A stretch of DNA of 45,748 nucleotides, from assembly GCA_015222065.1 (NCBI GenBank), contig JADFUQ010000133.1:1-45748 (forward strand), read 5' to 3'. Made by a program: the position numbers and the translations under genes. Source of the DNA: Bacteroidota bacterium (GTDB taxonomy: Bacteria; Bacteroidota; Bacteroidia; Bacteroidales; VadinHA17). Within the stretch, counting starts at the first letter, position 1. Each line of letters begins with the position of its first letter. This document shows positions 1 to 45,748 of this stretch, in pieces. The notes below the pieces were generated by a model. The model was given only the letters and a program-made list of their open reading frames with translations. It was not told where the DNA came from and did not search any database.

Positions 1-1488
1 AATTCGCAAGATAAAAACAGCGAAGATCAATCAGGTCAGAAATTAATTAACCGGAGGCCCGCAGTTGCAGGTCAGTTTTACCCTGGTAACAAAAAAGATC
101 TGGAAAAAATGCTGGAAGAATTTTTCAGCAAAGCAACTCACAGAGTGAGTAAAGAGCATGTTGCTGCAATCCTCTCCCCTCATGCAGGTTACGTGTTTTC
201 CGGTGAAGTGGCAGCAAACTCTTTTAAGCAGCTTGATCAGGATAAAAAGTATAAAAATATATTTATTATCGGTTCAAGCCACAGAACCATGTTTAGTGGT
301 GCATCAATTTATAATATTGGTAATTATATTACACCTTTAGGTGAAGTAAAGGTTGATATACCATTGGCAACCAAATTAATAAATGGCTACGATGTTTTCT
401 CTTTTAATGGGAATGCCCACATGGGTGAACATAGTCTGGAGGTACAGTTACCCTTTCTGCAGTATTGGCTAAACAACGAATTTTCAATAGTTCCTATTGT
501 ACTGGGAACTCAAGCTCCCAAAACAGCAGAAAAGATTGCTAATGCTCTAAAACCCTACTTCACAGACGAAAACCTATTTGTTATCAGTACTGACTTCTCA
601 CATTACCCGTCACAGGAAAATGCTGTAAAAATTGATAATAGCACTGCTGATGCTGTAATATCAAACTCACCACGGGAACTTCTCAAAACAATTGGTAAAC
701 TTGAAACAGAAGGTATAGAAAACCTGGCAACCTGTATGTGTGGTTGGACATCTGTACTTACATTAATGTATATGACTGAGGCAGATAAGAATATAACATA
801 CCATAAGGTTAAATACATGAATTCAGGGGATACTCCTTATGGCGATTCTTCGCGTGTGGTAGGATATTGGTCAATTTGTGTTACAAGCAGTGCAACAAAA
901 AAGGGAGAAACAGGTTTTTCTCTTGACAAGAAAGACAAAGTTGAATTGTTAAATATTGCCCGTAAAACAATTGAAACTTTTATCAAAGAAGGAAAAATAA
1001 AAAATATCGAAGATGAAGAATTTTCCAATCGGCTCCATACCCTTACCGGAGCATTTGTTACCCTTCACTCAAGCGATGGTAAGCTAAGAGGATGTATGGG
1101 ACAGTTTGATGCTAAAAAACCATTATATAAAGTGATTTCTGAAATGGCAATTGCCGCTTCATCCAAGGATTACAGGTTTAAACCGGTTACACCTGATGAA
1201 CTGGCAGGTGTTGAACTGGAGATATCTGTTCTTACTCCAATAAAAAGGATTCAATCCATAGATGAGATAACTCTTGGAAAACATGGTATCTATATTATAA
1301 AAGATGGTAGATCAGGTACTTTCCTTCCACAAGTCGCTGATGAATCCGGTTGGACAAAAGAGGAGTTCCTGGGCTATTGTGCCAGGAATAAAGCCCGGAT
1401 TGGCTGGGATGGCTGGAAAGATGCTGAAATTTACATCTATGAAGCTATTGTATTCTCGGAAAGAGAGATGAGGAGATTGAAGAAGTAG
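1..1488 (+). CDS. MEMO1-AMMECR1 fusion (AmmeMemoRadiSam proteins B and A), 5' truncated
   Basis: Two families of unknown biochemical function are fused here. The reading frame is open to base 1, so the gene begins outside the window; the internal ATG at 109 is not the start, because the MEMO opening motif RRPAVAGQFYPG lies at bases 52-87. The MEMO part shows SPHAGYVFSGE, HMGEHSLEVQLPFLQ, STDFSHYP and TCMCGWTS, which supply the conserved His/His/Cys set. The AMMECR1 part follows with LRGCMGQF, RFKPV and LEISVLTP. Upstream of the MEMO motif are at least 17 residues (NSQDKNSEDQSGQKLIN), a polar linker of the kind seen after a lipoprotein or signal peptide; export is therefore an inference. The radical SAM partner lies at 4682. 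The fusion identity is secure; the reaction is unknown. Confidence 0.92.
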   Translation, partial: NSQDKNSEDQSGQKLINRRPAVAGQFYPGNKKDLEKMLEEFFSKATHRVSKEHVAAILSPHAGYVFSGEVAANSFKQLDQDKKYKNIFIIGSSHRTMFSGASIYNIGNYITPLGEVKVDIPLATKLINGYDVFSFNGNAHMGEHSLEVQLPFLQYWLNNEFSIVPIVLGTQAPKTAEKIANALKPYFTDENLFVISTDFSHYPSQENAVKIDNSTADAVISNSPRELLKTIGKLETEGIENLATCMCGWTSVLTLMYMTEADKNITYHKVKYMNSGDTPYGDSSRVVGYWSICVTSSATKKGETGFSLDKKDKVELLNIARKTIETFIKEGKIKNIEDEEFSNRLHTLTGAFVTLHSSDGKLRGCMGQFDAKKPLYKVISEMAIAASSKDYRFKPVTPDELAGVELEISVLTPIKRIQSIDEITLGKHGIYIIKDGRSGTFLPQVADESGWTKEEFLGYCARNKARIGWDGWKDAEIYIYEAIVFSEREMRRLKK

Positions 1489-2099
1489 GATGCAAGATAC
1501 AGGATACAGGATGCAAGATACAGGATGCAAGAAATAAGAAAAGAAGAAGTAAAAAGAAAATTGTGAATGTAAAATTATGAATAAAGAATGTAGAATTAAA
1601 TTTATTTTACATTTATAATTGAACCACAGTGAATTATGCTCCTACCCTGATGAAATGTTTTCGTACCTCAAATTTTACCCTGTGAAACCCCAGCATAGCT
1701 GGGAGCAACAACGTTGCTGTTTCACAGGGTGAACAGGGCAAGCGTCGCATTTCACGTGGCAGGCATTCTAAATTCAAAATTTATCCTATTTTGAATATCG
1801 AATACCGATTAACGATTTTTGATTTAAGAACTACTTCTAAATTAATTAACGTTTCGCAGATAAATTAATTACTTATATTATAATTAGTTACAAAAATAAG
1901 AATTTGCATAAAGTACATAATATCAATTAAGTACACAATTCCATTTTTAAAATATCGAACAAGGAACACCGATTTTAGATTTAAGAAATAATCATGGTTT
2001 AATAAGAACTTCAAAATTCGTTATTCGTTAATCGATATTCATTATTCATCTTAACAACTGTATATTAGTGTGTTGTCAAGTGCAAAACTTTAGTTAATA
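1489..2099. other. 611-bp gene-free stretch: tandem words, T-shaped palindrome, degenerate repeats
   Basis: No credible reading frame is present. Bases 1489-1532 are a degenerate tandem array of the words GATGCAAGATACAG and GATACAG directly after the stop codon. Bases 1677-1730 form a perfect three-armed palindrome (separate entry). Bases 1793-1830 and 1951-1987 are degenerate direct copies of an AT-rich 38-bp word containing ATATCGAA, CCGATT and GATTTAAGAA, and 2012-2049 carries a related word in the opposite orientation. I see no convincing promoter for the gene starting at 2100. Confidence 0.7.
1677..1730. repeat. 54-bp T-shaped (three-way junction) perfect palindrome
   Basis: The outer stem ACCCTGTGAAAC (1677-1688) pairs with GTTTCACAGGGT (1719-1730) over 12 bp without mismatch. 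Inside it two hairpins abut with no unpaired bases between them: CCCAGC-ATA-GCTGGG (1689-1703) and AGCAAC-AAC-GTTGCT (1704-1718), each 6 bp with a triloop. The geometry resembles REP/BIME-type extragenic palindromes or a viral T-shaped terminal hairpin. No copy was noticed elsewhere in the window, and no transposase is nearby. Confidence 0.9.
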
Positions 2100-4610
2100 A
2101 TGTCCACTCCCTACCCTCTTATATTAATTGGAATTATCGCCCTGATATTGTACCTGTTAAGTTTTACTATATCAAGAATAGGTTTAATTAGAACTGTTAC
2201 TCACCGGAAGATATGGAATGTCCTTCTGGGTTTGTCGTTTTTTAGTACTGCTTTGCTTGGTATTATCATGGCTGTCCGGATCAATTACAAGCTGGATATT
2301 CCATGGGTTGATCAAATAACAATACTCCATGTCTATTTTGGCATAAGCATGGTGATAATAGCAATATTTCATTTCACATGGCATATTAAATACTATACGG
2401 ACATTTTCAGGAGAAAAAAAAATAAGGTAGAAAAGCAGGATGACCTGAAATACCTTGATAACTCAGGGTTTACCGCGACAGGAGCTAAGGGTTTCTCTAT
2501 ATCATTGATAGTGTTAGGGATTACCTCGCTTGTAACCCAGATAATTATTCTCAGGGAATTTTTATCTGTTTTCATGGGCAATGAGCTGGTAATTGGTATT
2601 ATACTGGCAAACTGGATGCTGATTACGGGATTTGGATCATATTTGGGAAGGTTTATGAATCGTATCAAAGATCCTGTTCGTATATCATTTATTGCACAGA
2701 TAGGTATGGGGATACTTCCATTCCTTACAGTCTTCTTGCTTAATTATTTGAGAAATTCTGTTTTCTTGCCCGGCAGTCTTGTGGGGGTTTTTGAAATATT
2801 TACCGCATCATTAATCTTGTTACTTCCTTTTTGCTTATTATCAGGGTTTTTGTTTACTTTTCTAGCTTCCGGCCTTTCCTTTGTTCACAAAAGTAAACGC
2901 ATTGATATTGCCTATGCACTGGAGTCTTCAGGAAGTCTTATTGGTGGAATATTGTTCAGCTTTATTCTGGTGTTCCTGATATCACCCTTCCAGATACTAA
3001 CCATTTTGCTTATTTTGAATCTTTTCGTTGCTGTATGGGTCAATTTTTTTTACAGGAAAACCATTGTATTAATACTATTCCTTATCATTGTATTATTGGT
3101 TTCCGGAATTACCTTTTTCACCCCTTTCGACCGGTTTGTTAAAGGTTTTCTCTATCCAAACCAGGAGATTGTATTCCTAAAAGAAACACCTTATGGGAAT
3201 CTGGCAGTTACAAAAACCGGTGAACAGCATAATTTCTATGAAAACCAGGTCTTATTGTTTAATACCTTGAATTTTATTGCCAATGAAGAAGCTGTTCATT
3301 ATGCAATGGTGCAGCATGAGAATCCGCAAAATATACTGGTGATATCAGGAGGAGTATCCGGAATGATGCAGGAGATTATGAAATATCCTGCTGTAAAAAA
3401 GGTTGATTATGTTGAAATTAATCCCTGGCTTGTAAAGACAGGTGAGAAATATTATGACAAACTAAGAGACAATAGAATACATGTCTATAACAAAGATGTC
3501 AGGTTGTTTCTTAAAAACCATCGTGGTCCCTATGACATTATTCTGGCAAACCTGCCTCCACCTTCAACCGCCCATTTGAACAGGTATTATACAATAGAAT
3601 TTTTTCGTCAGCTTGAATCCTGTTTGTCAGATACTGGTGTTTTATCAATTGATCTTCCCTCCACAGGTAATTATGCAGGTGAGGAAGCAAATATTGTAAA
3701 TTCTTTGATATTCAATACTCTAAAACAAGTTTTTAGAAATGTGATATTGATCCCGGGTGAAAAAAACTTTTACGTGGCATCAAATAATGTTGTTGGTTTT
3801 GATATTACCGGTAAAATTGAAGAAAAGGGTATTGAAAACCAATACGTTAACCTATATTATCTTGATGACACCCTGCTTAAGCACCGGAGTAATTTCTTTA
3901 TGAATCAATTAGATAAGGATGCCGGTATTAACAGGGACTTTGAACCTTCTGCCTATTTTCACCAGATATCTTCCTGGCTAAGCTATTATCAGCTTAATAT
4001 GTGGTTATTTGGCGGAATTACATTGATAGTGATGCTATTATTAATGAGTCGTTTAAATATTCTACAGGCAGGTATGTTTACCGGGGGGTTTGCTGCTTCA
4101 TCATCGGAAGTGATCCTGCTTATTGCTTTTCAGATAATTTATGGGTATGTGTACCTTATGTCCGGTGTTATTATTGCCGTTTTTATGGGTGGTCTTACCC
4201 TTGGGGCATTAACCGGTCGCAGAATAATTAAAGCTCCCGGACCGGTAAGTTACAGTTGTAATCAATTGGCAATCGGGTTATTTGCACTATTATTACCCCT
4301 GGTCATTAATGTTGCAAAACCCATTACCGGTCACCCGTTTATTGTTCATTTAATCTTTTTTATTCTGATGATTGTCATCTCCTTCCTGGTCGGAACTTTG
4401 TTTTCTATGGGCAGCCGTATACAGAAAGGGAATGTTCCTGCTGTTACTTCCGGTATCTATAGCGCTGATCTGGCAGGTTCAGCATTCGGAGCCTTGATAG
4501 TGTCTGCTTTTCTTATACCACTTATCGGACTGGCTAAAGTTTCAATTGTAGTAGGACTGTTAAATATTTTATTCGCCGGTATAACATGGGTGAACAGGAA
4601 GAAGTTGTAA
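2100..4610 (+). CDS. Membrane-embedded spermidine-synthase-like protein
   Basis: This 836-residue protein has about three N-terminal membrane segments, a second membrane block around residues 130-350, a soluble spermidine-synthase-like Rossmann domain at about 360-610 and a C-terminal membrane block at about 645-830. The nucleotide-binding loop appears as SGGVSGMMQEI and the acidic strand as DYVEINP. The region that carries the catalytic aspartates in true SpeE reads ANLPPPSTAHLNRYYT, the version typical of the fused membrane family, so a normal aminopropyltransferase reaction is doubtful. It sits between the MEMO-AMMECR1 fusion and the radical SAM gene on the same strand, suggesting shared function. 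The start ATG is followed directly by a membrane segment. No symbol is given because the substrate is unknown. Confidence 0.88.
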   Translation: MSTPYPLILIGIIALILYLLSFTISRIGLIRTVTHRKIWNVLLGLSFFSTALLGIIMAVRINYKLDIPWVDQITILHVYFGISMVIIAIFHFTWHIKYYTDIFRRKKNKVEKQDDLKYLDNSGFTATGAKGFSISLIVLGITSLVTQIIILREFLSVFMGNELVIGIILANWMLITGFGSYLGRFMNRIKDPVRISFIAQIGMGILPFLTVFLLNYLRNSVFLPGSLVGVFEIFTASLILLLPFCLLSGFLFTFLASGLSFVHKSKRIDIAYALESSGSLIGGILFSFILVFLISPFQILTILLILNLFVAVWVNFFYRKTIVLILFLIIVLLVSGITFFTPFDRFVKGFLYPNQEIVFLKETPYGNLAVTKTGEQHNFYENQVLLFNTLNFIANEEAVHYAMVQHENPQNILVISGGVSGMMQEIMKYPAVKKVDYVEINPWLVKTGEKYYDKLRDNRIHVYNKDVRLFLKNHRGPYDIILANLPPPSTAHLNRYYTIEFFRQLESCLSDTGVLSIDLPSTGNYAGEEANIVNSLIFNTLKQVFRNVILIPGEKNFYVASNNVVGFDITGKIEEKGIENQYVNLYYLDDTLLKHRSNFFMNQLDKDAGINRDFEPSAYFHQISSWLSYYQLNMWLFGGITLIVMLLLMSRLNILQAGMFTGGFAASSSEVILLIAFQIIYGYVYLMSGVIIAVFMGGLTLGALTGRRIIKAPGPVSYSCNQLAIGLFALLLPLVINVAKPITGHPFIVHLIFFILMIVISFLVGTLFSMGSRIQKGNVPAVTSGIYSADLAGSAFGALIVSAFLIPLIGLAKVSIVVGLLNILFAGITWVNRKKL

Positions 4611-4681
4611 GTTTTTTGTAATTTTATATGCTGATTGGATACATGTGTATCGGAGAATTTAAAATATTAAGGAAATAAAGA

Positions 4682-5839
4682 ATGAAAAAGTCGAAAAAGA
4701 AGATCAGTAAAAGACAATTTGTTAAATATACGCTGGCAGGTATGGGTGGTATCGCCTGTGCTCCAATAACCTGTTTGTTTGGGAAGAATCCGGTTTCAGC
4801 AATAGCTAATCCTCCTGAAAAACTGTGGAAATGGAGTCGTGAGGCAATGTATTACACTACCACTCCACGTGGATTAAAATGTTTACGATGTCCTAATGAA
4901 TGCACAATAAAAGAGGGTGAACTGGGCGATTGTCACAATCATCTAAACTATAATGGCAAATTATACACTATAGCATATGGAAATCCATGTGCTGTGCATA
5001 TTGACCCTATAGAGAAAAAACCACTAATGCATTTTTTACCCGAAAGCAGTGCTTTCTCAATTGCAACTGCCGGCTGTAATCTTGCATGCCTTAACTGCCA
5101 GAACTGGTCCATTTCACAGAAAAGTCCACGTGAAACCCGGAATTTTGACCTGATGCCCGATAAAGTTGTTGAAGCAGCTATTGAAAGTGACTGTGAATCA
5201 ATAGCATATACATATTCTGAACCCATTACATTTTATGAATACGCTTACGATACTGCAATATTGGCACGTAATGCAGGAATTAAAAATGTAATGATTTCAG
5301 CAGGGTATATAAATGAAGAACCCATGAGAAAACTAGCCCGTGTTATGGATGCTGCCAATATTGATCTTAAGTCGTTTAAAGACAGTATATACCTGAAGTT
5401 AAATGCAGGAAAACTTGAACCTATACTCCGTACTCTTAAAATTTTGAATGAGGAGGGTGTATGGTTAGAAATTACAAATCTAGTTATCCCGGGTTGGACT
5501 GATGATTTCGATATGATCAGGGAAATGTGCGATTGGCTTTATGAAAATGGATTTGCTGATAATCCATTACATTTCAGCCGTTTTCAGCCGTTATATAAAC
5601 TAACACAACTACCTCCTACTCCGCTATCATCTTTAACTAAGGCAAGGAAAATTGCACTGGATGCAGGAATTAAATATGTTTATATTGGTAACGTTCCGGG
5701 AACAGAAGCCGAAAATACTTTCTGCCCTAATTGTCATAAAACTCTTATTAAACGACGTGGTTATATAATTTTGTCGAATCATATTAAAAACGGGAAGTGC
5801 GAGTATTGCAATGAACCCATTGCTGGAGTATGGGAATAA
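4682..5839 (+). CDS. amrS: AmmeMemoRadiSam system radical SAM protein with Tat-like leader
   Basis: This 385-residue protein belongs to the PFL-activase-like radical SAM family paired with MEMO/AMMECR1. C132, C136 and C139 (GCNLACLNC) form the CxxxCxxC site for the SAM-binding [4Fe-4S] cluster. An N-terminal cysteine set (C67, C70, C74, C84; CLRCPNEC, then GDC) is characteristic of this family, and two further CxxC pairs (FCPNC, CEYC) lie near the C terminus. Residues 1-40 are extra relative to the usual start and read as a Tat-like leader: SKRQFVK, then a hydrophobic stretch, then an A/V-S-A region. The twin-Arg pair is Lys-Arg, a weak variant, so export is plausible but not certain. It lies 71 bp after the membrane SpeE-like gene. 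The substrate is unknown. Confidence 0.9.
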   Translation: MKKSKKKISKRQFVKYTLAGMGGIACAPITCLFGKNPVSAIANPPEKLWKWSREAMYYTTTPRGLKCLRCPNECTIKEGELGDCHNHLNYNGKLYTIAYGNPCAVHIDPIEKKPLMHFLPESSAFSIATAGCNLACLNCQNWSISQKSPRETRNFDLMPDKVVEAAIESDCESIAYTYSEPITFYEYAYDTAILARNAGIKNVMISAGYINEEPMRKLARVMDAANIDLKSFKDSIYLKLNAGKLEPILRTLKILNEEGVWLEITNLVIPGWTDDFDMIREMCDWLYENGFADNPLHFSRFQPLYKLTQLPPTPLSSLTKARKIALDAGIKYVYIGNVPGTEAENTFCPNCHKTLIKRRGYIILSNHIKNGKCEYCNEPIAGVWE

Positions 5840-5907
5840 AATAGCCCACTTCATAAGATTCAGTTATACAATTGATTATATAGAATGTAGAGACAAATCA
5901 ATTATCG

Positions 5908-6792
5908 CTAAAGTAGTATTCCCTCCTTCCAGCCTATTGTTACCAGCTTAATCTTCTCAGTATCGGCATTACCAAGTTTATGACGTGTATCAGAAAGCAA
6001 AATATGCTTTGCCGGAGGATTTAATGGCCGTTCTTCACCGAAATATTCCTTTCTTTTATTCTCCAGTATCCTTACTCCCACTGAATCAACAGCTACAGGG
6101 TCGAATCCAACGAGTAGACCGTTATATTTCCATATAAATTCTTTATTGAAATGATGTGGTCCGGTGCCGTGAAAAAGAGGCGTTAACATTACAAGAATAT
6201 TAAGCCGTGTTTTACCTGCAACCTCCGGTAATTTCCAGAGTTTAGCAAGATCGGCACATGTATCGGGGTGGTAGGTCCAGGGTTTTTTAGTAAACATAAT
6301 ATAATTCTTTATAAGAGTTCCTACACCTGACCAATTATGGGTACGCAGCGGGCGTACATTTATCAGTGCAGTGCTTTTTTGAAAAACCGGGTCTTTAAGT
6401 ATCCCACGGTCTCTGACACTGATGTTTTGCTCCCGGACACCGGCATCTAAAACCCGTTCTTTCAGTATCTCTTCCAGAGCTTCCGGCGTAGGCAGATGCT
6501 TCCACTCATTGCTTTTTATACCAACAATGTCATCGGATTTAATAATGCTCTTCCAGGCATCTGATGAGTTATTGATTCCGGTTAAGGTTGTAATTGCCTT
6601 GTCCATCATATCTGACAAAATCCTTTTGTCCGGATTACCGTCATTTTTAAGGACTTCCTTATCACGTATTAGGATCACTTCTGACTTATCTGTTCCTTTT
6701 GCAAACAGTTTTCCAGGAAATCGAAGGAAAAAACAGCCAGCTAAAGATGTAATGAATGATAATTTCAGCCAATCTCTTCTTGAATATTTCAT
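5908..6792 (-). CDS. DUF362-domain protein with Tat signal
   Basis: The 294-residue product begins MKYSRRDWLKLSF, a canonical twin-arginine motif (S-R-R-D-W-L-K), followed by a hydrophobic segment ending near FPGKLFAKG, so secretion by Tat is well supported. The body resembles DUF362 proteins: VGIKSNEW, LINVRPLRTHNWSGVGTLIKNY, and GFDPVAVDSVGV near the C terminus. DUF362 proteins often sit beside ferredoxin-like or radical SAM genes; no cysteine cluster for an Fe-S centre is visible here. It converges on amrS with a 68-bp gap and lies 11 bp downstream of the DUF6599-like gene, so those two are probably co-transcribed. The biochemical role is unknown. Confidence 0.85.
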   Translation of the reverse strand: MKYSRRDWLKLSFITSLAGCFFLRFPGKLFAKGTDKSEVILIRDKEVLKNDGNPDKRILSDMMDKAITTLTGINNSSDAWKSIIKSDDIVGIKSNEWKHLPTPEALEEILKERVLDAGVREQNISVRDRGILKDPVFQKSTALINVRPLRTHNWSGVGTLIKNYIMFTKKPWTYHPDTCADLAKLWKLPEVAGKTRLNILVMLTPLFHGTGPHHFNKEFIWKYNGLLVGFDPVAVDSVGVRILENKRKEYFGEERPLNPPAKHILLSDTRHKLGNADTEKIKLVTIGWKEGILL

Positions 6793-6803
6793 TTCGGATA
6801 GTA

Positions 6804-7634
6804 TTAATTTGATTTATCGTAAACCTGATCCAATAGCTTGATAGTTATATCTATAACAGGAGCATTAAACACCGCTGCAAATAAATCTTCTTTAACCCTG
6901 CAGCCAATCCACCGGTTATTTTTATCCCTTTTTAACATTTCATTTCCTGCATTTGGAAAAAAATATTTCGTAAAACAATTATAACCCAGACGGGCTGTAT
7001 GTTCATCAGGGTATTGCACCAATAGCAGCATGGCACGTTTCCGGGTAGTTTCGTATTTTGCCCAAACAGATCTTGTTTCTTTGGTGATATTCAGATAGTT
7101 ATCTTCAAAGAGCCAGGCAAAATAGTTAAGCCATACCGGGTGGTGAAAATAAGTCACACTTTCAGCAACAAGATTATCTTCCGGCAGCAATTTGATTACA
7201 CCTGGTATCTTTCCTTTTCCTTGAATAGATGAATCAATAATTCTGGCAAAGCCATGAATAGCTTTTGTAACTTCATCCGTTTCAGTTTGTGAAATAACCG
7301 ATACATAATACCTGTCTTTCCAGAACAGAACCGCCCCTATCAGTGTTTGGGACCCTTGTCCGAAGTTATACTCAATTTTTTCACGCGAATGTGTATATAC
7401 ACCATAAGCATTCCGGGGTTTGATCATATCAAAAACATCCACCCGGATTTCCGGTTGTCCTGGTTTAATGTAATTTCTACTAATAATTTTATTAAAGCCG
7501 TAAGATAAATAGAGTTCGGCTCCACCATCTATATAATTGTAAAGTGTTTCATTATCATAGAAATTATCTTCGTTTGCTGTTTTCCAGCCTGAATGTTCTG
7601 CAGGAAGCAATTCGGTTAACGATTTTGAGTTCAT
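6804..7634 (-). CDS. DUF6599-like protein
   Basis: This 276-residue protein has no obvious signal peptide in the reading as given. The segment TLYNYIDGGAELYLSYGF, followed by an I-x-V-x-V-F-D-M strand and PRNAYGVYTHSRE, resembles the family annotated DUF6599, which I recognise only by this pattern. The remainder is mixed alpha/beta with many aromatic residues (VTYFHHPVWLNYFAWLF). It is transcribed with the Tat-exported DUF362 gene (11-bp gap). Position near the MEMO/AMMECR1/radical SAM genes suggests the same process; no reaction can be assigned. Confidence 0.7.
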   Translation of the reverse strand: MNSKSLTELLPAEHSGWKTANEDNFYDNETLYNYIDGGAELYLSYGFNKIISRNYIKPGQPEIRVDVFDMIKPRNAYGVYTHSREKIEYNFGQGSQTLIGAVLFWKDRYYVSVISQTETDEVTKAIHGFARIIDSSIQGKGKIPGVIKLLPEDNLVAESVTYFHHPVWLNYFAWLFEDNYLNITKETRSVWAKYETTRKRAMLLLVQYPDEHTARLGYNCFTKYFFPNAGNEMLKRDKNNRWIGCRVKEDLFAAVFNAPVIDITIKLLDQVYDKSN

Positions 7635-7876
7635 ATTTATCAGTATTCTGAAATTAAGAAAGGTTCTTCATGATAATACGTACTATCCTGGAGTACTGGA
7701 GTGCCTATTAATCCAAAACGCCATTCTGCCACTTATTCATTTTTCGAATGAACTTTAAAAAACTATACAATTAATTGCTGAATAAATATAAAACATTTCC
7801 TGTTCAATATCAAAAATTAAAATAGCAACCTGGTTTAAAAAAAGTTTGCAATTATTCAGTTTTCTGAAGTATTTGC

Positions 7877-7884
7877 TAACTTTG
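7877..7884 (+). promoter_or_regulatory. Bacteroidetes -7 box TAACTTTG close to the start codon
   Basis: TAACTTTG matches TAnnTTTG exactly. Only 8 bases separate it from the ATG at 7893, so the predicted transcript would be leaderless or nearly so. The nearest TTTG upstream is at 7845-7848, 28 bases away instead of the usual 19-21, so the -33 element is weak. Confidence 0.45.
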
Positions 7885-7892
7885 GCTTCCTT

Positions 7893-8471
7893 ATGCTGAA
7901 GATAAACGATAAATGGACTTTCTTAATAAAGAACCTGCTTAAAGGGATTTTCTGGCTTGCCTTTATCCTGGTGGTTTTTGTTCTGGTTAAGAATGAAATT
8001 GATATGAAATCTTCTTCAATAATAGATTCAATTCAGGATAAGCCAATATTAGTTCTTTTTGTCTATATTTTTTCAGAAGTTGCTTTCGGGATCATCCCCC
8101 CGGAGTTTTTCATGATCTGGTCCCTTCAATACACTGAACCTTTACAATATGGTTTTATTGTATTATTGCTTGCTGTTATTTCCTACATGGCTGGTGTATT
8201 AGGTTACTGGATCGGAGTATTCTTTAACAGGACAAGGTGGTATAAATATCTTCACGAAAAGCTTTTATATAAATACCAGGGAGCAGTAAACCGGTTTGGT
8301 CTTTATTTAATTGCTATTGCCAGCATGACACCAATACCCTTCTCTGCCATTTGTATGATAGTTGGGAGCGCAAGGTATCCATTCCGAAAACTTTTATTAT
8401 ATGGCTGCATCAGATTCCTGAGGTTTGGATTATATTCATTTCTTATTTGGCATGCAAATATAATTGGGTAA
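7893..8471 (+). CDS. VTT (SNARE-associated/DedA-like) membrane protein
   Basis: This 192-residue integral membrane protein has an N-terminal helix (about residues 18-34), a conserved acidic/proline entry loop (SEVAFGIIPPEFFMIWS) and a glycine-rich helix (YMAGVLGYWIGVFFNRT). A re-entrant-like segment follows (IASMTPIPFSAICMIVGSARYPF). These features match the VTT/DedA family, which in bacteria is linked to lipid-carrier recycling and membrane homeostasis. It is slightly short for DedA (about 200-220 residues). It stands alone between divergent and convergent neighbours; its -7 box lies almost on the start codon. The substrate is unassigned. Confidence 0.8.
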   Translation: MLKINDKWTFLIKNLLKGIFWLAFILVVFVLVKNEIDMKSSSIIDSIQDKPILVLFVYIFSEVAFGIIPPEFFMIWSLQYTEPLQYGFIVLLLAVISYMAGVLGYWIGVFFNRTRWYKYLHEKLLYKYQGAVNRFGLYLIAIASMTPIPFSAICMIVGSARYPFRKLLLYGCIRFLRFGLYSFLIWHANIIG

Positions 8472-8486
8472 TGTAAGAATGTAAAG

Positions 8487-8634
8487 CAGTGTTGCAGTAA
8501 TGTAGTGATGCAGTGAAGCAGTGTAAAAGAGTTACGTGTTACGTGTTACGGGTTAAGAAGAAGAATGTATAACTGTACTTGTAACTCGAAACCCGAAACT
8601 CGTAACATTTTAGTCATTTTAGTCATTTTACCCT
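8487..8634. repeat. Degenerate word repeats with a 17-bp imperfect hairpin
   Basis: This stretch between two convergent genes begins with GCAGTG/GTAGTG-type words (8487-8523). It continues with GTTACGTGTTACGGGTT (8538-8554) and its imperfect complement AACCCGAAACTCGTAAC (8590-8606), which match at 15 of 17 positions. It ends in repeated TTTTAGTCA words. The hairpin could serve both convergent genes as a terminator. The GTTGCAGT and GTTACG words recur at 14150-14227. Confidence 0.7.
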
Positions 8635-8640
8635 TTGTCG

Positions 8641-9501
8641 TTACTCCTCGTAGAAAAACCTGGAAACAAGTGAAACGGGTATTTCTTCAAAATAGCGGTT
8701 TGAGGGATGAATATTTTCAGGAGCATTTGACAGGATTTCGTTAGGTGGTTTTTCCTTTTCGTTTCTTAACCTTTCAAAAAATGTTCCGGAAGTCATATCC
8801 CGGTCTGTTTTTTTTCTTGAATCAGCAAAAACATAAAGATCTTTATTAAAGTGTTTGCATGCAAGTGCAATGAGCATACTGCCTGTTTTATTGATAAAAC
8901 TATTTTCAAAAATGGCATCTGCTCCCAGTATAGCACAATCAATTGTAGGTATATGCAAACTAACTGATGCATCGGTTATCAATGTAATATTCAGTTTTTT
9001 CCTTGCAAGAAACCTTGCCTGAAGAATACCTTCTTTTACAGGATATGATACAGTTTGGATAATGTCAGGACAAATATCCTGTTTACATAAAATGCCGAAA
9101 ACATATCTGATAGTCAAACTATTACTATGCAACAGAACTTTTTTATTATTCAAATCAAGATTACCAATAACGGATGCTGCTATTCTGTCATTAACATCTT
9201 TCCATTTATTTTTATATGATAACAGGAACTGTGACATTTCTTTCATTATATCATTGGTTGGGAATCGGTATCCTTCAAGTACTTTCAGCCTGTTATTGAA
9301 TGCCCTGTAAAAATGAAAATATATTGAAAACCCCGAGAAACTGTCAATTAGCCGGTTCAGAATATTCTTCATATCCTGTATAGAATACTTGCCCGCATCA
9401 ACATGATATTCTTCAAGCAGATCAAGTAGTTTAACAAGAAGTGCTGATGAACCTGAGCGATTGTCACTCAGTAATTTATCTATTTCTTTGTGAAGATTCA
9501 T
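8641..9501 (-). CDS. eIF2B alpha/MtnA-fold (ribose-1,5-bisphosphate isomerase-like) protein
   Basis: The C-terminal half carries the initiation-factor-2B/MtnA signature: KKVLLHSNSLTIR, a middle VSYPVKEGILQARFLARK segment, ITDASV, CAILGADAIFENSFINKTGS, then LIALACK. This sugar-phosphate isomerase fold includes methylthioribose-1-phosphate isomerase and archaeal ribose-1,5-bisphosphate isomerase. The N-terminal half is helical. The ATG at 9501 (MNLHKEIDKLL) is preferred over 9573, because the extra 24 residues are low-complexity and overlap the divergent promoter region. Which sugar phosphate it uses cannot be decided here; it is not a clear MtnA. It is divergent from mccB, with only 75 bp between starts. 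Confidence 0.75.
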   Translation of the reverse strand: MNLHKEIDKLLSDNRSGSSALLVKLLDLLEEYHVDAGKYSIQDMKNILNRLIDSFSGFSIYFHFYRAFNNRLKVLEGYRFPTNDIMKEMSQFLLSYKNKWKDVNDRIAASVIGNLDLNNKKVLLHSNSLTIRYVFGILCKQDICPDIIQTVSYPVKEGILQARFLARKKLNITLITDASVSLHIPTIDCAILGADAIFENSFINKTGSMLIALACKHFNKDLYVFADSRKKTDRDMTSGTFFERLRNEKEKPPNEILSNAPENIHPSNRYFEEIPVSLVSRFFYEE

Positions 9502-9510
9502 GTAATGTTT

Positions 9511-9545
9511 TTTGACATAAAAGTAAGAATTTAGATTATTTTTTG
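9511..9545 (+). promoter_or_regulatory. Possible promoter of the branched acyl-CoA block
   Basis: TTTG (9511-9514) and TATTTTTTG (9537-9545) are 22 bases apart, a near match to the Bacteroidetes TTTG-N19-21-TAnnTTTG promoter with one extra T. It would place transcription start about 25 bases before the TTG start codon of mccB. Confidence 0.35.
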
Positions 9546-9576
9546 TATATTCCTGAAAATAAACAATTATCAAAAT

Positions 9577-11184
9577 TTGTACAAACTTAGTTCTAATATT
9601 TCTACAAATTCGGCCGGATTCAAGGAGAAAAGAGAAGCGAATTTAAAATTACTTGAAGAATATAAAAAGAAAATTCGCAAGATACAGGAGGGCGGAGGAA
9701 AAAAAGCCATTGATAAACACAGGTCGAGAGGCAAGTTACTTGCACGTGAAAGGATTGATCTGTTAATTGATCCGGATACCCCTTTTCTGGAACTTTCGGC
9801 AATGGCAGCTTACAACCAGTATGATAACAAGTTCCCGTCGGCAGGAATTGTTACTGGAATAGGTATTATCCATGGCAGGGAGACTGTAATTGTGACTAAT
9901 GATGCTACAGTGAAAGGTGGAACATATATTTCTGAAACTATCAAGAAACACATCCGTGCACAGGAAATTGCCATGGATAACCGATTACCATGTGTCTACA
10001 TGGTAGATTCAGGCGGAGTCTTTTTACCTGATCAGGCAAAAGTTTTCCCCGACAAATTTGATTTCGGCAGGATTTTCTTTAACCAGGCAAGATTGTCGGC
10101 AGAAGGAATACCCCAATTATCTATTGTTATGGGTTCCTGCACTGCCGGTGGTGCTTATGTTCCTGCTATGAGTGATGAGACAATTATTGTGAAAAAGCAG
10201 GGAACAATATTTATAGGTGGTCCTCCATTGGTAAAAGCTGCTACCGGTGAAGAAGTTACTGCAGAAGAACTTGGTGGTGCTGATGTTCACACCTCGGCTT
10301 CAGGTGTGTCAGATCATTTTGCTGAAAATGATAAACATGCCATTCATATCTGCAGAAATATTTTTGAAACACTTCCACTCCCCGAAAGACAAACTCTTGA
10401 TCTTGCTCCAATTGAAGAACCTGCATACGATCCTGAAGAATTATATGGAATAGCCCCTATTGATATAAAACAATCTGTTGATTCAAAAGAAATTATTATG
10501 CGGATGGTTGATGGCAGCAAATTTCATGAGTTTAAACAGCGTTATGCCCCAACATTAACAACCGGATTTGCAAGAATTATGGGATATCCTGTTGGAATTC
10601 TTGCAAATAATGGAGTATTATTCTCCGAAACTTCTCTGAAAGGAACTCATTTTATTGAATTATGTACACATAGGAAAATACCTATCATTTTCCTGCAGAA
10701 TATTACTGGTTTTATTGTTGGCAGACAATATGAAAAGCAAGGTATTGCAAGGGATGGAGCGAAATTGGTGCATGCGGTAGCAAATGCTACGGTGCCAAAG
10801 TTTTCAATAATTTTCGGCGGATCATTTGGTGCAGGTAATTATGCAATGGCCGGTCGTGCATACGAACCAAGATTGTTATTTATGTGGCCGAATGCAAGAA
10901 TATCTGTCATGGGTGGCGATCAGGCAGCTGATGTACTGGTTACTATAAAAAGAGATCAGTTTAAAGTAAAAAATAAAAAAGCTCCGGAAGAGGAATTGAA
11001 AAAACTAAGAAACGAAATATTGAAAAAGTATAATTACGAAGGTTCTGCTTATTATAGTACATCACGATTATGGGATGACGGAATAATTGACCAGGTGGAT
11101 ACAAGGAAAATATTGGCTATGGGGATATCAATGTCTCTTAACAGGAGGTTCCCTGATCCAAAATTCGGAGTGTTCAGAATGTAA
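9577..11184 (+). CDS. mccB: Methylcrotonyl-CoA carboxylase, carboxyltransferase (beta) subunit
   Basis: The 535-residue subunit transfers CO2 from carboxybiotin to 3-methylcrotonyl-CoA to give 3-methylglutaconyl-CoA, in the cytoplasm. The N-terminal crotonase-like half has HRSRGKLLARERIDLL, VDSGGVFLPDQ and GSCTAGGAYVPAMSDE. The C-terminal half has GTHFIELC, PIIFLQNITGFIVG and the second oxyanion loop FGGSFGAGNYAMAGRAY, followed by the MCC-like WPNARISVMGGDQAA. The start is a TTG: the resulting M-Y-K-L-x-S-N opening matches family members and no in-frame ATG precedes the conserved N terminus. LiuC and the alpha subunit follow at once, which supports MCC over propionyl-CoA carboxylase. Confidence 0.92.
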   Translation: MYKLSSNISTNSAGFKEKREANLKLLEEYKKKIRKIQEGGGKKAIDKHRSRGKLLARERIDLLIDPDTPFLELSAMAAYNQYDNKFPSAGIVTGIGIIHGRETVIVTNDATVKGGTYISETIKKHIRAQEIAMDNRLPCVYMVDSGGVFLPDQAKVFPDKFDFGRIFFNQARLSAEGIPQLSIVMGSCTAGGAYVPAMSDETIIVKKQGTIFIGGPPLVKAATGEEVTAEELGGADVHTSASGVSDHFAENDKHAIHICRNIFETLPLPERQTLDLAPIEEPAYDPEELYGIAPIDIKQSVDSKEIIMRMVDGSKFHEFKQRYAPTLTTGFARIMGYPVGILANNGVLFSETSLKGTHFIELCTHRKIPIIFLQNITGFIVGRQYEKQGIARDGAKLVHAVANATVPKFSIIFGGSFGAGNYAMAGRAYEPRLLFMWPNARISVMGGDQAADVLVTIKRDQFKVKNKKAPEEELKKLRNEILKKYNYEGSAYYSTSRLWDDGIIDQVDTRKILAMGISMSLNRRFPDPKFGVFRM

Positions 11185-11196
11185 TTCAAACTTCAT

Positions 11197-12003
11197 ATGC
11201 GGAAATTCAATACTCTTTTAGTAGATTTTGAGGATGATACAGCTATTATATGGCTTAACAGACCGGAGATACATAATGCTTTTAATGAAGTAATGATCTC
11301 GGAACTGATTGATTGCTTTGAAGAAATTAATAAACTGGATAAAATAAGGGTAGTTATTTTAAAAGGAAAAGGCAAATCTTTTTGTTCAGGAGCTGACCTT
11401 AATTGGATGAAGAATGTTGCGAATTATACATATGAACAAAACTACAAGGAAAGTTACCAACTTTCAAAATGTTTCCATACCATTTACACATGTAATAAAC
11501 CAACAATAGCAAGGGTTCACGGAGCAGCTATTGGAGGAGCTAATGGTTTACTTTCCGCATGTGATATGGCATACTGCGATCATGACACAGTTTTTTCTCT
11601 TAGTGAAGTGAAAATTGGGATCATTCCTGCATGTATTGCTCCATATGTAATAAAAAGAGTTGGCGAATTTACAGCAAGGGAACTTATGTTGACTGGCAGG
11701 CGAATTAAAGGAAAAGAGGCAGAATCGTTCCGCCTGGTTAACAAATCCCTTAACGTTAATGAGCAGGAATCATATATTAAATCAGTTATCGACAAATTGC
11801 AGACCAGTGGACCTAAGGCAATCGAACATTGTAAAAGCCTGATTTACAATATATCAAACAGGCTGCCATTAGATCAGTCACTCGAGGAAACTGCAAAAAT
11901 AATTGCAGAGATAAGAAACTCAGAAGAGGGGCAGGAAGGAATGTGCGCATTTCTTGAAAAAAGAGTTCCGAAATGGGCGGGACGAAAAAGAAGTAGGAAG
12001 TAA
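11197..12003 (+). CDS. liuC: Methylglutaconyl-CoA hydratase (enoyl-CoA hydratase family)
   Basis: This 268-residue crotonase-fold protein hydrates 3-methylglutaconyl-CoA to HMG-CoA, the step after methylcrotonyl-CoA carboxylase. Visible motifs are FCSGADLNWMKN (first oxyanion and CoA site), HGAAIGGANGLLSACDMAY (second oxyanion loop) and FSLSEVKIGIIPACIAPYV, whose SEVxxGxxPA-IxPYV form is characteristic of LiuC. It lies 12 bp after mccB and upstream of mccA, the usual leucine-degradation order. Reverse use, as in HMG-CoA-derived isovaleryl-CoA synthesis, is possible. The name rests on motif and context. Confidence 0.87.
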   Translation: MRKFNTLLVDFEDDTAIIWLNRPEIHNAFNEVMISELIDCFEEINKLDKIRVVILKGKGKSFCSGADLNWMKNVANYTYEQNYKESYQLSKCFHTIYTCNKPTIARVHGAAIGGANGLLSACDMAYCDHDTVFSLSEVKIGIIPACIAPYVIKRVGEFTARELMLTGRRIKGKEAESFRLVNKSLNVNEQESYIKSVIDKLQTSGPKAIEHCKSLIYNISNRLPLDQSLEETAKIIAEIRNSEEGQEGMCAFLEKRVPKWAGRKRSRK

Positions 12004-12108
12004 GTAGTAAATAGTAAGTAGAAGGAAGAGAGAAGAGGTGAGAGATGAGTGAAGAAGTAGGGAGTAAGATGCTGAGAGGATGAGGTTAAGATAGAGAAAA
12101 TCAGAAGC

Positions 12109-14118
12109 ATGAAATTATTTAAGAAAATACTTGTAGCCAACAGAGGCGAAATTGCAATTCGTGTGATGCGTACAGCTAAAGAAATGGGTATAAGAGTGGT
12201 AGCTGTTTATTCTGAAGCAGATGCTGATTCGCTTCATGTTAAAGTTGCTGATGAATCTTTCTGTATTGGGAAGGTATGTCTGACTGAAACATATTTAAAT
12301 ATTAATAAGATTATCAATGTCGCCCTGAAAGCAGGTTGTGAAGCTATTCATCCGGGTTACGGTTTTCTTGCTGAGAATCCCGAATTTGTTACAGCGTGTG
12401 AGAGTTCAGGTATAACATTTATAGGTCCTTCAAGTAAAGTGATTGCTTTAATGGGAAATAAGATTGAAGCTAGAAGTTTTATTAAAAGTATTAATATCCC
12501 ATTAGTTGATGGTGCTGTTGGCAAGGATACGGAGTCATTGGTTAAAGCAGGAAAAAAAATCTCATTTCCCCTGTTGCTGAAAGCTGCGGCGGGTGGAGGA
12601 GGCAAAGGGATGAGGATTGTCAGGGATGAAAAACAGCTTCGTGAAGGTTTGGAATCAACCGCCAGGGAAGCCAAAACATATTTTGGTGATGGGACTGTTT
12701 ATATTGAAAAGTACCTTGATGAACCCCGGCATATAGAATTTCAGGTTCTAGGTGATCATTTCGGAAATGTGATACATGTATTTGAGAGAGAATGTTCAAT
12801 ACAAAGACGTTATCAGAAAATTATTGAAGAATCTCCTTCAGTTACATTGACACCCGAAATCCGTGAGAAGATGGGTGAAACAGCAGTTAAAATATGTAAA
12901 AAAATCGGCTATAATAATGCCGGTACAATAGAATTCCTTGTTGATAAGAATTTAAATTTTTTCTTCCTTGAAATGAATACCCGGATACAGGTTGAACATC
13001 CGGTAACAGAGTTTACAACAGGACTTGATCTGGTTAAGGAACAGATATTCATTAGTGCAGGAAATCCCTTACGTTATAAACAAAAAGATATTGCACAAAA
13101 AGGTCATGCTATTGAAGCCAGAATTTATGCTGAAGATCCCTCAAACAGTTTCCTGCCGTCACCGGGAAAAATGACATTTTATAAAGAACCGGCAGGTAAG
13201 GATACCAGGGTGGATACTGCTGTTAAAGAAGCTGCGGAGATTAAAAGTTTATACGATCCGATGATAAGCAAATTAATTGTTTATGGTAAAAACAGGAATG
13301 AAGCAATAGGTAAGCTTGAATCAGCATTATCCGAGTATGTCATTCACGGCATTCAAACAAATATTGCATTCTTAATTGGGGTTTTGCAACATAAAAACTA
13401 TAGGAATAATCAGATATCTACACTATTCTGTTCTGAAAAAAGTTCGACAATTCTCGATAGTATAAAAAGAAAAAAGCATAAATTGGCTTTATTTGTTCCT
13501 GTACTGATTTTTGTAGCTTATATCTTAAGTAAAAAAAAATCCAATCATTCCTCTTTTGATAAGGAAAAGCAATTTATTTGGAATTATATCGGTTATTGGA
13601 GAAGTATAATTAAAATACCTATACAGGTTGACGGAGAGGAAAAAGAAGTAAATGTTTATTACAATAAAAAAGGAGAAGTCATAACTGAATTAGAAAAACG
13701 GGAATATTTAGTAAAATCTGATAGAATATCAAATGGGGAAATTGATTTATACATAAATAATAACCCTGTTCACGCATTTATTTCTGAAAAAAGTGTATTA
13801 CATTATTATATTACATATCAAGGGAATATATTTGAGATAATCAGAAGAGATTATCTGCAGGATGATATGGATACCGGGTCGTTTGAAGAAGATTCTGGTG
13901 ACGGTTCAGGTGTTTTAACATCTCCAATGCCAGGCAAAGTAATAAAGATAAACATTAAGAAAGGTGCAAAGATATCAAAAGGGGAAATTGTTATGATAAT
14001 TGAAGCAATGAAGATGGAGAATAATATAATTGCCGGTAAAGATGGAGTTATAAGTAATATAAATGTCACTTCTGGTCAGATGGTCGAAGGAGGAGCATCA
14101 TTGGCTTTGATTGAATGA
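12109..14118 (+). CDS. mccA: Methylcrotonyl-CoA carboxylase, biotin carboxylase/carrier (alpha) subunit
   Basis: Residues 1-445 form the ATP-grasp biotin carboxylase (NRGEIAIRVM, HPGYGFLAENPEF, AAAGGGGKGMRI, HVFERECSIQRRYQK, FLEMNTRIQVEHPVTE). The C terminus is a biotinyl domain with EAMKMEN, the modified lysine being K635. The whole is 669 residues, normal for a fused MCC alpha chain. The linker contains an unusually hydrophobic segment (about 458-473, LALFVPVLIFVAYIL) flanked by lysines. Many MCC alpha chains have a nonpolar helix here, so a membrane role is not assumed. A 105-bp spacer of degenerate GTAAGTAG/GAAGAG-type words separates it from liuC. Confidence 0.92.
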   Translation: MKLFKKILVANRGEIAIRVMRTAKEMGIRVVAVYSEADADSLHVKVADESFCIGKVCLTETYLNINKIINVALKAGCEAIHPGYGFLAENPEFVTACESSGITFIGPSSKVIALMGNKIEARSFIKSINIPLVDGAVGKDTESLVKAGKKISFPLLLKAAAGGGGKGMRIVRDEKQLREGLESTAREAKTYFGDGTVYIEKYLDEPRHIEFQVLGDHFGNVIHVFERECSIQRRYQKIIEESPSVTLTPEIREKMGETAVKICKKIGYNNAGTIEFLVDKNLNFFFLEMNTRIQVEHPVTEFTTGLDLVKEQIFISAGNPLRYKQKDIAQKGHAIEARIYAEDPSNSFLPSPGKMTFYKEPAGKDTRVDTAVKEAAEIKSLYDPMISKLIVYGKNRNEAIGKLESALSEYVIHGIQTNIAFLIGVLQHKNYRNNQISTLFCSEKSSTILDSIKRKKHKLALFVPVLIFVAYILSKKKSNHSSFDKEKQFIWNYIGYWRSIIKIPIQVDGEEKEVNVYYNKKGEVITELEKREYLVKSDRISNGEIDLYINNNPVHAFISEKSVLHYYITYQGNIFEIIRRDYLQDDMDTGSFEEDSGDGSGVLTSPMPGKVIKINIKKGAKISKGEIVMIIEAMKMENNIIAGKDGVISNINVTSGQMVEGGASLALIE

Positions 14119-14280
14119 AGAGCTAAGAGCTGAGAGCGGAGAGCAAAGGGTGTTGCAGTGTTGCAGTGTGAAGAGTTTCGGGGTTCGAGTTACGTGTTAC
14201 GGGTTAAGAAAAAAAATGTATAACTTTTAACTCTTGACTTATAACATTTAACTTATAACGTATAACATAATAATATTGGA
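14119..14280. repeat. Intergenic word-repeat block sharing vocabulary with other gaps
   Basis: A GAGCTGAGAGCGGAG-type word at 14127-14148 matches 28396-28417 at 20 of 22 positions. A GTTGCAGT word and a following 22-base word beginning GTTACGTGTTACGGG (14189-14210) are identical to 8538-8559. The end (14220-14280) is a run of TAACTTATAAC-like words. No reading frame is present. Confidence 0.7.
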
Positions 14281-14357
14281 ATAGTAAAAATTTGTATCAA
14301 AATACAATGATAAATAGTAATAGTCTTTCAATTTATTAACAATAAAAGATTACTTAT

Positions 14358-15404
14358 ATGGTCGGAATTATCGGATATGGTACACAAATACCCCGTTATC
14401 GCATTAAGGTTGAGGAGATTGCAAAGGTTTGGGGAGCAGATGCAGAAGCTTTGTCAAAGGGGTTGAACCTTTATGAAAAATCGGTACCTGCACCTGATGA
14501 GGATAGTGCTACACTTTCAGTTGGTGCTGCAAAAAATGCTCTTGCCAGGGCAGGAATTGATCCGAAATTGATCGGAGCGGTTTATGTAGGTAGCGAATCG
14601 CATCCTTATGCTGTTAAGCCTACGGGAACAATTGTTTCTGAAGCATTGGGTATTTGTCCTTATGTTCACACGGCAGATCTTGAATTTGCCTGTAAAGCAG
14701 GTACTGAAGGTATGTTTATTGCCTTGCATCTGGTTAAAACCGGTGTAATGGAATGTGCACTGGCAATAGGTGCTGATACTTCTCAGGGAGCTCCGGGAGA
14801 TGCACTTGAATATTCGGCAAGTGCAGGGGCTGCAGCATTCATAATGGGTACAAAAAATATTGTTGCCGAATTACTGGACACTCAATGCTATATGACTGAT
14901 ACTCCTGATTTTTGGAGACGGGAAAATGCTCACTATCCTGAACATGGTGGCAGATTTACAGGCAAACCGGCATATCAAAAACATATTTTTGGTGCTGTAG
15001 AGGCAATCCTTGAAAAAACAGGAATGAAGCCAAAGGATTTTGACTATCTTATTTTTCATCAGCCAAATGGCAAATTCCCAGTTCAGGCTGCCAAACAGCT
15101 TGGCTTCAATGAAGCACAGTACCGTTATGGTTTGTTATCTCCCACATTAGGGAATACTTATTCGGGCTCCTCTCCTATGGGACTGGCTGCCACTTTGGAT
15201 GAAGCTGGTTCTGATCAGCTCATACTGCTTGTATCATACGGATCAGGTGCAGGAAGTGATGCCTTTGTGTTTCGTACAACAAAACATTTGCTAAAAATCC
15301 GGAATCTGGCTCCCAGGGTCAGAAAGCAATTAAACAAGCATTTAAAATATCTTGAGTATGGTGAGTATGCAAAATTCAGAGGTAAAATTCTTAAACCAGA
15401 ATAA
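14358..15404 (+). CDS. Hydroxymethylglutaryl-CoA synthase, archaeal type
   Basis: This 348-residue enzyme condenses acetyl-CoA with acetoacetyl-CoA to HMG-CoA. It has the compact archaeal-type form rather than the longer MvaS form. Seen are MVGIIGYGTQIPRYRI, the catalytic Glu region VYVGSESHPYAVKP (E80), the nucleophile Cys in ADLEFACKAGTEGMF (C112), LIFHQPNGKFP with the catalytic His, and SYGSGAGSDAFVF. A thiolase and a DUF35 protein follow directly (9-bp and 34-bp gaps), the set that forms one complex in archaea. In this MCC/LiuC context it either removes HMG-CoA by running backwards or supplies it for reverse flux; sequence does not settle direction. Confidence 0.9.
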   Translation: MVGIIGYGTQIPRYRIKVEEIAKVWGADAEALSKGLNLYEKSVPAPDEDSATLSVGAAKNALARAGIDPKLIGAVYVGSESHPYAVKPTGTIVSEALGICPYVHTADLEFACKAGTEGMFIALHLVKTGVMECALAIGADTSQGAPGDALEYSASAGAAAFIMGTKNIVAELLDTQCYMTDTPDFWRRENAHYPEHGGRFTGKPAYQKHIFGAVEAILEKTGMKPKDFDYLIFHQPNGKFPVQAAKQLGFNEAQYRYGLLSPTLGNTYSGSSPMGLAATLDEAGSDQLILLVSYGSGAGSDAFVFRTTKHLLKIRNLAPRVRKQLNKHLKYLEYGEYAKFRGKILKPE

Positions 15405-15413
15405 GAGAATAAT

Positions 15414-16571
15414 ATGAAAGAAATAGCTGTTATAGGAATTGGAATAACAAAATTTGGTGAACTATGGGAAAAATCTCTTAGAGATATTGCCGTAGAAAGT
15501 GCAATAAATTGTCTTGAAGATGCAGGTATCGACCGGATTGATTCAATTAATATTGGCTGTATGTCAAGCGGATTATTTAATGGACAGGAACATCTGGCAA
15601 GTATGATCGCTGATTATTTAGGAAGATTGGATATTCCATCAACCCGTGTTGAGTCTGCTTGTGTTTCCGGAGGTCTTGCTGTTCGTAATGCCTGCCTGGA
15701 AATTGCCGCGGGAGTTTCTGATTATGCATTAGCCATAGGAGTAGAAAAAATGACTGATGTGAGTATGGGAAAAGCAACTTATGCATTAGCAACTGCAGCC
15801 GATCAGGATTATGAAGCATTTCATGGAATTACATTTCCAGGACTATATGCTATGCTTGCCAGGGCCCACATGGAACGTTATGGAACCACAAGAGAACAGA
15901 TGGCACAAGTTTCTGTAAAAAACCATTATAATGGTTCAATGAATTCAAATGCACAGTTTCCTTTCACAATAACACGGGATACAGTTCTAAATTCAACCAT
16001 GATCGCTGATCCGTTACGTTTAATGGATTGCTCACCAGTTACTGATGGTGCTGCCGCAGTGTTACTAACAACAGTTGAAAAAGCAAAAAAGCTGAAAAAG
16101 CATCCACTGGTTGTAATAAGTGGTTTTGGCAGTGCCACTGATTCAATTGCTCTTAGCCATCGTAAGAAACTAACCGAACTACAAGCTGTTAAGAAATCTG
16201 CTGCCAAAGCATTAAAAATGGCAGAAAGAACAATTGATGATATTGATTTTGCCGAGGTGCACGATTGTTTCACAATCGCTGAAATCCTGGTATTGGAATC
16301 AATGGGTATAATTGGTCCTGGTAAAGGTGGTCCTGCAACAGTTGATGGTTATACTGCACTGGATGGTAAATTCCCTGTTAATCCATCAGGCGGATTAAAA
16401 TCGAAAGGACATCCTGTTGGAGCTACAGGGGTTGCCCAGATTTTTGAAGCAGTAAATCAATTAAGAGGCAATAGCGAAAAACGTCAGATTCCCGGAGTAA
16501 AAATCGGTCTTGCCCAGAATATGGGAGGATCAGGTGGCAGTAGTGTATGTCATATATTAGAAGCAAAATAA
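15414..16571 (+). CDS. Acetyl-CoA acetyltransferase, archaeal-type thiolase
   Basis: This 385-residue thiolase carries the acyl-accepting Cys in [16 protein letters not shown] (C83). Conserved segments include [17 protein letters not shown] and the C-terminal [20 protein letters not shown] with its His. A second reactive Cys at the usual C-terminal position is replaced by a glycine-rich loop ([14 protein letters not shown]), as in archaeal or SCP2-like thiolases. It probably interconverts acetoacetyl-CoA and acetyl-CoA, passing acetoacetyl-CoA to the adjacent HMG-CoA synthase through the DUF35 partner. The 9-bp gap after the synthase gene supports co-translation. Confidence 0.88.
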
Positions 16572-16605
16572 GTATAAAACGTTATTAATTAAAAACTAAC
16601 ATACT

Positions 16606-17004
16606 ATGAATGTTCCAAGACATTGGAGAGAAACGCCTGAACGTTACAGAATGGAAGCTGCAAAATGCAGGAAATGCGGAAAAATTTCATTTCCTGCCAG
16701 ACTGATCTGTCCTGCATGTGGCAACAAGGTCTTCGATAAAATTAACCTCTCGGGTAAAGGTAAACTCTTAACCTATACAATTATTCGAACTGCTCCTGAA
16801 GGATTTGAAGATATTGCCCCATATGCTGTTGGTATTGTTGAAATGGAAGAGAGAGTCAGGGTTATGGGGCAGATTACCGATTGTGATCTGTTAAATTTGA
16901 AAACCGGTGATAAATTGATTTCGAAGTTCAGAAGAATTAACGAGGAAGGAAAAACAGGACTTATAATGTATGCATACAAGTTCGTTCCTGATGTTGGTAT
17001 CTGA
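16606..17004 (+). CDS. Zn-ribbon OB-fold (DUF35) protein of thiolase/HMG-CoA synthase complex
   Basis: This 132-residue protein has an N-terminal rubredoxin-like zinc ribbon (C21, C24, C35, C38; CRKCG and CPACG). An OB fold follows, with GKGKLLTYTIIRTAPEGFED and APYAVGIVEMEE. In archaea this family bridges thiolase and HMG-CoA synthase and shares a CoA-binding cleft, allowing the endergonic thiolase step to be pulled by condensation. Its place directly after both partners makes the same role likely. The family also serves other thiolases, so assignment rests on context. Confidence 0.88.
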   Translation: MNVPRHWRETPERYRMEAAKCRKCGKISFPARLICPACGNKVFDKINLSGKGKLLTYTIIRTAPEGFEDIAPYAVGIVEMEERVRVMGQITDCDLLNLKTGDKLISKFRRINEEGKTGLIMYAYKFVPDVGI

Positions 17005-17030
17005 AAAAAAAGTATTAACCTGAATTAATT

Positions 17031-18176
17031 ATGCATTTATCTGAAGAACATGAATTAATACGTGAAACTGTAAGAGATTTTGCTGAAAGAGAAATAAAAC
17101 CTGTTGCAGCTGAATTGGATGAAAAAGGTGAGTTTTCTAAAGAGAATACTGCACGGATGGGTGAATTGGGATTATTCGGAATGTGCCTGCCTGAAAAGTA
17201 TGGTGGTCAAAATATGGATACTTTATCCTATATAATTGCAGTAGAGGAATTATCAAGGGTTGATAGCTCACATGCAGCTACTCTGGCGGCACATAATTCA
17301 TTGGGAATTAAACCTATAATGGATTTTGGGACTGAAGAACAAAAGATGAAATATTTGCCTCGTTTATGCTCTGGTAAGGAGCTCTGGGCTTTTGGCCTTA
17401 CAGAACCGGAGGCAGGATCGGATTGCCTTGGAACCAAAACAACAGCTAAACTTGAAGACGGATACTGGATTATAAACGGATCAAAATGTTTTATTACCAA
17501 CGGTGCTGTTGATATCTCAAGCGGGGTTACGGTCCTTTCTGTTACCGGTATGAAAAAAGATGGTAAAAAAGAGTTTTCAACGATTATTGTTGAGAAAGAT
17601 ACTGCCGGGTTTACAAGGAGATCAATGCATAATAAAATGATGTGGAGAGCATCGGATACCTCCGAGTTGTTTTTTGATGATTGTAAAGTACCTGAATCCA
17701 ATCTGCTTGGTGAAGTGGGTAAAGGTTCCGGAATAATGCTGAAAACACTCGATAGCGGAAGACTTTCAATAGCAGCAATGGGATTGGGACTCGCACAGGG
17801 AGCTTTTGAAATGGCATTACAATACGCAAAGGAAAGAAAACAGTTTGGCAGACCAATTGTAAAATTCCAGATTAATTCTTTTAAACTGGCTGATATGGCT
17901 ACGAAAATTGATCTGGCCAGAACATATCTGTATCATGCCTGCAGACTTGAGTCCAACGGTAAAGAATTTGGAAAAGAATCTGCAATAGCAAAGCTCTATT
18001 GTTCTGAAATAGCTAAGGAGGTTGCAGATGAAGCTGTACAAATACACGGTGGTTATGGATTAATGAAAGATTATGATATTGAAAGATTTTATCGTGACCA
18101 GCGATTGCTGCAAATTGGTGAAGGAACTTCAGAAATTCAACGCCTGGTAATTGCCCGTAAAATTGGGGCAGTATAA
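17031..18176 (+). CDS. Acyl-CoA dehydrogenase (short/branched-chain type)
   Basis: This 381-residue flavoprotein oxidises an acyl-CoA to the 2-enoyl-CoA. Motifs include FGLTEPEAGSD, RKQFGRPIVKFQ, VQIHGGYGLMKDYDIERFYRD and IGEGTSEIQR. The catalytic Glu is at E364, the position used by short- and medium-chain and related dehydrogenases. Classical isovaleryl-CoA dehydrogenase has Ala/Gly there and its base on another helix. The neighbourhood nevertheless suggests isovaleryl-CoA or another branched substrate, so substrate is left open. It is the last gene of the block, 26 bp after the DUF35 gene. No electron-transfer flavoprotein genes are in the window. Confidence 0.88.
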   Translation: MHLSEEHELIRETVRDFAEREIKPVAAELDEKGEFSKENTARMGELGLFGMCLPEKYGGQNMDTLSYIIAVEELSRVDSSHAATLAAHNSLGIKPIMDFGTEEQKMKYLPRLCSGKELWAFGLTEPEAGSDCLGTKTTAKLEDGYWIINGSKCFITNGAVDISSGVTVLSVTGMKKDGKKEFSTIIVEKDTAGFTRRSMHNKMMWRASDTSELFFDDCKVPESNLLGEVGKGSGIMLKTLDSGRLSIAAMGLGLAQGAFEMALQYAKERKQFGRPIVKFQINSFKLADMATKIDLARTYLYHACRLESNGKEFGKESAIAKLYCSEIAKEVADEAVQIHGGYGLMKDYDIERFYRDQRLLQIGEGTSEIQRLVIARKIGAV

Positions 18177-18188
18177 AAACAAAGTAAC

Positions 18189-18395
18189 TAATCAGTCGGC
18201 AGTCCACAGTCAACAGTCGGCAAGAAAGAAAAAACAATCAAATAATTATTACACACGATCACATAATTACATGATTCAAAATCCTAAAAAGTATAAATAG
18301 CCCAGTCTTCAGATTGCAGACTGCAGACTTAATAATGCAAAGTATAGTAAAATTAACCATTTTGGGCATTTCAAACTTAAGACACTGAATAGTTA
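18189..18395. repeat. 207-bp dispersed intergenic repeat, copy A
   Basis: This non-coding segment starts TAATCAGTCGGCA and ends ACTGAATAGTTA. It matches 40029-40235 in order and orientation through several blocks: AAGTATAAATAGCCC, a GACTGC-rich dyad, ATGCAAAGTATA, ATTAACC and ACTGAATAGTTA. Small indels vary between blocks, yet both copies span 207 bp. It lies between an operon end and a terminator and shows no open frame or terminal inverted repeat. Confidence 0.75.
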
Positions 18396-18403
18396 CAAAA
18401 CAA

Positions 18404-18432
18404 AAAGCAACCGAAAATATTCCGGCTGCTTT
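18404..18432 (-). terminator. Rho-independent terminator of the small coiled-coil gene
   Basis: On the minus strand AAAGCAGCCG and CGGTTGCTTT pair through 9 bp with one mismatch, and the stem is followed by a T-rich TTTGTTTTG tail. It lies 25 bases past the stop codon at 18457, indicating real transcription of that small gene. Confidence 0.7.
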
Positions 18433-18456
18433 CTGTCTTTGAAAAAACTTACATGT

Positions 18457-18681
18457 TTATAGCAATGTCATTAATTTCCTGATCTTAATGACTGACAATT
18501 CACTATAAGCCTCATTGATCTTCTTATCTATCCTTTCCATTAAGTGAGAGTTGGTGTCTTTTTTTTCCGGTATATTGGTTGTTTTCCCGGATCGGTCAGG
18601 ATATAAAAGCCTGTCCCTCTCCTTTTCCAGGAACTTTAGCCTGGCTTTTTGGTAATTTAACTGCTCTTCAAGATGTCCCAT
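18457..18681 (-). CDS. Small coiled-coil protein, function unknown
   Basis: This 74-residue protein is charged and helical: an N-terminal heptad-like stretch (LEEQLNYQKARLKFLEKERDRLL), a short polar linker, then another helix (MERIDKKINEAYSELSVIKIRKLMTLL). A good terminator follows its stop codon, which favours a genuine gene. I do not recognise a family. It could be a helical adaptor or merely a lineage-specific small protein. Confidence 0.55.
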   Translation of the reverse strand: MGHLEEQLNYQKARLKFLEKERDRLLYPDRSGKTTNIPEKKDTNSHLMERIDKKINEAYSELSVIKIRKLMTLL

Positions 18682-18982
18682 TTTAAGAGTTGTTCTTTGT
18701 ATTGATTAGATTCTGTTAAAAACATTCATTTAAATAAAAGACGATTAACTTACCATTTAGTTGCAATTTTGGACTGATTAATTTGAAAATAATATGGGGA
18801 AGCCCCCTCTCTTCGTCACTTGCGCCGGAGGTAAGGGTATCAGAATTCATGTTTCATATTTTGGTTACAATTTATACATACCTTTTAAAGCATAATAAGT
18901 ATACGGATTTTGCGATCCGCCTCATCTCATCATTTACTCATTTTATCATTTTCTCCTTTAATTCACTTTAAGTACTGATTAG
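18682..18982. other. 301-bp gap without recognised features
   Basis: Between the small coiled-coil gene and the racemase gene there is AT-rich sequence with a short GGGGAAGCCCC hairpin near 18796 and a run of TCATTTACTCATTTTATC-type words (18928-18955). No frame, promoter consensus or strong structure stands out. Confidence 0.5.
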
Positions 18983-19705
18983 TCAATAAATATTTGATCT
19001 TGACAAGGAATAACCTGCTAATTGAATAGATTTTACTGCCAGGATTTTAAGAGGGTTGATCAGAGGTATATTTATGTGAGGTTGTTTCAATACAAGAGAG
19101 ATTTCGGTACATCCGGAAATTATGGCACCTGCACCTTTTTCTTCCAGATTTGCAACAGATTGGAGAAGGATTTTCCTGGGAACAGTTTTAGAGCCCGCTT
19201 TAATACCAGTTTTACCATATATTACAGTCATATTTTGTTGCTGATACAAAGTATCAGGATTAATTATTTCAAGACCAATATCTTCAAATGCTTTTTTATA
19301 AATAGCTGTTCTACAGACTCCTGCGGTAGAAAGTAATCCATGCTTTTTTATTTCAGGATATTTGTACAAAACATACCGGGCTGTTTCTTTTATCATGTCA
19401 ATAATCGGAACATGTATCTTTTCTTCTATCTGCTTAATAAAAAAATGGGCTGTATTGCAAGGTATAAGTATAATGTCAGCCCCCATTTGTTCCAGCTTCA
19501 AAGCTCCTTCGACCAGCATTTTAATTGGTGAAGGACCTTTACCCAGAATAAATAATGAGCGGTCAGGAATTTTTGGATTATTAACAATTAACACAGGGAT
19601 ATGATCCTGGTCATTTTGTGCTTTCGTATTTTTTATGATCAAGCTGAATAATTTAGATGTCGCCTCAGGGCCCATACCTCCTAGAATACCGATTTGTTTC
19701 TTCAT
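18983..19705 (-). CDS. Aspartate/glutamate racemase family protein
   Basis: This 240-residue cofactor-independent racemase has the full motif set: IGILGGMGPEAT at the N terminus, LIPCNTAHFF with the first catalytic Cys, VPIIDMIKET, GLLSTAGVCRTAIYKKAF and SGCTEISLVL with the second catalytic Cys. It probably interconverts L- and D-aspartate (or glutamate) in the cytoplasm. Six bases separate it from the upstream exported aminopeptidase gene, so the two form an operon. Substrate preference cannot be read from the sequence alone. Confidence 0.88.
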   Translation of the reverse strand: MKKQIGILGGMGPEATSKLFSLIIKNTKAQNDQDHIPVLIVNNPKIPDRSLFILGKGPSPIKMLVEGALKLEQMGADIILIPCNTAHFFIKQIEEKIHVPIIDMIKETARYVLYKYPEIKKHGLLSTAGVCRTAIYKKAFEDIGLEIINPDTLYQQQNMTVIYGKTGIKAGSKTVPRKILLQSVANLEEKGAGAIISGCTEISLVLKQPHINIPLINPLKILAVKSIQLAGYSLSRSNIY

Positions 19706-19711
19706 TAGTTA

Positions 19712-20836
19712 CTATTTTGATGGGATACGGTTATATTTCTTCATGACATTTAAAACCTTTTCTATCTGTAATTTTTCGATTTTGTGATCTTTATAACCGA
19801 TAGTTGTTTCAGCAGTGAACAGGGAATTGAGAATTGCTTCTTCAGTTGCTTCAATAACTGCCAGAAATAGAGATGACATTTGATCATTTCTGAGAGTTGC
19901 TGTTGTATCTATGGGCGAATCTGATCTGTGAGAAATTTTATTTGCTGTAGAAAATGTGATAACATAATCACCACTTCCATTTGAAGATATTCCCCCTGTA
20001 TGTGCCAGACCAAGCATAGCTCTTTTTGCCAGTCGCAACAGATTCCTTGAATTAAGTGGAGCATCGGTTGCAACAATTATCATACAGGAACCATCTGCCT
20101 GCTTCAGTTTATCTGCAAAATAATACTGTTTAAGTTCTTCTCCTACAGGCACCCCATCTATTTGAAGAATCCCTCCAAAATTAGTCTGGACAAGAACCCC
20201 AACCGTATAACTATTCATATTTGCAGGCAGTTTTCTTGAAGAGGTACCAATTCCACCCTTATATCCAAAACAAACAGTTCCTGTTCCGGCACCAATTGAT
20301 CCCTGCATAACCTTATTTGAAGATGCATTTTCAATTGCTGCAATAACATGTCTCTTTTTTATATGTAATCCCCTGATATCATTTAGATAACTATCGTTAG
20401 TCTCTCCCACTACAGGATTTACAGATATGATATTTTCGTTCTTTTTCAGACTGTATTCTATCAATGCTTCCGCTGCTACAGGAACACTTAATGTATTGGT
20501 CAAGATAATCGGTGTTTCAATATTACCAAGTTCCTGAATCTGTGTGCTACCTGTTAGTTTCCCAAAACCATTTGCCACATAAACAGCAGCAGGAACTTTC
20601 TCCATAAAAATATTACCGGTGTGTGGAAGAATTGCTGTCACACCTGTCCTTATATTTTTATTTTTATTTAGTGTAAAATGCCCAACCAAAACACCATAAA
20701 CATCGGTAATTGAATTATCCTGCCCTGGAGGAAGGACGCCAATGGAAAATCCATAATCTCTGAAAGTCAAACATTGAGGAGTTGCATTAAAGACGGAACA
20801 TGTCAGGAACAGAAGAAGTGAAAAAATATATTTCAT
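19712..20836 (-). CDS. Exported P1 (S58/DmpA) family aminopeptidase
   Basis: This 374-residue protein has an N-terminal signal peptide (MKYIFSLLLFLTCSVFNA). DmpA-family features are present: ITDVYGVLVGHFTL, IGAGTGTVCFGYKGGIGTSSR, then QADGSCMIIVATDAPL, where the self-cleavage site and new N-terminal nucleophile are expected at G249/S250. DmpA-type enzymes release N-terminal amino acids, including D-residues, from peptides. The neighbouring racemase (6-bp gap) makes a D-amino-acid salvage role attractive, though unproved. The product should act in the periplasm or on the outer face. Confidence 0.88.
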   Translation of the reverse strand: MKYIFSLLLFLTCSVFNATPQCLTFRDYGFSIGVLPPGQDNSITDVYGVLVGHFTLNKNKNIRTGVTAILPHTGNIFMEKVPAAVYVANGFGKLTGSTQIQELGNIETPIILTNTLSVPVAAEALIEYSLKKNENIISVNPVVGETNDSYLNDIRGLHIKKRHVIAAIENASSNKVMQGSIGAGTGTVCFGYKGGIGTSSRKLPANMNSYTVGVLVQTNFGGILQIDGVPVGEELKQYYFADKLKQADGSCMIIVATDAPLNSRNLLRLAKRAMLGLAHTGGISSNGSGDYVITFSTANKISHRSDSPIDTTATLRNDQMSSLFLAVIEATEEAILNSLFTAETTIGYKDHKIEKLQIEKVLNVMKKYNRIPSK

Positions 20837-20904
20837 ATGTTTAAAATAAATAATTAATCAGGTATTTCTCAGTTAAAGGAAATTTCAATTCCCGGGAATC
20901 TGCA

Positions 20905-21264
20905 CTAATAGAGATGCTCTTTCCTCACAATCAGAGCATATTGATTATCATCCAGAATTTTATATCCTTGCTCATAGCAGAAATAACACATATCTCCGTT
21001 TTTTATGGTATAGGTATTTGTATGAAATTGAAAATTGTATCCCAGAACTATCAATTGATCTTTATGAACTTTTGCATTACCGTTAGGATTCAGATCAGCA
21101 AGTATTCTTCGGTTTTTACGGAGGATATTATGAACATTACGAATAAAATTAATATCATCCCTGTTTATCTCGTTATGGTAGCTGTTACGGCACTGATCTG
21201 AACAGAATTTCTTATCTGACCGGCCTTTCAGGGGTTCATTACATTCAAGACATCTCCGTTCCAT
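20905..21264 (-). CDS. Small zinc-finger protein, function unknown
   Basis: This 119-residue protein has an N-terminal zinc ribbon (CLECNEPL, then KKFCSDQCRNSYHN: C5, C8, C21, C25). A helical, basic stretch follows, then a C-terminal domain with YCFCYEQ-like residues (MCYFCYEQGYKILDD). Similar short proteins occur in Bacteroidota genomes as hypotheticals. It is divergent from ssb across a 162-bp gap holding a 20-bp-period repeat, which may be its operator. DNA or RNA binding is a guess. Confidence 0.75.
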   Translation of the reverse strand: MERRCLECNEPLKGRSDKKFCSDQCRNSYHNEINRDDINFIRNVHNILRKNRRILADLNPNGNAKVHKDQLIVLGYNFQFHTNTYTIKNGDMCYFCYEQGYKILDDNQYALIVRKEHLY

Positions 21265-21306
21265 AGGAATTAGTTTTCTTAAAAATACAAAATAAACCTA
21301 TTATAT

Positions 21307-21343
21307 ACGACATTAAACGTTTACAAACGACTATAAACGTTTA
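21307..21343. promoter_or_regulatory. Tandem 17-bp repeat with 20-bp period (operator-like)
   Basis: ACGACATTAAACGTTTA (21307-21323) and ACGACTATAAACGTTTA (21327-21343) match at 15 of 17 positions with a 20-bp period. Each contains the palindrome AAACGTTT, and AAACG occurs at 21315, 21325 and 21335, exactly 10 bp apart, so the words lie on one face of the helix. It sits between the divergent zinc-finger gene and ssb, near a possible minus-strand promoter. Confidence 0.55.
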
Positions 21344-21426
21344 ATAACCGAATAAGGTCGTGTTGATGTTGTTAATTTGATCATGAAAAAAACAATTTAT
21401 TTATTAACCTCAAAATTTTTAAAATC

Positions 21427-21771
21427 ATGCAAAACTTAAAAAACAAAGTTCATCTTATCGGAAACCTTGGAATGGATCCTGAAATTAAGAAACTGGAAAA
21501 TGGCAGCTCACGTGCCAAATTTTCACTTGCCACATCAGACAGTTATAAAAACAAAGATGGGGAAAAAGTTAAAGAAACCCAATGGCATAATCTTGTTGCG
21601 TGGGGACCGAGGGCAGAATTTACGGAAAAGTACCTTAAGAAAGGCCAGGAAATTGCTGTTGAGGGAAAATTGACACACAGGACATATGAAGACAAAGAAG
21701 GGAAAAAGCAGTATATCACTGAAGTGATTGTAAATGAGGTACAAATGCTGCGTTCACCGAACAATGCTTAG
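21427..21771 (+). CDS. ssb: Single-stranded DNA-binding protein, short form
   Basis: This 114-residue protein consists of one OB fold: NKVHLIGNLGMDPEIKKLENG, FSLATSDSYKNKDGEKVKETQWHNLVAWG, AEFTEKYLKKGQEIAVEGKL and TYEDKEGKKQYITEV. The glycine-rich tail and acidic DDDIPF-type tip that recruit replication and repair partners in ordinary SSBs are absent; the chain ends RSPNNA. This suggests an accessory SSB used in repair, uptake or another special setting, with the housekeeping copy elsewhere. A strong terminator follows. Confidence 0.93.
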   Translation: MQNLKNKVHLIGNLGMDPEIKKLENGSSRAKFSLATSDSYKNKDGEKVKETQWHNLVAWGPRAEFTEKYLKKGQEIAVEGKLTHRTYEDKEGKKQYITEVIVNEVQMLRSPNNA

Positions 21772-21802
21772 CATTGTTAATAGAAGACAGTATGTAATAT
21801 CG

Positions 21803-21835
21803 AATGCCGGATCCTAATAGGTTCCGGCATTTTTT
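21803..21835 (+). terminator. Rho-independent terminator of ssb
   Basis: AATGCCGGA (21803-21811) pairs with TCCGGCATT (21823-21831), the inner CCT/AGG extending the stem, and a T-rich run (21830-21835) follows. It lies 32 bases after the ssb stop codon. On the other strand no T run is present, so it serves ssb only. Confidence 0.9.
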
Positions 21836-21861
21836 ATTATCAAAAAATAGGAATAAATACT

Positions 21862-24192
21862 TTATTCAAGTCTTTTACTAAGTTCATCAAACAAATGGGA
21901 AAAATTATCCTTGGTTTCTTCATCCAGGTTACCCCATTTCAATTTTGAATCCTTAACCTCGCGCATAAAGTTAGATGCAAGAATTGAGCGTGACAAATTA
22001 TTATTACTGATATACTCAGAATTTGATTCGGTAATCCCTATTCGTTTATGAAGAATATATTTCTTAAAGTCGATAGTAGAAAACATATCTTCAATACTTT
22101 TGAAATGGTTGAGTTGAACAAGCTTTTTATTTGCCTGGTCTTCATTATTGGCAAAAAGATGTTTAGTAAGATCATGCTTCAAATCATCACCTTCATTATT
22201 TGCTCCTGTAAGTACCAGGAAATCAATCCCCCAACCAAGTAACATATTCACAAGACTCCTGATATTTGATACTCCTGTAGCAGGCAGGTAAAAAACCTGT
22301 TTTTCAAAACTTTTTATGTCGGTAAGAGCTTTCATATAATAAAAAGTAGCAATATCTTCAAGAATAATATTGTTTTTTTTCTGGATAAACTTTTGTTCAG
22401 ACAGTCTTATTCCCATTAATGAATAAATAGGCGACAATGTATCTGTTGAAGCTGTAGTAAGTGATTTAGCATTAAAAATTTTAGTTTCGCTTAACTCATC
22501 CTCTTCAACAGCTCGCTGAACGGCAAGCAGCCGGTATAATTTATTTAAATCGATAAGATGAGGGGAATGGGTTGTATAAATAATCTGGACTCTTTCTTTA
22601 ATATTATCGAATACTTTCAAAACATCTTCCTGAGCCCTGGCATGGAGACTTACTCCAGGTTCATCAATCAGGATTACAGTATTACTCTTGTTATTAGATA
22701 ATGCTGCTGCCTGTAATTCAAGGTAAAATGAGAGAAACCAACGTACACCCCTGCTTCTTTGTTTTGGATAAAGACGTTCTTCCCTGTCTTTTATCCAGAA
22801 TTCAATATATGGCAGTCCGCTTTTATCCGGATTGGAATTATCATAATGTTCAAGCTCAAAATTGATTTTTATTTTATTATGCTTACCAATATTTTGACGC
22901 CAGTAATCCTGAAAATTTATAGTTATCTCCTTATTTAGCTTTTCAATTTTATGTTTCAGGATACGGTTGTTGGTCTGCTGAAAAAAGTCTTCATCAAGAC
23001 CAGATATCAAGAGAAAACTTCTAGCTGCTTTATGGCCTTCAACATTGGCGTTTTCTGTATGAATATCATGCAAATCGATACGATCAGGAAGAAGACTTAA
23101 GAAATCTTCGAAAAATATGAATTCGGGAACATGGTTAAAAAGTTTTCTTCCTGCTTCTTCCAGAGAATAGTATTTATCGATATGAGGCTTCTCTTTCTTG
23201 ATCTCATTCAAAACCTCAACAATACTATTCCCGGACAGAACTTTGAATGCAACCATTTTTTTCCGGATTGCATCTTCTTTACTCTGTTCATACTCACGTA
23301 GTATTCTAACATAAGTTTCGTTATTTAAATCAAGCTGAGTTCGTGAAGCCCTACGCTCCTTTTCATTATATGACATATCAAAAATACGCTGGTATTTTCG
23401 AAGTTCTTTATAAGATTCCTCAAGTTCATTTTTGTTAATCAGGAATTTCTTTTCTGCCCGGATACTCTCACGGGCTAAATTTGCATTTTCTGAAAGCTTG
23501 CGAGCTTCAAAAGCTTTTATTTCAGCATTTTTTCCTGCTGACAGTTGATTATCCCTGCATTCTTCCAGATTTTTTTTTGAACTGGTTAAATTATCTTTTA
23601 TTGCTTCATTGTTTTCACCTTCTTTTCTTGATTTGATTTTTTTCTGTATCTGGGTTACCTTTTCTTTAGCAGCTTCAAATTCCTGATGTTTTTCTTCTTT
23701 TTCAGAAAAAGCTTTTTCTACTATTCTGACAGCATTATCATGTTCATTAATAGCTTCTTCTATTCTTTCTCTGATAATTTTTTCCTTTTCCTCTCTTTTA
23801 TCATAAAACCTTTTATATATCTCCAGAACTTTTTCTCCTGCCAGTTCAATATGACTTGTTATATCCTCTCCCCATGATCTCTTAAGATAAATAGTTTTTA
23901 TTTCCTTAATTTTATCAATCACTCCATCCGGTAGTATTTTCTCATTCAGTTCTTTTTCAACATCAACCTTTACAATCTCGAAAATACAATGCACACAAGG
24001 CAAACTAAGATCACTACGCAAAATATCTTCAGATATTGTACCGGTATAAAAGCTGTTAAGGGCTTCCAGCATTGAAGTTTTGCCTGATTCATTCTGTCCA
24101 ATCAATCCGGTAATATTATCTGGTGACAGATAAGTCCAGCCTGTATCAATTATTGACCGGAAATTCTGTATTCTAAACCCAATTAATTTCAT
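21862..24192 (-). CDS. OLD-like AAA ATPase with coiled coil and degenerate TOPRIM-like end
   Basis: This 776-residue SMC/OLD-type ATPase has Walker A GQNESGKT (32-39), a long charged coiled coil (about 130-310), a signature-like SRGVRWFLSFYLELQA (480-495), Walker B VILIDEP (506-512) and the H-loop TTHSPH (540-545). The C-terminal part looks like a TOPRIM fold (ILEDIATFYYMKAL, then GIDFLVLTGANNEG). The Asp-x-Asp metal site expected in active OLD nucleases is not evident, TGANNEG standing in its place. It ends a run of close genes, 17 bp after the phosphatase. OLD-family proteins include phage-defence nucleases, but no defence partner is seen, so function is open. Confidence 0.82.
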   Translation of the reverse strand: MKLIGFRIQNFRSIIDTGWTYLSPDNITGLIGQNESGKTSMLEALNSFYTGTISEDILRSDLSLPCVHCIFEIVKVDVEKELNEKILPDGVIDKIKEIKTIYLKRSWGEDITSHIELAGEKVLEIYKRFYDKREEKEKIIRERIEEAINEHDNAVRIVEKAFSEKEEKHQEFEAAKEKVTQIQKKIKSRKEGENNEAIKDNLTSSKKNLEECRDNQLSAGKNAEIKAFEARKLSENANLARESIRAEKKFLINKNELEESYKELRKYQRIFDMSYNEKERRASRTQLDLNNETYVRILREYEQSKEDAIRKKMVAFKVLSGNSIVEVLNEIKKEKPHIDKYYSLEEAGRKLFNHVPEFIFFEDFLSLLPDRIDLHDIHTENANVEGHKAARSFLLISGLDEDFFQQTNNRILKHKIEKLNKEITINFQDYWRQNIGKHNKIKINFELEHYDNSNPDKSGLPYIEFWIKDREERLYPKQRSRGVRWFLSFYLELQAAALSNNKSNTVILIDEPGVSLHARAQEDVLKVFDNIKERVQIIYTTHSPHLIDLNKLYRLLAVQRAVEEDELSETKIFNAKSLTTASTDTLSPIYSLMGIRLSEQKFIQKKNNIILEDIATFYYMKALTDIKSFEKQVFYLPATGVSNIRSLVNMLLGWGIDFLVLTGANNEGDDLKHDLTKHLFANNEDQANKKLVQLNHFKSIEDMFSTIDFKKYILHKRIGITESNSEYISNNNLSRSILASNFMREVKDSKLKWGNLDEETKDNFSHLFDELSKRLE

Positions 24193-24209
24193 CTGTTAAT
24201 ATTTATTAA

Positions 24210-25034
24210 TTAATCTATTCTAACGCCTATAACAAGAACATCATCTACCTGCTCAATATCCATTTTCCATTCACTAAAAGATGATACAAGTATTTCTCTT
24301 TGTTCCTTCATGTTTTTGTTATGGATTTCAAGTAATAGATTCTTAAATGGTTTGTATTTGAATTTTTTTCCCTTCGGGCCTCCGAACTGATCGGGAAAAC
24401 CATCGGTAAAGATATACAAAACATCTCCTTTTTTCATTTTTACAACATTATTCCTGAATGACTTCTCCTCAATACCACTAACCCCAATAGGCATTTTGTC
24501 CGGTTTTATTTCGTATAAAATATTCTGACGGATATAATATAACGGGTTATTTGCACCAGAGTATTGTAACTCTTTTGTTTTTTTATTGTATATGCAGAAA
24601 GCAATATCCATTCCATCTTTCGATTCATTTGCCTGACCTGTTTGGTGCAATGATTTCATGATCTTTTCCCTCAATTTGTTAAGTATTCTGTTTGCTTTAA
24701 GATTATCTACTTCACTCACAATTTCATTAAGTGAAGTAATACCCAAAATACTCATCAAGGCACCAGGTACACCGTGCCCGGTGCAATCACCTGCTGTAAA
24801 CAAAATATTTTCTTCCTGTTCGGAAATCCAGTAAAAATCACCACTAATTATATCTTTAGGAAGATAAAGTACAAAATTATCGTGTAAAGTTTTTCGGATT
24901 AATGATGGTTGAGGTAGTAAAGCAGTCTGAATAAGACAGGCATATTCCATACTTTCAATTATTTCTTTTCTTTGTCTTGTAATTTCATCCTTTTGCTTCA
25001 GCAACTCCTGGTATAACTTATTGTCATGTGACAT
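24210..25034 (-). CDS. SpoIIE/RsbU-type PP2C serine phosphatase
   Basis: The product is a stand-alone PP2C-like phosphatase that would act on anti-sigma-factor antagonists or similar phosphoproteins. Motifs are YLPKDIISGDFYWI, FTAGDCTGHGVPGALMSILG, LQYSGANNPLYYI, KKGDVLYIFTDGFPDQFGG and VDDVLVIGV, supplying the metal-binding aspartates. A short N-terminal coiled coil precedes the domain; there is no sensor domain. A longer reading from a TTG at 25112 overlaps the preceding gene's stop codon by 3 bp. The ATG at 25034 (MSHDNKLYQELL) is preferred because the added 26 residues look like a non-conserved hydrophobic tail. It belongs to the four-gene minus-strand run. Confidence 0.85.
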   Translation of the reverse strand: MSHDNKLYQELLKQKDEITRQRKEIIESMEYACLIQTALLPQPSLIRKTLHDNFVLYLPKDIISGDFYWISEQEENILFTAGDCTGHGVPGALMSILGITSLNEIVSEVDNLKANRILNKLREKIMKSLHQTGQANESKDGMDIAFCIYNKKTKELQYSGANNPLYYIRQNILYEIKPDKMPIGVSGIEEKSFRNNVVKMKKGDVLYIFTDGFPDQFGGPKGKKFKYKPFKNLLLEIHNKNMKEQREILVSSFSEWKMDIEQVDDVLVIGVRID

Positions 25035-25108
25035 ATAGATGGCGTATTTCTTGAGTTTTAACAGGTCAATATACAAAAAAAGGGTTAAAATGAGATTAGG
25101 GGAAGACT

Positions 25109-26071
25109 TCAACTAATAATTGGATTCACTACAAATTCAGAAGATCTGCCTTCAAAGAAATCTATGATATTTTGTGATGCTACAATACCAATGTTAATCC
25201 TTGTTTCCGTTGTGCCAGTACCAATATGGGGTACTAAAACAACATTATCTATTTGAAGGAGTTCCGGACTGATTTCGGGTTCATTTTCAAAAACATCCAA
25301 TCCGGCGCCACCAAGTTTCCCGATCTCCAAAGCCTTTACCATGGCAATTTCATCAATAACAGGGCCACGTGCAGTATTAATTACAAATACACCATTTTTC
25401 ATTTGGTTGAATTCGTTCTCTCCGATAAGATGCCTGGTTTTATCGGTCAATGGAGTATGAACAGATATTACATCACTATCTTCAAGGAGTTTAGGCAGAG
25501 GAACCCAGGTAGCTTTATACTTTTCCTCAACTACAATATCCAATTTATTGCGGTTAAAATAACATATTCGCATACCAAATGCTAATGCTCTCCTGGCCAC
25601 TGACATGCCAATTTTACCCATACCGATAATACCAAGCATTTTTCCTGAAAGTGTGTTACCAAGATTCTTCATGATACCCCATTCAAGAGGAGGCTGCATA
25701 CGCAATTTACGATCATTTTCAGATATTCTGCGCATAACAGAAAGCATCAAACCAAAAGTCAGTTCAGCTGTGGGTTCAGTCACAGCATCAGGCGTATTTG
25801 TAACTAAAATTCCCATTTCACTGGCAAGGCGTAAATTTATATTATCAACACCAGCACCATAATTTGAGATTATTTTCAAGTTTTTTCCACTTTTCATAAC
25901 TGAATCGGGAAAGGGCTTTCCAAAAACAGTTATTATAGCATCAAATTCATGAACTATTTGTAGTAGATCTTTCTCTGTCAGAATTTCCTTCTCAGGGTAA
26001 AATACATCATACTTTTCAAACAGAATTTGTAAACCTTCTTTTGGCAGTTGATATGTGATCAGTACTTTCAT
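25109..26071 (-). CDS. NAD(P)-dependent D-2-hydroxyacid dehydrogenase
   Basis: This 320-residue cytoplasmic dehydrogenase has the Rossmann loop GKMLGIIGMGKIGMSVARRA and the catalytic Arg segment VINTARGPVID. The Glu lies in LDVFENEP and the His in VLVPHIGTGTTETR. The substrate-binding half opens with VLITYQLPKEGLQIL. It resembles glyoxylate/hydroxypyruvate reductases. One base separates it from the C69 dipeptidase gene, and its stop codon overlaps a possible TTG start of the phosphatase, so the genes are likely co-transcribed. The exact acid is not determinable. Confidence 0.87.
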   Translation of the reverse strand: MKVLITYQLPKEGLQILFEKYDVFYPEKEILTEKDLLQIVHEFDAIITVFGKPFPDSVMKSGKNLKIISNYGAGVDNINLRLASEMGILVTNTPDAVTEPTAELTFGLMLSVMRRISENDRKLRMQPPLEWGIMKNLGNTLSGKMLGIIGMGKIGMSVARRALAFGMRICYFNRNKLDIVVEEKYKATWVPLPKLLEDSDVISVHTPLTDKTRHLIGENEFNQMKNGVFVINTARGPVIDEIAMVKALEIGKLGGAGLDVFENEPEISPELLQIDNVVLVPHIGTGTTETRINIGIVASQNIIDFFEGRSSEFVVNPIIS

Positions 26072-26072
26072 A

Positions 26073-27512
26073 TTAATTACTCAAAGTTTTTTTTGCCCAT
26101 TTAGCAGTATATTCAGTAATCATCTTAAGTGCCTTTTTCTTGTCAATTTCCCAGGTTTTTAAAACCTCTTTTTCAAAACCAACCTGATTTATAAACAGAT
26201 AATTTTCAATTGCATCAATCTCTGCTTTCTTTGTTTCAAAGAATTTTTCATAGTTATCAGTATTGACCTCAGATTCTTGATAGTAATGCCAGTAGGCAAG
26301 TTCCGGTACAGGTGTATGAATATCGGGTGAGGGATTAAAATGTTCGATAATGGCCTGATCATATGTATTTCGTCCAAAACCATCAGGAACTTTTGTAATT
26401 CCTGAATACCAGGGTATAAATGATTGAATGCATGGTCGTCTTGGGGCAATCCATAATACAGCACCAATTTCAATAGGCATATTACTCCGAAGCTGAGCAA
26501 TAAAACCATACTGGTTGGTATTGGAACATATACTTCTGATGTTACTCATATGAGGGTTCTGGTTGTCAATATGAAGGTTTGTTCCTTCATAGTGATCACG
26601 TAATATTTTCATAAAGTCCTTAATCCCTATTTTTTGGTCAGGTTCAAATGAAAATGGAAAATCATCTTCTACATCGTAATCAACTTCAAATAACATATTT
26701 ATTCCTCTCCACATTCTGTAAATATTTGTTTTTGATTTTAGCGACCCGGAACTGGAATATGCTTCACGGAAGATAAAGGGTCCGTTATCCGGATCATACC
26801 ATTCCCTTTCAATTGCGTATTCAACAATATCAGCTGATCCAAGAAAATTCAGTGTATCAGCAAGATCAATTTTCCCGATAGTATAGTAATTTGGGATAAC
26901 GGCCACATGGTTATCCGGAATTCTTTGGGCTATCCAATGTTTACCATTAACCACTGATAGCATCCATGCTTCATTGGGGTCGGCAATGCAATATGTGCGT
27001 CCGGATGAAGTATAACCATAATTAGAAACAAGCTCTCCTCCAATTTTAACTGCTTCTCTTGCTGTTTTTGACCTTTCAGTCATTATTCTTCTAAGAGAAT
27101 AACCAATACCTCCATCAGTGAATACTCCTTTGTTTTCTCGGGATGAACAAGCATCTGAAGCGATACAAACACCGTACTGATTAAGATACGAATCTGAAAA
27201 GCTCATCCCTGGTATTTCCAGCCACAGGTAACTGTTGGTTTCTTCAGGTTGTGCAAAAACACCCCCATTTTTAAAATTTATCATTTCATTAGGTGAATGC
27301 TTAAGTGATGGTACTTTATACCAATTAACAACCTGTTTGCCGCTATCATCTTCATCATGTGCGAACATAACAGATCCATCAATTGTAGCTTCTCTTCCAG
27401 CTAATATTGAAAAACAATCAAATCCTTCATTGACATCTTTAGTTGAACATCCGGAATTGACCAATAAAAAGGCAAATATCAGAAAGAGGGAACTAAAAAA
27501 TCTTTTTTTCAT
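26073..27512 (-). CDS. C69-family dipeptidase, predicted lipoprotein
   Basis: The ATG at 27512 gives 479 residues starting MKKRFFSSLFLIFAFLLVNSGCST, a lipoprotein signal with lipidated C22. A longer reading from 27575 adds a hydrophobic leader unlike a signal. The C69 (PepD-like) N-terminal nucleophile motif FDCFSILAGREATIDGSVMFAHDED follows, with the likely catalytic Cys at C33. In classical members the nucleophile becomes N-terminal after processing, so the 10-residue spacer after the lipid Cys is odd. Later conserved parts include GYTSSGRTYCIADPNEAW and GRNTYDQAII. It heads the run of four minus-strand genes and probably cleaves dipeptides outside the cytoplasm. Confidence 0.85.
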   Translation of the reverse strand: MKKRFFSSLFLIFAFLLVNSGCSTKDVNEGFDCFSILAGREATIDGSVMFAHDEDDSGKQVVNWYKVPSLKHSPNEMINFKNGGVFAQPEETNSYLWLEIPGMSFSDSYLNQYGVCIASDACSSRENKGVFTDGGIGYSLRRIMTERSKTAREAVKIGGELVSNYGYTSSGRTYCIADPNEAWMLSVVNGKHWIAQRIPDNHVAVIPNYYTIGKIDLADTLNFLGSADIVEYAIEREWYDPDNGPFIFREAYSSSGSLKSKTNIYRMWRGINMLFEVDYDVEDDFPFSFEPDQKIGIKDFMKILRDHYEGTNLHIDNQNPHMSNIRSICSNTNQYGFIAQLRSNMPIEIGAVLWIAPRRPCIQSFIPWYSGITKVPDGFGRNTYDQAIIEHFNPSPDIHTPVPELAYWHYYQESEVNTDNYEKFFETKKAEIDAIENYLFINQVGFEKEVLKTWEIDKKKALKMITEYTAKWAKKTLSN

Positions 27513-27629
27513 TTTTACATTGTTTAACACGATCGATAAAGTATAAAGAAAAACAGTAATATAAATATATGGCAAAATTTAGGATATATCTGATAACTCC
27601 ACGAAAATATTTATAATTTCGCACCCGGT

Positions 27630-28379
27630 ATGAATAATTTCTTTAATAGACATATTTACGGAATTTTAGGAACAATAATAGTTCATCTTGTTCTTGGTAT
27701 CATATTTATGATGATAAAATTGTCAGTATCATACAGGGATACAGGAGAATATGTATGGATTGAATTCGAGTCACCGTATGAGGAAAAAACATTACAGATA
27801 CAGGAGCAAAAGGAAGAAGTGCAAGGTTATGATGAAGATGAATACTGGACAACCATAGCAGCAAATTTGGCAAATGAGCCGGAAGAAGAGTTTGATATTG
27901 AAGAATATATGGATCAAATAAAGGAGGAACTTATTGAAAGTGGAGATATTATAAAAGAAAGCAATTATATTGATGACAGGAAACAGATAAAGAAAACTCT
28001 CCAGGAAGGGATTACAAGTTTTATTGAAGACAAAAGAATAGAAAAAATAAAGAATGAAGCTGAAAAAACCTCTGCAGAAATTGCAGCTCAATACCGTGGT
28101 CCAACACGGATATATTATGAATTGGCAGGCAGGGTACACAAACGTCTTCCACTTCCAATATATTTGTGCGAAGGTGCCGGAAAAATTGTAGTGGATATTG
28201 AAGTAGACAGGAGAGGTTTAGTTGTTACTTCAGCTATTAATGAAAGCGAAACTGCTATAGTTAACGAATGTTTGTACCAGGCAGCAAAAAAAGCTGCTTC
28301 ACTTTCTATTTTCAATACTGACTATTTAGCACCGAACAGGCAATCCGGAAAAATTACTTACCATTTTGCAGCACAATAA
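27630..28379 (+). CDS. TonB-like energy transducer family protein
   Basis: This 249-residue protein has one N-terminal membrane helix (about residues 8-31) followed by an acidic, coiled-coil-rich linker (about 45-150). Its C-terminal domain reads GAGKIVVDIEVDRRGLVVTSAINE, ends SGKITYHFAAQ, and resembles the TonB C-terminal fold. No proline-rich spacer is present; the linker is Glu/Lys-rich instead. It may couple the ExbBD motor to an outer-membrane receptor or be a TonB-like adaptor, but no exbB, exbD or receptor gene is in the window. Confidence 0.75.
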   Translation: MNNFFNRHIYGILGTIIVHLVLGIIFMMIKLSVSYRDTGEYVWIEFESPYEEKTLQIQEQKEEVQGYDEDEYWTTIAANLANEPEEEFDIEEYMDQIKEELIESGDIIKESNYIDDRKQIKKTLQEGITSFIEDKRIEKIKNEAEKTSAEIAAQYRGPTRIYYELAGRVHKRLPLPIYLCEGAGKIVVDIEVDRRGLVVTSAINESETAIVNECLYQAAKKAASLSIFNTDYLAPNRQSGKITYHFAAQ

Positions 28380-28383
28380 GGAC

Positions 28384-28450
28384 AAATGGAGCAAAGAGCT
28401 GAGTGCGAAGAGCAAAGAGCAAAGAACAGAAAACGACAGGCAAGCAGCAA
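28384..28450. repeat. GAGCAAAG-type degenerate tandem words
   Basis: This segment is a chain of related words (GAGCAAAG, GAGCTGAG, GCGAAGAGC) after the TonB-like gene. The 22-base word at 28396-28417 matches 14127-14148 at 20 positions. No reading frame is present. Confidence 0.7.
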
Positions 28451-28510
28451 AAAGTATAACATTAAGATTTTGCTATGATATCATAAAACTTTCCTGATTC
28501 TTAACCTGGA

Positions 28511-29233
28511 TCAAAAAAGCTTACTTGAATTATAGTCATAGGGTTCTATCAGTTCAGGAACATTTTTCTCGACATTTCGTTTTGAGATAAGCTTTGAGAT
28601 GGTATGAGCTTGCAGGTTATTATATTTATAAGGTTTAAGAAGTTTAAGAACATTGGTTACAGGTTGTTCCCGATCCAGCCATTTTGATTCATTAACTTTT
28701 GTCAGGATAACCGGCATACGTTTTTTTGTGTTATGGATTTTAGCAAGTAGCGGATTTGCTTTTGTTGTAATGATACTGAAAGTATTAAGAGTTTCTCCGG
28801 ATTCAGTATCATTCCATGAATCGTATAATCCCGCGAGAGCAAATACCGGTTCACCTTTAAGATAAATATAATAAGGGATACTCTCACTATTTCTTTTTTG
28901 CCATTCGAAAAATCCTCTTGTAATTACCAGGCATCGTTTTGATTGAACAGATCCTCTGAATGAAGGTTTCTGAGTAAGAGTTTCAGCTTTCGCGTTCCCT
29001 GTTTTAGTCCGTATGGAGTAGACAAATTCTTTATCTTTTGACCAGGAAGGAATAAGCCCCCAATGATATTGATGAATTTCACCTGCACTCCCTGCAGGAA
29101 TAACAGGAATCTTAGGAAATGAAAAAGCAGAATAATAATAACTGGGACGATACTCTTCCGGATCAAGGAGCTTTGCATTAAAACGCTTTTCCATTTCTTC
29201 TTTTACAATATTCACATTGATGGTAAAACACAT
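28511..29233 (-). CDS. SRAP (HMCES/YedK) abasic-site protein
   Basis: This 240-residue protein begins MCFTINVN, with the catalytic Cys2 that crosslinks to abasic sites in single-stranded DNA. Other family motifs are present: HQYHWGLIPSW (as IHQYHWGLIPSWSKD), NAKAET, KRCLVITRGFFEWQK with its Glu, and HNTKKRMPVIL with the active-site His. The role is protection and repair of abasic sites in single-stranded DNA. It lies on the opposite strand to the TonB-like gene, and the next minus-strand gene starts 143 bp away. Confidence 0.92.
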   Translation of the reverse strand: MCFTINVNIVKEEMEKRFNAKLLDPEEYRPSYYYSAFSFPKIPVIPAGSAGEIHQYHWGLIPSWSKDKEFVYSIRTKTGNAKAETLTQKPSFRGSVQSKRCLVITRGFFEWQKRNSESIPYYIYLKGEPVFALAGLYDSWNDTESGETLNTFSIITTKANPLLAKIHNTKKRMPVILTKVNESKWLDREQPVTNVLKLLKPYKYNNLQAHTISKLISKRNVEKNVPELIEPYDYNSSKLF

Positions 29234-29376
29234 AATAATTGGAAATATTGATTAATCTAAACTCTGCGACTGATAGTAAAAAAGCTAAAAAAAGATTATC
29301 TTCGGACTCAAGATTAATTCGATACCTCTTTTGTTCATGAAAAAAAAGTAAAATATACTTAAAATTGGGATATATG

Positions 29377-30150
29377 TCAGTCAATCCAGATTTTATCTTT
29401 CCATGAATTGACAACAGGCTTAAGATGAGAAGGTATAATACTATACAGCTTATTGAAATTAGGCACAACATTTTTATTGGCAGAAAGATCTGCCATGTCT
29501 TCAGGTGGAGGAGGAATATGACACTGACCAATAAATGGTAATAATGCCCATTGATCTGTACTTTCCTTAAATTGTGAAACTAATTCCAGGGCTATTATAT
29601 TATAAATTATAGGATTCCTATAATCTTTGGAATTACGAATTTTTCGGACCTCTTCTTTGATCCAGGTATTTGAGACCTGATTTTGAACAAGATCAACTTT
29701 TTCAACAATTTCTCTTAATTTATCATTTTTAAGATTCCTGAAATATTCATAATATCCTTCATACTTTTTATCCGGAGCATTGAATTCCCATTGCTCACCA
29801 AGCAGATCAAGAAAATAGAAGGAAGCTGTATGGCATAATATTTCTGATAACCAGCTTATAGCTCTTGGGTCACAGTATATATGACAAAGTTCATGCGCAA
29901 ACTGATAAGTTGCTTTTCCAAAAGTATCAAATTCAGTTTGCAAACCAATTTTGTATTTATCTGTTTCAAGAGGCATATAAAGTCTGTGATCATAATACAT
30001 GTCATGTACCAGATAAATGGGCTTGTACCCAAGTGGCGGCCCCGTTGGTATTAACCTTTCAAACTCATTAATAATTTGATCAATAACCAGTGAAATGGTC
30101 TTGTTGTGTTCATTATTGTCCCAAAGATTATAATGTATTTCCCAATTCAT
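29377..30150 (-). CDS. Putative zinc metalloprotease-like protein (HELCH)
   Basis: From the ATG at 30150 (MNWEIHYNLWDNNEHN) the product has 257 residues. An earlier ATG at 30198 adds 16 hydrophobic residues and is less likely. The clearest motif is FAHELCHIYCDPRAISWLSEILCH, a HExxH zinc site with a downstream Glu (about 22 residues on) that could be the third ligand. No signal peptide is visible. I do not recognise the family. The rest is aromatic-rich and helical. The minus-strand RNA candidate at 30262-30757 lies upstream. Confidence 0.6.
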   Translation of the reverse strand: MNWEIHYNLWDNNEHNKTISLVIDQIINEFERLIPTGPPLGYKPIYLVHDMYYDHRLYMPLETDKYKIGLQTEFDTFGKATYQFAHELCHIYCDPRAISWLSEILCHTASFYFLDLLGEQWEFNAPDKKYEGYYEYFRNLKNDKLREIVEKVDLVQNQVSNTWIKEEVRKIRNSKDYRNPIIYNIIALELVSQFKESTDQWALLPFIGQCHIPPPPEDMADLSANKNVVPNFNKLYSIIPSHLKPVVNSWKDKIWID

Positions 30151-30261
30151 ATTGTTTTTTTTATTACTAAATATAAAAAGAAAAAAGGGAAATTCCAAGT
30201 TTATTATAAATCTTTTAGGTTAATTTAAATAAGGACAGGAAATATATAATGTTATTTAAAA

Positions 30262-30757
30262 CACAAATGGGAACATCTTCGTTTGAAGAATGTTCCCATT
30301 TCACTTTTTGATTCCCGTAGGTTTCTCAAGTGCCAAGCTACGGTTATTATGGTTTTGTCTGTCCAACTTGATCCTTTCAGATCAAATTTTTTTTACATCT
30401 GAACTGGTCATTGGTCCCCTCCGAAGAGTTTCACATCCACCAGTTCTGGCTTTTTAAAGGTCCCTTTAATACCTGGTTCTTTCGAACCCGACGCTGAAGA
30501 GTTTAACCTGTACCTGACCGTCTCCTAAGAGATGATCTTTCCAGGTCCACCTTTTTAGGTCACTTTCGGGAGAACTTCACAAACCGTTTACCAGATCAAG
30601 TATTTCGCGGTGTTACCCGTTTCATACTTTTGCTTTCTTCAAGCTGATCCGGTTGGCCTGGTCAACTTTCCCTGAGTGGGCTCTGCTCCCGATTAGCCTA
30701 AGCTTCTCTTTCACAGAACCAAACCTTTCAAGCCTACCTTTTATCTCTAACTTGGTA
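30262..30757 (-). ncRNA. Candidate ~495-nt structured non-coding RNA
   Basis: On the minus strand a perfect -7 box TATATTTG (30768-30761) precedes this segment and a terminator-like hairpin ends it. That hairpin pairs AAATGGGAACA (30265-30275) with TGTTCCCATTT (30291-30301) plus TCTTC/GAAGA, followed by TGTGTTTT on the minus strand. In between there is no open frame. Base composition is visibly richer in G+C than the flanks, and many exact helices occur: 30401-30408 with 30439-30446 (8 bp); 30591-30598 with 30645-30652 (8 bp, one G-U); 30475-30479 with 30484-30488 (GGTTC, closing a GAAA tetraloop); 30315-30320 with 30338-30343 (6 bp, 17-base loop); 30368-30373 with 30380-30385. RNase P and tmRNA hallmarks are absent. 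The class is unknown to me. Confidence 0.7.
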
Positions 30758-30760
30758 GAT

Positions 30761-30768
30761 CAAATATA
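30761..30768 (-). promoter_or_regulatory. Bacteroidetes -7 box for the RNA candidate
   Basis: TATATTTG read on the minus strand matches TAnnTTTG exactly and would start transcription at about 30754-30757, where the first helix (CTACC/GGTAG, 30754-30758 with 30734-30738) begins. No good TTTG lies 19-21 bases upstream. Confidence 0.5.
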
Positions 30769-30834
30769 GAAATTTGCACCTTTCCTTCCTATTCTTTTAT
30801 TGAAATACAATAAACAAAAAATTAACAATAGTTA

Positions 30835-30848
30835 TTAACAATTGTTAA
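30835..30848. promoter_or_regulatory. 14-bp perfect palindrome, possible operator
   Basis: TTAACAATTGTTAA lies between the divergent RNA candidate and the carboxylase operon, with a partial TTAACAAT copy at 30822-30829. It could be a regulator site, but AT-rich palindromes also occur by chance. Confidence 0.3.
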
Positions 30849-30958
30849 TAATGCTTTTTACTTATTTTATTTAGATATGTTTACATCTTAAAGGTGATAT
30901 AATAAGATAAATACAGAGCATTTCAGGACGGGTAACATAAGTTAATCTCATCAAATAA

Positions 30959-30991
30959 TTTGCGATTAATAAATTTTAATATATATCTTTA
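30959..30991 (+). promoter_or_regulatory. Promoter of the three-gene carboxylase operon
   Basis: TTTG (30959-30962), 21 bases, then TATCTTTA (30984-30991) matches the Bacteroidetes promoter with one mismatch in the -7 box. Transcription would begin near 30997, about 18 bases before the ATG at 31015. Confidence 0.6.
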
Positions 30992-31014
30992 CCTGCTAAG
31001 AAAAACAATTTTCA

Positions 31015-32529
<1,515 letters not shown>

Positions 32530-32566
32530 CTACACTTTTTAATACACAATAATTTAAAGGAGTTCT

Positions 32567-33070
32567 ATGGAAATTATTGTAAATAAGCAGATTAAAGAAG
32601 TTAAAATACTTGAACGACAAGCAAATAAATTGTTGGTGATTGTTGATAATAAAAAGTATCATGTTGATGCTAAAAAGATAGATAAGGATACTTATTCTTT
32701 ATTGTACAAAGGAAAATCATATGATCTTAAGGTAGTATCTGAAGATGATAAGAGAAAGTACTCTTTTAAACACCAGTTCAATCATTACGAGGTTGAAATT
32801 ATTGATTCTGTAGCCCGTTACAGAAAAAACAGGGGTAATAATGATATTGAAGAAGATCAAAGTTCTATCTCCTCCCCTTTGCCGGGCAAAGTTGTGAAGA
32901 TTCCTATTGAGGTTGGTGATAACGTTGAGTCCGGGCAAACACTTATAATAATCTCGGCAATGAAAATGGAAAGTGAATATAAGGCAAAGAAAGACGGGAT
33001 AGTAAAAGAAATACTTACAACAGAAGGTGCTACGATTGAAGGTAACCAGTCTTTAATCCTTCTTGAATAA
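32567..33070 (+). CDS. Biotin carboxyl carrier protein
   Basis: This 167-residue protein has an N-terminal region with short beta strands and a C-terminal biotinyl domain (SSPLPGKVVKIPIEVGDNV, then ISAMKMESEY) with biotinylated lysine K133. A clear AAAGGAG Shine-Dalgarno sequence sits 8 bases before the ATG, which is unusual among the genes here. It lies between biotin carboxylase and carboxyltransferase, so it shuttles carboxybiotin between them. The long N-terminal part resembles carriers of propionyl-CoA carboxylase and methylmalonyl-CoA decarboxylase systems. Confidence 0.92.
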   Translation: MEIIVNKQIKEVKILERQANKLLVIVDNKKYHVDAKKIDKDTYSLLYKGKSYDLKVVSEDDKRKYSFKHQFNHYEVEIIDSVARYRKNRGNNDIEEDQSSISSPLPGKVVKIPIEVGDNVESGQTLIIISAMKMESEYKAKKDGIVKEILTTEGATIEGNQSLILLE

Positions 33071-33192
33071 CCTGTTAGTCTGATTTGATATAATTTTCTT
33101 GATTTCTTGTTAATTTATTTGCCGGACAACTGCCCTTGTAGAATTTTTAGTTTTAATCTTTAAACATATAAATACAGTAAAATTTTCCCACT

Positions 33193-34731
33193 ATGTTAAC
33201 ACACGAGGAGAAATACCAGGAATTTGAAAAAAGAAAAAATGCTGCGGAATTAGGAGGAGGCATTGAAAGGATAGAAAAGCAACATAAAATAGGAAAGAAA
33301 ACTGCAAGAGAAAGAATCGATATTTTGCTCGATCCGGGCACTTTCATCGAAACAGACCGGATGGTGATACATCGTGCCAGAGATTTCGATATGGATAAAA
33401 AAAAGATTCCTGGCGATGGTATAGTAACAGGGTATGGAAAAATTGATGGCAGGCTGGTTTATGTTTTCGCGCAGGATTTTACTGTATTTGGAGGAACTCT
33501 TTCAAGGACAAATGCTGATAAAGTTGTAAAACTTATGGATCTTGCCTTAAGAATGGGAGCTCCGGTGATAGGTCTTAATGATTCAGGCGGTGCCCGGATT
33601 CAGGAAGGTGTTCAGAGTTTAGGAGGATATGCTGATATTTTCTATCGTAATGTAATAAGCTCGGGTGTTATACCACAGATATCTGCTATTATGGGGCCCT
33701 GTGCCGGTGGGGCTGTTTACTCTCCTGCCCTTACAGACTTCATATTTATGGTAAACAAAACAAGTTACATGTTCGTTACCGGACCTGATGTCATTAAAAC
33801 TGTTACTCATGAGGAAGTTACGAAGGATGAACTGGGTGGAGCAATGACTCATAATTCAAAAAGCGGAGTTGCACATTTTGTTGCTGAGAATGATGAACAG
33901 GTTTTGATGATGATAAGAGAATTGATTGGATTTGTGCCGTCAAACAACATGGAGGATCCGCCCGAGAAAAAATGTACTGACGATATTAGACGGGAAGATG
34001 AGTTTCTTCAAAAACTTGTTCCTGTAGATCCCAATAAACCTTATGACATGAAAGAGATTATTTCTACTATAGCAGATGATAAGGATTTTATGGAAGTCAT
34101 GCCTATTTATGCACAAAATATTATTACCGGGTTTGTAAGACTTAATGGAAAACCGGTAGGCATAGTTGCTAATCAACCGTCAATACAAGCAGGTGTTCTG
34201 GATATCAATGCTTCGACAAAGGGAGCACGCTTTGTAAGGTTTTGTGATGCATTCAATATCCCTCTGGTAACTTTTGAGGATGTTCCTGGTTTTTTACCAG
34301 GTACGACACAGGAATTTGGAGGGATTATACGTCATGGTGCAAAATTGCTATATGCTTTTTCAGAAGCAACTGTACCTAAAATTACTGTAATTACAAGAAA
34401 AGCATATGGAGGTGCGTATTGTGTAATGTCAAGCAAACACATTGGAGCAGATGTAAACTATGCTTATCCAATGGCAGAAATTGCTGTAATGGGTCCTGAT
34501 GGAGCTGTAAATGTTTTGTTTCGTAACAAGTTAAAGGATACCGAAAAATCTGATCTTGTTAATGAATACAAGACAAGCTTTGCTAATCCATATAAAGCAG
34601 CTGAATTAGGATATCTGGACGAAATTATCTATCCTAAACAAACCAGATTTAAGTTAATTCAGGCTCTCGAAATGACTGCAAATAAAGTAAAATCAAATCC
34701 TCCGAAAAAACATGGTAATATCCCTCTTTAA
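33193..34731 (+). CDS. Acyl-CoA carboxylase carboxyltransferase (propionyl-CoA carboxylase beta / MmdA type)
   Basis: This 512-residue carboxyltransferase has the PccB/MmdA signature set: [126 protein letters not shown] and [18 protein letters not shown]. These make it the partner of the preceding carboxylase and carrier. Methylmalonyl-CoA or acetyl-CoA chemistry is possible. No sodium-pump membrane subunit (the OadB/MmdB family) is nearby, which favours a soluble carboxylase over a decarboxylase pump. Confidence 0.92.
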
Positions 34732-34821
34732 TCAGTACTGCCGTGTTGCTATGATCCAGATAACAGTGCTAACCTGATATTATTCGACCCCAGGCTGGAT
34801 ATTACGTTTACAGATAAAAAA

Positions 34822-36996
34822 ATGATTTCAAGGATATTTTGTCTGATTATTTCATTGATTTCCTGTTTTTCATTAACCTTCGGTCAACTACCGGAAAACA
34901 GGGAATACCCGAAAATAGGACTTGTCCTCAGCGGAGGGGGAGCCAAAGGATTTGCCCATCTTGGTGTGATAAAAGTATTGGAAGAAGAGGGCATCCCGAT
35001 TGACTATATCGGAGGTACCAGCATGGGGGCTATCGTAGGAGGGCTTATTGCTTCAGGGATCTCTGCCGATAGCCTGATCCACATGATTCAAGAGCAAGAC
35101 TGGATTTACCTGTTGTCGGATGATATTCCTCGCAAAGATCTTTCTGTCACGGGAAAAAGCGAACGGGACCGTTTTATTTTATCACTTCCGATTAGCAATA
35201 AAGGATTCGCTCTTCCACAAGGGATCATCAAAGGACAACATATCGAGAACATGTTACATGAGCTGACCGCTCCGGCATATGATATTCGCGATTTCAGTAA
35301 ATTACCCATTCCGTTTCTTTGTGTTGCCCAAGATATTGACAATAATAAAGAGGTTGTTTTCCGTAACGGAGATCTTGCTGATGCGATGCGAGCCAGTATG
35401 TCTATTCCGACGTTTTTTGAACCGATGGTCATCAACGGGAACAGGTTTGTTGACGGAGGCCTGGTTGATAATTTCCCGGTCAAGTATGTAAAAGAAATGG
35501 GGGCAGACATCATCATTGGTGTGGATGTGGGATACCGGACACAGGATGTGGATAAATGGGCAAGCCTGTTATCCGTAATGGAGGATGCGGTATTTTATTA
35601 CTCCAACATGGTAAAGGAAGAAAACAGGAAATATATCGATATATACATTAAGCCGGATTTAAGAGGACTGGGGGTGTCCAGTTTCACGAATGCTGATTCG
35701 CTGATTGCATATGGTGAAGAAGCAGCCCGGAAGATGTTACCTGAGATACGTAAACTTGCCGACTCTCTGCGTCTTGCAGGCCGTATTCAACATCCAAAGC
35801 CATATATGAGGCATGATTCAATCTATATAAAGGCCATCGTGATGGACGGGCTGAAAAACATCCCCACCAGGCTCCACAAAGCTTCACTGGATTTTAATGT
35901 TCTGCATTGGGTAAAACCGGAGGAGATTATGCAGACTGCTGAAAACTTCTATGCATCAAACTATTTTGAAAAGGTTACTTTTATGCTGGAACCGGTGGAA
36001 GGGGGTGCCAGGGTACATTTTATATTCAGGGAAAAACAAGGAGGCAGCCTGAACCTGGGCATTTACTACGATTCGGACTATAAAACCGTCCTAACTCTTA
36101 ATACAACGTTTCTGAATCTCCTTACCAATGGGACAAAGTTATCCGCCAGCCTGCAACTGGGCAAAAATCCAGGTGCTAAGGTTCTTTTTTCCCTGGACAA
36201 AGGTCCGTTGTTATCCCCGGGAATTGAACTGACTTCCAATCTTGTGGAAACCTATTCATATGCACTTAACCGCACTTGTACAGGGAGTTATGCTTATTAT
36301 ATTTCAAATGCCAGATTATTTCTCCAGTCAAAACCCGGCAACAAGGTTTTGTTTCAACTGGGAGGTGAGTTTAACCATACTACCCTGGAACCGCGGATTA
36401 CCATGATTGATTTCGAATCGAAAACAGACAATTTTCTGGGTATTTACAACCATTTATATGTGGATACAAGGAATCGTTCCTGTTTTCCGACCACTGGTTT
36501 CAGGATGGAGTTGTTGGGTAAGTACTTCAGTAATCCCGGTTTTCATCCCATCGGATATTTTCTTCTTGATCTACAAAAAGCAGTACCGGTTTCACGCCGT
36601 TTTTCACTGGTTAATGAACTCTTCGGTGGATTGGCAACGGGAGATTCTATTCCCTATCAATACAACTTCAGGATCGGGGGGCAATCAGAGATCACAAGTA
36701 TCGGTAATATTTCATATCCCGGATATAAATTTCTGGAGGTCAGCAGTACTAATTTGTTTTTTTACCGTGTTGACCTGCAATATGAACTGTTCCGTAATCT
36801 TTTTGTTAGTTTATACGGTAATATCGGGACCATGGCTCCATGCTTTTCAGACATAACGGAGACTGATCATTTATTATCCGGCTTCGGGGTTACCATGGGG
36901 TTTGTCTCACCTTTCGGACCGATGAAATTTTCCATGTCGAAATCAGGTGAGTTAAAAGGATGGGTCGGATATATCCAGGTGGGATATTCGTTTTAA
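34822..36996 (+). CDS. PlpD-like patatin phospholipase with C-terminal outer-membrane barrel
   Basis: This 724-residue protein has a signal peptide (residues 1-21, ending CFSLTFGQ). A patatin lipase domain follows with GGGAKG (38-43), the nucleophile motif GTSMG (S67) and DGGLVDNFP (D211). Next come a POTRA-like stretch (about 330-400) and a BamA/Omp85-type beta barrel ending with an aromatic residue (YIQVGYSF). This is the layout of type Vd secreted phospholipases. Sampled lines are richer in G+C than the neighbours (32 of 60 bases at 36001-36060), which might indicate acquisition. The POTRA call is weak; the patatin and barrel calls are firm. Confidence 0.88.
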   Translation: MISRIFCLIISLISCFSLTFGQLPENREYPKIGLVLSGGGAKGFAHLGVIKVLEEEGIPIDYIGGTSMGAIVGGLIASGISADSLIHMIQEQDWIYLLSDDIPRKDLSVTGKSERDRFILSLPISNKGFALPQGIIKGQHIENMLHELTAPAYDIRDFSKLPIPFLCVAQDIDNNKEVVFRNGDLADAMRASMSIPTFFEPMVINGNRFVDGGLVDNFPVKYVKEMGADIIIGVDVGYRTQDVDKWASLLSVMEDAVFYYSNMVKEENRKYIDIYIKPDLRGLGVSSFTNADSLIAYGEEAARKMLPEIRKLADSLRLAGRIQHPKPYMRHDSIYIKAIVMDGLKNIPTRLHKASLDFNVLHWVKPEEIMQTAENFYASNYFEKVTFMLEPVEGGARVHFIFREKQGGSLNLGIYYDSDYKTVLTLNTTFLNLLTNGTKLSASLQLGKNPGAKVLFSLDKGPLLSPGIELTSNLVETYSYALNRTCTGSYAYYISNARLFLQSKPGNKVLFQLGGEFNHTTLEPRITMIDFESKTDNFLGIYNHLYVDTRNRSCFPTTGFRMELLGKYFSNPGFHPIGYFLLDLQKAVPVSRRFSLVNELFGGLATGDSIPYQYNFRIGGQSEITSIGNISYPGYKFLEVSSTNLFFYRVDLQYELFRNLFVSLYGNIGTMAPCFSDITETDHLLSGFGVTMGFVSPFGPMKFSMSKSGELKGWVGYIQVGYSF

Positions 36997-37097
36997 CACA
37001 ACAGGTACTCTCAGACCTGTGTTTATAAAGATGTTTTTCGTCTTAAAAAATTGCAAGAAGTGATTAATGTGAATGACGATTTTCTTTCCATCATTCT

Positions 37098-38180
37098 TTA
37101 TTTGTTTTCCTGAACTGATTTTTTACTAAAACAGGTTTCTTTGAATTTACTATTAGCTTTTGCAGGTTTTTTAATCAAAGAATAGAAATCATCATACATA
37201 TGCAAAGTTCTCTCCTTTTGTACATCATCCAGATAAGGGAAATCACGGTATAAACTATAGATTTTATTTTTTACGCCAAAATAAAAATCAAAGAATGGAA
37301 TAAGTTCTTTTTTCTTGAGACAGATTCCCATGTAAGATACGTCTGCCACATTTTCTTCATTGTCAGTTATGTATCTTACTCTGTATGGAGCAGAGACTAT
37401 ACCTGCCCAATCAAAATCATATGGAACAGGAATGGGCGAGCTAATAATCGTGGTCTTAACGAATTTTACATTATGCAATAAAGCAACGGACCAATCATTA
37501 TTCCATATCATGTATTGAAAGAGGGATAATTTTACTAAACTATTTTTATCCAGATCTTTGTAAAATATAACATCAGTAGTCTTCACTAATTCTCCATTGT
37601 TTCTCTGTGCCATTTGTTTGGGTCGTTCAATAAAAAAACCATAGGACTGAATTGTTGGAACTGATCCTGAAGAATCTATATACTTAATATCAAGTAATCT
37701 GACATTAAAACTAAAAGGAGAAATTATATTGTATGTTTTGTAAAGTAAATATTCCTGCAGAACAAACTGTTCAAATTTCGAACTATCTGTTTGACAATGC
37801 GTTACAAGCTTGAGCCATTCCAATCCGCGGAAAAGTCTATCTTCGGAATTATCAGTTAAAAAATCCAGTCTTAATGGTGGGAAACTACAATTGTCCGGAT
37901 TCTTTCTGAAATTGCCCCGTATTCTGACAATTACCCGGATATCTGTTGGTCTCCCATCTGTTTCAAAATAAGTAAGAATTCCTAAATGATCTTTAGTGTC
38001 GACATTTCTGTTATTCAATAACGAGTCAATGTGGAATGTTAAATGTATTTTTAAAATCTGTTGTGATTTAAATAAATCATAATCAGGATTCTCTTCCTGG
38101 CTATATGCAATTAGTGCAAAAGAGAAATAAATACCCAGGAAAATAAATGTTTTACATACTACAATCCTTATATTTATCAT
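37098..38180 (-). CDS. Exported protein of unknown function, distantly CotH-like
   Basis: The start at 38180 (MINIRIVVCKTFIFLGIYFSFALIAYSQ) gives a signal peptide and a 360-residue product. A longer reading from 38303 lacks such a leader. The body has VRIRGNFRK, SFPPLRLDFL, LFRGLEWLKLVTHCQ, then GFFIERPKQMAQRNNG and PVPYDFDWAGIVSAPYRVR. The order of an Arg-Gly strand, a leucine-rich strand and a DFDWAG loop recalls CotH-like kinases, where an Asp-x-Asp loop binds metal. I do not consider the assignment secure. Its transcript may begin upstream, past the RNA candidate at 38342-38476. Confidence 0.6.
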   Translation of the reverse strand: MINIRIVVCKTFIFLGIYFSFALIAYSQEENPDYDLFKSQQILKIHLTFHIDSLLNNRNVDTKDHLGILTYFETDGRPTDIRVIVRIRGNFRKNPDNCSFPPLRLDFLTDNSEDRLFRGLEWLKLVTHCQTDSSKFEQFVLQEYLLYKTYNIISPFSFNVRLLDIKYIDSSGSVPTIQSYGFFIERPKQMAQRNNGELVKTTDVIFYKDLDKNSLVKLSLFQYMIWNNDWSVALLHNVKFVKTTIISSPIPVPYDFDWAGIVSAPYRVRYITDNEENVADVSYMGICLKKKELIPFFDFYFGVKNKIYSLYRDFPYLDDVQKERTLHMYDDFYSLIKKPAKANSKFKETCFSKKSVQENK

Positions 38181-38585
38181 AATAAAAATTCCAGGTGCAG
38201 AGATAATAATTTGTAACCTGTTTACAAATTTATCAATATATTCAATATGAAGGGAAATATTATTATGAAATATATACTGTACCTTAATGACAGAATATAT
38301 CAATTAATTAAATTTATACTGATTTTGTTGGTTAAAAGAAAGAAAAAATGAGGTTCACAATCCTGGAAACTAAGCACCCTTATTTTTGATGCAATGAAAG
38401 TGAATTAAATGAAGATAATAAACCAACAACTAAACCTAAAATTAAGAGAAGAGTAACGGATTAGAACCTCATTTTCATTTTCAAAGATATAAAAATATTT
38501 ATTAAAAAAAAAATCTTTCAAGTTTTTTTAAAAAATTGACGAATTTTTTTTTTCTTTATTTTTATTTTTTGAAAAAATAAAATAT
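38181..38585. other. 405-bp intergenic region with inverted repeat and homopolymer tracts
   Basis: The stretch holds the RNA candidate 38342-38476 and, between 38500 and 38580, long A and T runs before the ankyrin gene. No clear promoter consensus is seen for the ankyrin gene. A tiny + strand frame of 13 codons (38349-38390) lies inside the inverted repeat and is not called. Confidence 0.5.
38342..38476 (-). ncRNA. Candidate ~135-nt small RNA closed by an 18-bp stem
   Basis: On the minus strand AAAATGAGGTTC-TAATCC (38475-38458) pairs with GGATTG-T-GAACCTCATTTT (38363-38345): 17 Watson-Crick pairs, one T-G and one bulge. The last arm runs into TTTTTTC at 38348-38342, a terminator-like tail. 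A perfect -7 box TATCTTTG (38489-38482) lies 6 bases before the 5' arm. The 94-base centre is unpaired and pyrimidine-rich. The T-G pair makes the minus-strand RNA fold better than the plus strand, where the same pair is a C-A mismatch. Confidence 0.55.
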
Positions 38586-40013
38586 ATGGTTGGTTTTTTA
38601 TTTCGAAGATTTTTCCCCTTTCTGGTAATCCTTATAATCTATGCACCTGTTATTGCTCAGGTTCAGGACAGCATAATAAGTTCACAGAAGGATATAAATG
38701 TTGATGAGTTAAATAAAAAGCTTTTGGATGCTGCTTACATTGGAAATGATGTTAGTGTACTAAAACTATTGGAAGCAGGAGCTGATCCGAATACTTCAAT
38801 GTGGAATGGAATTACTCCACTTATGTTTGCTGCTGATAATGGATTCCTGAAAACAGTTAAAATCCTTGTTTTAAATGGTGCAGATGTGAATAAAAAGCCC
38901 GAAAATCAGGTTTCAGCTTTGGTTAGTGCTGTATTTAATAATAACATGGACATTGCAGAACTATTAATAAGACATGAAGCAGATATTAATGATACGGATA
39001 GTTATGGAGTCTCTTCTTTGATTTATGCAGCTGCTTATAATTATTACAGCTTATGCGATATGTTATTGTATTATGAAGAAAATATCGAAGTACAGGATAA
39101 AAAAGGAACAAATGCTGTAATGGCAGCTACTGTTATTGGTAATTATGATATAGTAAAACTACTTATTGATAACGGTGCTCAAATAAATAAAACTGATAAT
39201 GAAGGGAACACAGCACTAATGATGGCCGCTCAGAATGGTGATACCAGCCTGATTAATCTTCTTCTTAATCATCATGCTGGACCGGATCATGTAAATAAGT
39301 ATGGTTTATCTGCATTACATGTTGCTATAAAAAATGGACATTTGGATGCAGTCAGGTTATTGGTGAACTATGGTGCAGAGATTTCCCCAAAGGATAACAC
39401 TGGATATACACCATATGCACTTGCCAAAAAGTCCGGTAACAGGGAAATGAAAAAATATTTATCATCTCTGAAAATTAAGAAAACATTCAGTCCAACCATC
39501 GACAGGTTATTTCTTTCTCCTTGTTTTAAACTAAATACCGGTGACTTGTATTTCGGAAGTGATGTAGGTATTATGGATGAAAATTTGGAAACCGGTTTGC
39601 AATTTGGCTTTTATTCCCGCACTATCCCAAAACGAGTTTTAATTAAATCGGACGAAAACATTTTTTACCAGTATTGGGAGAAACGATCGAACCTTGAATT
39701 TGGAATTAATAAATATCTACATCTTTCAGACCTTCCTTCCGGAGCATCTGTTGATCTTTATTTATATGGCAAAATTGTTTATTCATTTGGTGGAAAATAT
39801 CCCGGATCAGATAAAAAAGCAAAGTCTATAACAAAGATTGTCCCCGGTTTTGGTATTTGCTGGGGTCATGAGTTGTTTAGATTTAATGTTGGGTATGAGT
39901 TCTTTAATACTGGTATTAAGCCAATAAATTCGCATTGGATAAACCTAGGGATTTCTGTAAACCTTAATCTGCATAAAAAAGAACTCCAGGATAAAGTACT
40001 TGAATGGTATTGA
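38586..40013 (+). CDS. Exported ankyrin-repeat protein with C-terminal outer-membrane barrel-like domain
   Basis: This 475-residue protein starts with a signal peptide (to about residue 25, IIYAPVIAQ). About eight ankyrin repeats follow (about 38-300), each with G-x-T/S-A-L or G-I-T-P-L-type turns and LLxxGADxNxxD-like ends. The final 170 residues alternate polar and aromatic/hydrophobic residues in strands (LETGLQFGFYSRT, SVDLYLYGKIVYSF, HWINLGISVNLNL), like a small outer-membrane barrel. An ankyrin-barrel fusion is unusual; it would place the repeats in the periplasm as a binding scaffold. The barrel is inferred from strand pattern only. Confidence 0.75.
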   Translation: MVGFLFRRFFPFLVILIIYAPVIAQVQDSIISSQKDINVDELNKKLLDAAYIGNDVSVLKLLEAGADPNTSMWNGITPLMFAADNGFLKTVKILVLNGADVNKKPENQVSALVSAVFNNNMDIAELLIRHEADINDTDSYGVSSLIYAAAYNYYSLCDMLLYYEENIEVQDKKGTNAVMAATVIGNYDIVKLLIDNGAQINKTDNEGNTALMMAAQNGDTSLINLLLNHHAGPDHVNKYGLSALHVAIKNGHLDAVRLLVNYGAEISPKDNTGYTPYALAKKSGNREMKKYLSSLKIKKTFSPTIDRLFLSPCFKLNTGDLYFGSDVGIMDENLETGLQFGFYSRTIPKRVLIKSDENIFYQYWEKRSNLEFGINKYLHLSDLPSGASVDLYLYGKIVYSFGGKYPGSDKKAKSITKIVPGFGICWGHELFRFNVGYEFFNTGIKPINSHWINLGISVNLNLHKKELQDKVLEWY

Positions 40014-40028
40014 TTAATAAATAAATAG

Positions 40029-40235
40029 TAATCAGTCGGCAAGAAAGTAAATAGCAGTCAAACAATTATAACTTATACTTAATCACATGATTTAAAATTC
40101 TGAAAAGTATAAATAGCCCGGTCTTTTGATTGCCGACTGCCGACTGAAGATTGTCGACTTAAAAATGCAAAGTATAATGAGATTAACCTCAAAAATTAGT
40201 CATAGACATTTAAAACTAAAGGCACTGAATAGTTA
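40029..40235. repeat. 207-bp dispersed intergenic repeat, copy B
   Basis: This copy matches 18189-18395 in the same orientation, beginning TAATCAGTCGGCA and ending ACTGAATAGTTA, with the shared AAGTATAAATAGCCC block, a GACTGC-rich dyad and ATGCAAAGTATA. It occupies the gap between the ankyrin gene and the following lipoprotein gene and ends 10 bases before the latter's ATG. Confidence 0.75.
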
Positions 40236-40245
40236 AAAATTGAGT

Positions 40246-40686
40246 ATGAAAAAGAAAATTCCACTGTTTTTTATGGTTTTACTTCCGATAATGGTAAATT
40301 TTATATTTTCTTGTGATGAAAATTTTAGCTTTCTTGAAGTAAATTGTTCTGATTGCTATCGTATTAAGCCTGATAGTGGTGAACTAATAATTCATTTAAC
40401 TATAAATGATGAAAACCCTGAGGTTCCAATAGCAATTTACAGGGACAGAATAGAAGCCGGCCGGGTAAGAATAAGAGATACTGTCTCTGAGAAAACAGTC
40501 TATATAGAAGTTCCATTGAACCATTATTATTCTGTTAAAGCTGAATATAAGGCTGGTAATGATTCGGTTTTTGCTGTTGATGGGGATAGAATTAAAACTC
40601 ATCGTGTTACTGACCAGTGTGATACTATTTGCTGGATTATCAAAGGTGGCAGATATAACCTGAGACTAAAAGAGAAAGTACCCTAG
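40246..40686 (+). CDS. Small predicted lipoprotein, function unknown
   Basis: From the ATG at 40246 (MKKKIPLFFMVLLPIMVNFIFSCDEN) this is a 146-residue lipoprotein with a plausible lipobox FIFSC. The TTG two codons earlier is less likely. The mature part is beta-rich and contains two CxxC-like pairs (VNCSDCYRI and DQCDTICWI) that could form disulphides. I do not recognise a family. The repeat copy B runs to within 10 bases of the start codon, so it must carry whatever promoter or leader this gene uses. Confidence 0.65.
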   Translation: MKKKIPLFFMVLLPIMVNFIFSCDENFSFLEVNCSDCYRIKPDSGELIIHLTINDENPEVPIAIYRDRIEAGRVRIRDTVSEKTVYIEVPLNHYYSVKAEYKAGNDSVFAVDGDRIKTHRVTDQCDTICWIIKGGRYNLRLKEKVP

Positions 40687-40726
40687 TTGTTTTACAAATT
40701 GATAAAATCAACTTGGGAAAGTGTTC

Positions 40727-42964
40727 TCAGTTTCCGGAAAAATGGTATTCACCATTCTTGTCGAGCTTAATATTATTTTCTTTGTGTAAGCCTGAATATT
40801 TATTAAAAACCTTTTTAGATTGCTTTTTTCCATTTATGAAAAGTTTTTTAGCAGTAAGTCTGTATTTAAAAGATGCAGTACCATTCACCAATTTATCTTT
40901 AACCAGCTCTGATTTAATAACCTTTTGAAATTTTTCTTCCTTAACCTTTTCGGGTCTAAGCTTCTCCTCTTTCAACATTCTTTCTTTCTTCATCACATGT
41001 TCCTTCTGCTTTTTTAATTCGATTTGTTCCCGTTTTTCTGTTAACTCTCTTTCTTCTTCTATTTCGCTTAAAGCTTCCTTTTCATCCTGTTCCTGAATTT
41101 CTTCAAAATCTTCATGAATATTCTCAAATTCCTCTTCCATAATTTCATGTAGAATTTCATTCTGTTCGTGCATAACTTCACTCATAGTCTCCATGTATTC
41201 CTGAAATACTTCACTCCTCTTCTCATTAAATTCATGCATGGCATGCTTTACTTCATTCATTGCCTCCTGCCATTCTTCAGAATTTCGAATAGAGTCAAAA
41301 TGAACCAGGCTTTGTTGAAATTGTTCTTTTGCATTTTCGATATTCTTTTGAAATTCCTCTGATTTCATATAATCCATTGCACGCTTCATCTCCTGTTGTG
41401 CATGTGCCATTTCTTGTTTAAATTGGTCTTTGTGCATAACGTTGAATTCAGTCATTGCTTTTTGCATTTCTATCTCCGATTTTTCAATCTCTTTATGAAT
41501 TTTTTCCATATCTACCTCTTTCATTTCTTCCGATGCTTTCTTCATCTCCTCACGGATTTTTTCCATATCAATCTCCCTTATTTCCTTCGCTGCTCTCATT
41601 ATCTCTTCCCTGATTTGTTCAATATCAATCTCCTCTATCTCCTTCATTGCACTTTTCATCTCTTCCATAATTGCTTTTAATTCTGCTTTTATCTCTGCAT
41701 ACTCCTCTTTTGTAATTTTAAGAGTGTCATCCTGGTAACTATACAGTTGGGTTTGTTTAAGGTTCTTAATAATTGAAGCTGAACTTTCAATTTCCATTAC
41801 AGGTTGTGAAATAATCATCCCTGACTGATATATTTTATTATTGTCCGTTAAAACTTGTTTATGGCTAATTATGGGATTAGCTATGTTTCCGTCCACTGTA
41901 TTGACAAGCATTGATGCTCTTACATTCAATATTATAATCAGAGCCACTGCAAAAACAAGTATCACTGAGGTGATACGTCCGGAAATATTACTATTCCTGG
42001 GGTGTGAAACTAACCGTTTCATTCTCTCGTACAGATGGAACTTTTTTCCTGTAAAAGCAGCTGCATACAAAACTTTTTTTGTTTTCATTTCTTCCAGATT
42101 TTTAAGTGCATTAATATAAATCGATGATCCTCCGCATATTGATACCGCAACATCGTCACAACAATTTTCACGTTCTTTCCTGATAACATACGATATCCAC
42201 CAAACACAGGGATGGTAAAAGAATAATATCTCAAAAAGTGTTTGGATAAGGTTAATCAGGTAGTCATTCCTTTTAATATGAGCAAGTTCGTGTGCAATAA
42301 TTGCATCAACCTGTTCAACAGGAAGATGGGTTATAATACTAATTGGAACAAGAATTACGGGTTTTATAAAACCAATAACCATAGGGGTTTTCACCCTTGT
42401 TGATATTAATACTTTGATTTTTCGATGGATATTAATTTTGCAGGATAAATCCACGAATCTACTCACCCATTTGTTCGATGGCACTGTTGTACCCCTTCTT
42501 TTTAGCCTTGAAATAATAACTAATCCTCCTGTAGTTCTAAGACTGAAAAGAAAAATACCGGTAAACCAAATGAATACAATTAAATTCGTGTTTCTTTCAT
42601 ATAATTGAAATAAACTTTGGATGTGATTCCCTACCGTTGCCCGGGTCTCAAGAATATTTTTATCCGGGTTTCTGTCCGAAGATATGTCAAGGGTTATTTC
42701 TTCAGCAGATATCCTGTCTAGCCCAACATCATCAATACCTCTTCCATCTCTTGAAACCAGCAAAAATGTATATGCAAGTCCTAGCAAACTAATAAACAGT
42801 ATGCTAAGTGCAAAATTATATTTTAACCTGGCTGAGTGATTTCTTAATAAGGCAAGAACAATCAATAAAATAAACGCAGCAAGACCTATCTCCCAAATTG
42901 AGTGAAGTAAAACTTTCCCAAAAATTTGAATTATTCTTTCAGGTATTAAGTCCGGTACGATCAT
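40727..42964 (-). CDS. M56 (BlaR1-like) metallopeptidase with long coiled-coil C terminus
   Basis: This 745-residue membrane protein has helices near residues 20-40, 48-70, 128-150 and 331-350. Its zinc protease site is HELAH (225-229), with a downstream Glu in ERENCCDDVA (E266) as the third ligand. In BlaR1/MecR1 the protease cleaves the BlaI repressor after a C-terminal beta-lactam sensor binds drug. Here that sensor is replaced by an acidic coiled coil (about 417-690) containing three 19-residue repeats (443-461, 462-480, 481-499; IREIDMEKIREEMKKASEE type). Its start overlaps the blaI stop by one base (TAATG). What it senses is therefore unlikely to be a beta-lactam. Confidence 0.88.
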   Translation of the reverse strand: MIVPDLIPERIIQIFGKVLLHSIWEIGLAAFILLIVLALLRNHSARLKYNFALSILFISLLGLAYTFLLVSRDGRGIDDVGLDRISAEEITLDISSDRNPDKNILETRATVGNHIQSLFQLYERNTNLIVFIWFTGIFLFSLRTTGGLVIISRLKRRGTTVPSNKWVSRFVDLSCKINIHRKIKVLISTRVKTPMVIGFIKPVILVPISIITHLPVEQVDAIIAHELAHIKRNDYLINLIQTLFEILFFYHPCVWWISYVIRKERENCCDDVAVSICGGSSIYINALKNLEEMKTKKVLYAAAFTGKKFHLYERMKRLVSHPRNSNISGRITSVILVFAVALIIILNVRASMLVNTVDGNIANPIISHKQVLTDNNKIYQSGMIISQPVMEIESSASIIKNLKQTQLYSYQDDTLKITKEEYAEIKAELKAIMEEMKSAMKEIEEIDIEQIREEIMRAAKEIREIDMEKIREEMKKASEEMKEVDMEKIHKEIEKSEIEMQKAMTEFNVMHKDQFKQEMAHAQQEMKRAMDYMKSEEFQKNIENAKEQFQQSLVHFDSIRNSEEWQEAMNEVKHAMHEFNEKRSEVFQEYMETMSEVMHEQNEILHEIMEEEFENIHEDFEEIQEQDEKEALSEIEEERELTEKREQIELKKQKEHVMKKERMLKEEKLRPEKVKEEKFQKVIKSELVKDKLVNGTASFKYRLTAKKLFINGKKQSKKVFNKYSGLHKENNIKLDKNGEYHFSGN
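41468..41638 (-). repeat. Three tandem 57-bp units encoding 19-residue coiled-coil repeats
   Basis: These units encode residues 443-499 of the BlaR1-like protein, I-x-E-I-D-M-E-K-I-R-E-E-M-x-x-A-x-E-E repeated three times with substitutions. The units are similar in DNA as well as protein, pointing to internal duplication. The number of units may vary between strains. Confidence 0.75.
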
Positions 42965-43350
42965 TATTCGTTTTCTTCAATTTTTTTAATAAGATCTTTG
43001 ATTTTCTTTAATTCCTCTTTGTGTGTTTTATGATTACCAAGTGCTTGCATTACGAGTTTTGCAGCCGATCCTCCAAAAGTTGTGTCAAGAAATTTATTCA
43101 TTAATAGATTCTTCGTTTCTTTTTCACTAATAACAACTTTATATATATGTGTTCTCTTCTCTTTATTTCTTTCAACAAAACCTTTCTTTGTCATAATTTG
43201 CATTATCTTAAGAGTTGTGGTATAACCAACATCCTTTTTTTCATTTAGAATATCATTCACATACCGTACAGTGGATGGTCCTGATATCCATAGTATTTGC
43301 AGTATCTTAAGTTCTGCTTCAGTTGGCCTGATAATGTTATTTTGTTTCAT
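42964..43350 (-). CDS. blaI: BlaI/MecI/CopY-family repressor
   Basis: This 128-residue winged-helix repressor has RPTEAELKILQILWISGPSTVRYVNDIL, GYTTTLKIMQIMTKKGFVERNKEKR as the DNA-binding part, and a dimerisation tail ending KKIKDLIKKIEE. BlaI proteins are cut by their partner M56 protease, here immediately downstream with a 1-base overlap. Its own promoter carries two perfect dyads (see 43361-43410), so autorepression is expected. The regulon beyond this operon is unknown; no similar dyad was noticed elsewhere in the window. Confidence 0.93.
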   Translation of the reverse strand: MKQNNIIRPTEAELKILQILWISGPSTVRYVNDILNEKKDVGYTTTLKIMQIMTKKGFVERNKEKRTHIYKVVISEKETKNLLMNKFLDTTFGGSAAKLVMQALGNHKTHKEELKKIKDLIKKIEENE

Positions 43351-43360
43351 ATTGTTTGAA

Positions 43361-43410
43361 TTACGAAAGATTTCGTAACAAATATATACGAATATATTCG
43401 TAGATGCAAA
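43361..43410 (-). promoter_or_regulatory. BlaI promoter with two dyad operators
   Basis: On the minus strand the -33 element TTTG (43410-43407) is followed by 20 bases and TATATTTG (43386-43379), an exact Bacteroidetes promoter. TACGAATATATTCGTA, a perfect 16-bp palindrome (43387-43402), lies wholly in the spacer. TTACGAAAGATTTCGTAA, an 18-bp dyad (43361-43378), begins right after the -7 box and covers the expected start of transcription. Both share the TACGAA/TTCGTA half-site. The 5' leader to the ATG at 43350 would be about 23 bases. Confidence 0.88.
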
Positions 43411-43488
43411 ATATTAATAACAAAAAATGATAAAAAAGTGTTAAAAAAAGTTAATTAGGTTAAGGAATCCGTCTCATAACAAACTTAT

Positions 43489-44964
43489 TTAATAAAGTGG
43501 TCCAAGAATTCGGGCAAGTGATGCAGAAATCTTTTGCTTTAAGGGTCGCTTTTTCCACTCCCCGGGGATTATCAGATGGCTGTTTTCAAGATCTCTGCGA
43601 AAATCATTCTCCAGGCTTATTGTATGTGTTTCATTGTATATTAAGGCATTAACTTCAAAGTTGAGGTCAAAACTTCGATAATCAACATTTGCAGATCCAA
43701 TAGAAGAGAAAACCCTGTCGACCATAATTATTTTAGCGTGAATAAAACCTTTCTCATAAAGGTAAACCCGGATTCCTGCATCAAGCATTTCCCCTATGTA
43801 TGAGATTGAGTTCCAGTAAGCAATTGTTGAATCGGAACGTGCAGGTAAAATAATTCTAACATCAACACCACTTAGGGAAGCTGTTTTAAGAGCAGTGAGA
43901 ATACTTGGATTGGGGGAAAAATATGGTGTAGAAATAAAAATATTCTCTTTGGCTGTACTGATAGCTGCAAAATAGGCCTGCATTATACTTGACCAATCAG
44001 AGTCTGGACCACTGGAGGTGATCTGTATCAGACATTCCTCATTAACCTTATGATTTGGAAAATATCTGGGTTGATGACCAATAATTAACCTCGAAATAAA
44101 ATACCAGTCAACAAGAAAGATCATCTGAAGTGAATGTACGCTTTCCCCTTCCAGTCTTAAATGAGAATCGCGCCAGAAACCCACTTTCGGATCTCCATGA
44201 ATGTACTTGTCTGCAATATTAAATCCACCGACAAAACCTATTTTTCCATCCACAACAATTATTTTGCGATGATTTCTGAAATTTGCCTTGCTGGTAAGGT
44301 AAGGAAATCTTACCGGCATAAAGGCATAAGTTTTAATGCCTTCTTTTTTAAGTTCCTTTAGATACATTTTACTTATTTTCCAACTTCCAACATCATCATA
44401 AATAATACGTATTTTCACTCCTTCTCTGGCTTTCTTAACAAGAACATCCTTAATCCTGTTCCCAATATTATCAGATTCCCATCGATAAAATTCCATATGA
44501 ATATGGTCTTTAGCTATATTGAGAGCATTGATAATAGAATCAAATGTTTCTTCTCCATTAATAAGAATATTTACTTTATTATATTGAGTAAGGAGTGCTT
44601 TGCTGTTATTTAATAACAACGTCATAATATTCCTTTTTTCATTGATCTTTTTGTTTTTCAGGAACTTTTGACGAGGCAATTCATTTACCTGATCCCTGCT
44701 TAAACTGCTTATCCTTTCCAGGTCTACCAACTCTTTCCGGGAAAAGATTTTTACTTTTCTGTAATTTTGTCCAAAAATAAGATATCCGATAATTCCAATC
44801 ACCGGAATAAGAATAATGAATAAACCCCAGGAAATGGTCTTTACAGGATCACGGTTCTCAAGGATAACCATAAAGACAGTAAACAAGATAGACCCACCGT
44901 AAAGGATAGTGATTACCAGAGCAACATTACTCAATAGGACATCCCAATGAATGGCAGTGATCAT
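43489..44964 (-). CDS. cls: Cardiolipin synthase (phospholipase D family)
   Basis: This 491-residue protein has two N-terminal membrane helices (about 12-35 and 45-65) and two HKD phosphatidyltransferase motifs. The first is NHRKIIVVDGKIGFVGGFN (H232, K234, D239); the second is IHAKIIMVDRVFSSIGSAN (H409, K411, D416). It joins phosphatidylglycerol molecules into cardiolipin at the inner membrane, and both catalytic sites are intact. It lies upstream of blaI on the same strand with a 138-bp gap that holds the blaI promoter, so it is a separate unit. Confidence 0.95.
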   Translation of the reverse strand: MITAIHWDVLLSNVALVITILYGGSILFTVFMVILENRDPVKTISWGLFIILIPVIGIIGYLIFGQNYRKVKIFSRKELVDLERISSLSRDQVNELPRQKFLKNKKINEKRNIMTLLLNNSKALLTQYNKVNILINGEETFDSIINALNIAKDHIHMEFYRWESDNIGNRIKDVLVKKAREGVKIRIIYDDVGSWKISKMYLKELKKEGIKTYAFMPVRFPYLTSKANFRNHRKIIVVDGKIGFVGGFNIADKYIHGDPKVGFWRDSHLRLEGESVHSLQMIFLVDWYFISRLIIGHQPRYFPNHKVNEECLIQITSSGPDSDWSSIMQAYFAAISTAKENIFISTPYFSPNPSILTALKTASLSGVDVRIILPARSDSTIAYWNSISYIGEMLDAGIRVYLYEKGFIHAKIIMVDRVFSSIGSANVDYRSFDLNFEVNALIYNETHTISLENDFRRDLENSHLIIPGEWKKRPLKQKISASLARILGPLY

Positions 44965-45112
44965 CTTTTTTTGAATTAATAGAATACTAAAGTTAGAAAA
45001 AACCAGGATAGCTTCCTATTTTTTTTTACGACCACACTATTGATTATTACCAGCAATAACCAAAGGGCGACTAAAACTCAATTAATGATTCTGTTATAAG
45101 CATTAATAGCAT

Positions 45113-45134
45113 AAAAAAAAGGGACCAGAGTCCC
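45113..45134 (-). terminator. Rho-independent terminator of the outer-membrane barrel gene
   Basis: GGGAC (45121-45125) pairs with GTCCC (45130-45134) and, on the minus strand, is followed by eight T residues (45120-45113). It lies 28 bases past the stop of the barrel gene. Confidence 0.85.
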
Positions 45135-45162
45135 TCTTTTATCAATATATATTGTTAAAAGT

Positions 45163-45748
45163 TTAGAAAAAGATTCCCAGACTGAAAATGAACTGCGGGT
45201 TCCTTGAATCAAACTCAAAATCCTCTCCTCCAATATTTACACCATCTCCAAGTTTACTGAGGTTGCCTTCGTACCGTACATCAAGCGAAATGGTATTTAA
45301 AATATCAAGGCCCACACCAGCCTGGTATCCAAAAGATGCTCCCTTTAGTTTTTCTTCATAACCTGCTGTTTCAATAAGATCAGCCTTACTGTCAATTATT
45401 ATACTGGCTACAGGACCGGCATTTATCCGTGCAGGTCCAAATTTAAAGCCAACCAAAACAGGTATATCCAGTTTCTTGAATTCCATTGTCTTAATACTGG
45501 TAACATTCGGAAGTATATTCGTAACTTCCACTTCACCCCCGGTAGATGAAAAGTATAATTCCGGCTGAATAAAAACTCCAAAAAAAGTTACCCGTGTCAT
45601 AAGGCCTGCATGGAATCCCACACTGGCAGTCTTTAGTCCTTCCAGAGAATATTCTTCAATCCCCTGTGTCACAGTAATAATATCATCCATTTTAATGGTT
45701 GATGAATTGACACCGCCTTTTACGCCGAATTTAATCTGAGCATTTGCA
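45163..45748 (-). CDS. Outer-membrane beta-barrel protein (PorT-type), 5' truncated
   Basis: The frame is open to the right edge. The internal ATG at 45690 is not the start, because the codons before it read ANAQIKFGVKGGVNSSTIK, the typical opening of Bacteroidota PorT-type barrel proteins just after the signal peptide. The visible part alternates glycine/aromatic strands (VGFHAGLMTRV, FIQPELYFSST, LDIPVLVGFKFGPARINAGPV, ISLDVRYEGNLSKLG) and ends with a phenylalanine-rich strand (FIFSLGIFF). The signal peptide lies beyond the window. Function is probably structural or transport in the outer membrane; the partner is unknown. Confidence 0.82.
   Translation of the reverse strand, partial: ANAQIKFGVKGGVNSSTIKMDDIITVTQGIEEYSLEGLKTASVGFHAGLMTRVTFFGVFIQPELYFSSTGGEVEVTNILPNVTSIKTMEFKKLDIPVLVGFKFGPARINAGPVASIIIDSKADLIETAGYEEKLKGASFGYQAGVGLDILNTISLDVRYEGNLSKLGDGVNIGGEDFEFDSRNPQFIFSLGIFF

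Follow-up and report, generated by a model that had tools for sequence, protein, structure and literature searches.

A Putative Extracytoplasmic Variant of the AmmeMemoRadiSam System Encoded with a SpeE-like Membrane Protein

Gene Organization of the Locus

We analyzed a 45,748-nucleotide stretch of DNA from a Bacteroidota bacterium (contig JADFUQ010000133.1), here called the window. The five genes that the original prediction had placed at its start, encoding a fusion of MEMO and AMMECR1, a SpeE-like membrane protein, the radical SAM enzyme AmrS, a DUF362 protein and a DUF6599 protein, were all confirmed in position (Table 1). The fusion scored 258 bits against TIGR04336 (cut-off 26) and 155 bits against TIGR04335 (cut-off 99), and AmrS scored 367 bits against TIGR04337 (cut-off 220), with 63 residues preceding the match. 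E-values for the family matches of the SpeE-like, DUF362 and DUF6599 proteins were 4e-17 (PF01564), 6e-7 and 4e-33, respectively.

Table 1. Features of the locus, with positions in the window.
Feature	Position	Strand	Basis or remark
MEMO-AMMECR1 fusion (AmmeMemoRadiSam proteins B+A)	1..1488	+	PF01875/PF01871, TIGR04336/TIGR04335; 5' truncated at contig edge
Gap with interspersed repeats between operon genes, 611 bp	1489..2099		>50 matching places in own genome
SpeE-like membrane protein	2100..4610	+	PF01564; positive-inside profile; AF2 model
AmrS radical SAM enzyme, Tat-like (KR) leader	4682..5839	+	TIGR04337 367 bits; leader conservation
Tat-like signal peptide of AmrS (MKKSKKKISKRQFVKYTLAGMGGIACAPITCLFGKNPVSA)	4682..4801	+	Conservation in relatives, motif counts
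DUF362 protein, RR leader	5908..6792	-	PF04015; convergent neighbor, outside core
DUF6599 protein	6804..7634	-	PF20244; neighbor, outside core

Sequence comparison indicates that the MEMO-AMMECR1, SpeE-like and AmrS genes are a three-gene operon, kept across Bacteroidota and many other phyla. The loci of relatives keep the three genes together, and the repeat-containing gap that separates the first two in the window is reduced to 16 to 136 bp in the loci L068, L072 and L073. The locus L082 of a cultured bacterium, Mangrovibacterium marinum DSM 28823, also has the MEMO, SpeE-like and AmrS genes. Among leader-bearing AmrS loci having a SpeE-like gene, 37 of 69 show the order MEMO-SpeE-AmrS, and 14 more show SpeE-AmrS with no recognized MEMO.

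The association of the SpeE-like gene follows the presence of a leader on AmrS. In the loci drawn through AmrS, a SpeE-like gene was found within 7 kb of 24 of 26 leader-bearing but only 1 of 54 leaderless AmrS genes (Fisher p 5e-17), and a MEMO leader accompanied 20 of 20 leader-bearing compared to 1 of 14 leaderless AmrS (p 1.5e-8), both p values being optimistic because the loci are phylogenetically related. The linkage, though strong, has exceptions: SpeE is missing from 27 of 96 leader loci, some of which lie at contig ends, and a SpeE-like gene is found near four leaderless AmrS. The locus L058 lacks SpeE, and neither its AmrS nor its MEMO has a leader. Both leader-bearing and leaderless AmrS are held by 17 genomes.

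Export Signals on AmrS and MEMO-AMMECR1

The AmrS leader in the window reads ISKRQFVKYTLAGMGGIAC. The Lys-Arg leader originally proposed for AmrS is thus borne out, and it is conserved in relatives: R11 and F13 do not vary across 16 sequences of 56-85% identity. The KRQF motif is followed by a hydrophobic stretch of modest hydrophobicity (KD15 about 1.6 in close relatives). A strict pattern of [RK][RK]xF plus hydrophobic residues was found in 83 of 96 leader-bearing AmrS, a count that is circular in part, since a looser version of the motif had served to define the leader class, and in 0 of 59 leaderless AmrS and 37 of 869 other ORFs. From these comparisons we conclude that the AmrS leader is not due to chance.

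AmrS leaders combine [KR]RxF with a following hydrophobic segment. The type of leader varies by phylum among RR, KR, RK and Sec-type, with KR in most Bacteroidota, an RR type in Desulfobacterales and a Sec-type leader in Omnitrophota. Our classifier separates Tat from Sec unreliably; the Omnitrophota leaders of L138, L144, L151, L157 and L159 were classed as Tat and are Sec-like by eye. The leader in the window was not matched by the Tat-signal models TIGR01409 and PF10518; TIGR01409 matched 23 of 77 leader-bearing AmrS N-termini and 0 of 39 leaderless ones. Lys-Arg takes the place of Arg-Arg in the natural Tat signal of Salmonella TtrB, and in B. subtilis few of the predicted RR/KR proteins turned out to be Tat-dependent (PMC1182353). 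A tatC gene is present in the genome of the window and in 25 of the 27 Bacteroidota genomes checked in the same sample, and lies inside the cluster itself in L106, L108, L137 and L143 (E <= 4e-56), three of which come from archaeal MAGs.

The window starts exactly 21 codons inside the MEMO gene: its bases 1-87 align with 244-330 of L068, where the gene starts at 181. In same-genus genomes these missing codons encode a signal peptide, MKIINSILLIVMFSIFSQSSC, present in L068, L069 and L072 and shortened in L073. No other contig of this MAG contained the missing stretch; contig C548 carries the upstream gene and stops before the MEMO start, placing the stretch in an assembly gap. The polar sequence that had been taken for a linker before MEMO does exist, but it forms the beginning of the mature protein, the signal codons having been lost at the contig edge. 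The prospect that MEMO would lack a signal was therefore not borne out in the relatives. A good lipobox is found in some relatives (VTSC, VIAC, LGNC); in the genus of the window this region reads QSSC or QNFC, and L073 lacks the Cys.

Export signals on both AmrS and MEMO-AMMECR1 are found here and in more than 10 other phyla, and comparison supports the predicted export well. The radical-SAM motif CNLACLNC is invariant, with C132, C136 and C139 the same in 24 sequences, as are additional pairs of Cys residues at the N- and C-terminal ends. The CxxxCxxC motif and surrounding invariant residues are retained in leader-bearing and leaderless AmrS alike.

The SpeE-like Membrane Protein

The SpeE-like protein consists of a three-helix N-terminal block (residues 7-95), an MFS-type transmembrane core (residues ~127-318 and ~654-831, plus two extra helices) and a SpeE-fold domain (residues ~343-628). 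In the AF2 model (pLDDT 83.9) the SpeE domain superimposes on the aminopropyltransferase fold of 1uir (Z 29.5, rmsd 2.5 over 267 residues). The core, built of two six-helix halves, matches MFS structures with Z 19.5-27, among them SV2A (Z 27.0), the POT transporter 6ei3 (Z 22.2 over 371 residues) and GLUT3 (Z 19.5). Because of the positive-inside alternation and the match to the 14-helix POT and other MFS folds, the protein is predicted to have a 14-helix MFS-type fold with the SpeE domain outside. All three products of the operon appear extracytoplasmic.

The acids of the adenosine site are kept (E439 in 68 and D466 in 67 of 68 SpeE-like proteins). Only 8 of the 68 retain D as the first transfer Asp, and Ser, Gly or Ala mostly replaces the Asp of GGGDGG; the window has GGVSG and NLPPP at the GGGDGG and catalytic-Asp sites. 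A function as spermidine synthase was rejected, the aminopropyl-transfer residues being mostly lost. Because these residues are lost and the adenosine-site acids kept, the domain may bind SAM or a nucleoside.

Bacteroidota SpeE-like proteins often have the extra helix block, which resembles cytochrome-b families; of 68 SpeE-like proteins, just 27 have it fused. H77 and H91 of the block are invariant and spaced as in DUF4405 (H-x3-G-x9-H). A profile comparison of the block gave P 3e-4 over 83 columns, compared to 0.05-0.23 for six control segments; DUF4405 turned up in 11 of 23 members at E up to 1, and the Pfam scores observed for the block fell short of the curated cut-offs. A fold search with the three-helix block alone gave generic helix-bundle matches only, E. 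coli hydrogenase-1 cytochrome b (Z 6.0-6.5) being within background.

A Model for the System, Its Alternatives and Known Relatives

Radical SAM enzymes are regarded as cytoplasmic on account of their requirement for SAM and low-potential electrons; to our knowledge, neither is known outside the cytoplasm. Sequence comparison shows the leaders, the conservation of the operon, the co-occurrence of its features, the predicted fold and the lost residues, whereas actual export, SAM binding, the electron route and the substrate are inferred. The original proposal, that this AmmeMemoRadiSam system is located in the envelope, has a SpeE-like protein as its membrane partner and includes an exported AmrS, gains support from the leaders and the conserved neighborhoods. 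The tatC and DsbD-like neighbors, the leaderless paralogue in the same genomes and the loss of transfer residues from the SpeE domain had not figured in it. The system is very probably extracytoplasmic, and the operon as a whole is probably best explained as an extracytoplasmic version of AmmeMemoRadiSam, in our judgment a new and widespread variant.

Most likely, AmrS would be folded and loaded with its iron-sulfur clusters in the cytoplasm and then exported via Tat, a Sec-type leader having the equivalent role in Omnitrophota. Outside, it would work with the secreted, sometimes lipoprotein-type, MEMO-AMMECR1 on an envelope or periplasmic substrate. The SpeE-like protein would combine an MFS-type transporter core with a spermidine-synthase fold held on the external side of the membrane; this domain would make no spermidine and would bind SAM or a SAM-derived nucleoside, either to provide SAM or to take away 5'-deoxyadenosine or methionine. 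We propose such a role in SAM or nucleoside handling only tentatively. Electrons would cross the membrane in many Bacteroidota through the cytochrome-b-like block, an assignment we regard as doubtful, and in Omnitrophota through a DsbD-like protein, a DsbD_2 family gene being adjacent to the cluster in 8 Omnitrophota-type loci. The full scheme, in which bacteria and some archaea run a whole radical-SAM pathway outside the cytoplasm, acting on the envelope with its own MFS-SpeE carrier for SAM or nucleosides and with a dedicated route for electrons across the membrane (the cytochrome-b-like block or a DsbD-like protein), is conceivable, though we lean somewhat against it.

Export of AmrS might not entail turnover: the enzyme could act once in a preloaded state, or serve MEMO-AMMECR1 as an iron-sulfur, metal or electron-transfer subunit. 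The lack of a known outside source of SAM or low-potential electrons and the extra invariant Cys pairs favor such a role, as does the binding of iron by human MEMO1 (PMC11081632). We consider it rather unlikely, given that the CxxxCxxC motif and its surroundings are kept in both forms of AmrS and that the conserved SpeE-like partner retains a nucleoside-type pocket. It is distinctly improbable that the leader serves as a membrane anchor or regulatory N-terminus, with the catalytic part staying in the cytoplasm. The prevalence of KR in Bacteroidota, the failure of the Tat models on the window leader and its modest hydrophobicity are consistent with an anchor, but the basic residues ahead of the hydrophobic stretch place the rest of AmrS outside by the positive-inside rule, MEMO and AmrS leaders co-occur, tatC clusters with AmrS, and other phyla have canonical RR or Sec-type leaders.

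The DUF362 and DUF6599 proteins had been counted as members of the system, and a five-gene system with both as working parts would accord with the DUF362 protein, with its RR leader (SRRDWLK), adjoining AmrS in the window, in L067-L069 and in the KSB1 loci L130 and L149, where it lies directly upstream of an exported-type AmrS in the same direction; DUF6599 is also near an exported-type AmrS in L061. However, both genes are convergent to the operon, lying on the opposite strand in the window, and are found in only three of six same-genus loci (L067, L068 and L069, not L066, L072 or L073) and missing from nearly all other leader loci. On this distribution they were rejected as core parts, and a five-gene system is improbable. 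Least credible, to the point of being very improbable, is an ordinary cytoplasmic AmmeMemoRadiSam beside an ordinary spermidine synthase, with leaders arising by chance or from wrong start calls. The known family models cover no leader and the SpeE domain does have the spermidine synthase fold, yet the leader residues are invariant across distant relatives and rare in other ORFs, the transfer residues are lost, co-occurrence is strong, and a leaderless paralogue in the same genomes provides the contrast.

If the extracytoplasmic reading is true, radical-SAM chemistry takes place outside the cytoplasm; a conserved exported radical SAM enzyme would imply that cells provide both SAM and electrons on the far side of the membrane, unless the enzyme follows another rule. 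We know of no agreed molecular role for MEMO and AMMECR1, which are conserved and have human disease links, and an exported system would narrow the search for their function. The outside version would be expected to act on a substrate in the envelope or periplasm, open to direct search, and the many genomes with both leader-bearing and leaderless AmrS offer a built-in comparison.

Among known systems, the fused MFS/spermidine synthase (NF037959) and the polyamine aminopropyltransferase (NF002956) resemble the SpeE-like protein in having membrane helices and a SpeE-fold domain, in partial sequence matches and in its predicted fold. The SpeE-like protein scores below their curated cut-offs (26.5 of 40 and 149 of 472), mostly lacks the transfer residues, and in Bacteroidota has the extra N-terminal block; a literature search on membrane-fused spermidine synthases gave nothing relevant. 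The closest solved relatives of AmrS by sequence are structures of pyruvate formate-lyase activating enzyme (PDB 3c8f and 8fo0; E about 1e-8 to 1e-7), a cytoplasmic glycyl-radical activase without a MEMO or AMMECR1 partner, to which AmrS adds Cys pairs and a leader. The KR-type Tat signal is shared with Salmonella TtrB, a tetrathionate reductase subunit. A literature search, which did not cover Burroughs et al. 2019, turned up no paper on a radical SAM enzyme with a Tat leader. Burroughs et al. 2019 (J Biol Chem 294:10211) reportedly described Memo-Ammecr1-radical-SAM contexts with the same domain trio. PMC7159879 cites their trio as such. No biochemical activity of the AmmeMemoRadiSam family was described in the literature found. 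With AmmeMemoRadiSam itself (TIGR04335/TIGR04336/TIGR04337) the operon shares all three families, above cut-offs and encoded together, with the radical-SAM and accessory Cys motifs intact. It differs in the leaders on AmrS and on the fused MEMO-AMMECR1 and in the membrane SpeE-like third partner, and many of the genomes that carry it also carry an ordinary leaderless AmrS.

Gene content of the window and the start of MEMO

The original prediction held that five contiguous genes at 1-7634 make up an apparently envelope-located AmmeMemoRadiSam system, with several components that look exported. All five genes were found, and the three on the plus strand match the expected families. The window is the whole of contig C456 in a fragmented MAG of 612 contigs. 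Interspersed repeats lie at 1600-2100, between the MEMO and SpeE-like genes, and recur at more than 50 sites in this genome, including several contig ends; they are a likely cause of the fragmentation. Same-genus relatives have only a short interval between MEMO and SpeE.

Predicted genes at the left end of the window
Feature	Position	Strand	Family match
MEMO-AMMECR1 fusion, open at contig edge	1-1488	+	TIGR04336/TIGR04335
Large membrane protein with spermidine-synthase-type domain (SpeE-like)	2100-4610	+	SpeE families
Radical SAM protein AmrS	4682-5839	+	TIGR04337
DUF362 protein, convergent to the plus-strand genes	5908-6792	-	
DUF6599 protein, convergent to the plus-strand genes	6804-7634	-	

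Base 1 of the window corresponds to codon 22 of the MEMO gene. A contig of the same MAG (C548) matches the upstream region and stops before the gene. The predicted export of MEMO could be followed in same-genus genomes (approximately 90% protein identity), where the leader is present and runs into the first residues of the window. Because the start of these relatives, MKIINSILLIVMFSIFSQSSC, directly precedes the residues NSQ with which the window opens, the MEMO of this genus is predicted to have a signal peptide. The lipobox is good in several MEMO relatives (VTSC, VIAC, LGNC) and poor in the genus of the window, with the Cys deleted in the same-genus locus L073.

Association of leader-bearing AmrS with MEMO and the SpeE-like protein

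To locate AmrS genes, relatives and an evenly drawn sample of the phylum were searched with the AmrS domain model, and 15-20 kb was taken around most of the genes; the choice of loci was blind to neighboring genes, but the leader and leaderless lengths were in view. With leader classes assigned by simple rules, a SpeE-like gene was found within 7 kb of 24/26 leader AmrS genes compared to 1/54 leaderless ones, although p values for such co-occurrence are optimistic because the loci are related by descent. A leader on MEMO accompanied all 20 leader AmrS proteins scored, compared to 1 of 14 leaderless ones. The single exception is locus L065, in which a second, leaderless AmrS is the fourth gene of an otherwise exported-type operon. 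The tandem AmrS genes there (L065:318-2489), one with and one without a leader, lie beside leader-bearing MEMO and SpeE-like genes. Locus L058 is without SpeE, and neither its AmrS nor its MEMO has a leader. When 80 named loci were added, the SpeE-like gene was present in 69 and absent from 27 loci with leader AmrS, compared to 4 and 57 with leaderless AmrS; the MEMO leader was present in 54 and absent from 1, compared to 3 and 13. That one MEMO, in L153, is cut by the locus edge. Two Omnitrophota loci (L148:5947-9333 and L158:5974-9787) are exceptions to the pattern, having leaderless AmrS near an opposite-strand SpeE-like gene. The commonest order was MEMO-SpeE-AmrS (37/69), and SpeE-AmrS without a recognized MEMO accounted for a further 14.

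The neighborhoods uphold the prediction for MEMO, the SpeE-like protein and AmrS, which stay together, and not for DUF362 and DUF6599, whose genes occur in 3/6 same-genus loci and in hardly any of the other leader loci. In two KSB1 loci, the gene immediately 5' of AmrS encodes a DUF362 protein with an RR leader. We treat DUF362 as an occasional accessory. A VTT-domain membrane protein is encoded at 7893-8471 of the window; in the same-genus genomes without DUF362 and DUF6599 (L066, L072, L073), a VTT-domain gene lies directly 3' of AmrS.

In a quick, midpoint-rooted tree of the AmrS core domain, the leader forms fell in one branch (SH-aLRT 91) that also held a few leaderless members, and the leaderless label required 5 changes compared to 47 with shuffled labels. 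Both forms were present in 17 genomes. A further AmrS in the genome of the window has no leader and is truncated where contig C363 ends (L040:7583-8068); because only one MEMO gene was found in this genome, this copy may be without a MEMO of its own. Among bacterial named loci, leader AmrS occurred in Bacteroidota, Ignavibacteriota, Thermodesulfobacteriota, Myxococcota, Nitrospirota, Omnitrophota, KSB1, Planctomycetota, Verrucomicrobiota, and Stahlbacteria, and it was also found in MAGs labeled Altiarchaeota, Aenigmatarchaeota, or Woesearchaeota. Nearly all named leader loci are from MAGs, contigs of which may be chimeric; the one named cultured strain noted among them is Mangrovibacterium marinum DSM 28823 (locus L082).

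Predicted signals for export

The AmrS leader of the window is MKKSKKKISKRQFVKYTLAGMGGIACAPITCLFGKNPVSA, in which R11 and F13 are invariant across 16 relatives. The strict leader motif was present in 83/96 leader-classed AmrS proteins, 0/59 leaderless ones, and 37/869 unrelated ORFs, its KR form being found in 8 of the latter. KR is the form in most Bacteroidota, with mainly RR elsewhere. KR is functional in natural and mutant Tat signals, but the same study cautions that of the B. subtilis proteins predicted to have RR/KR signals, only a small number turned out to be Tat-dependent (PMC1182353). TIGR01409 matched 23/77 leader N-termini and none of 39 leaderless AmrS proteins; it gave no match to the AmrS leader of the window itself.

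Independent pointers to export came from other loci. Four loci (L106, L108, L137, L143), three of them from archaeal MAGs and one bacterial, have tatC within the AmrS cluster. In several Omnitrophota the AmrS leader is Sec-type, not Tat-type, and the MEMO leader is retained. That different signals would lead to one predicted location makes little sense unless the location itself is important. A DsbD_2-family membrane gene, a candidate electron feed, lies near leader AmrS and MEMO in 8 loci, mostly of Omnitrophota (L133, L138, L144, L151, L152, L154, L157, L159; family confirmed in L157 and L159).

The SpeE-like membrane protein and a proposed mechanism

Positive-charge alternation places the SpeE domain on the outer face in the predicted topology. 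An AlphaFold2 model from 12 sequences (pLDDT 83.9) has, by our count, 14 helices around its core. By structure comparison, the SpeE domain of the model resembles aminopropyltransferases (1uir, Z 29.5) and the helices resemble MFS transporters (SV2A, Z 27; POT transporter 6ei3, Z 22; GLUT3, Z 19.5). Two extra helices follow the sixth MFS helix, at the position of the extra helix pair in POT proteins; the domain is inserted between them and in the model would likewise lie outside. Compared to solved spermidine synthases, the window has GGVSG for GGGDGG and NLPPP for D-x-x-[DE]-P. Because the nucleoside-site Glu (68/68 SpeE-like sequences) and Asp (67/68) are kept and the first transfer Asp is mostly lost (D in 8/68), we infer that the domain binds a nucleoside or SAM without aminopropyl transfer.

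N-terminal to the core, 27 of the 68 proteins (Bacteroidota) have a block of three helices, which is encoded as a separate gene in locus L090. Two histidines of the block, H77 and H91, do not vary, and H35 is nearly invariant. Weak matches, below cut-off wherever a score was given, were in good part of cytochrome-b type (DUF4405 in 11/23, Ni_hydr_CYTB in 5, Ferric_reduct in 4, Cytochrom_B561 in 3); these four families form one Pfam clan. The spacing H-x3-G-x9-H is common to the block and DUF4405 proteins of the phylum, and profile comparison with DUF4405 gave P 3e-4 over 83 columns; six segments taken as controls from elsewhere in the membrane protein gave 0.05-0.23. A fold search with the block gave no informative match. 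We hypothesize from these similarities that the block binds heme.

Alongside the leaders, operon, co-occurrence, predicted folds, and residue losses documented by comparison, we propose that AmrS would leave the cytoplasm folded, with its clusters in place, and act outside together with MEMO-AMMECR1. The SpeE-like protein would handle SAM or its products, and electrons could cross the membrane via the cytochrome-b-like block or the DsbD-like protein. The iron ligands of human MEMO1 are H49, H81, and C244 (PMC11081632). Metal binding by the MEMO of this system is putative: in an alignment of the relative L068 to MEMO1, the third ligand was not aligned, and the PHAGY, SHR/SHH, and DFSH/DFCH stretches were kept.
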